This document shows, piece by piece, positions 1-64,000 of a stretch of DNA of 64,000 nucleotides. The DNA comes from Allorhodopirellula heiligendammensis (lineage in GTDB: Bacteria; Planctomycetota; Planctomycetia; Pirellulales; Pirellulaceae), in the NCBI RefSeq assembly GCF_007860105.1, contig NZ_SJPU01000002.1:981739-1045738 (forward strand), in the 5' to 3' direction. The stretch's first letter is position 1; each line of letters begins with the position of its first letter. A program made the position numbers and the translations under genes. Below the pieces are notes generated by a model that saw only the letters and a list, made by a program, of their open reading frames with translations, was not told the origin of the DNA and made no database searches.

Positions 1-10
1 TACTTGCGAA

Positions 11-45
11 AGCGTGGTGGGCCCGAATCCCACCACGCTTTTTTT
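11..45 (+). terminator. Intrinsic terminator of a gene lying before the window
   Basis: An 11-bp perfect inverted repeat (AGCGTGGTGGG at 11-21, CCCACCACGCT at 29-39) with a 7-base loop is followed by an uninterrupted run of seven T (39-45). This is a textbook rho-independent terminator for plus-strand transcription arriving from outside the window. Confidence 0.88.
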
Positions 46-132
46 ATTGGCCGTTGCCGTGGCGGCAAAAAATTTGTTAGCACGACTGCAATAGACTTTC
101 GAAATCCACCGAATCCTCGCAGGAGATCGACG

Positions 133-564
133 ATGAACATTTTGACCTGCCACTGCCTATCCCCGCACGGGTCTCTGACCACGCTCGTCTCCCGCTGGGT
201 GCTGATGGGGAGCGTGGTGCTGACCGGGCTACTCTTCACCGCCACTGCGTCTGCACAAATCACGCCATCACGAAGTCTGACGGCAGGTGGCTCGCCGGTT
301 GCAACGCTGGAGGAACAACTCATCAATCGCCTGCACGCGACCACGGAGGTCCAAGGGGATTACATTCGGTATATCGTGAAACTCGTTGACGAGCAGAAGC
401 TCGAAGCTCGCTTGGTCGTGGCGATCGAACAATATGCCATCCGCCGCAATCCGCAGTACGCCTTCCCCTACTTTGAACGCGCCCTCCGATATGAGGCTGC
501 AAAGCGAGGCGTGGGTCTGCCGGCACTGCGCCACTACCAGTCAACCGCTGGCCTGCGCCGCTAG
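133..564 (+). CDS. Small exported protein of unknown function
   Basis: A 143-residue protein. I chose the ATG at 133 because it gives a plausible secretory signal: a basic/polar start, then a hydrophobic stretch around residues 23-39 (WVLMGSVVLTGLLFTATASA) ending in an Ala-x-Ala-like cleavage site. The mature part of about 100 residues is polar and probably helical, with a Tyr-rich central segment, and has no motif I recognise. It stands alone between the upstream terminator and a 300-base gap. The reading frame stays open upstream to position 4, but that part would run through the terminator hairpin and is unlikely to be translated. Function unknown. Confidence 0.6.
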   Translation: MNILTCHCLSPHGSLTTLVSRWVLMGSVVLTGLLFTATASAQITPSRSLTAGGSPVATLEEQLINRLHATTEVQGDYIRYIVKLVDEQKLEARLVVAIEQYAIRRNPQYAFPYFERALRYEAAKRGVGLPALRHYQSTAGLRR

Positions 565-886
565 TGCGAAGTGGTCAGGGAGTGCCGGTTGCCGCCCACG
601 TCTCAAGCAAATGAGATAACCAAACCGAGGAGGATCCGACTCCCATGGCAGGATGCGCGATGGGCAATGGCGAGAGCTACCATTGCAATTCTGCGAGACG
701 AATTCGCTCCGAGTACGCACTGATATGCCTCCCCACCGGGTCCTCAACCATCGATGCGACGGCACCCGTCCAGGCGGTTTGCCGTCCTCGATCGTGGGGC
801 TGGGAAAGCGTTGACAATGGCTCAGGGTTGATTATTCTGCCCCCATAACTCTTTTCTCGGCTATTCCCAGCTTAGGTAAATCGCGC
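565..886. other. Gene-free stretch upstream of the PEP-CTERM gene
   Basis: There are 322 bases without a convincing gene. The only open frame (645-848, 67 residues) has Arg/Ser/Pro-rich, non-protein-like composition. The right end holds the candidate promoter annotated at 811-838. Confidence 0.6.
811..838 (+). promoter_or_regulatory. Candidate sigma-70-type promoter for the PEP-CTERM gene
   Basis: TTGACA (811-816), a 16-base spacer, and TATTCT (833-838) lie about 48 bases before the ATG at 887. The -35 matches the consensus exactly and the -10 matches four of six bases. Planctomycete promoters are poorly characterised, so this is a position-based suggestion only. Confidence 0.4.
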
Positions 887-1837
887 ATGGTCAAGCACGT
901 TCACCTCATCGTCCTGGCAGCAGGACTCGCGCTGAGCGCGAACTCACTGCACGCTGCGATCATTAATGAATTCACGATGATTTCACTAGGAGACTACAAC
1001 TCGGGTGGTACCGAAGTGGAGGGCTCTGCGTTTGTGGGTGGTGACACGGTCGGCCAGGTCATCGTCGGTACGAACTCTCCATTTATTCAAGCGGGTGATA
1101 CGTCATTGGCTGTTGTCGGCAACATTGGCAACGGGGCAACCGACAACAGTAGTGGTAATTTCGTCTTCAACGATACGACCACCGTCAATGGTGCGATTAA
1201 CAATGGTCCTGGCGGCTCGACGCTGACGAACGCGAATTTGGAAGACGTTCGGACGAGCGCCGCCAACGAGTTATTGTCGACCTCTTCTTACCTGGCTGGT
1301 CTCACCGCAAACAGCACTGCATCGTTTACTGCCGGGCCTCCTGGCCCGGTGATTTTCGACGTGTTCGCGATTTCTGCCAATCCCAATGGCGTCGCGGTTT
1401 TCAACATTCCTGCCGGGGCGCGCATTGATCAGATTCAGAGTATTCAGTTCAACAACGCGGCCGCCGCTAGCGCGATTGTGATCAATGTTTCGGATGAAAT
1501 CGTCAACTTCACAGCCAACGTTGTCGGTAGCGAGCTGAATGATGAAGCTTTCAAGGCGAAGACGATTTGGAATTATCATCAGGCCACGTCAGTCAGGCTT
1601 GGCACCTCGGTCCCCGGTGCCACTCTAGCTCCGCTGGCGGCCATCACGATTGCCGCGTCTACGGAAGGTGCTGTATTCGGCGCCACCGTCACTCAAAGTG
1701 GTGGCGAGATTCACGGACCAAACTTTGCTCCGAACATCAGTCCCACTGCCGTTCCCGAACCCTCCTCCACGCTCCTGCTGGGATTGGCGATTATCGGGGC
1801 GTGCGGCGTGAGTTACCGCCGCCGACGATCCAGCTAG
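887..1837 (+). CDS. PEP-CTERM protein with choice-of-anchor A domain
   Basis: A 316-residue exported surface protein. Residues 1-24 are a signal peptide (hydrophobic LIVLAAGLALSANS, cleavage near LHA-AI). From about residue 28 comes a choice-of-anchor A type domain: an opening N-E-F-x-x-I-S-L-G-D-Y segment, a V-E-G-x-A-F-V-G-G-D block and repeated V-x-G-x-I-N-N-type strands suggesting a beta-rich fold. The C terminus (about residues 289-316) is a PEP-CTERM sorting signal: V-P-E-P-S, a hydrophobic helix, then an Arg cluster (YRRRR). In known systems exosortase cuts at PEP during transfer to the envelope or matrix. No exosortase gene is in the window, so the enzyme must be elsewhere. It stands alone, possibly driven by the promoter at 811-838. 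Confidence 0.88.
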   Translation: MVKHVHLIVLAAGLALSANSLHAAIINEFTMISLGDYNSGGTEVEGSAFVGGDTVGQVIVGTNSPFIQAGDTSLAVVGNIGNGATDNSSGNFVFNDTTTVNGAINNGPGGSTLTNANLEDVRTSAANELLSTSSYLAGLTANSTASFTAGPPGPVIFDVFAISANPNGVAVFNIPAGARIDQIQSIQFNNAAAASAIVINVSDEIVNFTANVVGSELNDEAFKAKTIWNYHQATSVRLGTSVPGATLAPLAAITIAASTEGAVFGATVTQSGGEIHGPNFAPNISPTAVPEPSSTLLLGLAIIGACGVSYRRRRSS

Positions 1838-1923
1838 ACGAAGTGCTGGCTTCGTAGTCTTTTCCATCTTTTTTGATTGGTTCCAAGGGGCAGCAAACCG
1901 CGTGCAGATGGATGGGCAGACCG

Positions 1924-2664
1924 ATGCGTCCTCGCGTTCTCTCGGTTGAGAACGCATATCTGATTGAGACTACCGATGACGGCAGCCGCACGTTGGTCCG
2001 CCAAGACGGTGACCTATCGTTTCATAGTGGCTGCGGGGCGGCTGCGGAGTGCGATCACGTCTACTTGCACAACGGCGGATTTAACGGTCCCGAGCTTCAC
2101 TGGCCACAATCGGTTCTCGAAATTGGGTTTGGGACTGGATTGGCAATGCTTCGCACCGTCGACCGTGTCGTCGCCGCGGGGCGTCCGCTACGATACGTTG
2201 CCCTGGAGAACACCGCCGTCCCGACGGAAGTGCTGCGGCAGCTCGACTTAGGTCGTGGTCTCGCGGATCCGTCGTTGGCCGATTGTTTCCTGAGTCGCTG
2301 GGACGCGATTTTGCAGAGCAGGCCCGTACGCTCCCTCCCAAATCGACCGTATGACGCCAACTGGCGAGTGGACAGCGACCGTTGGGTGCAGGTCATCTTC
2401 GCGGAAGCAACAACGTGGCTGGACGCTACGAGGGAAACGTTCGACGCGGTTTACTTTGACCCGTTCGACCCCCAGTCCAATCCTGAGCTCTGGACGGAAG
2501 AGGTTTTTAACAATTTGGCTCGCTGTCTACGCGCTGGTGGCAGATTGGTGTCCTATTGCGTCAAAGGCGAAATTCGCCGCCGGATGGCTGCCACCGGATT
2601 CACCGTCACACGGGTGCCCGGCCCGATCGGCGGCAAACCAGAGGTTCTCATCGCGACAAGATAA
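1924..2664 (+). CDS. MnmD-type tRNA-modifying methyltransferase (DUF752 family)
   Basis: About 246 residues from the ATG at 1924; an ATG at 1912 and a TTG at 1873 are also possible. The N-terminal block T-x-D-G-S-x-T-L with S-F-H-S is typical of the MnmC methyltransferase half. The AdoMet-binding loop follows (L-E-I-G-F-G-T-G-L near residue 60), then an acidic F-A-E-A strand end and the Y-F-D-P-F-D-P catalytic-face motif. The family's S-Y-C-x-K-G and final G-x-x-G-K-P-E are present. In characterised members this domain methylates nm5U34 of tRNA to mnm5U, using AdoMet. The FAD-dependent MnmC oxidase half is absent, so this is the stand-alone (MnmD) form. A divergent MnmE, which acts earlier in this pathway, lies at 46351-47640. 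Confidence 0.8.
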   Translation: MRPRVLSVENAYLIETTDDGSRTLVRQDGDLSFHSGCGAAAECDHVYLHNGGFNGPELHWPQSVLEIGFGTGLAMLRTVDRVVAAGRPLRYVALENTAVPTEVLRQLDLGRGLADPSLADCFLSRWDAILQSRPVRSLPNRPYDANWRVDSDRWVQVIFAEATTWLDATRETFDAVYFDPFDPQSNPELWTEEVFNNLARCLRAGGRLVSYCVKGEIRRRMAATGFTVTRVPGPIGGKPEVLIATR

Positions 2665-2897
2665 CGGTCGCAATCGCCAGGGAAGGATATTCGCTGCAAC
2701 GATGAGTCGCTAGAATATCCCCTGCCCACGGCGGTTTTGCGCAGGTGCGGTTGATGCTGGCATACAGGTTCCCTAACTGAAAAGCGCACCAGTAGACTTG
2801 GATTGAGCTCACGCTGGATGGGATTCCTGGAAAATCCATTCTCCCACTTATTGAGTTGTCGTTTCTCAGTAGTTATTGAATTTCACTCGAGTGTTCC

Positions 2898-5800
2898 ATG
2901 ACCCAGGGCCCATCCAATTCGCCTATTCGCACTGGGGCAACACTCATCACCATATGTGTGGATGGTCCTGCCAGCGAATTAGACGCACTGACGGAAATGC
3001 TCGCTGAGATGGGTAAACCCGCACAAACGGCTGTCGTCTTACTCCAAAACCTCGATCGACCGGACCGGCAATCGTGGAGGGCGGGCTTGGCCGAGGCGAC
3101 AGAGATGCAAGTCGTCGAAGTCAGTAGCCGGACCACCTTGAAACCGGGGTGCATCTACATCCCGCCCTCAGAACGGTTGCTGGAGCTCAGCGGCGGGAAT
3201 GTCTGGCTGGCCAATCGCCGTGAGAGCAAGTGTCCCCCCGCTGCGCGAGCGACCAGGTCCAACGCGATCACCGATCACGACGCCGATTCCCCAGTCGCGC
3301 CCATGGCAGCCGAACTGAAAACGACAGATGGTCGTCTGACCCGAGCATTGCAAGACTTGGCAGCCGCCAAGAAGGAACTGGCGAGGTCGCAGGATGACAT
3401 GCAGGTGGTGCTCGACCGCATCGCGCAAGTCGAGTCCGATCAAAAGAATCTTTTGGACAGCACCAAGGTTGCCACACTGTGCCTGGACGATGACTTGCGT
3501 ATTCGCAGTTTCAACGCCGGCGTGAGTGCGATTTATAACGTGTTTCCAACGGACATCGGACGTCCACTTGAACACTTCACGCATACCTCGGTGCAGATGC
3601 CGCCATTTCCAATTGACCTCGCTCTGGTCGACGCCTTACCGGTCGAAGAGGAGGTCGAGATCGATGATGGTCGATGGTACACGCGTCGAATCCAGCCGTA
3701 TTTGAACGATAAGAACCAGCGAGATGGTTTGGTGGTGACGTTCTACGAAATCACCGAGCAAAAGAAGTTGGGCATGCGGCTAAAAGCAGCCCATGCGGTG
3801 ACCAAGTTGCTAGCTGACGCGGATTCATTCGACGAGGTGATTCCCCAGGTGCTTCAGGCACTCCGCAACTCGCTCTCAGTCGAGGCGTGTTTGCTGTGGA
3901 GAACGGATGAACGCGGCGAGTTCCTGCGTTGTGTCGAGACGGACATCATCGATAGTTCCTATCAACCCTTTGTCGACCAGAGTCGCCAGACGAAGCTCGC
4001 GCCCGGGGATGGATTGCCAGGTCGTGTTTGGGAACGCCGTGAGCCTGTCTGGTTCGGGGACGTCCAGGACATCGACATCTTTATCCGAGCAGACGCCGCA
4101 GGCGAGAGCGGCTTGACCAGCGGCGTGGGCACACCCATCATCGTCGGGAATAAATTCAAAGGAGTGATTGAGGTCTTCACTTCGAGACGCTTGCCTCATG
4201 AGCCTGAACTGATCCAGCTGCTCGGTTCGGTTGGTAACGAGATTGGACAGTTCATCCGGCAGCGGCGACTCGATGCAAGCTTTCGGAATGAGGAAGTCCG
4301 TAAGACTGCAATTCTGCAGTCGGCACTCGATTGCATCGTCACGATGGACACGGCGGGTCGGATCGTTGATTTTAATCCTGCCGCGGAACAGACATTCGGA
4401 TATGCGGCTGCTGACGTCGTCGGGAAATCGTTGGCGGATCTGATCATCCCCGAGCAATATCGCGCCTCCCACAGCAATGGACTGGCTCGATTCCTGAGCA
4501 CCGGAGACTCCGCGATCCTCGGCCAGCGACTGGAGTTGACCGCCCAACGCGCCGATGGCAGTTTGTTTCCCGTTGAGCTGGCTATCAGCGTCGCGCGGGG
4601 ACGAGACGATACACCGTTCTTTACAGGCTATCTACGCGATATTACCGCACGCAAACGGGCCGAGGCCAGTTTACTGCAACGTGCGGCGATGACGGCTTTG
4701 CACGCGTCCTTGGCCGTCACTCTTGCGGGCGAGGCACCGCTGAACGAGATTCTCGACACCTGCTGTCAGTGCATGGTTAGCGGATTGGATGCGGCACAGG
4801 TTTGCGTTTGGCGATTGAATGAGTCGGAACAAGTCTTGCAGTTGGCCGCCAGCGCCGGTAGCTGCTCCTCATTTGACGAGATGCACAAGCGTATTTCGCT
4901 GAGCGAATCGAAGGTGGGCCACATTGCCGTGACCCGCCAGTCGGTGTTCATGAACGACGCGTCCGGCATCGCGAACTTCGACGCTCTCCCGTCAGACGCC
5001 CGTACCGGCATAGTGGGATTCGCTGGCTACCCGTTGGTCGTCGAGAATCGAGTCGTGGGCGTCGTCGCGCTGTTCGCGAAGCAATCCCTCGCCAAGGAGG
5101 TTTTCGAGCAACTGGTGCCGATGGCCGACGCAGTTGCTCAGTGCATCGCCCGGAAGGAGTCGGAGCAGCGATTGATCGATCGCGAGCAACGGCTGAATCT
5201 GGCACTCGATGCGGGGCGTTTGGGAACATGGCACTGGAACATTGCCGCCGATCATGTGGCGTGGTCCAGTCAACTCTATGAAATTTTTGGATATGCAAGA
5301 GACCAGTTCCAAAATACGCATGCAGGTTTTCTGGAAATTATCCATCCCGATGATCGCCAGCGGGTCACTGAGCAGTTAGCGGCAGTATTTACCGGTAACT
5401 GCGAATCCTATGAGATGGATTTCCGCATCATCCGTGGACATGACCACAAGACGCTCTGGACGTCCGGACGCGGAGTCATCCGTCGAGATAAGGATAATCA
5501 CCCGCTAAGTATCACGGCAGTGGCGAGCGACATCACCGAACGCAAGCAGTGGGAACTCGAACTCGCTGACCGAGAATCCCACTTGCGCAGTGTGATCGAC
5601 AATACTCTATTTATGATTGGGGTGCTCGACGCCGATGGCACGCTGTTGGAAGCCAACGCGACGGCAATCCACTCGGCTGGACTCGACCGCGACGAGGTGA
5701 TTGGCAAAAAGTTCTGGGACTGCTACTGGTGGAATTTTAATGCGGAGTCGATGACCACGTTACAGCAGGCGATACACCGAGCGGCCTCGGGAGAACTGGT

Positions 5801-8800
5801 CCGCTACGATGTTGTCGCACGCATGGCAGGCGGCGCGCTCATCACCATTGATTTCATGATCAGTCCCGTTCGATCAAGCGATGGGACGATCACTCATTTG
5901 GTTCCTTCGGGGGTCGATATCAGTGAACGCAAAGCTGCCGAAGCGGCCGTCATCGAACGCGAGCAGTTCCTGACGCTGGCCCTCGATGCCGGCAAAATGG
6001 GAACGTTCAAATGGGACCTTGCCTCCGGACACGCGGAATGGTCGGAAATGGGATACGCCTTGGTTGGCTGTCGCTCCGGCCAATTCGATGGCAATGTCGA
6101 CAGTTTCCGACAGTTGGTTCATCCCGATGACCGTGAAGCGGTGAGGTGTCATACGGGCGAAAACTTTGCAAGTGATGCCAATGAACATTTTGTAGAATTC
6201 CGCCTGATTCGCCCCAGCGACGGGCGTATGATTTGGGTGGAAGAACGCGGAGTGATTCACCGCGACGCTGATGGGACACCAATCCAAGTAACGGGATTGA
6301 TTCAAGACATTTCCGATCGCAAAGCGAAGGAACTGAATGCCGCATTCCTCTCTGATTTGCAGAATCAGTTTGTGTCACTGACTTCGGTGGATGAGTTGAT
6401 GGCAACGGCCACACGTTTGACCGCGAACTATCTGGAGTTGGATCGATGCGTCCTGGTTGAGTTCGACGCCAACGCTCAGATCGGTGAAATTGTATACGAC
6501 CATCATGACGGAGCCGGCCCAAGTATGGTGGGAGAGCATTCCGTCGGTGACTTTCACGACGAATCAGAACGGACTGCACTGATCGCGGGACAGCAGGTGT
6601 TCGCAGACGATACGCAGGCGACCGAACGTGCAGATCGGCTATCTGCTAAATTCCGCGAGTTTACCATCGGCGCGTTTTGCAACTCGGCATACATGACGGA
6701 TCGTGGCACCAAGTTCGTTGTTTCGGCGATGTACGCCACAGCGCATCGTTGGGAAGCCGAGGAGCGCCGACTGTTGCAAGAGGTTGCCGATCGGGTCGGC
6801 ATTCGGATTGAGAGGGCGAGGTCAGAGGAGGAGTTGGCCAATCGCGAGGCGCACCTGCGCCGCGTGATCAATAACCAGTTGGGGCTTGTCGGCGTGATCG
6901 ATCGCAACGGTCTGCTGCTGGAGGTCGACGATCGGTCCCTAGCGATCGCTCACACAAAGCGTGAAGACGTTGTCGGCAGGCATTTTGCCGACGCACCATG
7001 GTGGAGCTACGATCCCGCGGTTGCCGCGAAGATGAGAGCGGCAATGCAACAAGCGATGTCAGGCGAAATCGTTCGTTTTGACGTTTCACTGTTCGCTCAC
7101 GGCGACGAAGGAGTGATGATCGACTTCATGATTGCTCCAGTGCTCGATGAAGACGGAAACGTTGAATACCTTATCCCTTCGGGCGTGGATATCACCGAGC
7201 GATACGCAGCGGCTGCAGAATTGGCCCAGGCAAAACGGTTGCTCGAATTGAGCATGACGTTCAGTAGGGTAGGATCGTGGAGCTTTGATTTAAATTCGGA
7301 TCGGTTTACAGCCGACGAGAGCCTGGCTCGAATGTTTGGTTTGGAGGTCGACGAACCAGGCGAATACGAGGACTTTTTAAAGCGGATTGCAGCGGTGGAT
7401 CGAGATCGGGTTCGAGACTCGATTGCGAGACTGCTGGAAGAGGGAGCTGCATTCCACGAAGATTACACAGTCGATTTACCCGACGGCTCGACACGATATT
7501 TCCAAGGTCGGGGGTCCCTCGTGATCCTCAATGACGCCACGAAGACGTGCTCTGGCATTGTCTTGGATTTGACGCAATTGCGTGAAATGCAAATCGCGCT
7601 GGAGCAGAGTGAAGAGCGGTTTCGCAATCTCGCCAATACCTCGCCAGCAATGATTTGGGTTACCGATGAGAATCACTCCTGCACCTTCCTTTCACAATCT
7701 TGGTATGACTTCTCTGGCCAAAGTCCCGCAGAAGGGATGGGGATGGGGTGGACGGAAGCAGTCCATCCCGATGATCGCGAGGCAGCGGGGAACGGATTTT
7801 TAGCGGCCGCCGAACGACGAGAATCCTTCGAACTCGACTTTCGACTCCGTACCGCTGATGGGCAATATCGGTGGGTGATCGATGGTGGACGCCCGCGCTT
7901 TGATGCCGCCGGCAAGTTCTTAGGCTATGTTGGGTCCGTGATCGATGCTCACGACCGACATGAGTCGCAAGCAGAATTGAAGGAAGCTCGCGCGATCGCG
8001 GAAGCTGCGAACGAATCCAAAAGTGCATTCTTGGCAAACATGTCGCACGAAATTCGAACGCCCATGACCGCGATTCTAGGTTACGCTGACCTGCTCAGTG
8101 ATTTGGTCAATAACGATGACGCTCACCAGCATCTCGAAACGATTCGCCGCAACGGCGACTACTTGCTCGAAATTATCAACGACATTTTGGATCTTTCCAA
8201 AATCGAGGCGGGCAAATTGGAGGTGGACTGTGGGCGTTTCGAACCGCATCGATTGGTCGAGGACGTCCTACGCATCATGGAGGTCCGCGCAAAGGAGGGC
8301 GGTCTGTCACTGGCGGTCCAATACGATGGCAGGCTACCCAAAGTGATTCAGTCGGATGAGAAGCGGCTGAAACAGATTCTGATCAACCTTATCGGGAACG
8401 CGATCAAGTTCACTCGCGAAGGGGGCGTCAGGATTCGCATTCGGTATCATCGCTCCACCGAGCAATTGCAGTTCGACGTTATCGACACGGGTATCGGCGT
8501 ATCGGAGGAGCAGATGACAAGGCTGTTTCAGCCATTCTCGCAGGGCGACGTCAGTGTCACTCGCAACTTCGGAGGAAGTGGTTTGGGCCTTGCCATCAGC
8601 CAACGACTTGCCGAAACACTCGGGGGAAAGGTCTCCGTTGAAAGCACGGCGGGAGTTGGTAGTACGTTCAGCGTTTCCATCGCGACGGGCGAAATCGCCG
8701 ACACGGATTTAATCGAGTTTGCCCAACCGACGCCGCTCATGCGATCGGACGAACAGACTGCTGAGATGACGTCTTGGCCTCTCTCCTGTCATGTGTTGAT

Positions 8801-9176
8801 CGTAGACGATCGCCGCGAAATTAGATTTTTAAGTAAACACATTCTCACGAAGGCTGGCGCATCGGTGGCCGAGTGCGATGACGGGATGCTCGCCGTGGAG
8901 CATATCACGGCCTGCTACGCCAATGGAGATCTACCCGACCTGATTCTATTGGACATGCAGATGCCGATCTTAGATGGCTACGCGACTGCCAAACAACTTC
9001 GCACGCTAGGCTACACGGGGCCCATCATCGCGCTAACGGCCGACGCGATGCAGGGCGACATGAACAAGTGCTTGGAAGCGGGGTGCAACGACTACCTCTC
9101 CAAACCGATTGACGCCCAGAAAATGCTGCGTTTGGTAAGTGACTTAACACAAAGACAAAGTCACCAGGCCAACTAG
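2898..9176 (+). CDS. Giant hybrid sensor histidine kinase with dead CheB relic, multiple PAS/GAF and receiver
   Basis: A 2092-residue soluble hybrid kinase. Approximate domain order: degenerate CheB-like segment 14-105; coiled coil 137-188; CheR-associated PAS 188-290; GAF 295-455; PAS 468-590; GAF 595-755; PAS_3 762-884; PAS_4 888-1010; PAS_3 1018-1144; GAF 1150-1310; PAS_4 1315-1437; PAS_3 1445-1564; PAS_3 1567-1688; HisKA 1705-1775 with phospho-acceptor H1717 (NMSHEIRTPM); HATPase 1812-1928 (N box INLIGNAIKFT, G1 DTGIGV, G2 GSGLGLAI); receiver 1963-2082 with D1970/D1971 and phospho-acceptor D2019 (LLDMQMP) and the KP switch Lys. There are no membrane segments, so it is cytosolic. The two PAS_4 units are clearly duplicated. 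No output regulator is adjacent, so the phosphorelay partner is unknown. Confidence 0.93.
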   Translation: MTQGPSNSPIRTGATLITICVDGPASELDALTEMLAEMGKPAQTAVVLLQNLDRPDRQSWRAGLAEATEMQVVEVSSRTTLKPGCIYIPPSERLLELSGGNVWLANRRESKCPPAARATRSNAITDHDADSPVAPMAAELKTTDGRLTRALQDLAAAKKELARSQDDMQVVLDRIAQVESDQKNLLDSTKVATLCLDDDLRIRSFNAGVSAIYNVFPTDIGRPLEHFTHTSVQMPPFPIDLALVDALPVEEEVEIDDGRWYTRRIQPYLNDKNQRDGLVVTFYEITEQKKLGMRLKAAHAVTKLLADADSFDEVIPQVLQALRNSLSVEACLLWRTDERGEFLRCVETDIIDSSYQPFVDQSRQTKLAPGDGLPGRVWERREPVWFGDVQDIDIFIRADAAGESGLTSGVGTPIIVGNKFKGVIEVFTSRRLPHEPELIQLLGSVGNEIGQFIRQRRLDASFRNEEVRKTAILQSALDCIVTMDTAGRIVDFNPAAEQTFGYAAADVVGKSLADLIIPEQYRASHSNGLARFLSTGDSAILGQRLELTAQRADGSLFPVELAISVARGRDDTPFFTGYLRDITARKRAEASLLQRAAMTALHASLAVTLAGEAPLNEILDTCCQCMVSGLDAAQVCVWRLNESEQVLQLAASAGSCSSFDEMHKRISLSESKVGHIAVTRQSVFMNDASGIANFDALPSDARTGIVGFAGYPLVVENRVVGVVALFAKQSLAKEVFEQLVPMADAVAQCIARKESEQRLIDREQRLNLALDAGRLGTWHWNIAADHVAWSSQLYEIFGYARDQFQNTHAGFLEIIHPDDRQRVTEQLAAVFTGNCESYEMDFRIIRGHDHKTLWTSGRGVIRRDKDNHPLSITAVASDITERKQWELELADRESHLRSVIDNTLFMIGVLDADGTLLEANATAIHSAGLDRDEVIGKKFWDCYWWNFNAESMTTLQQAIHRAASGELVRYDVVARMAGGALITIDFMISPVRSSDGTITHLVPSGVDISERKAAEAAVIEREQFLTLALDAGKMGTFKWDLASGHAEWSEMGYALVGCRSGQFDGNVDSFRQLVHPDDREAVRCHTGENFASDANEHFVEFRLIRPSDGRMIWVEERGVIHRDADGTPIQVTGLIQDISDRKAKELNAAFLSDLQNQFVSLTSVDELMATATRLTANYLELDRCVLVEFDANAQIGEIVYDHHDGAGPSMVGEHSVGDFHDESERTALIAGQQVFADDTQATERADRLSAKFREFTIGAFCNSAYMTDRGTKFVVSAMYATAHRWEAEERRLLQEVADRVGIRIERARSEEELANREAHLRRVINNQLGLVGVIDRNGLLLEVDDRSLAIAHTKREDVVGRHFADAPWWSYDPAVAAKMRAAMQQAMSGEIVRFDVSLFAHGDEGVMIDFMIAPVLDEDGNVEYLIPSGVDITERYAAAAELAQAKRLLELSMTFSRVGSWSFDLNSDRFTADESLARMFGLEVDEPGEYEDFLKRIAAVDRDRVRDSIARLLEEGAAFHEDYTVDLPDGSTRYFQGRGSLVILNDATKTCSGIVLDLTQLREMQIALEQSEERFRNLANTSPAMIWVTDENHSCTFLSQSWYDFSGQSPAEGMGMGWTEAVHPDDREAAGNGFLAAAERRESFELDFRLRTADGQYRWVIDGGRPRFDAAGKFLGYVGSVIDAHDRHESQAELKEARAIAEAANESKSAFLANMSHEIRTPMTAILGYADLLSDLVNNDDAHQHLETIRRNGDYLLEIINDILDLSKIEAGKLEVDCGRFEPHRLVEDVLRIMEVRAKEGGLSLAVQYDGRLPKVIQSDEKRLKQILINLIGNAIKFTREGGVRIRIRYHRSTEQLQFDVIDTGIGVSEEQMTRLFQPFSQGDVSVTRNFGGSGLGLAISQRLAETLGGKVSVESTAGVGSTFSVSIATGEIADTDLIEFAQPTPLMRSDEQTAEMTSWPLSCHVLIVDDRREIRFLSKHILTKAGASVAECDDGMLAVEHITACYANGDLPDLILLDMQMPILDGYATAKQLRTLGYTGPIIALTADAMQGDMNKCLEAGCNDYLSKPIDAQKMLRLVSDLTQRQSHQAN

Positions 9177-9299
9177 GACCGCCAGCGGTCCCTCAAACTC
9201 TCAAGTGAATTTTGCTCGCACCCATGCGGCGAGAAAGGCACACGGCTTGCTCAGGACGATTGGAATCAATTCACTTCCCGTCACTTCCGAGCTAGTTCC

Positions 9300-10214
9300 A
9301 TGGACGCCATCCAAGACCAAACGACGTTTCCCCGTGTTACTTTAGTGGACCCGCGTGAAGCCTATGTGAAGCCACCCTTTCCCGACCAGAAGAAGATGAA
9401 GATGCCGGGGTCGACGGCGAAAATGGAGCCCACGCCCGACCACGGCGAGCAAGGCTATCGCGGCTCAGGCAAGCTAAAGGGGCTCAATGCAATTATCACT
9501 GGTGCCGACAGCGGCATCGGGCGGGCAATTGCGTTGTGCTACGCCCGCGAGGGTGCCAACGTGGTTATCAACTATTTGTCCGAGGACGATGACGCGAAAG
9601 AGACACAGTCGCTCGTGGAGGCAGCAGGCGTCCAGGCGAAAGTGGTCCGCGGCGACCTCCGAGAAGAATCTTTCTGTGAGGAGTTGATCGAGAGTGCCGT
9701 TGAGTCACTCGGCTCACTTGAGATCCTAGTCAATAATGCTGCTTTCCAATTAACCGCGGATTCAATCGAAGACTTCTCGACGGAAGTGTTCGATCGCATC
9801 TTCAAAACGAATGTGTATGCACCGTTCTGGCTATCACGAGCGGCGATGCCGCACATTCCTGCCGGCGGCAGTATCATCAATACCGTTTCCATCCAAGGCT
9901 ACGACCCTTCCCCGTATCTGCTGCCGTACTCGACGACTAAGTCGGCGATGATTGGTATGACCAAGGCAATGTCAAAGCTCGCGATGGACCAAGGTGTACG
10001 GGTGAATGCGGTGGCGCCAGGACCGGTATGGACGCCGCTGATTCCAGGTTCCATGGACGAGGAGAAGTTTAAGAACTTTGGAAAGGACACGTTATTCAAG
10101 CGTCCCGCCCAGCCTATCGAGCTCGCCCCTTTATACGTCTGGCTCGCCAGCACAGATGCGAGCTATGTCACCGGAGAAGTGTTTGGTTGTACTGGTGGAA
10201 AAACCCCGTACTAG
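9300..10214 (+). CDS. Short-chain dehydrogenase of the stress-associated YdaD/GSP39 type
   Basis: A 304-residue NAD(P)-dependent SDR. It has the long N-terminal extension seen in the 'general stress protein 39' subgroup (about 60 residues with KPPFP and a Met/Lys-rich segment) before the Rossmann fold. Visible motifs are the cofactor-binding T-G-A-D-S-G-I-G-R near residue 68, N-N-A-A in the central strand, the catalytic Ser in NTVSIQGY, and Y-S-T-T-K with the catalytic Tyr and Lys. It ends with the G-C-T-G-G loop usual for this subgroup. The substrate is unknown; family members oxidise sugars or polyols. A monofunctional catalase lies 3 kb downstream, consistent with a stress role, but they are not in an evident operon. 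Confidence 0.88.
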   Translation: MDAIQDQTTFPRVTLVDPREAYVKPPFPDQKKMKMPGSTAKMEPTPDHGEQGYRGSGKLKGLNAIITGADSGIGRAIALCYAREGANVVINYLSEDDDAKETQSLVEAAGVQAKVVRGDLREESFCEELIESAVESLGSLEILVNNAAFQLTADSIEDFSTEVFDRIFKTNVYAPFWLSRAAMPHIPAGGSIINTVSIQGYDPSPYLLPYSTTKSAMIGMTKAMSKLAMDQGVRVNAVAPGPVWTPLIPGSMDEEKFKNFGKDTLFKRPAQPIELAPLYVWLASTDASYVTGEVFGCTGGKTPY

Positions 10215-10505
10215 CTCGAGGGTACTGCGGCGCGTCCATGAGCGGAGTTTGAGCATGTAACGACCGGACGGTTTGCGCCGCTCCGCGAACAGCCTGTTGA
10301 ATTGATTGCTTTCGCTGTCCAGTTGCACAGGTACTAACCCGAAACGCGAACGAGAGACAAAATGAATTGCCTCGTTGGCGGGTCGGGTTGGTGAATCCAC
10401 GGGCAGCGAAGCGGGCGAGCGGCAAGGCGGGAGCCGCCCGGCAATTGAGTCAGTGGCAGGACGCGAGTCCATCGGGGCAGCCTACTCAACTTCTGACACT
10501 ATCCT
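10215..10505. other. Gene-free intergenic region with a long imperfect inverted repeat
   Basis: There are 291 bases between the convergent SDR and MOSC genes. The small open frames here look non-coding (Arg/Ser/Pro-rich). The one structured element is the inverted repeat at 10336-10389, annotated separately. Confidence 0.6.
10336..10389. repeat. Imperfect 19-bp inverted repeat between convergent genes
   Basis: The left arm at 10336-10354 begins AACCCGAAACGCG, and the right arm at 10371-10389 ends GCGGGTCGGGTT. They pair at 16 of 19 positions around a 16-base loop. It may be a bidirectional terminator for the SDR and MOSC genes, or one copy of a dispersed intergenic repeat. It lacks a T tract. 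Confidence 0.55.
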
Positions 10506-10982
10506 CTACGCAGGATTCCCATCCTCAACTCGCAGTGTTCCGCTGGACACCACTCTGGCCCGCAATCCACCGCGGAAGTCCTTTTGCATGAATTCTTTCA
10601 CACCGACTGCAACGACCCGGTCCATCCATTCGCACGGCTGGCATTCCTGGCTCCCCTCAAACTCGACGCCTTGCAACTGGAATCTTTTCCCAAGCAGGCC
10701 TGCTAGATTTGCTTCGGTGACGATCAGGTTACGACGAAACAGCGATGCTGCCAGCGTCGGCAGCTCAAATTTCTCGCGAATCGCGTCAATCACGGCTTGG
10801 TCCATAAAAGTGACCTGCCCCTTACGGTCGAGTTTACCGTGATAGTAGCGGTCACCGACGAGGCCCCGTCTGGCTTCGCAAAAAACCTCAGGGGGGCTGA
10901 GGGTGCCGTGCTGCTGCGTCGGCTCACCTTTAGCTACCCAGTAATCGTGACCGGGTGAGACGATGATTTCGATGAGTTTCAT
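10506..10982 (-). CDS. MOSC domain protein
   Basis: A 158-residue protein from the ATG at 10982; the frame is open further upstream but that part is low-complexity and unlikely to be coding. It matches the MOSC (molybdenum cofactor sulfurase C-terminal) fold: an early G-L-V-G-D-R-Y-Y strand, F-R-R-N-L-I-V, and the conserved Cys in C-Q-P-C-E-W-M near the C terminus. MOSC proteins carry sulfur on this Cys, or bind the molybdenum cofactor in mARC/YiiM-type reductases. With only the MOSC domain and no ferredoxin domain, the partner cannot be named. It is divergent from the FAD-binding protein at 11228 across about 245 bases. Confidence 0.82.
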   Translation of the reverse strand: MKLIEIIVSPGHDYWVAKGEPTQQHGTLSPPEVFCEARRGLVGDRYYHGKLDRKGQVTFMDQAVIDAIREKFELPTLAASLFRRNLIVTEANLAGLLGKRFQLQGVEFEGSQECQPCEWMDRVVAVGVKEFMQKDFRGGLRARVVSSGTLRVEDGNPA

Positions 10983-11227
10983 ATTTGCCTTACCGTTTTG
11001 ATTCTTCTTGCTGAGTGCGGAGCGACACCCCGCCCAGTCAGTCCCACATCGTTTGGCTCGCGGTTTGCTTTGATTTTGCTGCGATTTGGTGGGACGTGAC
11101 GTTTCGCGTTCCCAAGTTCCCCGCTGACTGACATACCGCAGAGATGCAATAGAAATTGACATGACCTGCGAACCCCGGCGGACATTAATTTACCTTCATA
11201 AGAATGGCATCCATAGGGCAACGCAGT

Positions 11228-13006
11228 ATGCTTGACTTGAAACGCGTGGCAATTGTAGGTAGCGGCCCCACCGCTCTTTACTTGCTCAAACACATTGCCA
11301 ATTCGGCGAGCGATTTCTGCAAGCAGATCACCAGCATCGATGTTTTTGAGCAGGACTCGCGACTCGGTATGGGGATGCCGTACAGTCCCCGCACGACAGA
11401 TCATCACAACATGTGCAACATCTCCTCAAAGGAGCTGCCAGCACTGGAGACACCGTTTGCCGCGTGGCTACGGTCGCAGGATCAGGCCACGCTGCGTGAA
11501 TTTGGGCTATCTCGCGATGATATCAACGAAGATGACACGTACAGTCGATTGGCCATGGGGCAGTACTTTGCCGCCCAGTTCCGGGCGATTGTAGCGCGTC
11601 TAGAATCCGCCGGAATCAAGATGGTTGAACATGCTGAGTGTCGCGTCGTTGACATTCAAGTCGACCCGCTTCAGGAAACGTACACCGTCATTGCCGATCC
11701 TAATTTGGAAGCCGAATTCGATACGATTGTGATCGCCAGTGGTCACCAATTCGATGCGCGTGACGAGCCGGCGTCCGGGTACTACACATCTCCCTGGCCG
11801 ATTCAGAAACTTCTCCCCGCCGACGGACAGAAACTCGCCTTCAAAATTGGGACGCTGGGCGCATCGCTCAGCGCATTTGATGTCATCTCGTCGCTCGCCC
11901 ATCGCCATGGCACTTTCCAAGCTCGCGCTGGCGGCGGCGGCAAGATGATCGATTACATCCCGGACGATGGGTGCGAGGCTCTTCAGTTCGTGATGCACTC
12001 AGCCGAAGGCTGGCTGCCCCATTTGCAGTATGAACAAGAAGAGCCGTTTCGTGAACTCTACCGACACGTGTCTCAAGAAGATCTCGAATCTTTACGCGAC
12101 GAGTCGGGTTTTCTGCGCTTGGATACCTACTTCCACGAGGTCTGCCGCCCCGCTCTCATCGAGGCATTCCAACGCGACGGCCGAGACGACATGGCGTCTC
12201 AGCTGAGTCAACCCGATTTCGGCATCGAGCAGTTCGCCGAGCAAATGACGAGCGAACACGAGTATGAAGACGCCTTCGACGGCATGCGATTGGAACTGCC
12301 CGCAGCCAGACGATCGGTTCAAGAAGACTTCCCAATTCATTGGAAAGAGGTCTTTGACGACTTAATGTATGCCCTCAACTTCCACGCCGATTGGATGCCC
12401 GCAGAAGACCATATTCGATTCCAGTCCTGTGTCATGCCGTTTCTGCTCAATGTGATTGCAGCGATGCCACTACGGGCGGCTCGGATGTTGCTGGCTTTGC
12501 GAACCGCGGGCATGCTGCAACTCGTGCCGGGCTACGCCAAAGTCGTCTCGCTCGAGGACGGGCTGACGACAGTGCAGGTAGAGGGTGACGGTGGCAACTC
12601 GACCCACCAGTATCGCATGTTCGTTGATTGCACCGGGCAGGGATCCCTCCAGATTGAACAGTTCCCGTTTCCCTCCTTGGTCGAATCGGGAACAGTCCGA
12701 CCCGCGAGAGCCCCTTTCGCCGACAGCTCTTCGCCCGGCAAGCTGCCAGAGCATGAGAACTCACGGGTGAGCGTCGATGATGGCCGCCCTCATTATCAAA
12801 CTGGTGGCATCGATGTGGACAACTGCTACCGATTGATCAACGTTGATGGTCTAGCGAACAGCCACGCATATGACGTCGCTTTTCCTCACACCACGGGCGT
12901 CCGCCCTTATTCCTATGGACTGCAAGCTTGTGAGCTGACGGCGCGGTTGGTAGTCAGCAGCTGGATGGGTAAAGAGTCTTCGTGCACGGCGGACTCGTTG
13001 ACGTAA
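11228..13006 (+). CDS. FAD/NAD(P)-binding protein (NAD_binding_9 type)
   Basis: About 592 residues. I prefer the ATG at 11228, which puts the Rossmann strand (KRVAIVGSGPTALYLLKHI) right at the N terminus; an in-frame ATG at 11204 adds eight residues. The G-S-G-P-T-A dinucleotide-binding loop, an acidic E at the end of the second strand (DVFEQD), a G-M-x-Y-S-P segment and an I-V-I-A-S-G-H strand mark the family. A late segment (YRLINVDGLANSH) resembles the FAD-closing region. These proteins are presumed flavin-dependent oxidoreductases or N-hydroxylases, with unknown substrates. Its position upstream of the catalase gene (about 145 bases, same strand) suggests a peroxide-related role, but this is inference. 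Confidence 0.78.
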   Translation: MLDLKRVAIVGSGPTALYLLKHIANSASDFCKQITSIDVFEQDSRLGMGMPYSPRTTDHHNMCNISSKELPALETPFAAWLRSQDQATLREFGLSRDDINEDDTYSRLAMGQYFAAQFRAIVARLESAGIKMVEHAECRVVDIQVDPLQETYTVIADPNLEAEFDTIVIASGHQFDARDEPASGYYTSPWPIQKLLPADGQKLAFKIGTLGASLSAFDVISSLAHRHGTFQARAGGGGKMIDYIPDDGCEALQFVMHSAEGWLPHLQYEQEEPFRELYRHVSQEDLESLRDESGFLRLDTYFHEVCRPALIEAFQRDGRDDMASQLSQPDFGIEQFAEQMTSEHEYEDAFDGMRLELPAARRSVQEDFPIHWKEVFDDLMYALNFHADWMPAEDHIRFQSCVMPFLLNVIAAMPLRAARMLLALRTAGMLQLVPGYAKVVSLEDGLTTVQVEGDGGNSTHQYRMFVDCTGQGSLQIEQFPFPSLVESGTVRPARAPFADSSSPGKLPEHENSRVSVDDGRPHYQTGGIDVDNCYRLINVDGLANSHAYDVAFPHTTGVRPYSYGLQACELTARLVVSSWMGKESSCTADSLT

Positions 13007-13150
13007 CCCTGCTGTGGTGAATTCCCCGTGACCGACGCCGGGATACGCGTCGATGCTCATTCGCCAGTCATTACTGGCACGCCTTTTGCTTTGCTGGCCC
13101 GGCTCACGAATCGTTCCACACACCTCAACATCCTGCAGGGCAAATCATTG

Positions 13151-15238
13151 ATGGCAAAGAATTCAACGCGAAAATCGGGCCCGAAATCCCACGTGGGCAA
13201 CGGCGGTGAGCTGCATCAAACCAGTTCGGGTGATGGCCGGTTAACAACCAATCAGGGCGTTCCCGTTGCCGACGACCAGAATACCCTTACGGTCGGGCCG
13301 CGAGGTCCTCAGTTGCTCGAAGATTTCATTCTGCGCGAAAAGATCACGCACTTTGACCACGAACGAATTCCCGAGCGTGTCGTCCACGCGCGAGGGTATG
13401 CAGCGCACGGCTACTTTCAATGCTATGAGTCCCATGCAGATTTAACGAAAGCGTCGTTCTTGCAAGATCCGTCCGTCAAGACGCCGGTGTTCTGTCGATT
13501 CTCTACCGTTGCCGGGAGTGCGGGATCACACGACACTGCTCGTGATGTTCGGGGCTTTTCAGTTAAGTTTTATACTGACCAAGGCAACTATGACCTGGTC
13601 GGTAATAACATCCCCGTGTTCTTTATTCACGACGCGATCAAGTTCCCCGACTTGGTCCATGCGGTGAAACCCGCTCCCGACCGTGGATTTCCGCAGGCCC
13701 AGTCGGCTCATGATTCATTTTGGGATTATGTGTCGCTCAGCCCTGAGTCGATGCACATGCTGATGTGGATCATGTCGGACCGAGCGATTCCCCGTTCATT
13801 CCGCATGATGGAAGGCTTCGGGGTTCACACGTTTCGGATGATCAACGCAGCCGGCGAGGCCAAGTTTGTCAAGTTTCACTGGCGACCTACACTCGGCACG
13901 TTTTCTTTGATCTGGGACGAGGCGGTCAAGATCGGCGGCGCCGATCCCGATTTCCACCGCCGCGATCTTTTCAACTCTATCGCCATGGAGAACTTTCCCG
14001 AATGGGAACTGTCGGTGCAGGTGTTCAGCGAAGCGGAGGCTAACGAATTCGACTTTGATGTGCTCGATCCCACCAAACTAGTCCCGGAAGAATTGGTGCC
14101 TCTGACACCGCTCGGAAAAATGGTGCTCGACCGCAACGTTGACAACTTCTTCGCCGAGACAGAACAGGTGGCTTTCTGTCCGTCGCACGTTGTACCCGGC
14201 ATCGACTTCTCCAATGATCCGCTCTTGCAGGGCCGCTTGTTCTCATACTTGGACACGCAACTCTCCCGGCTCGGAAGTCCTAACTTCCATCAGATCCCGG
14301 TGAACAAGCCGAAGTGTCCTTTCGCAAACTTCCAACGCGATGGACACATGCAAACAGAGGTGCCGACAGGTCGGGTCGCGAATGAACCCAACAGCCTCGA
14401 TGACGGCCGCCTGCGTGAGGACCCGCATGCGGGATTCACGACATATCCTGCCGAAGAGGCGGGCCAAAAGCTTCGTCTTCGTCCCGAGAGCTTCGCCGAC
14501 CACTACTCGCAGGCTCGCCTGTTTTACATCTCGATGTCCGAACCCGAACAGCGCCACATTGCTGGCGGTTTTGGTTTCGAACTGGGCAAGTGTGAGAACG
14601 CGAAAATTCGCACTCGGATGCTTGGTCATCTGAACAACATCGACAAGGACCTTGCCGATCAGGTCGCCAAGGCGCTTGGCATGTCCGGGCAGGCGGACTC
14701 GATTAAACCGATCGTCAAGGTACGCGACGTTCAACCATCCAAAGCCTTGTCGCAATACGCGAAAGCTCCTGTGACCATCGCCGGAAAGAAGATCGGTTTA
14801 CTGACCACCGACGGCGTCGACGCTAAGCTACACAAAGCTCTCATGAAGGCAGCAAAGTCTGAGAACGCAGTCGTTGAGATCATCACTCCCACCATCGGTG
14901 ATATTCAATCGAGCAGCGGCGAACAGATCACCCCCGACCATTTCCTCTCGGGTGCCCCGTCATGTCTCTTCGATTGCGTCATCATTGCGCCATCGAAAGA
15001 GAATGCGGGCATGCTCGCTTCCCAAGCGGCGGCGGTCGATTTCATTCGTGATGCGTTTGCCCACTTGAAGGTCATCGGATATTCCCAGTCCGCGTTAGAC
15101 TTATTCCAAAAAGCTAGTGTCGCAATTGATGCGGACGCAGGCCTGGTCGATGTGACCAACGCGAAACTGACGCCGTTCGTTGATATCGCCAAGCAGCACC
15201 GCATTTGGGATCGAGAACCGAGCGTGCGTGCGTTCTAG
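13151..15238 (+). CDS. katE: Large-subunit monofunctional catalase (KatE type)
   Basis: A 695-residue haem catalase that converts hydrogen peroxide to water and oxygen. I chose the ATG at 13151 because the GTG at 13028 would add 41 residues with no family similarity. The catalytic His is in V-H-A-R-G-Y-A-A-H-G and the catalytic Asn in V-G-N-N-I-P-V-F-F. The proximal haem-ligand Tyr is in R-L-F-S-Y-L-D-T-Q. Length and the C-terminal 150-residue flavodoxin/PfpI-like domain (starting at about residue 550, A-G-K-K-I-G-L-L) identify the clade-2 large-subunit class, like E. coli HPII. It is followed by a strong hairpin at 15254-15287. No signal peptide, so probably cytosolic. Confidence 0.95.
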   Translation: MAKNSTRKSGPKSHVGNGGELHQTSSGDGRLTTNQGVPVADDQNTLTVGPRGPQLLEDFILREKITHFDHERIPERVVHARGYAAHGYFQCYESHADLTKASFLQDPSVKTPVFCRFSTVAGSAGSHDTARDVRGFSVKFYTDQGNYDLVGNNIPVFFIHDAIKFPDLVHAVKPAPDRGFPQAQSAHDSFWDYVSLSPESMHMLMWIMSDRAIPRSFRMMEGFGVHTFRMINAAGEAKFVKFHWRPTLGTFSLIWDEAVKIGGADPDFHRRDLFNSIAMENFPEWELSVQVFSEAEANEFDFDVLDPTKLVPEELVPLTPLGKMVLDRNVDNFFAETEQVAFCPSHVVPGIDFSNDPLLQGRLFSYLDTQLSRLGSPNFHQIPVNKPKCPFANFQRDGHMQTEVPTGRVANEPNSLDDGRLREDPHAGFTTYPAEEAGQKLRLRPESFADHYSQARLFYISMSEPEQRHIAGGFGFELGKCENAKIRTRMLGHLNNIDKDLADQVAKALGMSGQADSIKPIVKVRDVQPSKALSQYAKAPVTIAGKKIGLLTTDGVDAKLHKALMKAAKSENAVVEIITPTIGDIQSSSGEQITPDHFLSGAPSCLFDCVIIAPSKENAGMLASQAAAVDFIRDAFAHLKVIGYSQSALDLFQKASVAIDADAGLVDVTNAKLTPFVDIAKQHRIWDREPSVRAF

Positions 15239-15253
15239 GGGGGAGTCGTTCTA

Positions 15254-15287
15254 ACTGGCAACCGCGAGCATGATCGCGGTTGCCAGT
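15254..15287. terminator. Strong hairpin after the catalase gene, terminator-like but without a T tract
   Basis: A perfect 14-bp stem (ACTGGCAACCGCGA at 15254-15267 pairing with 15274-15287) encloses a 6-base loop, 15 bases after the catalase stop codon. No run of T follows on either strand, so termination would need another factor, or the hairpin protects the mRNA 3' end. Confidence 0.6.
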
Positions 15288-15432
15288 GGGTTAACCGCTA
15301 ATGATGCACATGGCGCGACTGAGCATGAACCCGTCAGGAATCCAAGCATCGTGTTCCTGTACCGTCACTCATGCGTCCGGTGGCATTCCGCGGGCAAGTT
15401 CATCGGGGGCATGCCAAGAATGCGGCGGTCCA

Positions 15433-16047
15433 CTAGCGGTTGCTGAGCAGCTCGATTGCGACCAAAACCAGGGTGAGCATGACCGCACTGGCCAAAATCA
15501 CAACGGCGCGTCCAGCTGGCACGAGATCGTGCAAGGTTAGCTTTCCATAATCGCCGATCGGATCGACGTGGCTACTGATCCAACCTGATGCCTCAGCGAA
15601 CAGATACGAGCCAGCGATCATGCCGGCAATCATCGCTAACGCGTCATAGTTTCCTTGACCTAATGCTGCGGCTCCAGTCCCTGGGCAGTAGGCAGACAAC
15701 GCGAACCCGACACCGAATAAAAGTCCACCAACAATATTTGACAGTAAACGCGTCGGCTTGATGTGGAGTTCAACCAGTTTCAACCGATGCATCCCATGAA
15801 TGCCTAACATTCCGACAACAACCGCAGACAGCATCACTTTGACGACGGTAAAATCGTCCAGCAAGAGTTGACCGATCAGCACGTGAAATTTAGCCACCCC
15901 ACCTTTCTGCAGCAGAAAACCAAACAGGACACCAAAGAACAGCCCCAGGAGCAGCTGACGCGAGGATGCACTCGATGAGGACGCTGCGGACGCCGGGTTG
16001 GAGGGTCCGTGACTTGTTTGACTTTTATCTTCAATCGTGGTTGCCAT
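15433..16047 (-). CDS. YeeE/YedE family half-transporter (sulfur compound uptake), subunit 2
   Basis: A 204-residue membrane protein from the ATG at 16047 (a TTG lies one codon earlier). After a Ser/Ala-rich N-terminal tail come about four hydrophobic segments, with the family's Cys motif S-A-Y-C-P-G-T-G-A-A-A and the later G-M-I-A-G-S-Y. YeeE/YedE proteins take up thiosulfate-type sulfur through conserved membrane Cys residues. Here the channel is split into two half-length genes, this one and the one just upstream (4-base gap). It is last in a three-gene minus-strand operon with the persulfide dioxygenase. Confidence 0.85.
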   Translation of the reverse strand: MATTIEDKSQTSHGPSNPASAASSSSASSRQLLLGLFFGVLFGFLLQKGGVAKFHVLIGQLLLDDFTVVKVMLSAVVVGMLGIHGMHRLKLVELHIKPTRLLSNIVGGLLFGVGFALSAYCPGTGAAALGQGNYDALAMIAGMIAGSYLFAEASGWISSHVDPIGDYGKLTLHDLVPAGRAVVILASAVMLTLVLVAIELLSNR

Positions 16048-16051
16048 CAAA

Positions 16052-16612
16052 TTAAATTCCGTATATCAGCATGGCGGCGACGATGCCGCCGATGAAAAAA
16101 CAGATTGCCGAAACCCACGAGCCCACCGCCAATTGCAGCGTGCCGCTTATCCCGTGGCCACTCGTGCAGCCGCCCGCCATCCGAGCACCAAAAGCCATCG
16201 CGACTCCGCCCAGACAAGCAACGCCGATTCGGAGCAGATGACTCGCGGGCCCGATTCGATCCTGCCACATTTCCGGCAGCCACCGCCCGGTCCACTCACC
16301 ACCGGTCCACGCCGCGACGAAGACGCCTATCACCACACCGCCCACTAACATCAATTCCCAGCCCACCTTCGGCGGCTTATCGTCAAAGTACTTCAGCGAT
16401 GCTGTGTGCCCAGGAGCAACCCAGTTTCCGATCAATCCAGCAATCCGTGCATAGGCCGTTGAAGCCCCTAGCGGCTTGTTGGAGAGATAGAATGTCAACA
16501 TCGACAACACTCCAATGAGCGCGCCGACCAAATAGGGCGACCACGCGGCTCCGTCGTAGGGAATCTGCTGTGTCTGATCCGATAGCATCGTCATGGATTC
16601 AAAAAATTTCAT
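16052..16612 (-). CDS. YeeE/YedE family half-transporter (sulfur compound uptake), subunit 1
   Basis: A 186-residue membrane protein with about four hydrophobic segments. It carries the signature G-G-C-T-S-G-H-G-I-S-G, whose Cys is the sulfur-relay residue in characterised YeeE. The start ATG (16612) follows the dioxygenase stop by a single base and the next half-transporter begins 4 bases after its stop, so the three genes are surely co-transcribed. Together the two halves would form one full YeeE-like channel. Direction and exact substrate (thiosulfate, persulfide or sulfite) cannot be told from sequence. Confidence 0.87.
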   Translation of the reverse strand: MKFFESMTMLSDQTQQIPYDGAAWSPYLVGALIGVLSMLTFYLSNKPLGASTAYARIAGLIGNWVAPGHTASLKYFDDKPPKVGWELMLVGGVVIGVFVAAWTGGEWTGRWLPEMWQDRIGPASHLLRIGVACLGGVAMAFGARMAGGCTSGHGISGTLQLAVGSWVSAICFFIGGIVAAMLIYGI

Positions 16613-16613
16613 A

Positions 16614-18020
16614 CTATGCCTCCTGTGAACGTTCTACTTCGAAACCGCGAGCGTTCCAGGCACTCCAACTTCCCGGGACATTGAGGACATTTTCGAAACC
16701 GCGAGATTTCATCAAGCTGGAAGCGATACTGGCGCGGTATCCGCTGGCGCAGTACGTCGCGTAGGCTGAGGTCTTGTCCAATCCGGTGATGCGGTCCCTC
16801 ATCTCGCCAATGAAATAGTGTGTGGCGCCCGGCACATGGCCGTCAGCCCATTCTTCCGGGGAGCGAACATCCAGGATCGTCATAGTTGGATCGTCGCGTT
16901 GTCGGGTTCGCAATTCATCCACAGTCAGTTGCTGTAAATGGGTGAGCGGATATCCTGCCATCTCCCAGCTCTTCATACCGCCGCACAGATAGCCGGCGAA
17001 GTTGGCGTGCCCGGTGCGTACGATTAACCACCCGATGTTTTCAATATCCGTTTCATCCTCGACAATCAGCAGGATGCGGTGGTTTAGGTCGAATAACTGC
17101 CCGACCCACGCAGACATGTCTGGACGATCACCAATATTGATTGCTCCCGGAACATGCCCACCACCAAACGCCAGCATCGATCGTGTGTCGATCAGCACCA
17201 CGCCGGACTCCCGCTGCACACGGCGAAACTCGTCAGGCGGTAAAGCCGGTATGGTGGGCAAGCGATCCAGCAGCTCAGGCCCAGTTGCGTTCACTTTCTT
17301 CAGTTTGGGATAGTGCCATGGGACGGGTGGTGCGTCATCCACCACGAAGGACCGGAACGAATCGTAGTCGGGGAAATTTAAAAATTTGTTGGTGCGTCGC
17401 TCGTACCCGATCGTGCTGTTAAGCCGATCTCCAATATCGGCGCCGCACGCCGATCCAGCGCCGTGGCCTGGGTATATCGTCACGAAGTCCTCCATTTTCA
17501 AATAGTACTGATAGAGCGTCTGATAGAGTTGCTCGGCGAGATCATTCGTCTCATCAGCACCTAATAAATCAGGACGTCCCGCAGAACCCACGAACAGCGA
17601 ATCACCGGTGAAAATCGCCCATGGAGTCTCTGGATTTTTCTTCTCACACAGTTCGAATGCGAGATGCTCTGGAGTGTGACCTGGCGTGTGGCGGGCAACC
17701 AAGTGAAAAGAACCAAATTCGAACAATTGACCATCTGAGACCGACTCCGCGTCAAATTGGTACTCGGCGTCGAGGCTGCTCAGATACACCTTTGCCGTTT
17801 GGACGCGATCTGCCAGCGACCGACTGCCAGAGACGAAGTCAGCATGGATGTGGGTCTCAAAGATATGTGTGATGGCGAGGCCGTGCTTCCGCGCAAGACT
17901 TTCGTACACGGTTACGTCCGTCCGCGGGTCGATCACAATGGCGCGTCCCGATTCCGTATCACCGACCAAGTAGGAAAGCTGAGCAATCCCGTTTGTTAGG
18001 ATGGATTCGAGAACGAACAT
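16614..18020 (-). CDS. CstB-like persulfide dioxygenase with pseudo-rhodanese and rhodanese domains
   Basis: A 468-residue cytosolic enzyme. Residues 1-250 are a metallo-beta-lactamase fold with T-H-I-H-A-D-F-V-S-G, H-T-P-G-H-T-P-E-H, F-T-G-D-S-L-F and Y-P-G-H-G, the iron-binding residues of persulfide dioxygenases. Residues about 265-360 are a rhodanese fold with no active-site Cys. Residues about 370-460 are a second rhodanese with an intact loop, Y-C-A-S-G-Y-R. This order (dioxygenase, Cys-less rhodanese, active rhodanese) is that of staphylococcal CstB, which turns low-molecular-weight persulfides into thiosulfate and sulfite. It heads a three-gene operon with the two YeeE/YedE halves, so the likely job is sulfide/persulfide detoxification with movement of the sulfur product. 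Confidence 0.9.
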   Translation of the reverse strand: MFVLESILTNGIAQLSYLVGDTESGRAIVIDPRTDVTVYESLARKHGLAITHIFETHIHADFVSGSRSLADRVQTAKVYLSSLDAEYQFDAESVSDGQLFEFGSFHLVARHTPGHTPEHLAFELCEKKNPETPWAIFTGDSLFVGSAGRPDLLGADETNDLAEQLYQTLYQYYLKMEDFVTIYPGHGAGSACGADIGDRLNSTIGYERRTNKFLNFPDYDSFRSFVVDDAPPVPWHYPKLKKVNATGPELLDRLPTIPALPPDEFRRVQRESGVVLIDTRSMLAFGGGHVPGAINIGDRPDMSAWVGQLFDLNHRILLIVEDETDIENIGWLIVRTGHANFAGYLCGGMKSWEMAGYPLTHLQQLTVDELRTRQRDDPTMTILDVRSPEEWADGHVPGATHYFIGEMRDRITGLDKTSAYATYCASGYRASIASSLMKSRGFENVLNVPGSWSAWNARGFEVERSQEA

Positions 18021-18199
18021 TTTAAGCTTTCTGCTTCAGAGGATACCATCAGCCGCACCCACTACGCGCGAGTTCACTGGGAAGATTCGCCGCGTCACAA
18101 CTGAACTGCAATCCTTGACGGGCGATGGACACGGCATTTGCGAATCTCATGCCAAGTGCCCCCTGCAACGCTCGGAAGTCTTTGGAAAGCCGTTCCGGG

Positions 18200-18985
18200 C
18201 TAGGCGGCCGCTTGCTGAGTATTTGCTCGTTCAGGCTCCTTGGCCTGGCTCGGCTGATCGTCCTCAGACGTATCGTCAATCGTAGCATCACTCAGGGGGC
18301 CATCACCCCGAGATGCGTCGCCGTCGCGTGCACTGCCGCTGGATCGTTCCGATTGCCCATCAGCGTCGCCGGATGAGTCGCTGCTCGACTCACCGTCGGC
18401 CTCGTCCGCGCCCTCGTCGTCCTCGTCGTCGTCGCCATCCTGGCGAGCTTGGATATCTCGCTGCAATCTGGATTGTTCACCCGCGAACTCGAGCTCCCAG
18501 TGATCGGCAACTTCCAGTTTGCGAACCTCGGCGAGTAGAAGCTGCGATGCGTGCAGGCGACCGGTATGCCGGTAGATCGCCGATAGAAGTAACAACGCGG
18601 GGGGATCTCGCGGTTCGATCGAGAGCGTCTCGTTAAGTAGTTTTTCCGCCTCCACGTAGTCAGCCCGCAGGAAGGCTCCTTGGGCCTCTGGAAACGGATC
18701 GGGTTGGTCACTCGCCTGCCGCGGCGTCAATAATAGCGGCAGCTCACGGATCGAGCGGATCGTCAGGACCAACCACGCCGCCGCCACCACCCAGCACGCT
18801 AACATCACCAGACCACCCGATAACCAATCGGAATAGATGAATTTTGCGACGAGGAGGGCGTTCACAATGGCTGCGAATGCGATCGCTGCAGGCAGCGCTG
18901 AGATACGACCGCGCCACCACAGCTCCGCCATGCCTGGCCACAGGCAGGTGAGGTAGTGTTTCGGCTGGATCGAGATCTCTTCCAT
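18200..18985 (-). CDS. Membrane protein with TPR-like region and acidic Ser/Asp tail
   Basis: A 261-residue protein of unknown function. Two hydrophobic segments (about 28-48 and 55-77) form a membrane anchor. They are followed by a helical region (about 98-170) with TPR-like spacing: A-Q-G-A-F-L-R-A-D-Y-V-E-A-E-K-L-L then E-P-R-D-P-P-A-L-L-L-L-S-A-I-Y. The last 75 residues are a disordered, strongly acidic tail of Asp, Glu, Ser and Gly. The architecture suggests a membrane-tethered assembly protein. About 60 bases separate it from the SDR upstream on the same strand, so the two may be co-transcribed. Confidence 0.72.
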   Translation of the reverse strand: MEEISIQPKHYLTCLWPGMAELWWRGRISALPAAIAFAAIVNALLVAKFIYSDWLSGGLVMLACWVVAAAWLVLTIRSIRELPLLLTPRQASDQPDPFPEAQGAFLRADYVEAEKLLNETLSIEPRDPPALLLLSAIYRHTGRLHASQLLLAEVRKLEVADHWELEFAGEQSRLQRDIQARQDGDDDEDDEGADEADGESSSDSSGDADGQSERSSGSARDGDASRGDGPLSDATIDDTSEDDQPSQAKEPERANTQQAAA

Positions 18986-19045
18986 CCTGGAAGAGATAGC
19001 GTTTCACGACGCTGCGAAGCAAGAGAGTCTAGGCAATTTCGGCGG

Positions 19046-19777
19046 CTACACCCATTCTTGGGTCGTCGGTTTGATGACAATTTCGGGAACGCATGCGCGC
19101 GGTGGCAAGCGACAGATCGACAGCACAACCTCGGCAATGTCCTCGGGCTGCAGGATGGACTGACGATGTTCTTCCGAAACAGGAACCGGACGCTTGTCGA
19201 GAATCGGTGTGTTGACTTCGCCGGGGTAGACGTTGGTAATGCGGACACCCTCGTGGCGGACCTCATTGGCCACAGCGGTTCCCATCGCAGTCATCGCAAA
19301 CTTGCTCGCACAGTAGACGACGCCCCCTAAGGAAATAGCCCGTTTCCCGGCGATGGAAGAAATATTGATGATCAGACCATCTCGGCGGTCTCGCATCGCG
19401 GGCAGGACTTCCCGCATGCAGCGATAGGCACCCGTGGCATTGATCCGCAGCACACGATCCCACTCGTCCGGATCCATCTCCGCCATTGTCCGTTTGGCAA
19501 TATTGATGCCCGCGCTGTTAATGAGGATATCAACGGGCCCGACGTTGTCGCGAATATCACCGAAGAATGCCTCAATGCTAGCATTTTCAGCAACATCGAT
19601 CACATGCGTGCGTATTGGCTGAACCGCGTCGACGGATCCTGCGACTTCTTGGAGCGGCTCGCTGCGACGGCCACCGATGGTCACATGGGCCCCGGCGGCT
19701 GCCAGCCCCCGGGCCAGTCCCGCTCCAATTCCAGTTCCACCGCCCGTGATGGCGACAATTTTTCCGTTCAGTGTCAT
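19046..19777 (-). CDS. Short-chain dehydrogenase/reductase (classical SDR)
   Basis: A 243-residue classical SDR with the NAD(P) loop T-G-G-G-T-G-I-G (residues 11-18), N-S-A-G in strand 4, catalytic Ser in ISSIAGKR and Y-C-A-S-K with catalytic Tyr and Lys. The basic G-R-R at the end of strand 2 suggests NADP preference. It resembles YdfG-like 3-hydroxy acid or serine dehydrogenases in layout, but the substrate cannot be assigned. It is divergent from the glutathione peroxidase gene across 146 bases that must hold both promoters. Confidence 0.85.
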   Translation of the reverse strand: MTLNGKIVAITGGGTGIGAGLARGLAAAGAHVTIGGRRSEPLQEVAGSVDAVQPIRTHVIDVAENASIEAFFGDIRDNVGPVDILINSAGINIAKRTMAEMDPDEWDRVLRINATGAYRCMREVLPAMRDRRDGLIINISSIAGKRAISLGGVVYCASKFAMTAMGTAVANEVRHEGVRITNVYPGEVNTPILDKRPVPVSEEHRQSILQPEDIAEVVLSICRLPPRACVPEIVIKPTTQEWV

Positions 19778-19923
19778 CTTCCAACTTTCACTTGTGGCTG
19801 CATATTTTCACCGCAGTCATTCACTGCGAGCCAAAATAAACCCTGTTCTTTCGGTGTTGGCTAGCCTACTATCATATCCTGAATAACCCCTTCCCACCTT
19901 CCGAACCTGCTGGAAATCGATTC

Positions 19924-20505
19924 ATGACCAGACTTTTATTACTTTCTTTGGCCCTCGGATGCTTCATGACTGCTCCCCTCTCCGCTGCCGACGCCACCTC
20001 GGATGAGCCCCACTGCTCGCTGGATTTCAAGGCGAAGACAATTGATGGCAAAACGGTTGATTTGGAGGACTACGAAGGCAAAGTCGTGTTGATTGTCAAC
20101 GTGGCAAGTAAATGTGGATACACCAAGCAGTACGATGGACTGGAGGACCTGTACAAGAAATATAAGGACCAAGGTCTCGTGGTCTTGGGCTTTCCATCCA
20201 ACGAGTTCGGTGGCCAAGAGCCCGGCACCAACGCGGATATCAAAGAGTTTTGCACGGCGAAGTTCGGTGTCACGTTCCCGATGATGAGTAAGATCGAGGT
20301 TAACACCCCGCAAGCCAGCGACCTGTACAAACACCTTACCAGTCAAACGGCGCCGCCAGCTGGCACCGGACCCGTCAAGTGGAATTTTGAAAAGTTCCTG
20401 ATTGGGCGAGATGGACAACTCGTCAATCGCTATCGCTCGGCGACCAAACCATCTGACGAAGAATTGACTAGTGAAATTGAAAAACAGCTGGCGAAGAAGG
20501 GCTGA
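19924..20505 (+). CDS. Secreted glutathione-peroxidase family protein
   Basis: A 193-residue protein with a clear signal peptide (hydrophobic LLLLSLALGCFM, cleavage after LSA near residue 21). It is therefore periplasmic, unusual for a peroxidase whose common reductants are cytosolic. The peroxidatic residue is Cys64 (A-S-K-C-G-Y-T), not selenocysteine. The Gln in F-G-G-Q-E-P-G and Trp/Asn in K-W-N-F-E-K-F complete the catalytic tetrad. The helix containing a resolving Cys may be E-F-C-T-A-K, making thioredoxin a more likely reductant than glutathione. It removes hydrogen or lipid peroxides. Confidence 0.9.
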   Translation: MTRLLLLSLALGCFMTAPLSAADATSDEPHCSLDFKAKTIDGKTVDLEDYEGKVVLIVNVASKCGYTKQYDGLEDLYKKYKDQGLVVLGFPSNEFGGQEPGTNADIKEFCTAKFGVTFPMMSKIEVNTPQASDLYKHLTSQTAPPAGTGPVKWNFEKFLIGRDGQLVNRYRSATKPSDEELTSEIEKQLAKKG

Positions 20506-20577
20506 GCTTTTTCCGCGGCCTCGCTTGGGGTACAACGGGGGAGCCCTCCGCGATCTCTCACTCGCGAAACTTCTTCG

Positions 20578-21042
20578 GTGAATGCAACCTTGAGCAAGAA
20601 CACTCCCTCGCCAAACGCAGATGACAATCCCATCGTTAGCGTTGGAACCCAGTGGGTGATTGATGCCAGCGGATGTGAATTGGAAAAGCTTCAATCTGTT
20701 GAGCTCATCGCAGCGTTCTGCCAGCGAGTGATCGACTCGCTGGGATTGCACGTGATTGGAACTCCGGCGTCGCATCGGTTCGATGCGCCGCACGGAGTGA
20801 CCATGCTATATCTGCTCAGTGAATCTCACTTGGCGGTCCACACCTATCCCGAACACGGTCTGGCCACGTTTAATTTCGTGTGTTGCCGCGAGCATGCCGA
20901 GTGGCCCTGGGAACGTGAACTTCAGATCGCGCTGGGAGCGCGAACGGTATTCATCCGCGTGCTCCGACGCGGAGAATGGTCGCCGCTCGAGCGGCCGCTT
21001 GATCGCCAGGCAATTGCAACTGACGCGGAGGCCGTGGGATGA
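20578..21042 (+). CDS. speD: SpeD-type S-adenosylmethionine decarboxylase (pyruvoyl enzyme)
   Basis: A 154-residue protein starting at GTG. The signature S-E-S-H-L-A-V-H-T-Y-P-E gives self-cleavage between Glu82 and Ser83, with Ser83 becoming the pyruvoyl group. His88 and Cys103 stand at the same spacing (+5, +20) as the processing His and proton-donor Cys of small bacterial SpeD. The family normally decarboxylates AdoMet to supply aminopropyl groups, but some SpeD homologues have changed substrate to ornithine or arginine, so the substrate should be tested. Its stop overlaps the next start (ATGA). It is the first gene of a five-gene cluster that also encodes a spermidine-synthase-like enzyme. 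Confidence 0.87.
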   Translation: MNATLSKNTPSPNADDNPIVSVGTQWVIDASGCELEKLQSVELIAAFCQRVIDSLGLHVIGTPASHRFDAPHGVTMLYLLSESHLAVHTYPEHGLATFNFVCCREHAEWPWERELQIALGARTVFIRVLRRGEWSPLERPLDRQAIATDAEAVG

Positions 21043-22670
21043 TCGGTGCCCGAACGCTCAAGAAGAAAGGAACGAACTGCCCGAACTGCGGGGGGCCAGT
21101 GGAGTTTCGCTCCGGCGGTACGATGGTGGCTGTTTGCGAATTCTGTCATAGCGCTATCGCACGCGGCGACCGCGAAGTCGAGCTGATTGGCAAAGTCTCC
21201 GATCTGGTGGAAACCGACAGCGTCGTGCGGTTGGGATCGACCGGGAAGTACCGAGGAAAGCCGTTTGAGTGCATCGGCCGGGTCCAGTACCAACATGCCG
21301 CCGGTGGGTACTGGGATGAGTGGTACCTCCGCCTACCCGGTGACCGAATCGCGTGGCTGGCCGACGCCCAGGGCCAACTCCAACTGACGTTCCCCCGCCG
21401 GATCGATCGACGAATCAGCGTCCCCGATTTCAATGCGATCAATCTGGGTGACAGTATCAGTTTGGGGGATACCGATCTGACGGTAATGGAAAAGGGAACC
21501 GCGACAGCATCGACAGCCCAGGGTGAGATTCCGTGGGAGTTCCGTCCCGGCGATGATCACGTCTATGTGGATTTGCGTGGACAGGACAATTGGTTCGCCA
21601 CGATCGAATACGACGCCCCACAAAAGCCGGATGGCAAACGCAGCTTGGCCGTTGGCAAAACGGTGTCATTAGCAGACCTGCATCTCGATGCACCCGCAGT
21701 CGAACCACTCGCAGCGGACTCCATCCGTCGTGTGCAGGCGGTGCAATTGAACTGCCCGCAATGCGGTGGGCCATTGGATTTGCGAACCCCTGATCAAACG
21801 ATGCGTGTCGGCTGTCCCAACTGTGGCGCGCTGCTCGACGTCAATGATGGCAAACTGCGGGTGCTGAAAACGCTCGATGATCGACTGGTCAAGCCATCGA
21901 TCCCGCTAGGCAGCGTCGGGCGTTTTCAATGCCGTGATAAAGTGAGCGATCACGAGTTTACGTTGATTGGGTGCATGGATCGTTATGCGATGTATCAAGG
22001 AACCGCCTATCCCTGGCGTGAGTATTTGCTTCACAACCCAAAAATCGGTTTTCGCTGGCTCGTCGAAAACGATCGCCATTGGTCCTTCGTTGAGCCGGTG
22101 ACCGATGGTGATTTCAATCACCATTTTGAGTACCATCAGTCGCTGCAGTACAGCGGTCGCTCGTACCGACTGTACGATCGTGGCCGCGCTTATGTGCGCT
22201 CGTGCATGGGCGAGTTTTACTGGAGAGTCAATCAGGGCGACGTGGTTTCAACCAGTGATTACATCAGTCCTCCCTACATGCTTTCGTTTGAGACATCAAA
22301 ATCGGGCAAGACCGAAGAACTCAATATCTCGCATGGAGTCTATTTAACAGTGGACGAGGTCAAGGCCGCCTTCCAGCTCGAGAATTTGACTCGGCCTTGG
22401 GGCGTCGGTCCAATCCAACCCTCTCCTGCGATCCACATCGGCGTGTGGTTGGCCTGGGTGGCGTTCATGGCGTTCATCACCGTGATGCACGTGCTCGGTG
22501 GTGTGTGGTTTCACGCACCTGGGCAAGCGGGGCCCGATCCATGGATGTGGTTCTACGCCATGATCTTCGTATCCGTCGTGCCATTGGGAATCGGGGCGTA
22601 CAAATATCACTTTGAAACCCAACGGTGGAAAGACAGCGACTACAGCCCCTATCCCACGGTGGAAACGTGA
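21039..22670 (+). CDS. DUF4178 protein with two zinc ribbons and C-terminal membrane helices
   Basis: A 543-residue protein. The N terminus has a zinc ribbon (C-P-N-C-G-G ... C-E-F-C, residues 14-37), then a DUF4178 beta domain (about 50-200, with G-R-V-Q-Y and Y-W-D-E-W-Y-L). A second zinc ribbon (C-P-Q-C-G-G ... C-P-N-C-G, about 237-260) and a second DUF4178 domain (about 285-430, W-R-E-Y-L-L) follow. Two hydrophobic helices lie near 470-490 and 500-525. The whole ribbon-plus-domain unit is therefore duplicated, on the cytosolic side of a C-terminal anchor. DUF4178 has no established function. Start overlaps the speD stop; the next gene starts one base after its stop. Confidence 0.86.
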   Translation: MIGARTLKKKGTNCPNCGGPVEFRSGGTMVAVCEFCHSAIARGDREVELIGKVSDLVETDSVVRLGSTGKYRGKPFECIGRVQYQHAAGGYWDEWYLRLPGDRIAWLADAQGQLQLTFPRRIDRRISVPDFNAINLGDSISLGDTDLTVMEKGTATASTAQGEIPWEFRPGDDHVYVDLRGQDNWFATIEYDAPQKPDGKRSLAVGKTVSLADLHLDAPAVEPLAADSIRRVQAVQLNCPQCGGPLDLRTPDQTMRVGCPNCGALLDVNDGKLRVLKTLDDRLVKPSIPLGSVGRFQCRDKVSDHEFTLIGCMDRYAMYQGTAYPWREYLLHNPKIGFRWLVENDRHWSFVEPVTDGDFNHHFEYHQSLQYSGRSYRLYDRGRAYVRSCMGEFYWRVNQGDVVSTSDYISPPYMLSFETSKSGKTEELNISHGVYLTVDEVKAAFQLENLTRPWGVGPIQPSPAIHIGVWLAWVAFMAFITVMHVLGGVWFHAPGQAGPDPWMWFYAMIFVSVVPLGIGAYKYHFETQRWKDSDYSPYPTVET

Positions 22671-22671
22671 C

Positions 22672-22842
22672 ATGAAACTGCTTCAGTTCTACTTGGTCGT
22701 CGGCATCGGAGTCTGTCTGTGGTTCAGCATTGCGACCGCGTACGGTTGGCGGGCACCTGACACCGGTTTCCTCAGCGGCGGATCCAGCGGTGGGGTGTAC
22801 GGCGGGCGTGGGTACGGTGGCTCGTGGGGTGGCGGCAAGTAA
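22672..22842 (+). CDS. Tiny membrane peptide with glycine-rich tail
   Basis: A 56-residue protein: one hydrophobic helix (residues 3-24, LLQFYLVVGIGVCLWFSIATAY) and a tail of Gly, Ser and aromatic residues (GGSSGGVYGGRGYGGSW). The ATG follows the DUF4178 stop by one base, and the next gene follows by 98 bases, so it sits inside the cluster. The tail resembles the low-complexity ends of membrane assembly peptides. I know no family for it. The tight spacing argues it is real, and it may be a cofactor of the DUF4178/DUF350 complex. Confidence 0.65.
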   Translation: MKLLQFYLVVGIGVCLWFSIATAYGWRAPDTGFLSGGSSGGVYGGRGYGGSWGGGK

Positions 22843-22940
22843 GCGTGGCCGCCGCGTCCCGCCCATTTTCAAGGATCATCGCAAACTCGACGTTGAAACC
22901 ACTCACGATCATCAACAACCTTCTTATCACATCGAATGAC

Positions 22941-23234
22941 ATGAATTTTCTCGCACAGACTGCCCAAAACACTGCTGAGGACGTCCAGCACGTGGTTGTT
23001 TCACCCGCCCGCGACATGGGCCTAGACTTATTGCTCGAACACCTGATCGCGGCCAGTGTGTTTTCAATGATGGGCGTCATTGTGTTCATCGGGTGCTTGA
23101 TCCTTACGGAAAAACTCACACCCTTTTCAATCATTCATGAAATTGGCGAAGAGCATAACCTGGCGGTGTCGATCGTTGTCGCGGCGATTGTGTTGGGCAT
23201 GTCGATGATCATCGCGGCCGCTATACAAGGTTAA
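22941..23234 (+). CDS. DUF350 family small membrane protein
   Basis: A 97-residue protein from the ATG at 22941. After an amphipathic N terminus come two hydrophobic segments (about 32-55, [12 protein letters not shown] and about 75-95, [14 protein letters not shown]) separated by a polar K-L-T-P-F-S-I-x-H-E-I-x-E-E-H-N loop. This is a single DUF350 unit. DUF350 proteins often accompany membrane spermidine-synthase-like and DUF4178 genes, and their function is unknown. Five bases separate it from the synthase gene. Confidence 0.78.
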
Positions 23235-23239
23235 GCAGA

Positions 23240-24841
23240 TTGATCGACCGCGCCCCACTCGGCCTGCTCTACGTCAACGTTCTGATCATTGCCACCTGTG
23301 GGCTGGTGTATGAACTCGTCGCCGGCACGCTGGCGAGCTATCTGCTTGGCGACTCAGTAACACAGTTCTCGCTGATCATCGGCGTCTATCTCTCGGCTCT
23401 GGGTGTCGGTGCCTGGCTATCACAGTACCTGGAGCAAAGGTTAGCGAGAACCTTCATCGAGATTGAACTGGCGCTCGCGCTTATCGGTGGATTTTCGACG
23501 CCCTTGCTGTTCCTTGCCTTCCCACTGGTGGACTGGTTTCAAACATTGCTCTACAGCAGCGTGTTGTTGATCGGGATCTTAGTCGGACTCGAGTTGCCGC
23601 TACTCATGCGAATCCTAAAAGAGCATCTTGATTTCAGTGAGTTGGTCTCGCGTGTGCTCGCATTTGATTACCTGGGGGCGCTGTTCGCTTCGGTACTCTT
23701 TCCCATTTTCTTGGTTCCCAGGCTAGGCTTGACGCGAACGGCGATCTTATTCGGATTGCTCAACGCGGCAGTCGGTTTATGGGGCACTTACCTGCTGCGA
23801 CCGTTATTACCTGCTCGAGGACTGGAAGGGCTGCGCGGTCGCGCGGTACTGGTCATCGGCCTGTTGATCGTGGGATTCATCAAAGCGGATTCGTTGACGA
23901 CGCTGGCCGAGGAAAACACCTTGGGTGGCCAGATTATCTACGCCGATACATCGCCTTACCAACGCATTGCGGTGACGCAGGACGGCCGTGGGTTTCAGCT
24001 CTATCTCAATGGCCATCTGCAGTTCAACAGTGTCGACGAATATCGTTATCACGAGGCCCTCGTGCATCCTTTGATGGGTGTCTGCCCGGATGCGAAACGA
24101 ATCCTGGTGCTTGGCGGTGGTGATGGTCTGGCTGTGCGAGAGCTCCTGCGGTATCCCAATATTGAGTCCATCACGCTGGTTGATCTCGACCCAGCAATGA
24201 CTCGCTTGGCAACCCAGTTCGAGCCCTTGGCGATGCTAAATGAGCGATCCTTGTCGGATCCCAAGGTCGCCGTGATCAATCAAGACGCTTTCGTCTGGGC
24301 CAAAGACAGGCTGGAGCCATTGGCAGCGGACACGAGCGACAGTCCCGATGCAAAGTTCGACGCCGTCGTGATCGATTTCCCGGACCCCAGCAGTTACTCG
24401 GTGGGAAAACTCTACACCACTTACTTCTATCGAGCGTTGAAGCGGCACTTGGCCCCTGACGCTGGCGTGGCGATCCAGTGCACCTCGCCGCTGGTGGCAC
24501 CGAAATCATATTGGTGCATCCTCCAGACATTACGGCAGTCTGGATTCGACGTTTCTCCCTACCACGCCAGTGTGCCAACCTTTGGCGTGTGGGGGTTTGC
24601 GCTGGCGCGACCGCTGCCGACCGATTCCAGGGGTACCGAGCGGGTTTCGAGTGGTGGTGACTGGCAGTTACCTCCTAGGTTAAACCCGCGTCTTTCCGGA
24701 TTGAAGTTTCTCAATGACGCGGCGATGCGAGGCCTCTTCGACCTCCCCGCCGACCAACAGACGCGTGAGGTCTCGACCAACCGGCTCAACGATCAAATTC
24801 TCGTTCGTTTATACGATGAAGAGTGGGGCGGACGAAACTAA
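23240..24841 (+). CDS. Membrane-embedded spermidine synthase-like protein
   Basis: A 533-residue protein starting at TTG, 5 bases after the DUF350 stop. Residues 1-220 hold about seven membrane helices, beginning with the characteristic [19 protein letters not shown]. Residues about 235-490 are a spermidine-synthase Rossmann domain: Y-Q-R-I-A, L-N-G-x-L-Q-F-N-S-x-D-E-x-R-Y-H-E, L-G-G-G-D-G-L, V-D-L-D-P and V-I-D-F-P-D-P-S-S. The residues that bind decarboxylated AdoMet in soluble synthases (GGGDG, the Asp of VDLDP, and the catalytic Asp in DFPDP) are kept. It would transfer an aminopropyl group at the membrane face, fed by the SpeD of this cluster; the acceptor amine is unknown. Confidence 0.9.
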
Positions 24842-24960
24842 GTAGCAGCGTCTCTCCGAGACGCTGAGCTAAGTCTGCCCAGACGCTGAGCTAAGTCTGC
24901 CGCGCCACGGAACTGGGGCTTGGCCGGCGGTAAACCGAGTCTCGGAGAGACTCGGCTACT
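24841..24960. repeat. REPIN-like element: two opposed perfect hairpins with two direct repeats between
   Basis: The left hairpin (24847-24865) has stem AGCGTCTC/GAGACGCT and loop TCC; the right hairpin (24936-24954) has stem CGAGTCTC/GAGACTCG and loop GGA. The hairpins are inverted copies, and the 25-base arms match at 21 positions. Stem differences are compensated so each stays a perfect 8-bp hairpin. Between them a 20-base unit, GACGCTGAGCTAAGTCTGCC, occurs twice (24860-24879, 24882-24901; period 22). The element begins on the last base of the synthase stop codon. Confidence 0.75.
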
Positions 24961-25092
24961 CAGCCTGCTATTTTGCCGCATCAAGAGCGGCTATACTTCC
25001 GCAAACCCCCGTTTAGGCAATTGCACGCGACCACTGTGCGTGACACTCGTTACCCCACCTCAACCCGCTCACCACTCGACCAGCTGGACGTT

Positions 25093-26607
25093 ATGGAAAA
25101 TCGAAAAAAACTGCTTTTGGCCGGAATTCTCTGCCTCATTGCCGCCGGCATCGGCTTTGGCGTGCGAGGCGGACTTCTTGAAGTCTGGTCGGGCCAATAT
25201 GGCTTCACGATGACTGAGCTAGGTCAAATCACCGGCGGTGGGTTGGTCGGTTTTGGGTGCGTGATTCTGTTTGCTGGATTTCTGATCGATACGATTGGTT
25301 ATAAGCGATTGATGCAGATCGCACTGATGTGTCACCTGATTTCGGCGGTGATGCTATTTTTCGCGACCCCGGTGTTCAACGCCAGTGGCAAAGAAGCAGT
25401 GTACGCGCTGCTGTATTGGTCCATGTTCATTTTTGCGATCGGTAACGGGATTTGTGAGGGTGTGATCAATCCACTCACTGCGACCCTTTTTCCGGAACAG
25501 AAAACTCACTACCTCAATATTTTGCACTCGGGGTGGCCAGCAGGATTGGTGATTGGCGGACTGATTGTATTCGCCAAGCCGTATGTGCCTTGGGAGATCC
25601 TGATGGCGACGTTCTTGGTTCCTGTCGTGATCTACGGCTTTATCATCACGTTTGAACCCTTCCCCAAGACAGCGGCCGAACAGGGTGCGGTCTCTTACGG
25701 TAGCATGATCACTCGTTTGATCACGCCGTTTTTCCTGATCTTGTTGTTCGCTCACGCTTGCGTCGGTTATGTCGAACTCGGTACCGATAGCTGGATCAAC
25801 AAGATCACTGGTAGCATTCTCAGCAGTGCGGCCCTGGGAACGGCCTTGTTCATTTACACGTCGTTGCTGATGACGGTATTGCGTTTCTTTGCAGGACCGA
25901 TTGTCCATCGCATTTCGTCGCTGGGTTTGCTGCTATGCAGTTCATTAATCGGTGCTGCGGGCCTCTATTTGATTAGCATCGGCACGAACGTTTACTTCAT
26001 GTTCTTTGCTGCGACGGTATACGCCGTCGGCAAGACGTTCCTATGGCCGACCATGCTGGGCGTGCTTGGCGAGCGTTTTCCTCAGAGCGCGACGATCGGA
26101 ATGGCGCTCATGGGCGGTGTCGGCATGCTCTCCGCAGGTGCTCTTGGCGGGCCTGGGATTGGGTACAAGCAAGACTACTATGCTTCTCATGAGCTGCAGG
26201 AAGTTGCCCCGGAGACCTACGATCGGGTGAAAGCTCCGAACGAAAATCAATTTCTGTTTTTCCCTGCGATCACGGGAATCGATGGTTCTGCTTCCGCGAT
26301 GCTGGCGGATGATGGTAAAACGATCGAGAACGAACGGGAGATTGCTGGCGAAGCGTGGACGACCGAGAAATTTGAGGAACCGCGCAAGCAATACGATTGG
26401 TGGCAAGCCAATAAATCTTACGCCGATGTGGATGCCGGGCCAGTGGCCGCAGCAAACCTTTATGGCAGTCGGATGGCACTTCGGGTGACCACGTTGGTGC
26501 CGCTGACGATGGCGGCTTGCTATATCATCCTCATTGTATTCTTCAAGAAACCAGAGCACGTCGAAGAAGAAGTCGTCGAGGAAAACGAAGCCATTGGTGC
26601 GGTGTGA
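25093..26607 (+). CDS. MFS transporter with a large insertion before its last helix
   Basis: A 504-residue membrane protein from the ATG at 25093; a TTG at 24973 would add 40 residues of poor composition. About twelve hydrophobic helices are visible, with the helix 2-3 loop motif D-T-I-G-Y-K-R and a repeat half-way. A soluble stretch of about 115 residues, charged and rich in Glu/Asp/Trp (about 360-475), is inserted between the last two helices. The substrate is unknown; the fold resembles sugar or oligosaccharide MFS carriers. Its stop overlaps the start of the FtsX-like permease gene (GTGA), so the two proteins are made from one message. Confidence 0.83.
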   Translation: MENRKKLLLAGILCLIAAGIGFGVRGGLLEVWSGQYGFTMTELGQITGGGLVGFGCVILFAGFLIDTIGYKRLMQIALMCHLISAVMLFFATPVFNASGKEAVYALLYWSMFIFAIGNGICEGVINPLTATLFPEQKTHYLNILHSGWPAGLVIGGLIVFAKPYVPWEILMATFLVPVVIYGFIITFEPFPKTAAEQGAVSYGSMITRLITPFFLILLFAHACVGYVELGTDSWINKITGSILSSAALGTALFIYTSLLMTVLRFFAGPIVHRISSLGLLLCSSLIGAAGLYLISIGTNVYFMFFAATVYAVGKTFLWPTMLGVLGERFPQSATIGMALMGGVGMLSAGALGGPGIGYKQDYYASHELQEVAPETYDRVKAPNENQFLFFPAITGIDGSASAMLADDGKTIENEREIAGEAWTTEKFEEPRKQYDWWQANKSYADVDAGPVAAANLYGSRMALRVTTLVPLTMAACYIILIVFFKKPEHVEEEVVEENEAIGAV

Positions 26608-27737
26608 CATTTCTAGGTTTCGTTTTCAAAGGTCTGCTGCGGCGCCCCTTTCGCGCCTGTCTGACGCTGATGGCACTCGCCACAGCGATCGGGTCGGTGA
26701 TGGCGTTTGTGGGCGTTGCGGATGGGTTCACGGAATCTTTTCGCAACGTGTATGCGTCCCACCATGTTGATTTGGTGGTCTCCCGCCAGGGTTCCGCCGA
26801 TCGGCTGAGCAGCTCGTTGTCGGACGAATTTCCGGCTCGGATTGCTGCTGTGGAGGGCGTCGGCAATGCGGCCGGTGTGTTGCTCGAAACGCTGTCGATC
26901 GAAGACCATCAAATTTACGGTATCCCCGCCATGGGCGTTCGCACCGATAGTTGGCTGTTCGCCGATTACGGATTGACGGCGCCGGAGAAGACGCCCGAGG
27001 GTGATGATGCCGACACGCTGTATCTCGGCGAGAATCTCGCCCGACGGATGAACGCGGACGTCGGTAGTGAAGTCATGCTGTTTGACGAACCCTTTCATGT
27101 AGGCGGAACGTTTCAAAGTGGCAGCATTTGGGAAAACGGATCGCTGATCCTGCCCCTCGCGGCGTTGCAACGTCTGACGGGACGTGAGGGACAACTGACC
27201 TATATCAACGTGATGCTGGCGGGGAACGTGGATCCAGGCGACACGAAACCGGTGGTTGCCGGTATCGAGGCCATTGATCCAAAACTGCTGGCGCTAGCCA
27301 CAGATGAATTTGTCGAGACCGACCAGCGGATGCGTTTAGCAGGATCGATGGCCTGGATGACGTCGGCGATCGCGTTGCTCGTCGGGGCGATCGGCACACT
27401 CAATACGATGATGACGAGTGTGCTCGAACGGACCGGAGAGATTGGAATCCTGCGGGCGATCGGTTGGCCGACACGCCGGGTTGCCTTGATCATCTTTCTC
27501 GAGTCAGTGATCCTGGCGATCGTCGCCACGATTCTGGGCGGGATCGGCGCCGCCGCTCTGCTATCGCTCTTGGCCGCCACTGACGCTGCGGGCGGGCTGT
27601 TGCAGCCTTCGATTGCGTGGTCGGTATGGCTTCGCGGGGCGATGATTGGATTGGGGATTGGCGTCGTCGGTGCGTTGCTGCCCGCCTATCGGGCCACCCG
27701 GTTGCATCCCACCGAGGCGCTCCGGCATCAAGGTTAG
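26604..27737 (+). CDS. FtsX/MacB-type ABC transporter permease without its ATPase
   Basis: A 377-residue protein whose GTG start overlaps the MFS stop. Layout: N-terminal helix (about 15-38), a MacB-like extracytoplasmic domain (about 40-245), then three C-terminal helices (about 250-275, 300-330, 345-365) with the FtsX signature E-R-T-G-E-I-G-I-L-R-A-I-G and C-terminal P-A-Y-R-A-T-R-L-H-P-T-E-A-L-R. Such permeases work as dimers with a LolD/MacB-type ATPase in lipoprotein release, export or envelope signalling. No ATPase gene is adjacent, so it must borrow one encoded elsewhere. Confidence 0.88.
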   Translation: MTFLGFVFKGLLRRPFRACLTLMALATAIGSVMAFVGVADGFTESFRNVYASHHVDLVVSRQGSADRLSSSLSDEFPARIAAVEGVGNAAGVLLETLSIEDHQIYGIPAMGVRTDSWLFADYGLTAPEKTPEGDDADTLYLGENLARRMNADVGSEVMLFDEPFHVGGTFQSGSIWENGSLILPLAALQRLTGREGQLTYINVMLAGNVDPGDTKPVVAGIEAIDPKLLALATDEFVETDQRMRLAGSMAWMTSAIALLVGAIGTLNTMMTSVLERTGEIGILRAIGWPTRRVALIIFLESVILAIVATILGGIGAAALLSLLAATDAAGGLLQPSIAWSVWLRGAMIGLGIGVVGALLPAYRATRLHPTEALRHQG

Positions 27738-27750
27738 GGTGAGACCTGGC

Positions 27751-27813
27751 GGCGAGAAGCGTCAGCGGTCCGGCGCGGCGCCCCTGCCTGATGCCCGACG
27801 GCACTCGGCTCAC
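27751..27813. repeat. Dispersed intergenic repeat, copy A
   Basis: About 63 bases, GGCGAGAAGCGTCAGCGG through GGCACTCGGCTCAC, placed just after a plus-strand gene. A similar sequence lies at 44561-44624, also just after a plus-strand gene; by eye the two agree at roughly two-thirds of positions, best at both ends. It is GC-rich and non-coding. Confidence 0.5.
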
Positions 27814-27880
27814 AACGCCCGGCTTTATGGTTAGACTGCAATGATCAACGATTCATTTGAGAGCTGCCGAAGAGCCTGAT

Positions 27881-28786
27881 ATGTCCACATCTACCGACCC
27901 CGCGCCGCCGCAACCGTCATCGAGCAACACGCGGCATGAGACGGTCGATATGCGACCGTCCCGATTCGATCTGACGTCCGGATTTTTTCTCACGCTGATT
28001 TTGTTTCTGGGCGTGATCGTTTCGATGATGTTCTTGCTGTGGACGCTCAATCGCTGGGCATCCCAATCAGAAATCCGTCATTCTCCGCCGGTACGTACGA
28101 CCTTTGTCGACGCTGGGAGTACGGGTAGCGAAAGCGATTTCGATACTCCCCAGTGGCGGGAGGTGCAGGAGTTGATGGAACCGGCGATCGAGGAATCGCT
28201 AATTTCAGTGAACGAAGCCGCTCAGGAGGCGGCGCGGACTCTCCGGCCACTTGGTGAGCTACCCGAGCGAGCGTCAGGGGCAGGTCACTCGGGGCCCGAT
28301 GCCACAGCAGGCATCCCTGAGGAAGAGGACGACATTGTTCCCAGGTTCGAGCGCTGGCAGCTGAATTTCTCTGCTGGCAACCGACAGGACTATGCCGCCC
28401 AACTCGATCACTTTGAAATCGAACTTGGAGTGATCGGTGGTGGCATTCAAGGTGTCGACATCGTTGAGCACCTCTCGACACAGCCGCAGACCCACCGGCT
28501 GGTCAACTCCGAACAGGAGCAGCGGCTGTTTTTCATGTGGACCACCGCGAGCGGACTGCGTGATTACGAGCAAGTTATCTTGACCGAAGCTGGCGTTGAG
28601 CTCGAAGGTCGGGTGGTTATTCGCTTGATTCCCCGCGATCTTGAAAACCAACTGGCCCTGATGGAACTGAAATTTTCCACTGCCGCAGGGCACGAATCAG
28701 TGACTGATATTGCCAAAACTGTTTTTCAGTGCAAGCCCCTCAAGGGCGGATTTGAGTTTCGGGTTATCGATCAGCGATACCGCTGA
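27881..28786 (+). CDS. Single-pass membrane protein of unknown function
   Basis: A 301-residue protein from the ATG at 27881. A 30-residue Pro/Ser/Thr-rich cytosolic tail precedes one strong hydrophobic helix (about 33-55, GFFLTLILFLGVIVSMMFLL). The rest is outside the membrane: an acidic linker with E-E-E-D-D, then a globular C-terminal domain (about 165-300) with W-Q-L-N-F-S-A-G and D-Y-A-A-Q-L-D-H-F-x-I-E-L-G-V-I-G. Planctomycetes often have such proteins beside ExbB/MotA-like genes, but none is here. No family can be named from sequence alone. Confidence 0.72.
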   Translation: MSTSTDPAPPQPSSSNTRHETVDMRPSRFDLTSGFFLTLILFLGVIVSMMFLLWTLNRWASQSEIRHSPPVRTTFVDAGSTGSESDFDTPQWREVQELMEPAIEESLISVNEAAQEAARTLRPLGELPERASGAGHSGPDATAGIPEEEDDIVPRFERWQLNFSAGNRQDYAAQLDHFEIELGVIGGGIQGVDIVEHLSTQPQTHRLVNSEQEQRLFFMWTTASGLRDYEQVILTEAGVELEGRVVIRLIPRDLENQLALMELKFSTAAGHESVTDIAKTVFQCKPLKGGFEFRVIDQRYR

Positions 28787-28853
28787 ATCCACTCGCCACG
28801 ACGGGGCTCGACCGCCTGAGGAGGTGAGTGCTGTCTGGCCGCGTTTGCTGTCC

Positions 28854-30119
28854 TCAAGGTTGAGGTTGCTGCCATTTTTCCACTCGCTCACGGACGCCTG
28901 GGATCAGCCGAGCGGCGTTCTCGTGATAGATTTTTTTTAAGACTTCGTCGGGCAGGTGGATGCCATAGATCCGCCATAATCCTTGCGGTGGCGGCGATTT
29001 CTCGCTGTACGGAAAATACTCGTCCCGACTCTCCAGGAATCGCCAGTAGTACCGCAGTCGCTGTGCAGGCCAGGGCCCATCGGTACCGAACATAATCCGA
29101 TCGGCGTAGCGGATAAAGAAGTCACGGGACGTGTAGGGCTGCCGTCCCAATTCGCTGATCCGTGAGGCGGGTTCGACCCACAGGTTCGGGTACTCGTCGA
29201 GCCACTGCGACAGGGTCGCCAGATCCTCGGCATTATTGGCCATGTGAGCGCCGATGAACTGCGTCTGAGGATGCCTGGCAATGATCCGGTTGCGGGCGTC
29301 GAGCAACTGTTTGCGTGATGGGTACCCGTCGCCATAAAAGCTCCAATCGGGATGCCGCGACAATTCCTCCCAGCGTTCGTTGTCGGCATCGATGGGTTCG
29401 AAGAAGGCTGCCGGGTCGCTCGTATGGATAATGACGGGAATCCCAAGTTCACCGCAAGCGGCCCAAATTGGATCCCAGCGAGGATCGTCAATCTCAATCA
29501 GAGAGCCATCGGGATTGCGGTAACCCAGTCCGAAGCGTTTGAAGATTTTCAATCCAGAAACGCCTTGCTCGACTGCGGCTCGCAGCTGAACTGCGGTTCG
29601 CTCGGCGAACCCCGGTCGTTGGCACGCCCAAGTGGCAGGGTCATCCTCCGCTCCGTCGCCCTGCCAGTCAACGTTGGCGAAGACCACGAAGCGATCACGG
29701 TGGCGCTTCCAAAGTTGTTTGAGATGTTCGTCGAGCTGACTGCCGAGTTTGCCGTCGAGCGAAACACAGACCGCAATATTGTTGCGATCCATCTCGCTCA
29801 CGAAGTCATCGAGAGCCTGTTCATTTTGTCGCAGCCGGTAGAAGAGGTGCGTATGCACATTCACGACAGGGAACTTCGCCTGCGTCAGTGGCGTGGACTT
29901 GACCTTGAGCTGCGGCACAGGATCGAAACTGCGCACCGAGAGTTCGCGACCGTCGCAACCATCGAGCGGTAGCGTAGCGACCGCCGTGGAGTTCGTTGTC
30001 ATCGCATCGGCGACTGTATCTCGCGATCGACCGTCGTCGGCATGCGTCATCGCGATCGATATCGAGGTCATGACACCCCAGGCGCTCGCAAAGGTCAGCG
30101 TTGTAAAAAAATTTCGCAT
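28854..30119 (-). CDS. Exported amidohydrolase (amidohydrolase 2 family)
   Basis: A 421-residue protein with a signal-like N terminus (residues 1-27, cleavage near THA-DD). The TIM-barrel amidohydrolase motifs are visible: N-V-H-T-H-L in strand 1 (metal-binding His pair), a Lys in G-L-K-I-F-K-R-F, H in V-I-I-H-T-S-D, H in I-G-A-H-M-A-N-N and the catalytic Asp in M-F-G-T-D-G-P-W. Members hydrolyse or decarboxylate carboxylated aromatics or lactones; the substrate is not predictable. It is third in a minus-strand operon, 3 bases after the hydroxyacyl-CoA dehydrogenase. A lipid-catabolism gene beside an exported hydrolase is an odd pairing. Confidence 0.87.
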   Translation of the reverse strand: MRNFFTTLTFASAWGVMTSISIAMTHADDGRSRDTVADAMTTNSTAVATLPLDGCDGRELSVRSFDPVPQLKVKSTPLTQAKFPVVNVHTHLFYRLRQNEQALDDFVSEMDRNNIAVCVSLDGKLGSQLDEHLKQLWKRHRDRFVVFANVDWQGDGAEDDPATWACQRPGFAERTAVQLRAAVEQGVSGLKIFKRFGLGYRNPDGSLIEIDDPRWDPIWAACGELGIPVIIHTSDPAAFFEPIDADNERWEELSRHPDWSFYGDGYPSRKQLLDARNRIIARHPQTQFIGAHMANNAEDLATLSQWLDEYPNLWVEPASRISELGRQPYTSRDFFIRYADRIMFGTDGPWPAQRLRYYWRFLESRDEYFPYSEKSPPPQGLWRIYGIHLPDEVLKKIYHENAARLIPGVRERVEKWQQPQP

Positions 30120-30122
30120 GAA

Positions 30123-31385
30123 CTAGCTCTCAGGCTGAATCGATTTAATTTTCGGAAACTGGATCGCCAGCTGCGCCGCGTGCTCGGCGGTCAGGCAGGT
30201 CTTTGGCTCAGCGTCCCTGCTTTCAGGATGCCATCGTAAGCCGCCTCGCATGGCCGCGGCAATGGTCTCGGAATCGGCTACCTGATTTCGTTCGATCGCA
30301 ATCGCTTCGAGTCGCAATACCGCTGCAAACAAATCCGCGACGAGGGAGATCTGCTGCTCATCGGACATGGGAAAGTCTGCCAAGTCATCATGCTGATATT
30401 TTAGCGCCAACGACGACGCACGACTCGCTAAAGCATCGTCACAACGGTTGCCGTCGGCATCATAGCGATAGAAACCTTCGCCGACTGCCACGCCGGCGAG
30501 TTTCGCCTTCACCATTGCAGGCAGTAACGGCGATGGATCCATGCGTGTGGGGAACGCGCTCCAGACCACACGTCCGCCGTCGAACGCCGTCCGCGGCCCG
30601 ATCAAATCTACGAGTTCTAGCGGTGAGATCGGCATCCCATACCGCTGGGCAGCCCGTTGGATGGTGGCTGCAGACACACCACCACAAAGCAAGTTCATCG
30701 CTAGGTTCAGGTACGGTGCCAACAAACGATTGACGACAAATCCGGGCGAGTCTCGTACCACCAGGGGCGTCTTGCCGAGCGCTCGTGAATGAGCGCAACA
30801 GGCCTCGATCACGTCTGGTGCGGTTCCGACTCGACCCGTCTGCGATGCAGCGTCGGCGGTATGCGGAATCACCTCTGCCGCTGGGCGATCGACGACCGGC
30901 ATGAAAAAGTGAAATCCGCAAAGTCTTGCGGGGCATCGCATATTGGCCGCGATCGACGCAATCGACAGCGTGGACGTGTTCGTCGTTAAAACTGCGTCGC
31001 GTTGAAACCAAGATTCGGCGTCGGCAAAGAACGCCTGTTTGATATCGAGCCGCTCGGCGATCGACTCGATCAGCAACCATGACGGTAGCGCTGCAGGAGC
31101 CGCAGCGAGTTCGGCCGAACCGTTGTCAAAATTCGATGGACTCAGGTGAGCGACAGGCAGCGGTAATCGTACGCCCCAGGGCGAGGCGGAATCAGCGACG
31201 CTATCACATCGTTGCAACACGCGGTCGCAACTTTCACGGAGCACCTCCTCGTCTCGATCAGCTAGCCACACGGGGATGCCCGCGCGGAGGTGATCGATTG
31301 CGATCGCACGACCGACCACACCCGCGCCCACGAGCAGCACGTGGCGATGACACGATGTGGCAGATGGCTCCTTGGAATCACTCAT
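30123..31385 (-). CDS. 3-Hydroxyacyl-CoA dehydrogenase
   Basis: A 420-residue NAD-dependent dehydrogenase that oxidises L-3-hydroxyacyl-CoA to 3-ketoacyl-CoA in beta-oxidation. Residues 14-40 form the Rossmann loop (V-G-A-G-V-V-G-R-A-I-A). T-N-T-S-T-L-S-I is the strand typical of FadB/FadN. The catalytic His is in G-F-H-F-F-M-P-V. The C-terminal helical domain has G-F-V-V-N-R-L-L-A-P-Y and D-L-I-G-P, followed by a second shorter copy ending in G-E-G-F-Y-R-Y. No enoyl-CoA hydratase domain is fused, so the hydratase is separate. Its ATG overlaps the TGA of the YdjY gene. Confidence 0.87.
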   Translation of the reverse strand: MSDSKEPSATSCHRHVLLVGAGVVGRAIAIDHLRAGIPVWLADRDEEVLRESCDRVLQRCDSVADSASPWGVRLPLPVAHLSPSNFDNGSAELAAAPAALPSWLLIESIAERLDIKQAFFADAESWFQRDAVLTTNTSTLSIASIAANMRCPARLCGFHFFMPVVDRPAAEVIPHTADAASQTGRVGTAPDVIEACCAHSRALGKTPLVVRDSPGFVVNRLLAPYLNLAMNLLCGGVSAATIQRAAQRYGMPISPLELVDLIGPRTAFDGGRVVWSAFPTRMDPSPLLPAMVKAKLAGVAVGEGFYRYDADGNRCDDALASRASSLALKYQHDDLADFPMSDEQQISLVADLFAAVLRLEAIAIERNQVADSETIAAAMRGGLRWHPESRDAEPKTCLTAEHAAQLAIQFPKIKSIQPES

Positions 31386-32659
31386 TCCTTGGCATCCGCA
31401 GCTTTGGGGGCAGCGTGATTCGCAATCGGGAGCATCGATTTGTCGGGCGGTGTGGTGGGATCGACCGGCAACGCTGCCGGTGGCTCATCGCTTGGGATCG
31501 ACTGGGGGACCAACACCAATCGGACCGGCGTGCCACGTTCGGGAATGTTTTCGCTGAACGGTTCGAACAGCAGATTACCGGCGTCGGCGCTGCTATTGAA
31601 CGGCACGTCCAGCATCGCGGAGCTGAAATTAGAAACGCAAATCATGTCACCGGCGTCAGCGGAGTAGTGCTCGACATTATCTTCGGGATCCGACCAAAAC
31701 GTACTGCCAGCGAAAACCCAAGGTTCGTCAAGCTGAGTCTTGGTTTTCATGTTGCGAACCCACTCGCGTGCGTCGACTGCATGGAACTCCTCTCCCGGTA
31801 CGAATTCGACTTCTGCATTCGATGGTTCCTCCTCGTCTGCTTTCTCCGGTACCGATGAAGGTTCAGGACTTCGCCAGGTCGCCCACACCGTAATGGTCTG
31901 GCCCGTCGGTGGCAGGAATTCTGGGTTCCATCGCACCGGCGTGCCACTTTGAGCACCGATGGCGAGCAGCGCTGCATGTACTTCGCTGCTCTTCGCAAAC
32001 ACCGCAACGACGGACTCGTGCTCCTTCGTACCGACCGGACAGGCAAACATTTCGAGCGGCCCTCGCCGCATCGCGACGTAACCGTCGATGTAAACCCGTT
32101 TCGCTTTCATGTCGACCCAGAGGTCCGCCTGCTTCCCGAGTTGCTTGGCCCCTGGAGGTGCAGCGTAGGTGTCTGCGATACGTCGAATCGCGCGTTCCTG
32201 CGCCTTGATGTGAGCTAGGATTTCTGGATCGATCTCATAGTCATCTTCCTCCATCGTGTCGCCTGCATTGGGGGATTCGGTGGTATCGGCAGCTTGCTCG
32301 GCAGGCGATTCGATATCGATAGTTCCATTGCTAGGAGTCGATGGGGCGTCGTTCTTCTCACGGGCTGGCGGCGGCTGTAAACGCAGCGTCTCTTTCGGTG
32401 CTGTTTGGGGCTGCTCAACTGTGTCCGCCGCAGTGGGTCGGGGGGGTGGGGCAGACGCGTCCGCTTGCGGCGGATTGCTGACCTCGGGAGGAGCCGTTGC
32501 CGCTGGTTCCACGGCGGCAGGCGCCGTTTCAGGTGCCGGCGAAGGCGGTTCAGGCTGGGGCTGGCAACCGGTAACAAACGCACTGCAGAAGCAGATCGCC
32601 AGGCAAACGAGCACCCCGCGGTACGCAGCGGAAGGGATTGTGAATTCTGGATTGTGCAT
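31382..32659 (-). CDS. YdjY-domain lipoprotein
   Basis: A 425-residue lipoprotein. The ATG at 32659 is chosen because it directly precedes a lipoprotein signal: hydrophobic residues 14-26, then F-V-T-G-C with the acylated Cys near residue 28. About 110 residues of Pro/Ala/Glu-rich linker follow. Then come a charged helix and the YdjY domain (about 155-260), with W-V-D-M-x-x-K-R-V-Y-I-D-G-Y, an E-M-F-A-C-P-V-G-T-K-E-H-E-S core, and the motif H-A-A-L-L-A-I-G-A-x-S-G-T-P-V-R-W. The last 130 residues have no known domain. YdjY's function is unknown; the domain is very common in planctomycetes. Likely first gene of the minus-strand operon ending at 28854. Confidence 0.86.
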   Translation of the reverse strand: MHNPEFTIPSAAYRGVLVCLAICFCSAFVTGCQPQPEPPSPAPETAPAAVEPAATAPPEVSNPPQADASAPPPRPTAADTVEQPQTAPKETLRLQPPPAREKNDAPSTPSNGTIDIESPAEQAADTTESPNAGDTMEEDDYEIDPEILAHIKAQERAIRRIADTYAAPPGAKQLGKQADLWVDMKAKRVYIDGYVAMRRGPLEMFACPVGTKEHESVVAVFAKSSEVHAALLAIGAQSGTPVRWNPEFLPPTGQTITVWATWRSPEPSSVPEKADEEEPSNAEVEFVPGEEFHAVDAREWVRNMKTKTQLDEPWVFAGSTFWSDPEDNVEHYSADAGDMICVSNFSSAMLDVPFNSSADAGNLLFEPFSENIPERGTPVRLVLVPQSIPSDEPPAALPVDPTTPPDKSMLPIANHAAPKAADAKE

Positions 32660-32730
32660 CTTCGGTTCCCATCGGTGGGCGGTTAAACTACGTGACGCCC
32701 TCAGTATCCCCGTTGTCCGCCGATCGGTCC

Positions 32731-34665
32731 ATGACATTGACTCCCACGACGCCCAAGAAACGCAAACGCAGCAAGAAATCATTAGCTGTTGCTCCCGAAA
32801 GCGAGTCAGTCCAGCTTGATTTCGGCATGCCGCTGGACACTTCGCATTGGGACGCACTGCGGCAGGATCTGAGCAGCAACGTAGCGGTCGGCCGTTCGGC
32901 TGAAGATGTCTGGGGTGACGATGCACGCGACGGTGCGATCTACCGCTGGGGTTTCGCCACCGCGATGCAGGGGCCAGCGACGGTTCTCCAACGCAAGTTA
33001 GCAGAACTTGCGACCTGCAACTCTGGCGAAGCGATCGGTGCGCTCACCGCTGGCGAGCGAGAACTACTCGTCGAGGAGGCGAACGGACTGATCGATGGTA
33101 TCTTTTCTGATCAGATGACTGGCATTGAGGCCAGCGAAACGGTTTTGTGGGCTGCTGCCATGCCGGCTCTCAGTCAGATCCTGCCGGCCGAAACGTGGTG
33201 GCAGTGTGGCGAGCAGCTGCTGCAGGTTCGCGCCGACGCCTCCCTCGGCTCCGACACTACCTGCCCCCTGCACCTAGTGTTGGCCGGTGAACTCGGGCTG
33301 ACACTCGCCTGGCGACTCGCTCCATTGCCAGCCTGCCCGAAAGTTGCATTCGCCGCGTTGGAAGCAGTGTCTGGATTTCTTCAGGGCGAAGGTGAATCGA
33401 TCGATCGGTCACTGGTCCGTCCGCAGGAGTTGCGATTGATCGTCGCCTCTCTTGTGCGGTGTGAACGCCTGGTACGTCTTCTTGGGAAACCAACCAAACG
33501 CAGGTGGAGTAAGCGTGAACGTGAGATTGCCGCTGAGTTCGCTACCTGGATGGCGGTCCTGGCGCGACATGATGGGACGCAAGTATTTTCCGATGCTGCC
33601 GTCTCGGCGTGCCGGAGTGATTTCGGGTCATTGAAGAAGGCTTCGCCGCCTGACCTGCATGGTTTGATGCGGGCGGGGAGTGATTTTGATTCCGAAACGC
33701 TTGTACCGGCAATGGCTGCGGCACTTGGCCAAAGCCACTCTGGCGGCCGATTGGCGTGGGAGGTATCCCTGCCTGAAACAATGTGGCATAGCGAGCGGAG
33801 TGGCGTTGCCGCCATGTTGCCGGAGTGGGACGTGCGACGCGGACGAACCTTCCTCAACTATTCAGGTGCCGATGTCGAGGTGGAGGTCACCGCCGGTCGC
33901 CGCTCGGTGCTCAAGGGCACGCATCAATCGATGATCCAGGTCGATGGTGAGCTCCAACAACCCGCGGGCAAATGGGAGTGCACCTGTGAATACTCCGACG
34001 ACGATGTACATCTGATCGAACTCGAGCAACCCTTTACCGGTGGCGTCGTGCTGCAGCGTCAGTGGATGATGGTCCGCGACGACCGCTGCGTGATGGTGTC
34101 CGACGCGGTGCTGCCGTCGACGCAAGCGAACCGTAAGGAGACTGGGGTAGGTGTGGTCGACAACCGCGAGATTCGGTGTGTCAGTCGGCTGCCCTTGGCC
34201 GCAGGCATTGAAGTGATAGAGGATGCCGAGACACGCGAATTAGTGTTGAGTGATGGCAAGAAAGCCCGTGTGCTATTCATGCCGCTGGCTTCAAGCGAAT
34301 GGAAGGTCGGTCCATCGAGCTGTCATGCCTTTCTCTCCGAAGATCAGCATCTCGTGGTCACAACGACAGGCAGCGGAGCCGTCTACTCACCGCTGTGGTT
34401 GGACTTTCAACCGCGCCGTTTCCGCCGCAAACGAACCTGGCGGCAACTCACCATTGCTGAGGATCTCGCCATCATTCCACGCCATATCGCCGCAGCGTTC
34501 CGTGTCCAAATCGGTAGCGAGCATTGGTTCGTCTACCGTTCCATGTCGGGCCGGGGACCGCGTTCGATCATGGGCAAGCACCTGATTGCTGATTTCTTTG
34601 CGGCTCGTTTCCACCCCGGTGACGGCGGGATGGAAGAACTCGTGACTGTGGATGCGGGGGAGTAG
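32731..34665 (+). CDS. Large protein of unknown function, planctomycete-type
   Basis: About 644 residues from the ATG at 32731 (GTG at 32692 is possible and would add 13). A short Lys/Arg-rich N terminus (KKRKRSKK) precedes an alpha-helical half (about 30-330, many Ala/Leu/Glu) and a beta-rich second half (about 350-620) with W-E-V-S-L-P, G-R-T-F-L-N-Y-S-G and S-P-L-W-L-D-F-Q-P-R. The helix-then-sandwich layout recalls heparinase-II/III-like or other (alpha/alpha)6 polysaccharide lyases, but I see no catalytic signature and there is no signal peptide. Function unknown. Six bases separate it from the YggS gene, so they are likely co-transcribed. Confidence 0.72.
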   Translation: MTLTPTTPKKRKRSKKSLAVAPESESVQLDFGMPLDTSHWDALRQDLSSNVAVGRSAEDVWGDDARDGAIYRWGFATAMQGPATVLQRKLAELATCNSGEAIGALTAGERELLVEEANGLIDGIFSDQMTGIEASETVLWAAAMPALSQILPAETWWQCGEQLLQVRADASLGSDTTCPLHLVLAGELGLTLAWRLAPLPACPKVAFAALEAVSGFLQGEGESIDRSLVRPQELRLIVASLVRCERLVRLLGKPTKRRWSKREREIAAEFATWMAVLARHDGTQVFSDAAVSACRSDFGSLKKASPPDLHGLMRAGSDFDSETLVPAMAAALGQSHSGGRLAWEVSLPETMWHSERSGVAAMLPEWDVRRGRTFLNYSGADVEVEVTAGRRSVLKGTHQSMIQVDGELQQPAGKWECTCEYSDDDVHLIELEQPFTGGVVLQRQWMMVRDDRCVMVSDAVLPSTQANRKETGVGVVDNREIRCVSRLPLAAGIEVIEDAETRELVLSDGKKARVLFMPLASSEWKVGPSSCHAFLSEDQHLVVTTTGSGAVYSPLWLDFQPRRFRRKRTWRQLTIAEDLAIIPRHIAAAFRVQIGSEHWFVYRSMSGRGPRSIMGKHLIADFFAARFHPGDGGMEELVTVDAGE

Positions 34666-34671
34666 TCCGAC

Positions 34672-35448
34672 ATGGCGGAACTCATTGAGAGCAAGCAGCT
34701 ACCCTGTTCGGCAGCGGATGCTAGGCAACGCATCGCCGAGAACTGGCAACGGGTCTGCCTGAATGTTGCGGAGGCGACTGCCGCGGCCGGACGCCAAGTA
34801 GACGAGGTCCACATCGTGGGCGTTTCAAAGTATGTCGACGCTCTGATCACAAGTTGGCTCGTCGATGCCGGTTGCCGCGATCTGGGCGAGAATCGCCCTC
34901 AATTGCTCGATCAAAAGGCGACGTGGTTTGCGGAGCACCGCCCCGACGTCGCTACCGAAATCCAATGGCATCAGATCGGTCATCTGCAGCGAAACAAAGT
35001 GCGGCGGCTACTGACCGTCAAGCCGCTGGTGCACTCGATCGATAGCGAACGACTGCTCGATGAGGTTCTCGCCGAAGCCCGGCGGCAGGAAACATCGGTT
35101 GACGTGCTGATCGAAGTGAATGTCAGCGGCGATCAGGCAAAGACGGGTTTGCCTCCAACGGAATTACCGGGATTGGTGGAGCGTTTTTTTGCGAGGCCTG
35201 ATCGCTCCTCGTCATCGCATGGTGTTCAGATTGTGGGGTTGATGGGCATGGCAGGCTGGGGCACCGACCCGCACCAGGCCAGACCCCAATTTTCACGTTT
35301 ACGAGAACTACGCGATTCGCTGGTGGATCAAACCGATGTTGATTTCCCTGAACTCTCCATGGGCATGAGCGGTGACTACGCCGCGGCAATCGCCGAAGGG
35401 GCTACCCTGGTTCGTATCGGTTCAAGCCTGTTTGAGGGTTTGCTTTAG
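34672..35448 (+). CDS. yggS: YggS/PLPBP family pyridoxal-phosphate homeostasis protein
   Basis: A 258-residue cytosolic protein of the alanine-racemase N-terminal fold. PLP is held by Lys53 in I-V-G-V-S-K-Y. G-E-N-R-P-Q, H-Q-I-G-H-L-Q-R-N-K, I-E-V-N-V-S-G, G-L-M-G-M and the phosphate-binding S-M-G-M-S-G-D-Y with V-R-I-G-S-S-L-F are all present. The family carries PLP without racemase activity and controls vitamin B6 and amino-acid balance. It often sits beside division or proline genes, but here it follows an unknown gene by 6 bases. Confidence 0.93.
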   Translation: MAELIESKQLPCSAADARQRIAENWQRVCLNVAEATAAAGRQVDEVHIVGVSKYVDALITSWLVDAGCRDLGENRPQLLDQKATWFAEHRPDVATEIQWHQIGHLQRNKVRRLLTVKPLVHSIDSERLLDEVLAEARRQETSVDVLIEVNVSGDQAKTGLPPTELPGLVERFFARPDRSSSSHGVQIVGLMGMAGWGTDPHQARPQFSRLRELRDSLVDQTDVDFPELSMGMSGDYAAAIAEGATLVRIGSSLFEGLL

Positions 35449-35989
35449 AGGTTGACTGAGATTGTAATTGAGGGAGCGGACGCTCACTTCATCGCTAGGA
35501 AATCACTGCCTTGCCGTCGCTGGCGGTTCGGGAAATAATTTCTGTTCTCGAATCCGGACGTCAGCCATGAGGACTTCCAATGGATCGTGAAGGAAGTCAC
35601 GGCGATTAATCATCGCCTCCATTTCACTTGCTCTTTGCGCGACCTTATAAAATCACGTCTCGCACCCCCAGGGTCACAAATCCACTGGCCCGCACCGAGA
35701 TCGTGGTCACCTACCCAAACAGGGCATCTCGTGACGCCGCGTTGGGCAAGCGATCGGAGGGCTGCGAACAGGCTACCGAGTCTATCTGAGATGGATTGTC
35801 TCGTCTCGCAGGAGGCAGGGTGGGGCTTTCCGTTTCCATGATCAGGCGGCGTGAGGTAAAATGGTATCATCACAGTGGCGGATGATTCTTAGTCTGCGTT
35901 GCAACGCCACAATCCTCGACAGGCTACCCGAGAGCGCGCCGCTGCGAGTTTCGTGACACCTGCTCTCCACCTCGATATTGATTCTGGAC
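35449..35989. other. 541-base gene-free region
   Basis: No convincing gene. Open frames at 35587-35841 (plus) and 35610-35873 (minus) overlap each other, have Arg/Ser/Pro/Trp-rich composition and match no motif. No T-tract terminator follows the YggS gene. The part near 35860 is the only AT-richer stretch (GTAAAATGGTATCATC) and may hold a promoter for the gene at 35990. Confidence 0.5.
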
Positions 35990-36622
35990 ATGATTTTGAT
36001 CGGCACCATGAATCTGACTCGCACGCGGGAGCGTGGGGATTTTTATTGTCCCACCTGTAGTGCTTCTCGGACCTATCGATTGCGGTCTCGGCGTCCTTTT
36101 CTGACGCTGTATTTTATCCCGACGGTCCCAATCGGCGGTGCAGAGACCTTCGTGCATTGTGATGGATGTCGGTCGAGCTGGGATGAGACGGTACTCGAAA
36201 TGGACCAGGCGACGCACGAGCAGGTCCGCGAAGATCAATTTCGTGATGAGGCGATTCGGGCAACCGTCTTGATGACCCTCGTCGATGACACCATCACCGA
36301 ACCCGAGATCCAATCTCTTCAAATGATTGCGGATACCCTGTTTGATCGGCCACTGGACAGGGAGGAACTCGGACGGTTGTCATCAATTGCCCGACAATCC
36401 GGCATCAAAGCGAGTAACTACGTGCTGAGCGTCTCCAAACGATGGACGCCGCAGCAGCGGATGTTGGCCCTCCAGGGCATGTTTTTGGCAGCCACCGCAG
36501 GTGAAGAAGATCTGTCTGACGAAAAGCTAGGGACGCTTAAAGTCATGCGTGATCTGCTCGAACTCACCGCTGCCGAATATGAAGCAGCGATCGACGACGC
36601 ATTGCAATACGAGTTCGTTTGA
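35990..36622 (+). CDS. Zinc-ribbon protein with TerB-like helical domain
   Basis: A 210-residue cytosolic protein. I chose the ATG at 35990 since it gives the usual short hydrophobic lead (MILIGTMNL) before the zinc ribbon. The ribbon is C-P-T-C (about residues 19-22) and C-D-G-C (about 57-60), separated by R-x-F-L-T-L-Y-F-I-P-x-V-P-I-G-G. The second half (about 90-210) is all helical, with acidic turns such as V-D-D-T-I-T-E-P-E and A-T-A-G-E-E-D-L-S-D-E that fit a TerB/TerB-C-like metal-binding fold. Function unknown. Its 3' end overlaps the end of the YfhO-like gene on the other strand by 59 bases. Confidence 0.78.
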   Translation: MILIGTMNLTRTRERGDFYCPTCSASRTYRLRSRRPFLTLYFIPTVPIGGAETFVHCDGCRSSWDETVLEMDQATHEQVREDQFRDEAIRATVLMTLVDDTITEPEIQSLQMIADTLFDRPLDREELGRLSSIARQSGIKASNYVLSVSKRWTPQQRMLALQGMFLAATAGEEDLSDEKLGTLKVMRDLLELTAAEYEAAIDDALQYEFV

Positions 36623-39239
36623 CCAGGTATCCCAACGTGATAGCGAGCCAGCCGATCGCTGCGAGCAGTAGTACGGGCCGGTGCCACCAAGGCGCATAGA
36701 TGAATTCAATTCGCCACCGACCAGACGGGCACAGGACACCTTGGGAGAGAAAGTCGAGTGGGAACACCTCTGCGAACTGTGGTGGCGAGTTGGTGTCTAG
36801 CGGAGTGAGCGTCGCGGACCAATTCCCGTCCTGGTAAACGTGCCGCGAAAGTACTGCCGACGTGATACCCTCGGTCTCCGATTGCGAGTGCAGCGATTCC
36901 CAAATTCGCAGTGGGATCCTCGCAGCTACGCCCGCTCGCTCATCCGCGTACTCCTCCAGAAGTTTCCGCCACGCCGCAGCCCGATCCGTATCGATCGCGT
37001 CGACGCGACGTCGAATGGAGAGTTTGTCAGGCATGACCGATTCTGCCCCATTCAGTGGCTCCCAGGTCACGGCAGGCAAAACATGCTGAGCGGTTGTCGA
37101 CGGTGCCGCCAGATCACCACCACGACAACGTAGCAATCCACCCACGCCGAGCAGTCGGCACCAACCTCGCCAATGATGCTCGGGTAACGAACGGTTCACT
37201 CGATCCATCGACTTGGCGTGATACCAAAACTCAGCCAATTCCCTTGTCCCGATTGAGACCAGGTTGTTGACCACCGCGTCTCCATGTTCCAAATGCCAGC
37301 GACCGAATCTCGCTCGCCGTAGCCCCGCTTCGACGGTCAGCATACGGTCGCCGTCGGATTGTTCCGACCACTCTTGAGGGTAACCACCGTCCTGGATCAC
37401 ACGCATCCACCGGATCTCAGATGACTCGTTCTGCTGGCCTGTGAGTAATCTTGATTCAGCAGCCCGCTCAATCGTCGGCACGAGTTGGCAGTGCGCTACT
37501 CCCAGATCCACGGCAACCCACACCACCCACCACCACGAGCGGCGCCGTCCCGCCATCAGAGCGACGGCCACGAGTACACTCCCCATGGAAAATAGGAACT
37601 GGTAATTGGCCAATTCCGGAACAAATGGACCCCAAAATGGATCGCTGACCCGCCCCTGTAGCCGCCCGATCGCCGTCGCTCCCAATACGGAAGCGAGCAC
37701 GAACCCAATTGCAACCAATACCCATACAAGTATGTGAGTGGGGTAGCCCGGCTCATCGATGGTCGATCTGCCCTTGTCGTACTGCCGCTTGACGCGGTCC
37801 CGCCGGACCAGCTTGGCCGACCAGATCACCAACGCGAAAGCGGCAAAGGGTAACCATTTGGCAGGGTATCGCAATGAATCGTAGCCGGGCAGGAATTCAT
37901 GGAGCCCGCGATACAGCGGCCCATAGGCTCCCATCGCAGCGGCCATCGATAGCGCCAATATGATCAGCATCGCCATCCCATCGCGAGACAGGGTCACCAT
38001 CGCCGATGGTGTTCGCCGCGACCAGCCAACAAGTAACAGCACAAACAACAATGGTGGCAGCATTCCGCTGTAAAGCGTTGGCGTCCAGAGCGCAGTCTCC
38101 AATCGCGTACGCCCCCCATCGAACACGAGTCGGTCCCAACGTGTATTCGTCGGCCATGGCGATCCATACAGGTTAGGTGCCAGCAGTTCTGCGAACCGCC
38201 ATGGCGGCACCGAGAATGCATAGGCTTCCGCATGAATCTTTGCTGTCCCGGAAACACCTTCATGTTGCACGCGGTCGCTCCGCGCTGACCAAGCGAGGGA
38301 CGCAGCCAGTTGTGGTGCCGCCAATACCGACGCCAAGAGAACGATGGTCACCATCTGGATCAAAATTGCCGACGAGATCCGCAGGAGCTCGTTGGGCGGT
38401 CGCAATCCCCGCCACCACTCCCTGCCCAGCTGGGACGCTTGCACGACCACGGCCAGAATCATCGCGTGCAACGCCGTGGGTGGATCACCGCCCAACAGAA
38501 TCATCGCCATCGCTATGGCCGGAACCACCGCCGCACGCCACCACGGGATCTGAGTCGCATGTCGAAGGAATACGAAGCCCCCGCGGGGGCGATCGAGGTG
38601 CTGTGGTTCGTGGTCGTCGGCTGATCGCATGATGTGGCGAGCACACACCCCGACACCTGAAAATCGCAGTGTCGTCCGCCAATCAATCAGAGGTGTTAGC
38701 AACAGTGGCAGCCAAGCGGCACCAACCAAAAATGGCGGGTTGGTTGCCAGAAACAATACCATTCCAGAGAGCGGGTAGACCACACCTGCAACGGCCGCAG
38801 CGGCGGGGTCACATCGAAATCGACGAGCTGCCAGATAAGCTGCTAGCGAGGCGATGACCAAATGCAGCACCACATACACACCCATTGCGATCTCCGCTGA
38901 CCAAGCTGGCGCGTAGACCAGCATTCGCAACGGATAGAATACGGCGGTCGTGGTTTCGCCAGCCAACGGCATGCCGGTTTGGTCGGCGGGGTTCCACAAC
39001 GCGTTGCCGAAAGCTCCCCAACTCTGGCCGTGACATTGCTCAGCGACGTACTGATAAAGTGGCGTGTAGAAGTAACCCACATCACGAAAAGCTAGGCGGT
39101 CTCGACCGCTGAGTACCCCTGCGAAGATCGCCAGCAAACACACCGGTCCTATCCAGGGAGCAATCAAGGCGGGCAGCGCAGCATGCGTCGAAAGTCGCTG
39201 ACGTAGGGTACCGAGATTGAATCGCTGTGTGCGCGTCAT
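36564..39239 (-). CDS. YfhO-like multi-spanning membrane protein
   Basis: An 891-residue protein. About thirteen hydrophobic segments fill residues 25-560, with a first extracytoplasmic loop carrying R-D-x-G-Y-F-Y-T-P-L-Y-Q-Y and W-N-P-x-x-x-x-G-M-P-L-A-G, a motif seen in YfhO and related GT-C fold glycosyltransferases (the acidic D-x residue is in the first loop). Later Y-D-S-L-R-Y-P-A-K-W also fits YfhO. The last 300 residues are a soluble domain, ending in one helix and a basic tail. YfhO-like enzymes modify surface polymers using lipid-linked sugars. Its ATG overlaps the MscS stop (ATGA), so the two are coupled. The C terminus overlaps the converging zinc-ribbon gene. Confidence 0.82.
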   Translation of the reverse strand: MTRTQRFNLGTLRQRLSTHAALPALIAPWIGPVCLLAIFAGVLSGRDRLAFRDVGYFYTPLYQYVAEQCHGQSWGAFGNALWNPADQTGMPLAGETTTAVFYPLRMLVYAPAWSAEIAMGVYVVLHLVIASLAAYLAARRFRCDPAAAAVAGVVYPLSGMVLFLATNPPFLVGAAWLPLLLTPLIDWRTTLRFSGVGVCARHIMRSADDHEPQHLDRPRGGFVFLRHATQIPWWRAAVVPAIAMAMILLGGDPPTALHAMILAVVVQASQLGREWWRGLRPPNELLRISSAILIQMVTIVLLASVLAAPQLAASLAWSARSDRVQHEGVSGTAKIHAEAYAFSVPPWRFAELLAPNLYGSPWPTNTRWDRLVFDGGRTRLETALWTPTLYSGMLPPLLFVLLLVGWSRRTPSAMVTLSRDGMAMLIILALSMAAAMGAYGPLYRGLHEFLPGYDSLRYPAKWLPFAAFALVIWSAKLVRRDRVKRQYDKGRSTIDEPGYPTHILVWVLVAIGFVLASVLGATAIGRLQGRVSDPFWGPFVPELANYQFLFSMGSVLVAVALMAGRRRSWWWVVWVAVDLGVAHCQLVPTIERAAESRLLTGQQNESSEIRWMRVIQDGGYPQEWSEQSDGDRMLTVEAGLRRARFGRWHLEHGDAVVNNLVSIGTRELAEFWYHAKSMDRVNRSLPEHHWRGWCRLLGVGGLLRCRGGDLAAPSTTAQHVLPAVTWEPLNGAESVMPDKLSIRRRVDAIDTDRAAAWRKLLEEYADERAGVAARIPLRIWESLHSQSETEGITSAVLSRHVYQDGNWSATLTPLDTNSPPQFAEVFPLDFLSQGVLCPSGRWRIEFIYAPWWHRPVLLLAAIGWLAITLGYLVKRTRIAMRRRSLLHIRQR

Positions 39240-40492
39240 GCATCCGGCGATCGGTGTTCTGCGCCTGTCACTTTGCTGCCAATCGCAGCGGCGATGGAGG
39301 CATCTTGGAAGGTTAGCGTGCGGTAGGGGAACGGAATCTCGATCCCGGCAGAATCGAGGCCACGTTTGATCGCCGCGATGACTTCATCGCGACTGCGCCG
39401 AATGTCAGTTGGCTTTGACCCCGTCCACCACACGACTTCAAAATTGATGCTGGAACTGGCGAACTCCTGCGCAAACACCTCGATGGTGCGAACGCCTAGA
39501 ATCGTTTCGCAGTCTTGCATGGCGTTTCGAATTACTTCGCGTGCGGCATCAACATCTTCGCCGTAAGCCACCCCGCAAATAATTCGAACGCGGCGTTGGG
39601 GCTGACTGGTCAAGACGTCGACGTTGTTTTTGAATAAAGTCGCGTTGGGGATCACCGAGAGTTCACCATCGAGACCGCGGATTAAAGTGTTGCGGATCGT
39701 AATCTTCTCCACTTTGCCGGTCAGCCCCTCGCACTCGATGAAATCACCTCGATCAAAGGGGTATTTCCACAGGATCAGCATTCCAGCGAAGAAGTTTTCG
39801 AAGATGTCTTTGAAGGCAAATCCAATCGCAACCGACCCCAGGCCCAACACAGTCAGTGCCTTCGATGGTGTCATGCCAGGAAAGGCGACGACTGTCGCGG
39901 TCAGTATCCCCACAATCCAAATGGCGAGCGAACTGAGTTGATGAATAAGATCTTGCAGACTGAGGCGAATCCCACGGCCACCGAGTACCTTGACGAGCAA
40001 CCAGCCTGTGAATTTTGCCAGCAGGATAGTAATTAGAATAACAATCAGAGCCGCCACCAGCAGCGGAGATCGGACGAGAAACTCGGTCCATAACGCCCCC
40101 AGACTCTGCTGGACCAACTCTCTGCTAGACGAAATATCAACCGTGGAACTAATCTCCAGCTTGTTGATCGCCGCGATGACATCTTGCGTTCGTTGCGTGA
40201 CGCTGGTCGCCCACTGCCGGTGTTCGTCGTTGTCGGCGATCCCCCTGAGGGTGACGATGCCGCTGTCCGACTCGACTTCCAAATCGGTGAAATAGCCCGA
40301 GGATTCAAATATACGTCGCAGCCGCGTCGAGATCGCTGCATCGGACGCGACATCGTCCACTCCCACCGTTTTGACCGCCGCAGGCGGGCCGGTTTCTTCC
40401 ACCGCACTGGGTTGCTGCGCCGAAACCGATTGCATTTCGCACAGGCAACCGAGCAGCAATGCAGTCATGAGTACGAAGCGAAGCAAACTCAT
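39236..40492 (-). CDS. BON-domain mechanosensitive channel of the MscS family
   Basis: A 418-residue inner-membrane channel. I chose the ATG at 40492, which starts a signal-like helix (SLLRFVLMTALLLGCL, cleavage near VSA-QQ); a GTG at 40546 would add 18 residues. The periplasmic part has a BON domain (about 50-115: D-x-A-I-S-x-R-L-R-R-I-F-x-S-S-G, G-I-V-T-L-R-G). Then three helices, with the pore helix L-G-L-G-S-V-A-I-G-F-A-F-K-D and the beta domain G-D-F-I-E-C-E-G and N-A-T-L-F-K-N-N. The channel opens when membrane tension rises. Its stop overlaps the YfhO-like start, so the two may work together in the envelope. Confidence 0.92.
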   Translation of the reverse strand: MSLLRFVLMTALLLGCLCEMQSVSAQQPSAVEETGPPAAVKTVGVDDVASDAAISTRLRRIFESSGYFTDLEVESDSGIVTLRGIADNDEHRQWATSVTQRTQDVIAAINKLEISSTVDISSSRELVQQSLGALWTEFLVRSPLLVAALIVILITILLAKFTGWLLVKVLGGRGIRLSLQDLIHQLSSLAIWIVGILTATVVAFPGMTPSKALTVLGLGSVAIGFAFKDIFENFFAGMLILWKYPFDRGDFIECEGLTGKVEKITIRNTLIRGLDGELSVIPNATLFKNNVDVLTSQPQRRVRIICGVAYGEDVDAAREVIRNAMQDCETILGVRTIEVFAQEFASSSINFEVVWWTGSKPTDIRRSRDEVIAAIKRGLDSAGIEIPFPYRTLTFQDASIAAAIGSKVTGAEHRSPDA

Positions 40493-40874
40493 CTGTTGGG
40501 AAACCTTGGTGTACACGTGTCGGTATAGGAAATATTTCTGGGGCACAGGGGAGGACGGTGTTTCGCCAGCTCGCGTGGGCAGATGTTAAAATGATTCGGA
40601 TCCTCGCCCTAACCGGTACAGCTTAACATCATCGCTGGCGTTTTCCGGTGGGATTGGTCTTTTCCTGCCGATCGTCTTAATTTTGACGATTATACGGGCC
40701 GATACGATGGTTGAGACGTTAATCCTTGATTTCAAAACTTGTGTTACTCAACGTCCCCGCTTTCCACGCGGGGGGAAAGCTCCTGGTTCGGTCGCGTTAG
40801 AATCGCTGGCAGGGGATGAGCACGATGCAGGCTGCGGCGAATCGAGGGAGCCATCGGGGAAGGATCCACAAAAG

Positions 40875-42233
40875 ATGATGACAAAACGATTTGCATTATG
40901 GTTGGCAATTGGCGGAGCGACAGCTGCGACGTGGGGTGCCGTTGGGCCAACCGCATCGATGCTTTCGGCTCAGGATACCTTTGTCTCCGACGCTGTGTTT
41001 CAGCAGGACCCCACCGCCGATGCGCCCATCGAGCGGATCGGGTTTGAAAATCACGACGAGTATGAGGTCAGCGACGATCTGATCTCGAGCTACACGACGG
41101 AGCATATCGTCGATGGCGGTTATGGGGGCGACTACGAGTGTGCGGACGACGAAGTCGGTGGGCTGCTCGTCAATGGATGCCAACACGATTTTAGTAAGCG
41201 GTTCAGCCTCTTCGGACAATCCAGTGGCCTCGTTGCCGGTGGCTGGGCCCAGCTGGGATACTTCGACGAGGCCTTGCCGATGTTCAATAGCCGGCCCAAC
41301 GAGGTCCAGTTGCAGCAAATGTGGGTTTACGCCGAAAAGCGGCTCGACACAAGCAACGGCCTCGATTTCGGTGGACGTGTCGATTACATCTACGGCACCG
41401 ACGGCCCTGATACCCAAGCCTTCGGGATCAATAATGGTTCGTGGGACAATAATTGGGACAATGGCCCTGACAACAGCGGCTACGGACAAGCTCTCCCGCA
41501 GGCCTATGGTGAGGTCGGCTACGGTGACTTATCTGTCAAAATCGGGCACTTCTTTAGCATCGTTGGGTACGAGACCGTTGCTGCTCCAGACAATTTTTTC
41601 TATAGCCACACGTACACGATGTACCACAGCGAACCGTTCACCAATACGGGTGCGTTGGCCAAGTACAACGTGGGCACTGACTTGACACTCTACGGGGGCT
41701 ACACCTTAGGTTGGAACGGTGGCTTTGAAGACAATGGAGATACGTTCATGGGGGGCATCTCATGGGCGGTGACAGATCACTATCGGCTCACCTACACGAC
41801 CAGTGATGGCCGGATGAGCAAGGCGTTCCCCGACGGGGCCGATAGTGAGAGAGGCTTCCTGCACTCCATCGTCTCCGAAGCCACGATCACCGATCGGATT
41901 CAGTACATCAACCAAATCGATGTGCTGCAAACCGAAGACGGCGCGGGAACCTCCGTCCGAGATACATTCAGCTACAACAGCTATCTTCTCTATACCGTGA
42001 ACGATTACTTGGCCCTCGGGGGGCGTTTCGAGTGGTACGATGCCAAGGGAATTTTCGCCAACGACGTGGAGATCTACGACTGCACCCTGGGGATCAATAT
42101 CAAACCACACGCGAATATCATGGTCCGGCCCGAAGTCCGCTGGGACTGGATCGATGGTGATGCTGCGGGAATTCTCGCCAATAATGCTGACCAGCAGACG
42201 ACGTTTGGAATCGATTCGATCTTCTTTTTCTAA
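40875..42233 (+). CDS. Outer-membrane beta-barrel porin (BBP2/OmpL-like)
   Basis: A 452-residue protein starting at ATG 40875 (or 40878). A signal peptide covers residues 1-33 (L-W-L-A-I-G-G-A-T-A-A, cleavage near LSA-QD). An acidic linker follows, then from about residue 110 alternating amphipathic strands rich in Gly, Tyr, Asp and Trp: G-W-A-Q-L-G-Y-F, W-V-Y-A-E-K-R, Y-G-D-L-S-V-K-I-G-H-F-F and Y-T-M-Y-H-S-E-P. It ends in a strand with terminal F-F-F, the usual beta-barrel assembly signal. BBP2 porins of planctomycetes are thought to pass small solutes through the outer membrane. No neighbour suggests a specific substrate. Confidence 0.87.
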   Translation: MMTKRFALWLAIGGATAATWGAVGPTASMLSAQDTFVSDAVFQQDPTADAPIERIGFENHDEYEVSDDLISSYTTEHIVDGGYGGDYECADDEVGGLLVNGCQHDFSKRFSLFGQSSGLVAGGWAQLGYFDEALPMFNSRPNEVQLQQMWVYAEKRLDTSNGLDFGGRVDYIYGTDGPDTQAFGINNGSWDNNWDNGPDNSGYGQALPQAYGEVGYGDLSVKIGHFFSIVGYETVAAPDNFFYSHTYTMYHSEPFTNTGALAKYNVGTDLTLYGGYTLGWNGGFEDNGDTFMGGISWAVTDHYRLTYTTSDGRMSKAFPDGADSERGFLHSIVSEATITDRIQYINQIDVLQTEDGAGTSVRDTFSYNSYLLYTVNDYLALGGRFEWYDAKGIFANDVEIYDCTLGINIKPHANIMVRPEVRWDWIDGDAAGILANNADQQTTFGIDSIFFF

Positions 42234-42403
42234 GAGATCAGTGGCAAAACGGGTCGTTTTTCGTAGCAAAGGTCACCCACCAAAGCAGGCTCCAAGTGGG
42301 GCCGCTTCACGGGAGTTGGGCGGTTGATCGAAGGCTAGGTAATGGGTTAACGTCGTCCACAGGCAGGCTGACTGCGGTGCCAACGCACCATCGAAGCCGC
42401 TGG

Positions 42404-42419
42404 CCCCCGGAAGAGGGGG
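42404..42419 (+). terminator. Weak GC hairpin between porin and exported unknown protein
   Basis: CCCCC (42404-42408) pairs with GGGGG (42415-42419) over a 6-base loop, followed by TTTGT. It is short and lies 170 bases after the porin stop. The rest of the 280-base gap (42234-42513) shows no gene. Confidence 0.3.
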
Positions 42420-42513
42420 TTTGTCCGAAGGGCGATCTCGTGAGCTTGCAGGCACTATTACGCTGGCAATTCTTGCGCGATATCATGCTCCATTCCACTG
42501 CTTCGAACAACTC

Positions 42514-44499
42514 ATGGCGGAACCTGACGTGACCCATCGTTTTTCAATTCACTGCAGCGACCAGGCGTGGTCCCAGCGACCCCGAAATTTCGTCCTCCTT
42601 ACGATCGCATTGAGCGTCGTTCAGGTGTGTCTGACCTGCTGTACCCGCCGCTGCTCTGCCGACGAATTCGTCAGCGGATTACGTCTCTTCTCCGGCGACG
42701 CCGCAGGAGTGGTGCGTGTGGCCGAGATGCCGACGCTATGCGAAGTGTGGAAGAACACGACGCTGCACAAGTTGGGGCAAGACGATGTTATGGGACCGCT
42801 TTTGGAAGCCAACTTCGGCGCCAACGGCTCGATGTGGAACAACGTCGGCGACAAAATTGGCGTGCGTCCTAAAGATCTGTGCAACATTGCTTCGGGCGAA
42901 GTCGTCGCAGCTTGGCTGCCCTTTGAAAACGAGCGTCGCCGTCCTTCCTGCCTCTCCATCGTTGCAGATATTCGTGGCAACCACGATGAGGCCGTCAAGA
43001 TCGCTGAGCGGATCGATCGTGAATTGAAAGCCGATGGAGCCACGCGTAGCGATGTGCAAAAGTCCGGTGAGACGGTGCGAATCTACAAACCCAAGGTGCG
43101 TCCGGGACAATTGAAAATCGAGCAGGTCGTGATTGTGATCACGCAAGATCGTATGATCGCCGCGAACCGAGACTCCGTTGTCTTTGATATTCTCGAAGCG
43201 ATCCCGCAGGGTGGATTGGCAGATCCCATCGCCGACGCCGAACTCTACCAGACTGTTAACGATCAAGTCGCCGAGCGGATCACCGTTGACACTCCCGGCA
43301 GCACTGTGCAGTGGTACGTGCGACCGATCGCGATGGGACGTATCATTCGCGATGTCACCAAGGTTGATCGCGGGAACAAGGTGAAAATTCTCAATCTACT
43401 TGAAAACCAAGGCTTCGATGCAGTCCAGGCAATGGGCGGTACCGTCGTCGTTGCCCAAGGGCAATATGACCTCTTGCATCGCGGCTACATCCACGCCCCG
43501 GCGGTCACCGATCAGCCCGATCGCTATCGCCAAGCCGCCCGGATACTGCAATTCCCCAACGAGGATATGCGCCCGTTGCCTCGCTGGATCCCTAAAACCA
43601 TCGCGACTGCGACACAAATTAATTGGAAGATCGAAGAGGGTTTTTGGGCGTTGGAAACATTGGTGGACGAGGCGTTCAACGATAAGATTTTCCGCCCCAC
43701 CCTCGCGGGTATACGCGATGACGAGGAAGGCCCGCAGATTGACCTCGAAAAAAACGTGTTGCCCAGTCTGGGAGAGCACCTGCTACTACTCACCGATAAC
43801 ACAGAGCCGGCAACCACCGAGTCCGAGCGAATGCTGGTCGCCATCGAGGTAACCGACGAGACGGCGATCAACGAAGCAGTAAAGAAGGCGATGGAAGTCG
43901 AGCCGGATGTCACTTTGGTGGACACCGTTCCTGGCGTCAATATTTGGAAGGTCGAGCGGGCGGAAGACCAACTGGAGGAAGAGGTCTTCTTCGACGATTT
44001 CGCTGACTTCGACGAACCTGAGGAGAAACAGACGCCCCTGCTCGATACTTGGGCAATCGCCATGGTCGGCAAAGCGGCGGGGTCCGACACTTCCTATCTG
44101 ATGTTCGCCAGCCATGTCGACCTCTTGATCGAGGCTGCCCAGCGCATCGAGTCCGGAGCTGGGGACGGGTTAGCCGACCAAGCCGATATTCAAGCGCTGT
44201 TCAAAACGACCAAAGAGTCTGGTGCCGATCAAATTGCCATTCAGCGAATTGTTCGCCTGGGAGAGTCACTCGAAACAAAATATGAACTTCGTCGCCGCGG
44301 AGAACTCCGCGACAACGACTCAGTGCTCTCAGCGATCATACGGCGGATGTTCAAAGACGAAGAGCAAGAAGAGCCCGAGCATCCCAATGCGTCTCAGTGG
44401 CCTCCGTACGACCAGGTAAAAGGTTTCTTTCGCAATGCGTCAAGCTACGTCGAAACAACCGAAACCGGCTGGAATCTCAACGCATTCCTACTGCACTAG
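42514..44499 (+). CDS. Large exported protein of unknown function
   Basis: About 661 residues from the ATG at 42514 (GTG or TTG starts further upstream are possible). A hydrophobic segment at about 25-42 (FVLLTIALSVVQVCLTC) serves as signal peptide. The mature protein is acidic with no membrane helix. Repeated motifs suggest a duplicated alpha/beta domain: L-x-I-V-A-D-I-R-G near 145 and M-L-V-A-I-E-V-T-D-E near 455, each followed by E-A-V-K-x-A-E/M. The two D-I-R-G/V-T-D-E units resemble the DUF3352-type 'substrate binding' repeats common in planctomycetes. An acidic loop (E-E-E-V-F-F-D-D-F-A-D-F-D-E) is distinctive. Function unknown. Confidence 0.72.
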   Translation: MAEPDVTHRFSIHCSDQAWSQRPRNFVLLTIALSVVQVCLTCCTRRCSADEFVSGLRLFSGDAAGVVRVAEMPTLCEVWKNTTLHKLGQDDVMGPLLEANFGANGSMWNNVGDKIGVRPKDLCNIASGEVVAAWLPFENERRRPSCLSIVADIRGNHDEAVKIAERIDRELKADGATRSDVQKSGETVRIYKPKVRPGQLKIEQVVIVITQDRMIAANRDSVVFDILEAIPQGGLADPIADAELYQTVNDQVAERITVDTPGSTVQWYVRPIAMGRIIRDVTKVDRGNKVKILNLLENQGFDAVQAMGGTVVVAQGQYDLLHRGYIHAPAVTDQPDRYRQAARILQFPNEDMRPLPRWIPKTIATATQINWKIEEGFWALETLVDEAFNDKIFRPTLAGIRDDEEGPQIDLEKNVLPSLGEHLLLLTDNTEPATTESERMLVAIEVTDETAINEAVKKAMEVEPDVTLVDTVPGVNIWKVERAEDQLEEEVFFDDFADFDEPEEKQTPLLDTWAIAMVGKAAGSDTSYLMFASHVDLLIEAAQRIESGAGDGLADQADIQALFKTTKESGADQIAIQRIVRLGESLETKYELRRRGELRDNDSVLSAIIRRMFKDEEQEEPEHPNASQWPPYDQVKGFFRNASSYVETTETGWNLNAFLLH

Positions 44500-44560
44500 A
44501 GGTGCGTCGGACCGCTTCGTTGGAGAGTAGCGGACCGTCCATGGGGCTGTGGATTTGGAG

Positions 44561-44624
44561 AGCCGAGACGCGTCAGCGGCCGGCCTCGCGACGCTGGCCA
44601 GGTGCCTGACGACACTCAGCTCAT
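44561..44624. repeat. Dispersed intergenic repeat, copy B
   Basis: Resembles 27751-27813: GCCGAGACGCGTCAGCGG at the left end and GACACTCAGCTCAT at the right, with a diverged middle. Like copy A it lies shortly after a plus-strand stop codon. Confidence 0.5.
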
Positions 44625-44648
44625 TTTGGCGGTATCAAGTCGACTCAC

Positions 44649-45083
44649 TCAACCGATGTCGATCAGGTGCGCTTCCATTGTGACGCCGCCTTGAATCAAC
44701 TTTGAGATCGGGCATTCGATCTCAGCCTGTTTCGCAGCTTCGATGAATCGCTCCGGTGCAGCGCCTGGCACGATCGCATGAACGTTCAGATGAGACTTCG
44801 TGATGGCTAGTCCCTCAGGTGTTTTTTCGAGCGTGATAGTGGCCTCCGTTTCGATTTTTCCCACCGCAAACTCGTCCCCGCTCAGAATCATCGACAGGGT
44901 CAACGAGAAACAGCTCGCGTGGGCAGCAGCCAGCAACTCTTCTGGATTCGTAGTCCCCGGGACTTGATTACGAAAATTCGATGTGAAGGGCGCGCCCTGA
45001 AATGTTTCGTTGCCACCGGACAAACTGCCATGGCCCTCGCTGAGTCCTCCACGCCAAACTGCGACCGCCGTACTTTGCATCAT
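44649..45083 (-). CDS. OsmC/Ohr-family peroxiredoxin-like protein
   Basis: A 144-residue protein; the first two codons are both ATG. The redox Cys pair is in A-A-A-H-A-S-C-F-S-L-T-L-S and A-E-I-E-C-P-I-S-K, with the usual P-G-T-T-N-P-E-E-L-L segment before the first. The T-N-P-E-E-L and A-x-A-H-A-S-C spacing fits the OsmC side of the family. These enzymes reduce organic hydroperoxides, with lipoylated proteins or dithiols as reductant. No lipoyl protein is near. It is monocistronic by spacing. Confidence 0.9.
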   Translation of the reverse strand: MMQSTAVAVWRGGLSEGHGSLSGGNETFQGAPFTSNFRNQVPGTTNPEELLAAAHASCFSLTLSMILSGDEFAVGKIETEATITLEKTPEGLAITKSHLNVHAIVPGAAPERFIEAAKQAEIECPISKLIQGGVTMEAHLIDIG

Positions 45084-45130
45084 CTACTCCCTCACTGGTC
45101 AGATTAGTGGTGATCATCCACTATACCACT

Positions 45131-46351
45131 TCACTGCGTGATCGCGGCGTAGGTCCGTTTGCCCTGGCGGCCGATCCAGAGGCCCATGGGAGTCTGACCA
45201 CATGATTTCATGCGGCGGTTCAATGCGGCGGGGTCCATATCGCCACCACGTACCTTGATGAGGTCCGGATACCCGTTATGCGCTCGAAACCAGCGGCGGA
45301 GTTTGCGGTCGTCACAGCCGATGACATCGATCACCTGGGCTGCGTTGGCCATTTGAGGCCAACTCGCCAATCCCGCTGCATCGTCACAGGTGAGAAATCC
45401 ACTGGGGCCGCCGATCGGGCGCGTGCCCGTTGACGCGGCGAAAGCCTCCGTCAGACCCGCTGCGCGGATCGCCGGATCAGGGTCAATAATCCACTGACCA
45501 ATACCATCGGCGGAGTCGATGGCGAAATCCAAGTGCTGGTCGAATGAGAAAACACTCGCTTCGCCGTCACGAATTGAAATTGCCGATCGGCCCCCGACAG
45601 CCATCTTGTGCTGTTGAAGCCACGGATGATCGAGCACGTCGCCCGCCACGACAGTCTGTTCACGGACGCTGCCTCCGGCGGCGATCCAGGTCCGGTGGTA
45701 TTTTCCGACCGCGTCGTCCGGTATGCCGGTGGCGGGGGCGAGTTTGACCAGACCGCCCCGGCATGACCGCAACAACTCTGTCACACGCGACCAGTCGGGC
45801 ACGAGATCACTCGCCAATGTATGTCGCTTTCCATCGACGCGGCGGTCGGGATCGACGTGGATGAGAGTCGATCCATCCAGCAAACGCATCACGGCTGCGG
45901 TGGTCACATCGATTGAATGCAGCGGTGCAGCAACCGCAGCGGTTTTTAGGTTCGCGGCGGCATAGGCGAGCACGTCGCTGTCGATGTCGACTCCTAAGGC
46001 GGGGCCGCGACGGGCGATCGCAATCAAGTCGCTGCCGAGGCCACAACATAGATCGACGACGAGCCCTGCACCCAGCCAAGTTGCTTTGAGTGCCGCGACA
46101 GCGTGATGTGTCGATTGCTGCAGCGATTGACGGGTGACCCACCATGCAGCCTCCGGCTGCACCGGAGCTCCAAGCGTGCGATTCGCTTTGACTTGCAACG
46201 ACGCAATATCAATCAGCACCGCGCGGGTTGCCGACGTCAGCGAATCGGGCTTCGATTTCGATTCGGGATCATGACTCAATTCAGCGAGTCGTGAACATAA
46301 GGCCGGTGTCATCTCGCCGAGCGCGCTATGGTGAAAGGTCTCCGTTGGCAT
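45131..46351 (-). CDS. Class I SAM-dependent methyltransferase with THUMP-like C terminus
   Basis: A 406-residue protein. The AdoMet fold is seen at about 95-200: V-V-D-L-C-C-G-L-G-S-D-L-I (motif I), G-V-D-I-D-S-D (motif II) and H-V-D-P-D-R-R (motif IV). Residues about 300-406 match the THUMP-like domain that ends such proteins (F-R-A-H-N-G-Y-P, D-P-A-A-L-N-R-R, G-L-W-I-G-R). The family's substrate is unproven but RNA is assumed. The GTG/ATG start overlaps the MnmE stop, so it is the last gene of the operon that starts at 49426, a further sign of a tRNA role. Confidence 0.86.
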   Translation of the reverse strand: MPTETFHHSALGEMTPALCSRLAELSHDPESKSKPDSLTSATRAVLIDIASLQVKANRTLGAPVQPEAAWWVTRQSLQQSTHHAVAALKATWLGAGLVVDLCCGLGSDLIAIARRGPALGVDIDSDVLAYAAANLKTAAVAAPLHSIDVTTAAVMRLLDGSTLIHVDPDRRVDGKRHTLASDLVPDWSRVTELLRSCRGGLVKLAPATGIPDDAVGKYHRTWIAAGGSVREQTVVAGDVLDHPWLQQHKMAVGGRSAISIRDGEASVFSFDQHLDFAIDSADGIGQWIIDPDPAIRAAGLTEAFAASTGTRPIGGPSGFLTCDDAAGLASWPQMANAAQVIDVIGCDDRKLRRWFRAHNGYPDLIKVRGGDMDPAALNRRMKSCGQTPMGLWIGRQGKRTYAAITQ

Positions 46352-47640
46352 CACGTGTTATCCGCTCCACTGCGTAAGCTATGTAGGTACCTTAGCGCCG
46401 ACGTCGCGTCACTCGATTTCGCGATCGCCGCAATCCATTGCGATTGCCGTTCGTTGATCGGCAGTGGGGCGCCCTCGGGCAGAGGGTCGGGCCGAAGCCG
46501 CTGAGCGATAGCGCTAATCAAGCCATCGATGCCGCCATTCCGACCGCCTCGTTCGATCGTCGTGCCAACCTCGGAGTCGAGTGAGGTAGCGATGGTCTGG
46601 ATCCATCCGGGGTCGTCGCCGCCGATGAAGTCGATATTGGCGATTTGGTCTGATTTATTGAGCACTCGCAAGACGTCCGCCGTATCGGTCAGTCCAGCGA
46701 TGGTGGTTTCAATCGCCGCCCGCTCGGCAATGGTGGTGGGATCGACGACGATTAGAATCAGATCCGCTGACGCGATGGCCACCGCGCCACGGCGGATACC
46801 CTCGCGCTCGATCACACCACCACCGGCACGGATACCGGCGGTGTCTCTCAAACGAATCGGCAGCCCAGCGATGACCGTATCGCAATCCACCACGTCGCGC
46901 GTCGTCCCGGCCTCATCGTGCGTGATGCTGCGCCCGTAGCCGACGATACGATTGACGAGACTGCTCTTACCGACGTTCGGCGGCCCAGCCAAAACAACAC
47001 GATACGGGGCGGTCAGATGCTGGCCAATGGACCGTCGTTGCCATAACTCCGCTGCAGCGTGTTTGAGTTCGCCCAGAGCCTCGGGTTGTTGCAGAGCGTC
47101 GGGTTGTTGCAGAGCGTCGGGTTGTTGCAGGGCCTCAGGTTGCTGAGTCAGTCGTTCTATCCAGCCCAACGTCCAAGTCAGCAGTGCACCACGATACTGC
47201 TGCAACGCGATCGCCGCGTTGGGTCGCGTCGTCGACGCGATGAGCACCTGTGCCGCCTCGGCGAGCAACGGCTCGATAGAGGTGTGCTGCAACCCGCTCA
47301 GCTGCCGGTCCCACGTAGCTGCGTCTACGCGAGTGGCACCGAGCTGGACCAGAGAGTCAATGATTCGGGAAACTGCGGCGGCACCACCATGCCCGTGAAT
47401 TTCAAAATGTGTCTCTCCAATCGGCGTCAGCACGACCGATTCGCCGACAATCGAGTCGCCGGTCGGCCTGTGAGGGCGACGCCACGTACCATAGCGAACT
47501 TGCCCGACCCGCCAGCGTGAGCTCGTCGCCGACTGAAAACAAGCGGCGATACATTCTTCCGCACGAGGGCCGCATAGCCCAATCACCGCGACAGCGGATC
47601 GACCAGCAGCTGTCAATCGACTGACGACGGTCGGGGTCAT
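46351..47640 (-). CDS. mnmE: Divergent MnmE-like tRNA modification GTPase with QQP(D/E)AL tandem repeats
   Basis: A 429-residue GTPase from the ATG at 47640, which overlaps the HAD stop. The G domain (about 205-350) is intact: G-P-P-N-V-G-K-S-S (P loop), D-E-A-G-T-T-R-D (G2), D-T-A-G (G3), N-K-S-D (G4). The N-terminal domain keeps E-I-H-G-H-G-G but lacks the usual Y-T-G-E-D and R-A-F-L-N-G-K-x-D-L-x-Q-A-E-A motifs. The C terminus ends L-R-S-G-A-D-N-T with no C-x-G-K. An in-frame 18-bp array (47076-47147) encodes four QQP(D/E)AL units between the helical part and the G domain. Normal MnmE with MnmG makes cmnm5U34 in tRNA. Loss of the Cys and folate-linked motifs suggests altered or lost activity. 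Confidence 0.78.
   Translation of the reverse strand: MTPTVVSRLTAAGRSAVAVIGLCGPRAEECIAACFQSATSSRWRVGQVRYGTWRRPHRPTGDSIVGESVVLTPIGETHFEIHGHGGAAAVSRIIDSLVQLGATRVDAATWDRQLSGLQHTSIEPLLAEAAQVLIASTTRPNAAIALQQYRGALLTWTLGWIERLTQQPEALQQPDALQQPDALQQPEALGELKHAAAELWQRRSIGQHLTAPYRVVLAGPPNVGKSSLVNRIVGYGRSITHDEAGTTRDVVDCDTVIAGLPIRLRDTAGIRAGGGVIEREGIRRGAVAIASADLILIVVDPTTIAERAAIETTIAGLTDTADVLRVLNKSDQIANIDFIGGDDPGWIQTIATSLDSEVGTTIERGGRNGGIDGLISAIAQRLRPDPLPEGAPLPINERQSQWIAAIAKSSDATSALRYLHSLRSGADNT
47076..47147. repeat. Four in-frame 18-bp tandem repeats inside the MnmE-like gene
   Basis: Units 47076-47093, 47094-47111, 47112-47129 and 47130-47147 have consensus GAGCGTCGGGTTGTTGCA. The second and third are identical, the first differs at one base and the fourth at several. 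Length is a multiple of three, so gain or loss of a unit keeps the frame. Read on the coding strand each unit gives Gln-Gln-Pro-(Asp/Glu)-Ala-Leu. Confidence 0.85.
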
Positions 47641-48368
47641 GAACGCGTGGCGGCGTTCGTCTGCGGGGACGAAGAAGGCAACATTGCCCACAACCGCTCG
47701 TCACCGAGTGTGTCCGCGACGAGATCGACGCCATCAAAAGGTTGATCGTGCGAATGCTCGTTGGGGACCGCGACTGTGATCGCTCCCGCGGCAATCGCGG
47801 ATGCCGCGCCATTGCCGCTGTCCTCGAGCACCAGCATGTTGGCCGGTGAGATCGCCAGCAGTTCAGCGGCTTTGAGGTACATTTCTGGATGTGGTTTCCC
47901 GTGCGTGACATCGTCACCCGTCAGCACAAATGCAAGTTGATCATGCCACGTCGTCGTTGGCAGAATCATTTCGACAAACTGTCGCTGGCTGCTGGTGGCG
48001 ACGCCGAAGGGCACCCCCGAGCGGCTGAGGTGGTCGATGAATCGTTCCAAGTTGGGCATCGGCTCGAGATGGTCGAGCAGCAATTCCGCGTAGACAACGT
48101 TGGACTCAGCGAGTAACGCGGCGGGCTCATCATCGAGCCGGTGGAAGGCGATCATTTCGCCGATCGCGCTCAGTCCAACGCGTCCCATCATCTGCTTCTG
48201 CAGCTCACTGCTGAACCGAAAGCCACGACGTTGCAGTACCACGTCGCCGACCTGAAAATAAATTCGTTCGGTATCAAACAATAAACCGTCCATGTCCAGC
48301 GCGACGCCGCGAACATCGGGCGCCGGTGGTGTCGGCACACTGTCCGATCGGTTGGGGTCAGTACTCAA
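47637..48368 (-). CDS. HAD-superfamily phosphatase (beta-phosphoglucomutase-like)
   Basis: A 243-residue protein starting at TTG, which overlaps the ferredoxin stop (TTGA); no ATG lies before the first motif. Motif I is D-M-D-G-L-L-F-D-T-E with nucleophile Asp and acid/base Asp, motif II the Thr/Ser in V-A-T-S-S, motif III Lys in G-K-P-H-P-E and motif IV E-D-S-G-N-G. The cap (about 35-100) is the four-helix C1 type. Likely a sugar-phosphate or mononucleotide phosphatase or mutase; the substrate is unknown. It is in the middle of the four-gene overlapping operon. Confidence 0.88.
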   Translation of the reverse strand: MSTDPNRSDSVPTPPAPDVRGVALDMDGLLFDTERIYFQVGDVVLQRRGFRFSSELQKQMMGRVGLSAIGEMIAFHRLDDEPAALLAESNVVYAELLLDHLEPMPNLERFIDHLSRSGVPFGVATSSQRQFVEMILPTTTWHDQLAFVLTGDDVTHGKPHPEMYLKAAELLAISPANMLVLEDSGNGAASAIAAGAITVAVPNEHSHDQPFDGVDLVADTLGDERLWAMLPSSSPQTNAATRS

Positions 48369-49426
48369 AGTTCCATCTCATCAAGCGTATCGACGAGCCG
48401 ATCGAGCTCGTCCTTGGGCTGGGAGTTACGAGCGGCTTGGCGTTTTCGCAGCACGGCGTCGACACCGACGGTACCGCGACCGGCCAGCAGCAATTGTTCA
48501 TCACGCTCACGTGCCGCTGTCGCGATGGGATCATCGCTACCGGCGGGGGCCCCGAACAATTGCGACAAATCGATTTTGAAACCCTCGTCGCCCTCAGTTT
48601 CGGCCCCGGCAATGGCGGGTGCTTTGTGCTGCGGGAAAATAATTGCATTCTCGGGGCAAACGCGACTGCAGGCGGGGCATCCCTTGCGACAATTATCCGG
48701 TTGTTCAACGAGAATGCTCTCGGCGCCGTCAAGACCATAGACCCCAAAGAGACAGAAGTCGACGCATTCCATGCAGTTTGTACAGCGGCTGTAGTCGATC
48801 ACCGGGTACCAACGCCGGCCCGTCGTCTCCTCGACCGATTCGATACTCCCGCCCACGATGGGGAGCGCGCGTGTCTCGGCGGAGTCGATGCCCAGAATAC
48901 GGTGAACCTCAGCGACAAAATCCGAGGTATCTTCCGAGGTCCGCAGGTCAATGGAATAAATTTGCCGCTCGGATCGCGGATACATCTCCGTCATCCGCAG
49001 TACCGCCTCGGGCCCGTTGGCAGCGTCGGGCTCACTGGCAGCGTCGGGCTCACTGCCAGCTTGGTCGCTCGCGACCGTCGAGAGTTTGGCTGAATCATCT
49101 CCCACGGTTTCATCGTCTGACTCGTCACTGCCCAATTCCACGACCCCCACCCGGCCGTCGATGCCGTTTCGATCGAGGACCCAGTGAGCAGCACGGGGAA
49201 AAATCCAACTGGCGAGAACGATGTCGCCTTCGATTTCTCGCAGCCGCGTCACAGCCTCACCGTTCTTGGGCAGGTCATACAGGTGAGGGACCACCACCAC
49301 TTCCAAATCAGGGATTTTTCCTCCCGCGTCCGCAATCGCCTGTTCCAACGCCCGCTTGGCAGGGTTCCGCGACTGGCCCTTGGAAACCACCAAGGTGAAC
49401 GATCGTGTCTTCTCGGCAAGGATCAT
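48365..49426 (-). CDS. Double 4Fe-4S ferredoxin-like protein with variable acidic linker
   Basis: A 353-residue protein. Residues about 1-105 are an alpha/beta domain without known motifs (V-V-V-P-H-L-Y-D-L-P, S-W-I-F-P-R). A Ser/Asp/Ala linker follows with an 18-bp repeat (49018-49053). At about 218-265 are two 4Fe-4S sites: C-T-N-C-M-E-C-V-D-F-C and C-R-K-G-C-P-A-C-S-R-V-C-P-E-N-A. The tail (about 280-353) is charged and helical. It probably passes electrons to an unknown partner. It heads the minus-strand operon with the HAD phosphatase, MnmE-like GTPase and methyltransferase. Confidence 0.83.
   Translation of the reverse strand: MILAEKTRSFTLVVSKGQSRNPAKRALEQAIADAGGKIPDLEVVVVPHLYDLPKNGEAVTRLREIEGDIVLASWIFPRAAHWVLDRNGIDGRVGVVELGSDESDDETVGDDSAKLSTVASDQAGSEPDAASEPDAANGPEAVLRMTEMYPRSERQIYSIDLRTSEDTSDFVAEVHRILGIDSAETRALPIVGGSIESVEETTGRRWYPVIDYSRCTNCMECVDFCLFGVYGLDGAESILVEQPDNCRKGCPACSRVCPENAIIFPQHKAPAIAGAETEGDEGFKIDLSQLFGAPAGSDDPIATAARERDEQLLLAGRGTVGVDAVLRKRQAARNSQPKDELDRLVDTLDEMEL
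49018..49053. repeat. Two in-frame 18-bp repeats inside the ferredoxin-like gene
   Basis: TGGCAGCGTCGGGCTCAC occurs at 49018-49035 and 49036-49053, followed by a partial third. It encodes Ser-Glu-Pro-Asp-Ala-Ala twice. The core CGTCGGG is shared with the array in the MnmE-like gene of the same operon. Confidence 0.75.
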
Positions 49427-49541
49427 GTGGAATTCAGCGGAAAGATGGCGGGAAACATCACCGCTCTATCGTGACCACTCCCGCCCGGATGATCAAGCCA
49501 CCGAGGATAAGGGGGGGACGCCTACGCTGATGAGCCCGCGC

Positions 49542-49591
49542 TACGTAGGACCCCCACTACAAACAATACGTAGGACCCCCACTACTAACAA
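49542..49591. repeat. Two 25-bp direct repeats
   Basis: TACGTAGGACCCCCACTACAA... at 49542-49566 and 49567-49591 are tandem copies with one difference (A/T) in 25 bases; TACG starts a third partial copy. They lie 15 bases beyond the end of the decayed chimeric gene. The 179 bases from 49427 to 49605 hold no other feature. Confidence 0.75.
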
Positions 49592-49605
49592 TACGCCAAT
49601 CCTTC

Positions 49606-50290
49606 TCACTCGCCGCTGGCGACTTGCTGCGGGTGATTCCACCAGATTGTGAGATCAGGTGTTTCGGCACTTCCTTGCCTCAGAAAGTTCCCCACGGCAA
49701 TATCCACGGTACCGTCACCGTCGAAGTCGCCGACCTCCAGCGAGATGTGGTCATAGTGCCCACTTTCAATTTTTGATGGTTCGAATTGCCCGGGCTCGGT
49801 TTGCAAAAGCAGCATCAAGGACGTGACTCCGGACGCGGCGAACTCAGACGCAGTGCTACCGGCCAGGAGTGCACAGGCGACGATATCCATGTCGCCGTCG
49901 CCGTCGAAGTCAGCGGCTTTGGCATTGAGTACTCCCATCATATTGACCCGTGCAGCCCAGCGAACACCTTGCAGCCCGCAGGCGGTGCGGTTCACCGCTG
50001 TCAATCCAGTGAAAATCCGCAGGGCCTCCCTCACCGGAGCAGGACGCGATTCGAATCGCGCTAACGAAGTGAGAGAGACTCGGGCGTCCCGACCCGTGCG
50101 TGCCGGTCGCGATGGCTCCGGCGACGGATTGCTCATCAATGAGTCCCAGCGTCGGAAGTGTCAAACCATGTCGGTCGAGTTCCTTGACAATATCTTTGAG
50201 CTGACATCCGGCGCCGACGCGAACGGTCCATTCTGATCCGGATTGTCGCAGTGTCGGCGTCGCCGCGTCCACCCATCGACCTGCGAGCAT
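49606..50290 (-). pseudogene. Decayed chimera: FAD-linked oxidase fragment joined to FG-GAP/VCBS fragment
   Basis: Reading the minus strand, 50290 to about 49950 encodes part of an FAD-linked (GlcD/arabinono-lactone oxidase type) domain: T-V-R-V-G-A-G, L-T-L-P-T-L-G-L-I-D, the flavin-binding A-T-G-T-H-G-S-G and L-R-A-A-R-C-S-L-G-C. A TAA blocks the frame upstream, so the start of that domain is missing. At about 49950 the recognisable coding moves to another frame and becomes an FG-GAP/VCBS protein end: A-D-F-D-G-D-G-D-M-D-I-V-A and later G-D-F-D-G-D-G-T-V-D-I-A-V-G-N. Neither part is a complete protein. The likely origin is a deletion joining two genes that lay in the same direction. Confidence 0.72.
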
Positions 50291-50558
50291 ACTGCGAGTG
50301 GATCGAGCGGGGCGTTACCCGGACGGCTTAACGAATCACGTTCCGCACCTTTCTCATTCAAGTCAGAGCCCGCCACCGGATTGTTAACGCTCGCGTTTCC
50401 GATCACCACGATGTCCGTTTCCGTCGGATGAGCACCAATCAATCGACTCCTGAGTTGATTGTTAGGATCTCTGGGGGAAGGGTCGATATGGTGTTGACCG
50501 TCAGTCATAATGGATCACGTTACGACATCTTCCTTGTTCTATTTGTGGATCATTGCTC

Positions 50559-51368
50559 ATGCTTTCGAGTCCCTCGAGCCGTACTTTAACCGCCCTCATT
50601 GTGATCGCTGCCAGTTGGGCTGCGACCGGCCTTCAGGCAGCCGAAATCACTCCGCGTCGTCAAGCCCATGCTCACAATGATTATGTGCACGAGCGACCGC
50701 TGCTCGATGCACTCGACCAGGGTTTCATGAGCGTCGAGGCCGACGTCATCCTCGACGATGGTGAATTGCTCGTTGCTCACTCGCGTGATGAGACGACGCC
50801 TGACCGCACGCTGCGTGCATTGTACCTTGATCCATTGCGTCAGCGGATCGAAAAGAATGGTGGATTCGTGTATGCGGACAAACAACCCATCACGCTGTTG
50901 ATTGATATCAAGACAGACGGGGAAGCAACGTTCACAGCAATCAATCAACTCCTTGGTGAATATCGCGACGTGTTTGCTTGGTCGGAGGACGGCACGCTGC
51001 ATCCCGGGCCGGTCGTTGCGATCATCAGCGGCAACCGACCCATCGAGATGATGACGGCAGCATCTCCTCGGTTCGCTGGCATTGACGGTCGACTCTCGGA
51101 TTTGGACAGTGACATGGCCCCCGATTTGATGCCGCTGCTCAGTGACAACTGGACGCATTACTTCAGCTGGCGAGGAAAAGGCGATTTTCCAGCGACCGAA
51201 CGCGATAAGCTGAAGCGAATCGTCGAGCACGCCCACGAGCGAGGCCGGCTGATTCGGTTCTGGGCTACCCCCGACAATCCGGCCATGTGGCGCGTACTCC
51301 GCGATGCAGGCGTTGACCAAATCAATACTGACAACCTCCGAGGTCTCAGTCGCTTCCTTGCTGAGTAG
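50559..51368 (+). CDS. Exported phosphodiesterase of the GDPD/PI-PLC type
   Basis: A 269-residue protein from the ATG at 50559 (TTG at 50553 possible). Signal peptide covers residues 1-28 (A-L-I-V-I-A-A-S-W-A-A, cleavage near LQA-AE). The TIM-barrel starts with Q-A-H-A-H-N-D-Y, containing the catalytic His, then G-F-M-S-V-E-A-D-V with the metal-binding Glu/Asp and L-L-V-A-H-S with the second His. D-I-K (L-L-I-D-I-K-T-D) is the third typical site, and the last strand R-F-W-A-T-P-D-N-P fits the family. It would cut phosphodiesters such as glycerophosphodiesters outside the cytosol. Confidence 0.87.
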   Translation: MLSSPSSRTLTALIVIAASWAATGLQAAEITPRRQAHAHNDYVHERPLLDALDQGFMSVEADVILDDGELLVAHSRDETTPDRTLRALYLDPLRQRIEKNGGFVYADKQPITLLIDIKTDGEATFTAINQLLGEYRDVFAWSEDGTLHPGPVVAIISGNRPIEMMTAASPRFAGIDGRLSDLDSDMAPDLMPLLSDNWTHYFSWRGKGDFPATERDKLKRIVEHAHERGRLIRFWATPDNPAMWRVLRDAGVDQINTDNLRGLSRFLAE

Positions 51369-51474
51369 CTGCGAAGCAAAAGCAAGCCGATTCAGCTTTT
51401 CGATCTGAGATCAGTTAGAATACGAAACTATCCAGAGAGTTTGACACGACCACCTCGCAGAGAGAGAACGCCGG

Positions 51475-52965
51475 ATGAATCGGAATCGGATCCTAGCAAC
51501 GACGGGGCTGCTGTTGCTCTCATTCACCTTGGCCGATCCGTTAAGTGCTAAAGATCACTTCTTGGTGATCGGCGGAGGATACTCACCATCAGGCAATCAA
51601 GCCTCGCTCGAACGGAACGTTTTGTTCTGGCAGCGCGTGTTGGCTGAAAAGGAGATCGCCGCCAGCTCGCAGAGCATCTTCTTTGCTGATGGGGACGACC
51701 CAGACGAGGATCTTCAGGTCATCGACCGAAAATCTGTTCCGAAAGCAAATCGATGGATGGCGGAGTTCTTTGGCAGTCAAAGCGATCTGGGGTTGTCCTA
51801 TCGCAATCACCGCATTCCCAACGTGATAGGCAAAACGAGCGTTAAGAACATCCAGAATTGGTTTGCCGAAGCGGCTCCGTCGATCCACAACGGGGATCGA
51901 CTCCTCATATATGTCACGTCCCACGGGAATGACAGTCGGACACGGAATCAACCGCACAACACTTCCATTTCGCTGTGGGACGGCGAGCGATTGGAGGTCG
52001 CCGAACTCGCCAAGTTGCTCGACACCCTTCCCGACGGCGTGCGGGTATGCGTGGTCATGGTGCAGTGCCATGCCGGTGGGTTCGCGAGATTGATCTATAA
52101 TGAGGGCAACCCGGATCGAGGACTATCCAAACAGCCTCGCTGCGGATTCTTCGCGACGGTCCACGATCGGCCCGCCGCCGGTTGCACGCCGGAAATCGAT
52201 GAAGCGACCTACGTCGAATACAGCACTTATTTCTGGGAAGCGATTGCTGGGCACAATCGCGTCAATCAACCCATTGAGCCTCCAGACTACAATAACGACG
52301 GTCGAATCTCGTTTGATGAGGCTCACGCTTACACCATTTTGAGCAGCGACACGATCGATTTGCCGATCAACACGTCGGGGGAGTTTCTCGGTATCGAGAG
52401 CATGTTCCAAGACGACAAGCATGCTGATCTTCTGCCGCGAGATTTGGCCTACGATGAAATTCTGAAACTTGCGACTCCGTCGGAGCGAGCCATTCTCGAA
52501 GGGTTGTCCGATCAACTCTCACTGACGGGTCAGGATCGGTTGAGCGAGGCGGGAACGCATGTCAACGAAAACCGCTCACGCGGTCGCTCGCGAGGTCGCT
52601 ATCGCGGGCGTCCAGAAGATCCCGTCGATCGTATGCGGCGGCAAATTTCATCACAATTGCGTCAACGCTGGCCTGAACTCGCGAATCTCATGAACCCGCT
52701 CAGCATTGAATTGGTGACCTCGCGCAGTGAGGAATTCATACACGCCATCGAGGCTCACCCGGACTATGCAAAGTATCGGGAGCTGAGCCGAGCGGAATCG
52801 AGACAGCTCGATGAGCAAGAGAAACGCGTCAAATACGAACGATTCGTCATGACCCTGGAGAATGTCATTCTGCGTGAGAATCTGGTCCGGCTAGGTGACG
52901 CGAACCTGATCGACCATTTTCAAAAGATCGTCGAGAATGAGAATGGCGTCCTGGGATCCAATTGA
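51475..52965 (+). CDS. Exported legumain-like (clan CD, C13) cysteine peptidase with EF-hand
   Basis: A 496-residue protein. Signal peptide residues 1-25 (L-L-L-L-S-F-T-L-A, cleavage near LSA-KD). H-F-L-V-I-G-G-G-Y starts the caspase-like core. The catalytic dyad is His150 (L-L-I-Y-V-T-S-H-G) and Cys198 (V-V-M-V-Q-C-H-A-G-G-F), both at strand ends as in legumain. An EF-hand/dockerin-like loop D-Y-N-N-D-G-R-I-S-F-D-E is at 271-282, inside the peptidase domain, suggesting calcium control. An Arg/Gly/Ser patch (R-S-R-G-R-S-R-G-R) lies near 370. The C-terminal 130 residues are helical. Legumains cut after Asn or Asp; the substrate here is unknown. Confidence 0.83.
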   Translation: MNRNRILATTGLLLLSFTLADPLSAKDHFLVIGGGYSPSGNQASLERNVLFWQRVLAEKEIAASSQSIFFADGDDPDEDLQVIDRKSVPKANRWMAEFFGSQSDLGLSYRNHRIPNVIGKTSVKNIQNWFAEAAPSIHNGDRLLIYVTSHGNDSRTRNQPHNTSISLWDGERLEVAELAKLLDTLPDGVRVCVVMVQCHAGGFARLIYNEGNPDRGLSKQPRCGFFATVHDRPAAGCTPEIDEATYVEYSTYFWEAIAGHNRVNQPIEPPDYNNDGRISFDEAHAYTILSSDTIDLPINTSGEFLGIESMFQDDKHADLLPRDLAYDEILKLATPSERAILEGLSDQLSLTGQDRLSEAGTHVNENRSRGRSRGRYRGRPEDPVDRMRRQISSQLRQRWPELANLMNPLSIELVTSRSEEFIHAIEAHPDYAKYRELSRAESRQLDEQEKRVKYERFVMTLENVILRENLVRLGDANLIDHFQKIVENENGVLGSN

Positions 52966-52966
52966 G

Positions 52967-53737
52967 TTATTGGATTTCGCGTGTTCGGTAGGAAACGAAT
53001 CGGTGCAGCGGACCGCGAGGCTGATACTCATTGGCAGCGTCCTGCCCACCCCGCCCGTCCAACTGCAACTGGCCCGCGATCAGATTGATTGACTCAATCA
53101 CCAGCGGTTTGATCACGAACCTCGGATCTTCCTGAGGAATCTTGACTAAGGCGATCGGACCGTCTTGCGTGAAGTCCCAACGGATATCGAGGTCACCGAT
53201 CGCGGCCTCTTTGCTGATCTTCCGCACGAAAGGTTCCAGCGGCAGCGGTAGCGCGCCAGCCTTGAGGTCCGACAGAGCGATCGCTAACAGATTGGGCTCT
53301 TCGGTCATCTCGACTGACAATCGACAGGAGATGACGGTATCCCAACCGCTCGAAACATAGCGGGCCGCGGCAAATAGTTCACCATTCTCAATCGCAATCG
53401 CTGGTTCGGTAACACCATGGGCCAGCAATCGCTCGAACCGTTCGGGGAACTCGCTCTGCACCCACGCGTTGATTTCATCCTCACCGAACGAGGCCTTCCA
53501 GAACCCTCCCCGCAAAGATTGCTTGCGAACCTGCTCGACGTCATGCTGGAACTGATTCCTGGCAATCTCGACGTTCGCCTGTGATTGGCTTCGCGCCCGT
53601 TTGTAGAAATCGGGAACTTGCTGTGACTGGGCGACCGCCCACCAGCTGGCCCCACAGACCGCAACGCCGCTCACCGCGGCTAAGCTGAATCCAGCCCACA
53701 GCCAACGGCTCTTCATAATTTTCTTGGCTCGGCTCAT
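52967..53737 (-). CDS. Membrane-anchored protein of unknown function
   Basis: A 256-residue protein from the ATG at 53737. A basic start (R-A-K-K-I-M-K-S-R) and one hydrophobic helix (about 13-36, WLWAGFSLAAVSGVAVCGASWWAVA) anchor it. A charged helix follows (about 45-75), then a beta-rich domain (about 80-235) with E-D-E-I-N-A-W-V and S-S-G-W-D-T-V. The layout of short anchor plus extracytoplasmic domain is common in planctomycete envelope proteins. No family recognised. It converges with the legumain-like gene, with only one base between the stops. Confidence 0.68.
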   Translation of the reverse strand: MSRAKKIMKSRWLWAGFSLAAVSGVAVCGASWWAVAQSQQVPDFYKRARSQSQANVEIARNQFQHDVEQVRKQSLRGGFWKASFGEDEINAWVQSEFPERFERLLAHGVTEPAIAIENGELFAAARYVSSGWDTVISCRLSVEMTEEPNLLAIALSDLKAGALPLPLEPFVRKISKEAAIGDLDIRWDFTQDGPIALVKIPQEDPRFVIKPLVIESINLIAGQLQLDGRGGQDAANEYQPRGPLHRFVSYRTREIQ

Positions 53738-53819
53738 CAGTGCTCCACAAGGGTGAAACGAGTTACAGCAAAAAATTCGAAAGGGTGTTCGTACCCTACA
53801 TGAAACGTTCGTAAGAGTT

Positions 53820-56800
53820 TTAAAATTTGAGGGGTGCGGGCAGCCAACGTCGAATTTTACCACTAATCGAGGCCGAGGATTCTGCGTCGGTAGGGTCGAC
53901 TGCAACCGTTTTCGTTGATTCCTGCGATGCAGTCGTAGCCGCAGGGAGTTCGGGTAGGTGAGCTGTCGACCGCCAGCTTTCATGGGTGTCACCGGTGCGC
54001 GTGGACGAATCCACACTCACAGCGTCCGCCCCCCACATTGGCCTGGGCCCAATCCGTTCAGCATATGTTTTTTCAGGTTGAGGTTCCTCACGGGCCACTC
54101 CAATGCCACCAGCGTCATGTTCGTGCGAAATCGTGTGGAGGCTAGCGATTCGCAGCAAATCTCTGGCCCAAAAATTATTTAGCAACTTCGCGGCGGGCCT
54201 CAAATCGGAGTGCTGCAAACCCTGCACCGCTAAGTACGCAAGACTTTGCAAATCAGATCGCTCCGCCGCACTGGCAAAATAGTCGGTGACCACAATATCG
54301 TCGATCCAAACCGTCGCTGTTGACAGATTGTCGATGGTGATATGGAGGTTGCGATCCTGTTGTGAATCAACCTCCAGCAATTCCAATACGAAGCGTCCGG
54401 TGTGCCATTTGCCATTCCGAGGCAGTTCTACCGTTTGGCTATGGCGGATGGGTTGGCCGTGGCGTTCCCCCTCAATCGCCACCCGGATTTCCACGGGTGG
54501 GGTCGGCTCGACGGGAGCGTCGGTATCCATCGAAAGCTGGGGTGCCTGACCCCGCAAGGACATCGAGATCCCGAGACGGCCAGCGATCGGTCGACCGATT
54601 TCTCGACTGATCAACCATGCTGAGGCTCCCGCGTCCGTTTTGCCAGCTAACCGAATCGACTGCCGCCCCTCGCTTTTAACGAGCGTGTCGATTTCGACTG
54701 CGCCGGCAGGGTGGTGTGCGTGCATCCAGCCGGGAACTCCAATTTCATGCGGGAGTTCGAACCCGCCATTGCCCAGCAAATTACGATACTCCGCGCCGGA
54801 ATTGGGCCGACGCGAGGTCGCTGCTAGATGGCGACCGCTGTCCGCGCTCCCTTCCTGCGCTGGTGACGTGGTGGAAACTGCATGTACTAACTGCGCCGTC
54901 GAGTCGGAACTGGTTGTCGTGGCACGTCCTAATCCCCATCGCTCACTCGACCAGAACGAATGCCCCGCCGTCGCAGCGGGGGTTCCCGACGCTCGGCTCA
55001 CTCCTGAGGATGGCGGCGCGGTCGGACGGATCGCAGATGCCTGGCGAACGATGGAATTGCCAGCGCTGGCGCGTCGGTTTCCTGCCAGTCGCTGTCCTCC
55101 TGAATTCGTCCGTGTGGACATCCCAGCGAGCTCCCCCAGGATGCCCAGGTTTTCGACAATCGTGGTGACTTGGCGAGTTAATTCAGCAATTCGCCGACGT
55201 GCGTCTTCCGTCTCCGCCGCATACTTCATCGTTGACGAGATCCGTTGCTCCGAACAGCAAACAACCATTGACGAGGCTGGTATGACAATTGTCGATCCCA
55301 GTTCGGTCACGGCGGGCTGAGTCAGTTCCAGTGGTCCGAGCTCAGCGGGGGCGACGTCTAGCCAACGAACCAAATTAGCCAGTGGTAATCGCACACGCAT
55401 CGGCCAAGGAGCCTGGTTGAGGCAGACCAGGACGGTTCCATCGCCGAAGTTGGCGTGGCGGACCTGGACCAACGATCGATCCGATGTTCCGCTCGAATTG
55501 CCGGATTGCGGTGGGACGGAATCCGCCAGCCAACGGGATGCGTCGGACCAACAGGTTTCCCATACGCGAACCGCATCGCCCACCTTACTCGAGCCGGACA
55601 CCATGTCCCTGTTCAGCAGCGCGCTGTTGAGCAACGCCTCATCGACGATCAAACCCTGCCTGAGTCCTTTATCGGAGTAGCGGATGCACCATGACGTCCA
55701 ATCCGCCAGCCACGCATCGGCCTGGAATGTCTCGCTCTGTTGGGCAAGCGGATACAACGAGGCGTGGAGGTCTGATACGGTGGCTTGATCGCTCGCGGGC
55801 GGATTTTGCGACAGTTTGACAGCAGGCGTCCTTTGACAGCCAAACCAGAGGAAATCTGCGGTGGCGGCAGCGTCTAATTCAGCGGGGAATTGGCCGCGAA
55901 TGGTTTCCGGGGGAGGTCGTCGAAAAGCGGCCACGCGTCGCTGCTGCGACGATGCCTCGGCCGCCGAAAAGGTGGCTAAGCGATGCAGTGACGTCATGCT
56001 GGTGCCGTCGTGGGCGTGGTGCGAATCCGCCGATTTAGCAGCAGAAGCATGTTGCCAGACGGCTAAATCGAATTGAGTTGCTTTGGCGTGCAGGCACTGC
56101 AGCAAGATCATCTGCGGAACTCTAGTATCCGCCGTCGCCTCAGCCGAGACCGCATCGACCACGATTCCGGTCGCTCCAGTAGCCTCGATGGCATCGAGTC
56201 GCTCATCGATGCGATGCATGATTTCGGCCCACCGCTGAGCTGGAGTCAGCCGCTGGTGATCATATCCATTGAGGATCCATTTCAGCGGCGAGCTGGATTG
56301 CGATTGCGAAGTGAGTGACTCGGCATCAGCAACCATCTCAGCAAAACCGGACCAATGTACCAATAATTGTCGCGGAGTCGCCTCGCCCTCGATCGCCGCA
56401 GTATCCGTGGTCGCGTCATTGTTGGGCTCTGCGGCAGCGACTTTGGGAAGCACGATTAAAGGCCATGCTTGCGCACTGAGGGCTTGAATCATATCTCCAG
56501 TGCGATCCTTCGACCCGTTACGTTCCCACGGCAGCAACTCTCGGAAGCGAGAGGATACCGTGAGGGTAGGCACCAACTTTAGCTCGTAAACGCCACTGGG
56601 GAGTGTCTGGGACAATTGAAATCCCCAGCGTTTCGTTGCTGCTGCGGGATCCTCCAGCAGGGGTGTTGGGCTCTCGCCGTGGCCAGGTGTCAGTTCGCAA
56701 CGGTCAATCACCTTTTGATCAAACATCGACGTGACCACGATGCTGAACTTGGGCGCCGCATCGGCGGCGGGCAGGCTTTCGGACGTAGACTCGTCTCCGG

Positions 56801-57071
56801 CGGGACCTGACGTTTGGGATGCAGCGGGCTCGTGCGCCACGACGACCTGCCCGCTCAGCGGGACCGATTCAGCGGACACAATCGTCGGCAACTGCTTGGG
56901 GGCATCCGCGGACACAACCGCGAGGTCAGAGAGATGCGCCGTCAACACGACCGTCGAGTCGGCATGTCCGGCAACGGACCCGAGCACACCGATCAGGAGC
57001 AGCGTGAACCTGGTCAAGAAACCGCACGTGGTCTCCAGCGAAGAAACGTCTTTATGTAGGTACCGAATCAC
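53820..57071 (-). CDS. Very large secreted protein with carbohydrate-binding-like C-terminal module
   Basis: A 1083-residue protein starting at GTG. Signal peptide residues 1-38 (R-F-T-L-L-L-I-G-V-L-G-S-V-A, cleavage near GHA-DS). Residues 230-610 look like a TIM-barrel/glycoside-hydrolase-like segment (A-T-G-I-V-V-D-A-V-S, L-I-V-D-E-A-L-L-N), although no catalytic pair is certain. Around 630-760 is a Ser/Thr/Ala linker. From about 765 (G-N-G-G-F-E-L-P ... G-W-M-H, then E-G-R-Q-S-I-R-L and V-W-I-D-D-I-V-V) is a jelly-roll carbohydrate-binding-like module of about 150 residues. The tail is Pro/Thr-rich. Probably acts on or binds polysaccharide at the cell surface; function unproven. Confidence 0.72.
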   Translation of the reverse strand: MIRYLHKDVSSLETTCGFLTRFTLLLIGVLGSVAGHADSTVVLTAHLSDLAVVSADAPKQLPTIVSAESVPLSGQVVVAHEPAASQTSGPAGDESTSESLPAADAAPKFSIVVTSMFDQKVIDRCELTPGHGESPTPLLEDPAAATKRWGFQLSQTLPSGVYELKLVPTLTVSSRFRELLPWERNGSKDRTGDMIQALSAQAWPLIVLPKVAAAEPNNDATTDTAAIEGEATPRQLLVHWSGFAEMVADAESLTSQSQSSSPLKWILNGYDHQRLTPAQRWAEIMHRIDERLDAIEATGATGIVVDAVSAEATADTRVPQMILLQCLHAKATQFDLAVWQHASAAKSADSHHAHDGTSMTSLHRLATFSAAEASSQQRRVAAFRRPPPETIRGQFPAELDAAATADFLWFGCQRTPAVKLSQNPPASDQATVSDLHASLYPLAQQSETFQADAWLADWTSWCIRYSDKGLRQGLIVDEALLNSALLNRDMVSGSSKVGDAVRVWETCWSDASRWLADSVPPQSGNSSGTSDRSLVQVRHANFGDGTVLVCLNQAPWPMRVRLPLANLVRWLDVAPAELGPLELTQPAVTELGSTIVIPASSMVVCCSEQRISSTMKYAAETEDARRRIAELTRQVTTIVENLGILGELAGMSTRTNSGGQRLAGNRRASAGNSIVRQASAIRPTAPPSSGVSRASGTPAATAGHSFWSSERWGLGRATTTSSDSTAQLVHAVSTTSPAQEGSADSGRHLAATSRRPNSGAEYRNLLGNGGFELPHEIGVPGWMHAHHPAGAVEIDTLVKSEGRQSIRLAGKTDAGASAWLISREIGRPIAGRLGISMSLRGQAPQLSMDTDAPVEPTPPVEIRVAIEGERHGQPIRHSQTVELPRNGKWHTGRFVLELLEVDSQQDRNLHITIDNLSTATVWIDDIVVTDYFASAAERSDLQSLAYLAVQGLQHSDLRPAAKLLNNFWARDLLRIASLHTISHEHDAGGIGVAREEPQPEKTYAERIGPRPMWGADAVSVDSSTRTGDTHESWRSTAHLPELPAATTASQESTKTVAVDPTDAESSASISGKIRRWLPAPLKF

Positions 57072-57430
57072 AATAATAACGTCGCTCGCGCTCGAATAGG
57101 ATCATGGGAGTGACAGCAAGAAAAGGACGACATGCAAACCTAACTTTTTCGATCGTCTTGTCACAAGTGCGTTTTTTCGACCGAACTGACCGATCCTACC
57201 CGAATCGCCCTGGTCTCCATCAGCGGAATCTTGTCAGAATTGGCCGCAGACGCCAGCTGCTTCCATGCTGAGGCCATCGGCTCCACGCGGTGAGCTGGGT
57301 TCCAGTCGCGCGATACCTCGTTGACAGGCTGGCAGCCTGTTTGACGGACTCTAAATACTTCCCCCGATAAAAGTAAATTAATGTCGCAAGAGCCATGCGA
57401 CGCCTCCCTCGCCAACCAGGGGCGGCCGCA
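57072..57430. other. Gene-free region between divergent genes
   Basis: About 359 bases with no gene. A short inverted repeat, ACAGGCT (57325-57331) and AGCCTGT (57335-57341) with a 3-base loop, is the only structure. An AT-rich spot (AAATACTTCCCCCGATAAAAG) near 57355 could be part of a promoter for the acyltransferase gene. ORF 57220-57504 on the minus strand overlaps the true acyltransferase gene and is not accepted. Confidence 0.5.
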
Positions 57431-58471
57431 ATGACAGCGAGTACTGTGTCACCAAATACCGCGTCATCGGGATCCCAAAGTTCCGCGATCACCGATGCGC
57501 TCACCTACGCCGTTGTCCGAGTTGTCGTTGCGGTCATTCAGGTGCTGCCCATGGACATGGGCGATCATCTCTGTCGCGGTCTCGCAGTTGCGTTAGCCGG
57601 CCCGCTGGCGATTCGTCGCCGCGTGATTGCCGACACACTGGCGAATGTGTACCCGACCGCGTCTGCCGCACAAAAGCACCAGCTGACACTCTCGATGTGG
57701 CATCATTTGATGCTCATGATTTGTGAAATCGCCTGGGCTCAGCGACGCTTGCATCTGGCAAACTGGACTGATCACATTCGCTTTCGAGGCAATCGTGAGA
57801 TTTTAGCTACGAGTTTGGTATCACGTCCGTCGGTGCTCGTCAGTGGCCATTTTGGAAACTTTGAAATTGGCAGTTACACGTTTGGGCTGATGGGAGTGAG
57901 GACGCTCGCGATCGCGCGTACATTGGACAATGCCTACCTGCATCGCTGGGTCGAACGGTTTCGTGGCGCCAAAGGACAGTTGCTTGTCGACAAGAACGGG
58001 TGCGCGCCGATCGTCGACCAATTCATGCGAGAGGGCGGTGCGCTATCGCTCCTGGCTGATCAACACGCAGGCAATAAGGGATTGTGGGTTGACTTCTGTG
58101 GCGTTCCAGCGTCGTGCCACAAAGCCTTAGCACTATTCTCGCTGACCAACCAAGCACCGATGCTGGCGTTGTACACACGGCGAGTTGACGGACGCCCACT
58201 CCAATTCGAGTCGGCCCTTGTCGAAATGGTTGATCCGCTCGCCATCGATATTGATGAACGTAGCCGGGTCGCCTGTGAATCGGTGGAGTCATTAACACAT
58301 TGGTACAACCGACAGCTCGAGCGAATCATCGACATAGCGCCCGAGCAATACTGGTGGCTGCATCGCCGCTGGCGAACGCCTCCACCGCGCATCGCCAAAC
58401 GATTCGCCAAAGCCAAGCAATGCCACACGCAGCACAACACCTCCCCTGGTCAGGAAGCTCAAGCCGCCTGA
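57431..58471 (+). CDS. LpxL/HtrB-type lysophospholipid or lipid A acyltransferase
   Basis: A 346-residue protein from the ATG at 57431 (an ATG at 57395 is possible). A membrane-facing segment (about 20-50, V-V-R-V-V-V-A-V-I-Q-V-L-P) precedes the catalytic H-F-G-N-F-E (H-x4-E) near residue 140. The substrate-binding R-x-x-x-N-x-x-L (A-R-T-L-D-N-A-Y-L), D-Q-H-A-G-N-K-G and the late W-W-L-H-R-R-W are all standard for the family. It puts a secondary acyl chain on a lipid A precursor or similar. This supports an outer membrane with lipid A, as planctomycetes have. Confidence 0.9.
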   Translation: MTASTVSPNTASSGSQSSAITDALTYAVVRVVVAVIQVLPMDMGDHLCRGLAVALAGPLAIRRRVIADTLANVYPTASAAQKHQLTLSMWHHLMLMICEIAWAQRRLHLANWTDHIRFRGNREILATSLVSRPSVLVSGHFGNFEIGSYTFGLMGVRTLAIARTLDNAYLHRWVERFRGAKGQLLVDKNGCAPIVDQFMREGGALSLLADQHAGNKGLWVDFCGVPASCHKALALFSLTNQAPMLALYTRRVDGRPLQFESALVEMVDPLAIDIDERSRVACESVESLTHWYNRQLERIIDIAPEQYWWLHRRWRTPPPRIAKRFAKAKQCHTQHNTSPGQEAQAA

Positions 58472-58685
58472 TGCACCTGGACGCCTGTTGAGTGAGTTGC
58501 TTGCGCTGCCCGCATGCACATCGACCGCCCCGCAGCGCCAGCGAGCGACGAGCTGGGCTGCCTCGCTGCCCCACCGAGTTAGTAAATCCACAGCCAGTTG
58601 GATGCTGGTTGCTGGTTCGGTGGCGTCCTATCGGATAGGTTCGTGGTCACTCGCCAGTTCGGCACCACCTCACCGAGAGCTCGCA

Positions 58686-59957
58686 ATGAATCAACATCCA
58701 TTCCGTTGCCAAAAGCCTGTTTCGTTCGTCCATGCGATGATCGTAGTCGCGTTGACGATGGGAGCCGCACGATTCACGACCGCTGGCGACTGGCCGCAGA
58801 TTTTAGGTCCGCATCGTGATGGACAGGCGGTCGGCGAATCAATCGAAGCCTGGAAAACGCCGCCTGCGATTCGTTGGCGAGTTACATGTGGCGCAGGTTA
58901 TTCTGGCGTTGCTGTTGCCAAAGATCATGTTTTTCTCTGGCATCGCGAACGCGACTCTGAGCTGCTTGATTGTCTTTCTTCGGCGGATGGTCGACGGGTA
59001 TGGCGGGCCGAGTTTCCAGCGGTCTATCGAGGTGGCGTCGATGCTGATCGAGGCCCTCGTTCGGTGCCACTGGTTACCGACGAGCGGGTCTTTGTCTATG
59101 GGGCGGCAGGCGACCTACACGCGGTGTCCACGACGCAGGGTAAACCGCTGTGGTCGCGGCAGCTGCGATCGGATTATGACGCCGATGACGGATATTTTGG
59201 AGCGGGAGGATCGCCCCTGCTCGTCGGTCAATCGCTGATTGTGCCCGTGGGCGGCGAACGGAACGCGGGGCTCGTTGCTGTTGATGTCCGCGATGGCAAG
59301 ACGCTGTGGACGGCCGTCAATCAGGAAGCCGCCTACGCGTCTCCGATCACCATGGAAATCAATGGCGAGACGCGTGTGGTCGCCGTGCTGCGACTAAAAA
59401 TTGTGCTGCTTGATCCGGCAAGCGGCGAGGTCTTGTCTGAACTCGAGTTCGGCAAACGCGGCCCCACCGTGAACGCTGCCACGCCGCTGGTCCGTCAAGA
59501 TGAACTGTTCGTAACGGCCGCCTACGGCGTCGGCTGTCGGATGCTCGACATGTCCGCAAATCCGCCGAGCGATCTCTGGAATTCACGGGACGTGATCAGC
59601 AGCCAATATGCGACCCCCGTGCGAATCGGTGAGTCGCTGTTTGCGATCACGGGACGGGAAGACTACGGCACGGGAGAGCTGCTGTGCGCACGATGGGCCG
59701 ATGGCACCGTGAATTGGAATCAGCCAGGATTCGGAACCGCTCACTTGATCGGTGCTGGCGAGCGAGTGTTGGCGCAGAGCGTCGGTGGCCGCCTCGTCCT
59801 ATTCGCAGCGGAATCGAACGAATTCCTTAGCCTCGCCGAAGCCGAACTGCCCGCAGGGATCTACCGATCGCTACCCGCCTTTGCCGGTGGAACGCTGTTT
59901 TGCCGCAGAACCATCTCGGCCACCGAGGGCGAACTGCTCGCGATCGAGCTGAAGTAG
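58686..59957 (+). CDS. Exported PQQ-like beta-propeller protein
   Basis: A 423-residue protein from the ATG at 58686 (the frame is open further upstream but has no signal). Signal peptide residues 1-33 (M-I-V-V-A-L-T-M-G-A-A, cleavage near TTA-GD). The first motif G-D-W-P-Q-I-L-G-P-H-R-D-G is the standard opening of planctomycete PQQ-like propellers. Tryptophan-docking repeats follow (A-D-G-R-R-V-W-R, Q-G-K-P-L-W-S, R-D-G-K-T-L-W-T). No metal or PQQ-binding residues are clear, so it is probably a structural or binding protein rather than a dehydrogenase. It lies 214 bases after the acyltransferase gene. Confidence 0.86.
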   Translation: MNQHPFRCQKPVSFVHAMIVVALTMGAARFTTAGDWPQILGPHRDGQAVGESIEAWKTPPAIRWRVTCGAGYSGVAVAKDHVFLWHRERDSELLDCLSSADGRRVWRAEFPAVYRGGVDADRGPRSVPLVTDERVFVYGAAGDLHAVSTTQGKPLWSRQLRSDYDADDGYFGAGGSPLLVGQSLIVPVGGERNAGLVAVDVRDGKTLWTAVNQEAAYASPITMEINGETRVVAVLRLKIVLLDPASGEVLSELEFGKRGPTVNAATPLVRQDELFVTAAYGVGCRMLDMSANPPSDLWNSRDVISSQYATPVRIGESLFAITGREDYGTGELLCARWADGTVNWNQPGFGTAHLIGAGERVLAQSVGGRLVLFAAESNEFLSLAEAELPAGIYRSLPAFAGGTLFCRRTISATEGELLAIELK

Positions 59958-60298
59958 CCGGCGAGTTAGGGAAATCGGACTTCACGGACACCGGCGTGAA
60001 TTTCGAGACATCATCTGACTGTCATGGTTCGTCCCCGGCTATCGAACGCGGTCGCAGAATAGTCTGGCCCGCTGCGATTCGTAGGGGCCCGCGTGCGATG
60101 ATCTGTGAACCTCAGGAGCGTGAAGGTTCGCAGTCGGGGAACGAATCATGCGAGGCTCCACGCCGATCTGTCCCCGAGAGACCTCCGGCGCTCTGTTCGG
60201 GGGACGTCCGACGAAATCGCGAACTGTTCCACTCGCCCGATCGCTCTGCGGCTGTTCAGTTCCAGCGGTGCGGCGCAAAATAGGGGCGAGCTGTTACG
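59958..60298. other. Gene-free region before the oxidase subunit gene
   Basis: About 341 bases without a supportable gene; small open frames on both strands have Arg/Ser-rich shadow composition. No terminator with a T tract after the propeller gene. Confidence 0.5.
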
Positions 60299-60946
60299 AT
60301 GATATATGTCCATTTCTGGTTCTTAACGACTGATATTACCCAAGATCGCTCTTTGCCAAATTCCATTGCTCGCCTGCCGCCGGATATACGCTACCACCAA
60401 GGCGGTTGGTTGTTTTTGTGCACTCTGTTGGTGTTTTTCCTCACCAGTCTTTTGCTGTATGGGATTTACGCAGAGTCGCGTCAGGGCGATCCACAGTCGG
60501 CGGTGGAACTGCCAACCAGTTTTCTGACCAGCACGGTCTGTTTGATTGGCATCAGTGTGGTACTGCATGCATCGACACGAACGGTGCGGCGCAGCCAACG
60601 ATTTGCAACCGTGTTTTTCATCGCCATCGCCGCTGTGGCGGCAGTCGTATTTATTGTGATTCAGTATCGTTCGATGTTGGAGCTCCTCGGCGGACCGGCG
60701 CTGGCGGGGGGGACCGGCAAGGGCGTCGCCGGGATGGTCGTGGTACTGGCGTTTCTACACGCGTTGCATGTCGCCGGCGGGATTCTGGCGTTGGGAATTG
60801 TGGGTGTGCGGACGGCGATGGGACACTATGACCACGAACGGCACTGGCCCGTCGATTTCGCTGCCTTGTACTGGCATTTTTTGGATGTGGTATGGGTATG
60901 CATGCTGATCACGTTTGTTCTGACCACGGGTGGAATCGCTTTATAA
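60299..60946 (+). CDS. Cytochrome c oxidase subunit III family protein, orphan
   Basis: A 215-residue membrane protein with five hydrophobic segments (about 37-58, 72-90, 100-122, 140-165, 190-212). The conserved subunit III features are H-x-x-H-V-x-G-G (L-H-A-L-H-V-A-G-G), W-P-V-D-F-A-A-L-Y-W-H-F-L-D-V-V-W and the final helix. In haem-copper oxidases subunit III packs against subunit I and helps proton uptake. No subunit I, II or cytochrome c gene is adjacent; either the complex is encoded elsewhere or this copy serves another protein. The ATG at 60299 is the first plausible start; a downstream start near 60353 (TTG) is possible. Confidence 0.85.
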   Translation: MIYVHFWFLTTDITQDRSLPNSIARLPPDIRYHQGGWLFLCTLLVFFLTSLLLYGIYAESRQGDPQSAVELPTSFLTSTVCLIGISVVLHASTRTVRRSQRFATVFFIAIAAVAAVVFIVIQYRSMLELLGGPALAGGTGKGVAGMVVVLAFLHALHVAGGILALGIVGVRTAMGHYDHERHWPVDFAALYWHFLDVVWVCMLITFVLTTGGIAL

Positions 60947-61377
60947 CGCGATTACTTGTGCGTTGACGGGTGAAACTCGGGCAGACCGCCTGTCGCCGTC
61001 AGCCGGCTTGCATCCTCCGCCCGATGGCAAAAGGCAGATTCCGGGTACGACGTCGCCGGAAGAATCCGCTTCACCAGCCGTACGCGACACGTCGCGTCCG
61101 CTTTCGCTACGGTGGCGTGTGGATCTCAGCCTTGGGGGCTCCTTTCGCTGCGCAAATGGGGGGCGTTGCTCACGCCGGTTTAGGCACAGACGTCTGCGGA
61201 GGTGCCTTACTAACCCGCAAGTTCGGCGAAACTTACCCATCGAATTGGTGTTTCAATCCAGAGCTAACCATTTTCTCTAGGGAAAACTAGATCGCCGATT
61301 AAACTGGTAACTCGCATCCCGCCCATCTGGGCTGAACATTTCACTCTTCTCTGAAATCGCTTCGCGAAATGCTATTC
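60947..61377. other. Gene-free region before the secretin-like gene
   Basis: About 431 bases. Overlapping open frames at 60930-61280 and 60970-61290 (plus) and 60941-61240 (minus) have Arg/Pro/Ser-rich composition and are rejected. No clear promoter consensus. Confidence 0.5.
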
Positions 61378-64000
61378 ATGCCCTCTACTCGCACTTGTCG
61401 TGTCATGCCGATTGTCGCCGGTGTGTTCTTGGTCCTCGCGGTTGCTAGCAGCAACGTGGTTGTCGTCGCCCAAGAAACCGAATCCGAGACACCGCTTAGC
61501 ACAGCACCCGACGCGACCGCTGCAGCCACTCCCGCTGCTGCTGAAGCCCCTGCTGCTGTCGCCGCTCCCGCACCAGCTCCTGCTCGGTCAGCTGTTCCCG
61601 CCCCAGCGGAACCGACACCTGCCACGGGCACGCCTGACGCGTTGCGATTCAATTTTGCCGGCGCCCCGTGGAGCGAAGTGCTACGGTGGTTCGCTGAGCA
61701 GGCGGATCTGTCGCTGCAGATGGATACGATGCCTGCGGGAACCGTGAATTTCTCAGACCCGAACAAGCTCTACACGATTTCCGAGGGGCTGGATTTAATC
61801 AACCGCTTGCTGCTCGATCGCGGATGGGCGGTAGTGCGACGAGGCCGGATGCTGTTGTTGGTTGATTTGGAGGCTGACAACGCGGAAAAGCTGATCAGTG
61901 AGATGGCTGAGCTGGTCACCCCTGATTCTTTCGACGAACGCGGTAATAGTGACATCGTTCGCTGCGTGTTTCCGCTCGGCGCGATCACCCCTGAACAGGC
62001 ACGCGAGGAGTTATCTCAAGTGATTGGTCCGTGGGGGCGAATTAACGTGCTCGCTGGAGCTCGCCAAGTCATCGTGACTGAGACGGTGGGCAAGCTGCGT
62101 GTCATCAATGAAGTGCTGCAGGCTGCCACGAAGGCTCAGTCGAGTGTCGTTGAAATCAACTTGCAACACCGCTCGGCTGACGAGGTGCTCGAAATCGCTC
62201 GACCGCTGCTCGGTCTGGAAGCTGGCAGCAACGCCAATGAAGAAATCCGTGTGTCGGTTTCTCTGTACGGTGATCGGATTTTTGCCACCGGCAGTCAATC
62301 GAAATTGGACTTGCTCAGCAGTGTGATCGAGAAGGCCGATCGAGCCATGCCCAATGCTGGCGAAGAGAGCGACGAAAAAGTGGCAGCCCCCGAACTGCGG
62401 ACCCATCCGGTTGCGTCGGCCAATCTGCAGACCGTCTACGACGTGCTGCAGACGATGATTGCCGGTACTCCCGAAGCTCGCTTGGCGATGGACGCTAATC
62501 GAGGCGCGATCATCGCATTTGGTCGGCCCGACATGCAGCAGAAGATTCGCACGACAATCACTGAGCTCGAAGGTAGCGGTCGCGATTTCACGATCATCGA
62601 TCTGAAGCGGCTCGAACCCGCTCAGGCACTGTTGACGATCAATAAGTTCTTTGGGATTACGGAGAGCGGTGGTGGTAATGGACCGATCGTTGATGGTGAT
62701 CCAGCGACGGGCCGGTTGTGGGTGCGGGGCACCGTCGACCAAGTGGAATCGGTCAAGCGATTGATTGCTGAACTCGAAAATGATCCTTTTGCAGGTGGCT
62801 TAGGCGAGAACGTCCGGATCCTCCCGTTCACGGGTGCCACCGCCAGTGCGACGCTGAAGCAAATCGAGACCCTTTGGCCTCTGACTGGCCGGACCAACCA
62901 AATTCGCGTGATCACGCCTTCATCGTCCACCGACGGCAATGATCGCTCGAATCCCATGGATCGATCCATTCAACCGCAACGATCACCTGTTGACGAGCCA
63001 CGAGACTTGCAGGACACCAACTACTCGGCGGCAACCCAATTTCAAACCCTGGTATGGCAAAACGAATCGCCCGCCACGTCCGAACCGGTCGGATCAGCCG
63101 AAAACGATTATGCCGGTGACGATATTGTCATTCAAATGACACCCGCCGGGCTCGTGATTGCCTCCCGCGATCAGCGTGCGCTTGACATGATCGAACAGCT
63201 CATGAATTCGATGGGTACGGAGTCCGCTGACAGTTCCGCCCTGCCAACCATTTTTTGGCTGCGGTATCTCAAAGCAGACATTGCCGCTGAGCTCGTTGCC
63301 GGTGTGCTCGGTGGGGCAGACGCCAGCGGTTCTGCCGGTTCACTCACCGAATCAGTGATGGGCGGACTCGGTGGTGGCATGCTCGGTGGTCTGTTGGGTA
63401 TGGGTGGAGGTGGTGGCGGCAGTGAATCCGAAACGCGGACGATTTTAACGAGTCGCGGTAGTGTTAACATCGTTCCCGACAATCGGCTGAACGCGCTGAT
63501 CGTGCAAGCACCGCCTGCGGATGTTGATTTTATTCGCACCGTCCTCAAAGCGATCGATCTCGAGGAAAGTCCCGAACTGATTCAAACGATCGCTCGGCCC
63601 TCGTTGATCCCAGTGGTCTACCAGGACGCGGCAGAGGTCGCGAAAATTGTCACGGCCGTGTTTGCAGAGAAAATTGGCGACGATAAACAAAGCAGCGGCG
63701 GTGGTGGCGATGGCGGCGGCCGGGGTGGACCGAACCCACAAGACTTCATTCGTGCCATGCGTGGCGGGGACGGTGGTGGTCGCAACGCACAACCGAAACC
63801 CAAGAGTGAAGCGACCAAGATTATTGTTGCCGTGGACACCCGTAGCAATTCATTGGTCGTGACCGCGATACCTCAAGACCTGCAAGCGATCCGAGATCTC
63901 GTTGAGACGCTCGATCAACAAGGACTGGAGTCCGAGGAAAAGGTCGAGGTGGTAGCCATGGGAGGATCGGTGCGACCCGAGATCATGTTGCAAGCACTGC
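61378..64000 (+). CDS. Secretin N-domain protein (GspD-like), cut by the window end
   Basis: At least 874 residues from the ATG at 61378 with no stop before the window ends. Signal peptide at about 8-31 (V-A-G-V-F-L-V-L-A-V-A, cleavage near VVA-QE), then a 50-residue Ala/Pro linker. Residues about 90-160 have the N0-like fold (F-N-F-A-G-A-P-W-S-E-V-L-R-W-F-A-E-Q). Then repeated N1/N2/N3-type domains follow, each with V-x-x-L-x-x-A-x-A-x-E-x-L and R-x-x-A-L-I-V (D-N-R-L-N-A-L-I-V-Q-A near 700, D-T-R-S-N-S-L-V-V-T-A near 825). Gly-rich linkers (about 660-680, 760-780) lie between. The secretin pore domain, if present, is beyond the window. Likely type II-like secretion or pilus channel of the outer membrane. 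Confidence 0.83.
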   Translation, partial: MPSTRTCRVMPIVAGVFLVLAVASSNVVVVAQETESETPLSTAPDATAAATPAAAEAPAAVAAPAPAPARSAVPAPAEPTPATGTPDALRFNFAGAPWSEVLRWFAEQADLSLQMDTMPAGTVNFSDPNKLYTISEGLDLINRLLLDRGWAVVRRGRMLLLVDLEADNAEKLISEMAELVTPDSFDERGNSDIVRCVFPLGAITPEQAREELSQVIGPWGRINVLAGARQVIVTETVGKLRVINEVLQAATKAQSSVVEINLQHRSADEVLEIARPLLGLEAGSNANEEIRVSVSLYGDRIFATGSQSKLDLLSSVIEKADRAMPNAGEESDEKVAAPELRTHPVASANLQTVYDVLQTMIAGTPEARLAMDANRGAIIAFGRPDMQQKIRTTITELEGSGRDFTIIDLKRLEPAQALLTINKFFGITESGGGNGPIVDGDPATGRLWVRGTVDQVESVKRLIAELENDPFAGGLGENVRILPFTGATASATLKQIETLWPLTGRTNQIRVITPSSSTDGNDRSNPMDRSIQPQRSPVDEPRDLQDTNYSAATQFQTLVWQNESPATSEPVGSAENDYAGDDIVIQMTPAGLVIASRDQRALDMIEQLMNSMGTESADSSALPTIFWLRYLKADIAAELVAGVLGGADASGSAGSLTESVMGGLGGGMLGGLLGMGGGGGGSESETRTILTSRGSVNIVPDNRLNALIVQAPPADVDFIRTVLKAIDLEESPELIQTIARPSLIPVVYQDAAEVAKIVTAVFAEKIGDDKQSSGGGGDGGGRGGPNPQDFIRAMRGGDGGGRNAQPKPKSEATKIIVAVDTRSNSLVVTAIPQDLQAIRDLVETLDQQGLESEEKVEVVAMGGSVRPEIMLQAL

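Follow-up and report, generated by a model that had tools for sequence, protein, structure and literature searches.

A candidate protein-tail aminopropylation system in Allorhodopirellula heiligendammensis: SpeD, a membrane SpeE and a Gly-rich peptide with a conserved C-terminal lysine

Pairs of SpeD and a membrane-embedded SpeE are found in bacteria of several phyla and form a polyamine-type system without a known target. What such a pair acts on was asked here for a cluster of Allorhodopirellula heiligendammensis, in a window of 64,000 nucleotides (the whole stretch of DNA analysed). An ORF check and profile searches of the window DNA showed that its five genes were real and ordered as an earlier, sequence-only reading had them, and coordinates and family matches bore out a same-strand run with overlaps or short gaps. 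All lie on the forward strand. A pyruvoyl decarboxylase of the AdoMet_dc family (SpeD, 20578-21042, GTG start, 154 aa) overlaps by 4 bases the gene of a DUF4178 protein (21039-22670, 543 aa), followed by a 56-aa peptide, here the tail peptide (22672-22842), a half-length DUF350 membrane protein (22941-23234, 97 aa) and a membrane aminopropyltransferase (mSpeE, 23240-24841, TTG start, 533 aa). The four products other than the tail peptide gave profile matches. The DUF350 start (ATG at 22941) was our choice, the longest ORF beginning at 22824. The three flanking proteins scanned were a glutathione peroxidase, an MFS protein and a TPR-like protein.

Among 149 genomes of the phylum, mSpeE matches over the cut-off were limited to 17 and DUF4178 was found in 20, with both present in 15 (Fisher p 1.3e-14). 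The reading would have fallen had the genes rarely been neighbours; DUF4178 lay within a few kb of mSpeE on the same contig in 15 of the 17 mSpeE genomes, one of these (G081) being detected by our own HMM. The two genes were on different contigs in G134, and no DUF4178 match by PF13785 was found in G064, where mSpeE was over the cut-off. Cultured strains also carry the cluster in their genomes, among them Neorhodopirellula pilleata Pla100 (L080) and Rhodopirellula rubra (L006).

SpeD matched PF02675 with 82.4 bits, above the gathering score, and scored 69.1 bits against the AdoMet decarboxylase equivalog TIGR03330, below its curated cut-off of 75.65. Its Ser83, His88 and Cys103 were at the positions previously claimed, with the spacing of S63/H68/C83 of Thermotoga maritima (residues named in the accessible part of PMC10407285), and Ser83 is the predicted pyruvoyl residue. 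The substrate would be AdoMet. In profile searches the window's genome held this single AdoMet_dc match and one SpeE match, along with a separate deoxyhypusine-synthase-family gene. No second Spermine_synth match above 100 bits was found in 14 of 15 cluster genomes that we picked among the cluster loci, and weaker matches (<80 bits) occurred in 7 of the other 14 genomes of that set.

The mSpeE protein scored 107.6 bits against PF01564. Its seven TM helices are predicted at residues 7-214 (23258-23881) and its SpeE domain at residues 222-530 (23903-24829), and the codon of catalytic Asp379 is at 24374-24376. NCBIfam names it simply a polyamine aminopropyltransferase. The residues Q241, Q261, D266, E267, Y270, H271, GGGDG, D317, D349, D379 and D382 were kept in 62 of 62 sequences of alignment A1 and, one glycine of GGGDG excepted, in 11 of 11 sequences of the long-DUF350 type, with one genome (G130) counted in both sets. 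mSpeE could be considered a membrane-anchored but otherwise ordinary spermidine synthase, with the peptide as an accessory. The membrane polyamine aminopropyltransferase model NF002956 (620.8 bits, curated cut-off 472), whose architecture of an N-terminal TM domain and a SpeE fold with catalytic Asp it shares, and a fold match to 1uir/3anx speak for this, but the canonical speE model TIGR00417 gave only 107 bits against a cut-off of 249.55. The acceptor-side loop (P381, K390, T415-S416-P417) is also changed, being unlike that of most of eight soluble SpeEs, although two of these controls (L103 and L104) carry parts of the altered loop and position 390 is His in one of the 11 long-DUF350-type sequences. 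The title of Li 2019, moreover, speaks of 'A polyamine-independent role', and an ordinary synthase would leave the terminal lysine described below unexplained. We regard this alternative as improbable.

The other two membrane proteins also gave family matches. The DUF4178 protein matched PF13785 with 122.9 bits, above the gathering score, in two stretches (21228-21668 and 21990-22346), and its two Cys ribbons (C14/C17/C33/C36 and C239/C242/C259/C262) agree with the two zinc-ribbon/DUF4178 units recognised earlier. The second ribbon was invariant in 41 of 41 aligned sequences. The AF2 model had a mean pLDDT of 89.2, and C-terminal helices at residues 467-490 and 501-529 were read as TM. Two-unit DUF4178 proteins also occur in other genomes and so are no peculiarity of this one. 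The DUF350 protein scored 40.2 bits against PF03994, over the 26-bit gathering score, and the match covered only positions 2-66 of the 133-position profile, that is, a half-length DUF350.

The tail peptide consists of an N-terminal hydrophobic helix and a Gly-rich tail with the C-terminus GSWGGGK, the terminal Lys codon being 22837-22839. Compared with the copy at locus L005, 6 codons were nonsynonymous and 26 of the 35 base differences fell at third codon positions; this third-position bias suggests a real gene. Its proposed status as a component of the cluster gained support from conservation at the loci of relatives. We screened 97 mSpeE loci (L001-L004 and L096 were left out as copies of the window) and kept the 70 with linked DUF4178, the window included. 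Every one of the 70 encoded a Lys-ended membrane protein, a small TM peptide in 68 and the DUF4178 protein itself in two (L175 and L176). The terminal Lys was the sole fully invariant column when 78 tail peptides, representing 17 single-linkage clusters at 40% identity, were aligned. When ORFs were picked by hydrophobicity alone, 66 of 68 ended in Lys, and the K peptide ranked second in the other two. The background frequency of C-terminal K was 4.8%, and within the same 70 loci it ended 0 of 63 DUF350, 2 of 41 SpeD and 5 of 82 DUF4178 ORFs (fused tails included).

The pattern extended to loci of other layouts. DUF4178 was not linked in 27 of the 97 loci; 16 of these were followed, 11 by genome and 5 by wider stretches, and 15 had a K tail. 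The sixteenth, L022, ended at contig ends and its genome was unreadable here. Among the genomes in which mSpeE is unlinked, all 10 that were readable had a K tail, as predicted beforehand, and so did all the wider stretches (L094, L095, L097, L099 and L101). L018 carried a K peptide on its own stretch, L076 had neither DUF4178 nor a tail on its locus, and nine loci stand outside the count (L007, L011, L019, L027, L033, L035, L038, L039 and L041). Planctomycete loci with a long DUF350 (282-342 aa), met while exceptions were being resolved, had K tails in four of four cases. In a follow-up of 30 Pseudomonadota loci, with the tail chosen by position, all 18 with mSpeE had a K tail; four had a K tail and no mSpeE on the fetched stretch, two had a tail ending GFIG and no mSpeE, and in six no tail was seen. 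The anchors of K tails were unlike one another: TM peptides, the DUF4178 C-terminus (L175, L176), long TM proteins and lipoproteins. In the literature searched we found neither this C-terminal lysine nor a modified tail, whether reported or measured.

Could the GGK ending be a by-product of the Shine-Dalgarno sequence of the next gene? A Shine-Dalgarno-like core ends 35 of the 66 tails read, with a start no more than 12 bases away in 34. All 35 belong to the 44 GK-type peptides, in which the Lys codon falls in the spacer, whereas the core was present in 0 of 22 HK-type tails. DUF350 was K-ended in 0 of 63 despite an often similarly short gap to mSpeE, and DUF1190 proteins end in GG without K in 30 of 30. 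In the window the tail peptide is 98 bases from the chosen DUF350 start. The overlap can explain part of the Gly-Gly and does not explain the terminal lysine; as an account of the whole ending it is hardly credible.

Since the terminal lysine was present in every relative found, it is a candidate attachment site, and we lean towards the view, from sequence comparison, that the cluster serves to aminopropylate a protein tail, with mSpeE acting on this lysine. SpeD would supply decarboxylated AdoMet, whose 3-aminopropyl group mSpeE would move to the epsilon-amine of the peptide's terminal lysine. The product would be N6-(3-aminopropyl)lysine, a spermidine-like (CH2)4-NH-(CH2)3-NH2 chain on a Gly-rich membrane-anchored tail, with DUF350 and DUF4178 possibly acting alongside in the membrane as scaffolds or sensors. 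That the lysine is the acceptor, what is formed on it and where the reaction happens are our inferences. Because PspA occurs in some sibling operons, the system probably serves envelope stress homeostasis. The seven TM helices, a charge bias and the AF2 model predict a periplasmic SpeE domain, which is a puzzle because SpeD looks cytosolic, no export signal being seen in it by eye.

The lysine might instead be a docking or assembly determinant that binds mSpeE, DUF4178 or DUF350, mSpeE making some other aminopropylated product. Small TM peptides are often subunits, and tails adjoin DUF4178 or DUF350 even where mSpeE lies elsewhere in the genome; however, anchors of different kinds carry the Lys ending, and beside a homologue of the peptide-spermidine ligases the equivalent tails have GG in place of K. 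We consider docking rather unlikely. The sequence-only reading had suggested a lipid or envelope polymer as a possible acceptor of the aminopropyl group. A membrane system attaching such a group fits our results, and the membrane setting and PspA in some sibling operons (L177) would suit that acceptor, but no lipid-handling family was matched in the five products and the invariant lysine would be left without a role. This acceptor is very improbable, and the evidence favours the lysine of the peptide.

If tail aminopropylation is true, it is a new protein modification. The tail would also be, as far as we know, the first protein on which a member of the spermidine synthase family acts. One invariant C-terminal lysine on unlike anchors reduces the question of the target to a single mass-spectrometry measurement, with an expected shift of +57.058 Da (calculated from C3H7N) and the tail lysine as a concrete candidate. 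Two operon types that share DUF350 would also be united, one with spermidine ligated to a GG end and the other with a chain built on an encoded lysine. In 39 of 58 loci a twin-arginine amine oxidase gene lies downstream of mSpeE; in the window's genome it is unlinked. As a tentative extension, to which we give limited credence, the SpeE-family enzyme may build N6-(3-aminopropyl)lysine, perhaps repeatedly, on the encoded C-terminal Lys tail. The reaction would take place on the periplasmic side of the inner membrane, to which the 7TM domain would deliver decarboxylated AdoMet, and the oxidase may then oxidise the chain. Such a system would be a bacterial counterpart of hypusine- and silaffin-type lysine polyamination, and the ligase-made spermidine tails of YgiC/YjfC would be another way of arriving at the same result.

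Deoxyhypusine (eIF5A) and the lysine-polyamines of silaffins carry an aminoalkyl chain on the lysine epsilon-N, like the proposed product, but are unrelated to it in donor, enzyme family and protein. Li et al. 2019 (Biochem J) reportedly described SpeD and MFS-SpdSyn fusion systems with the same gene association and inferred a non-polyamine role, the substrate not being identified. The enzyme pair is the same as in the window, for which a candidate acceptor is named here. The association of mSpeE, DUF350 and DUF4178 was already published, the target not being known, in the available portion of Ravi 2024 (PMC11237479), whose main text lacks the words lysine and glycine. The Group-2 PspA operon in that portion comprises CesT/Tir-PspA, a 7TM-spermine synthase, an 8TM DUF350, DUF4178 and the Ctha_1186 lipoprotein, and thus likewise joins mSpeE, DUF350 and DUF4178. 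The window cluster differs in having no PspA or CesT/Tir among the three flanking proteins scanned, a half-length 97-aa DUF350 instead of the 8TM form, and a DUF4178 protein with two units and Zn ribbons; where the PspA operon has the lipoprotein, this cluster encodes the 56-aa peptide. A GK ending was also seen on the long TM protein or lipoprotein that adjoins DUF350 at the long-DUF350 loci we read.

The YgiB/YgiC and YjfM/YjfC systems of E. coli (Pederick 2023, as far as accessible) likewise combine a membrane protein or lipoprotein bearing a Gly/Ser-rich tail with a polyamine enzyme, and DUF350 also occurs in the yjf operon. YgiB ends ...RSMGG and YjfM ...GHWGG, and both adjoin genes that RefSeq names peptide--spermidine ligase. 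DUF1190 was matched in 62 genomes, and in all 30 loci read among these the protein, whose tail is Gly/Ser-rich like the K tails, ended in GG; a homologue of the E. coli ligases was adjacent in 28 and mSpeE was on none. DUF1190 would be the substrate of the ligase. A scan of the five products and the three flanking proteins found no GspS-like ATP-grasp ligase, and the window tail ends GGGK instead of GG. Both systems would end with a polyamine-bearing tail: in YgiC/YjfC an ATP-grasp ligase would act on the GG carboxylate, and in the window cluster the chain is predicted to arise by aminopropyl transfer onto a lysine that the gene itself encodes.

Gene calls and profile matches confirmed the five genes in the order proposed by the sequence-only reading. 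The genes for SpeD (20578-21042) and the membrane aminopropyltransferase mSpeE (23240-24841) were matched by Pfam and NCBIfam profiles, those for the DUF4178 protein (21039-22670) and the DUF350 protein (ending at 23234) by Pfam profiles, and the tail peptide gene (22672-22842) was found by ORF reading. SpeD scored above its Pfam cut-off and below the NCBIfam AdoMetDC equivalog cut-off (69.1 vs 75.65 bits). AdoMet_dc, Spermine_synth and DUF4178 matches were confined to the cluster in this genome (7.18 Mb, 97.6% complete). Since profile searches also detected a single gene of the deoxyhypusine synthase family and two matches to the Orn/Arg/DAP decarboxylase family, we infer that the genome may have an alternative triamine route. 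An exact inverted pair of GTCTCTCCGAGAC lay directly 3′ of mSpeE (24850-24862 and 24939-24951), possibly a terminator or a mobile intergenic repeat; allowing one mismatch, the window contained just these two copies, with 0.17 expected. Elsewhere in the window, a Methyltransf_30 protein (1873-2664), which we take to be MnmC-like, showed Spermine_synth similarity below threshold, and another region (16614-18020) encoded two rhodanese domains fused to a metallo-beta-lactamase fold.

The comparative set included 80 loci from named-genome relatives (the best 80 of 489) and loci drawn from 149 genomes of the phylum, with neighbour families detected by iterated HMMs. mSpeE over cut-off and DUF4178 occurred together in 15 of the 149 phylum genomes (mSpeE in 17, DUF4178 in 20; p 1.3e-14). 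On the stretches examined, 63 of the 70 retained loci had DUF350 and 41 had SpeD. No DUF350 gene was detected anywhere on the locus in L087, L060, L061, L063, L066, L070 and L072, all of which carry the lysine-ending peptide; the last six are from five records of Mucilaginibacter and a Bacteroidetes MAG. In such loci DUF350 may be dispensable or encoded elsewhere. A polytopic-looking membrane protein of about 360 residues was found downstream in 29 of 58 loci (e.g. L066:11159-12238). It is a possible further component of the system, and the two members scanned had no Pfam or NCBIfam match. SPFH/Band_7_1 proteins with a GYF_2 or SHOCT C-terminus were seen upstream of the cluster (L016:1394-2512, L049:4711-5706 and others).

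The short gene (43-120 codons) between DUF4178 and DUF350, or mSpeE, encoded a peptide that has a hydrophobic helix and ends in lysine. Grouped by record titles, the peptides ended in GSWGGGK in Rhodopirellula, HSGFLGGK in Myxococcaceae, FWTGGK in Acidobacteria, NRYHK in Proteobacteria and RFYHK in Bacteroidota. When the ORF was picked purely on hydrophobicity, the last residue was lysine in 66 of 68 loci, and in L017 and L023 the lysine-ending peptide ranked second. All 68 tail peptides ended in lysine, preceded by glycine (46) or histidine (22), and lysine was rare (1.5%) among the 15 residues leading up to this end. Across 78 aligned peptides, which formed 17 single-linkage clusters at 40% identity, no column other than the terminal lysine was fully invariant. 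L098 and L100, with wider views in L175 and L176, had no separate tail peptide, and there the DUF4178 protein itself ended in SSFSFGGK and GGGFSSGK, respectively.

Overlap with a ribosome-binding site could have produced such endings. Among the 66 of 68 peptides entered into this count, a Shine-Dalgarno-like core lay within the final codons of 35 of 44 GK tails vs 0 of 22 HK tails. Such overlap can influence the Gly-Gly; it does not account for the lysine, whose codon sits in the spacer. DUF350 proteins never ended in lysine (0/63), though the gap to the next gene was often similarly short, and the tail peptide of the window was 98 bases away from the DUF350 start chosen.

The lysine was also found in other gene arrangements. 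Where mSpeE was unlinked, DUF4178 occurred elsewhere in all 11 genomes; in the ten with readable sequence a GGK-ending hydrophobic peptide began within 20 bases of the DUF4178 stop, followed by DUF350 in nine. Four planctomycete loci with a DUF350 protein of 282-342 residues, met while exceptions were being chased, each had an immediately preceding protein of 338-520 residues ending in lysine (RFGGGK twice, GFGGK and SRGGK); PspA was identified by Pfam in L177, the one locus of these in which it was checked. With long DUF350 as query, 398 Pseudomonadota genomes yielded 30 loci, and all 18 bearing mSpeE had a GK-ending tail, immediately 5′ of DUF350 in 11 and of mSpeE in seven. Nine of these 18 tails had a lipobox pattern, and L214 was a tenth by eye.

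Some DUF350-related loci without mSpeE encoded Ser-rich proteins ending in SSSGFIG (L204/L231:5223-6209 and L206/L232:3649-4662); two neighbours of this protein in L231 had no Pfam match. In L216, L217, L219, L221 and L224 a DUF350 protein of about 300 residues lay beside a gene that we presume to be HldE-like, and no tail gene was seen.

Aminopropylation of the terminal tail lysine is the best explanation of these patterns and, as a predicted modification, is somewhat probable; the aminopropyl group would be placed on the C-terminal lysine of the tail. Positive charge in mSpeE was higher in the N-terminus and even loops than in the odd loops in all 62 proteins (mean K+R 9.4 vs 2.2), and even loops exceeded odd ones in all 11 of the long-DUF350 type. 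This bias suggests an N-in orientation, which with seven helices would place the SpeE domain outside. Of 66 tail peptides, 49 had a charge distribution indicating N-in (3 opposite, 14 ties), and some of the long tails were carried by lipoproteins. An FAD amine oxidoreductase was encoded downstream of mSpeE in 39 of the 58 loci entered into clustering (e.g. L037:9467-11110); 36 of these 39 had a twin-arginine motif and 17 a lipobox-like cysteine, and those scanned matched PF01593. The window's own genome had an unlinked copy (G000:C4:37218-38849; L141:5195-6862; 48% identity). Together, the charge bias, the lipoprotein tails and the twin-arginine oxidoreductase point to the periplasm as the site. 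By eye, however, SpeD had no export signal; either decarboxylated AdoMet would be exported, or the tail would be modified before insertion, or the predicted topology would be wrong.

Among the papers listed by literature searches on aminopropyl groups and C-terminal lysine, none proposed such a tail in its title or abstract opening, and no paper was found for the phrase "aminopropylated lysine". Among the 5.39 million papers searched, Ravi et al. 2024 (PMC11237479) was the sole one naming DUF4178. That paper reports PspA operons that combine a 7TM-spermine synthase with 8TM DUF350, DUF4178 and a lipoprotein, and it mentions "aminopropylation of other substrates", crediting Li et al. The gene association was therefore already known, without an assigned target. 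As a converse to the lysine rule, DUF1190 proteins, matched in 62 of the 398 Pseudomonadota genomes, ended in GG in all 30 loci read; 28 of these loci had a YgiC/YjfC-like ligase and none had mSpeE. E. coli YgiB ends in RSMGG and YjfM in GHWGG, and RefSeq names the genes next to them peptide--spermidine ligase; this work is credited to Pederick 2023. The operon is related to known polyamine operons; the novel observation, and a strong one, is the tail with its C-terminal lysine.
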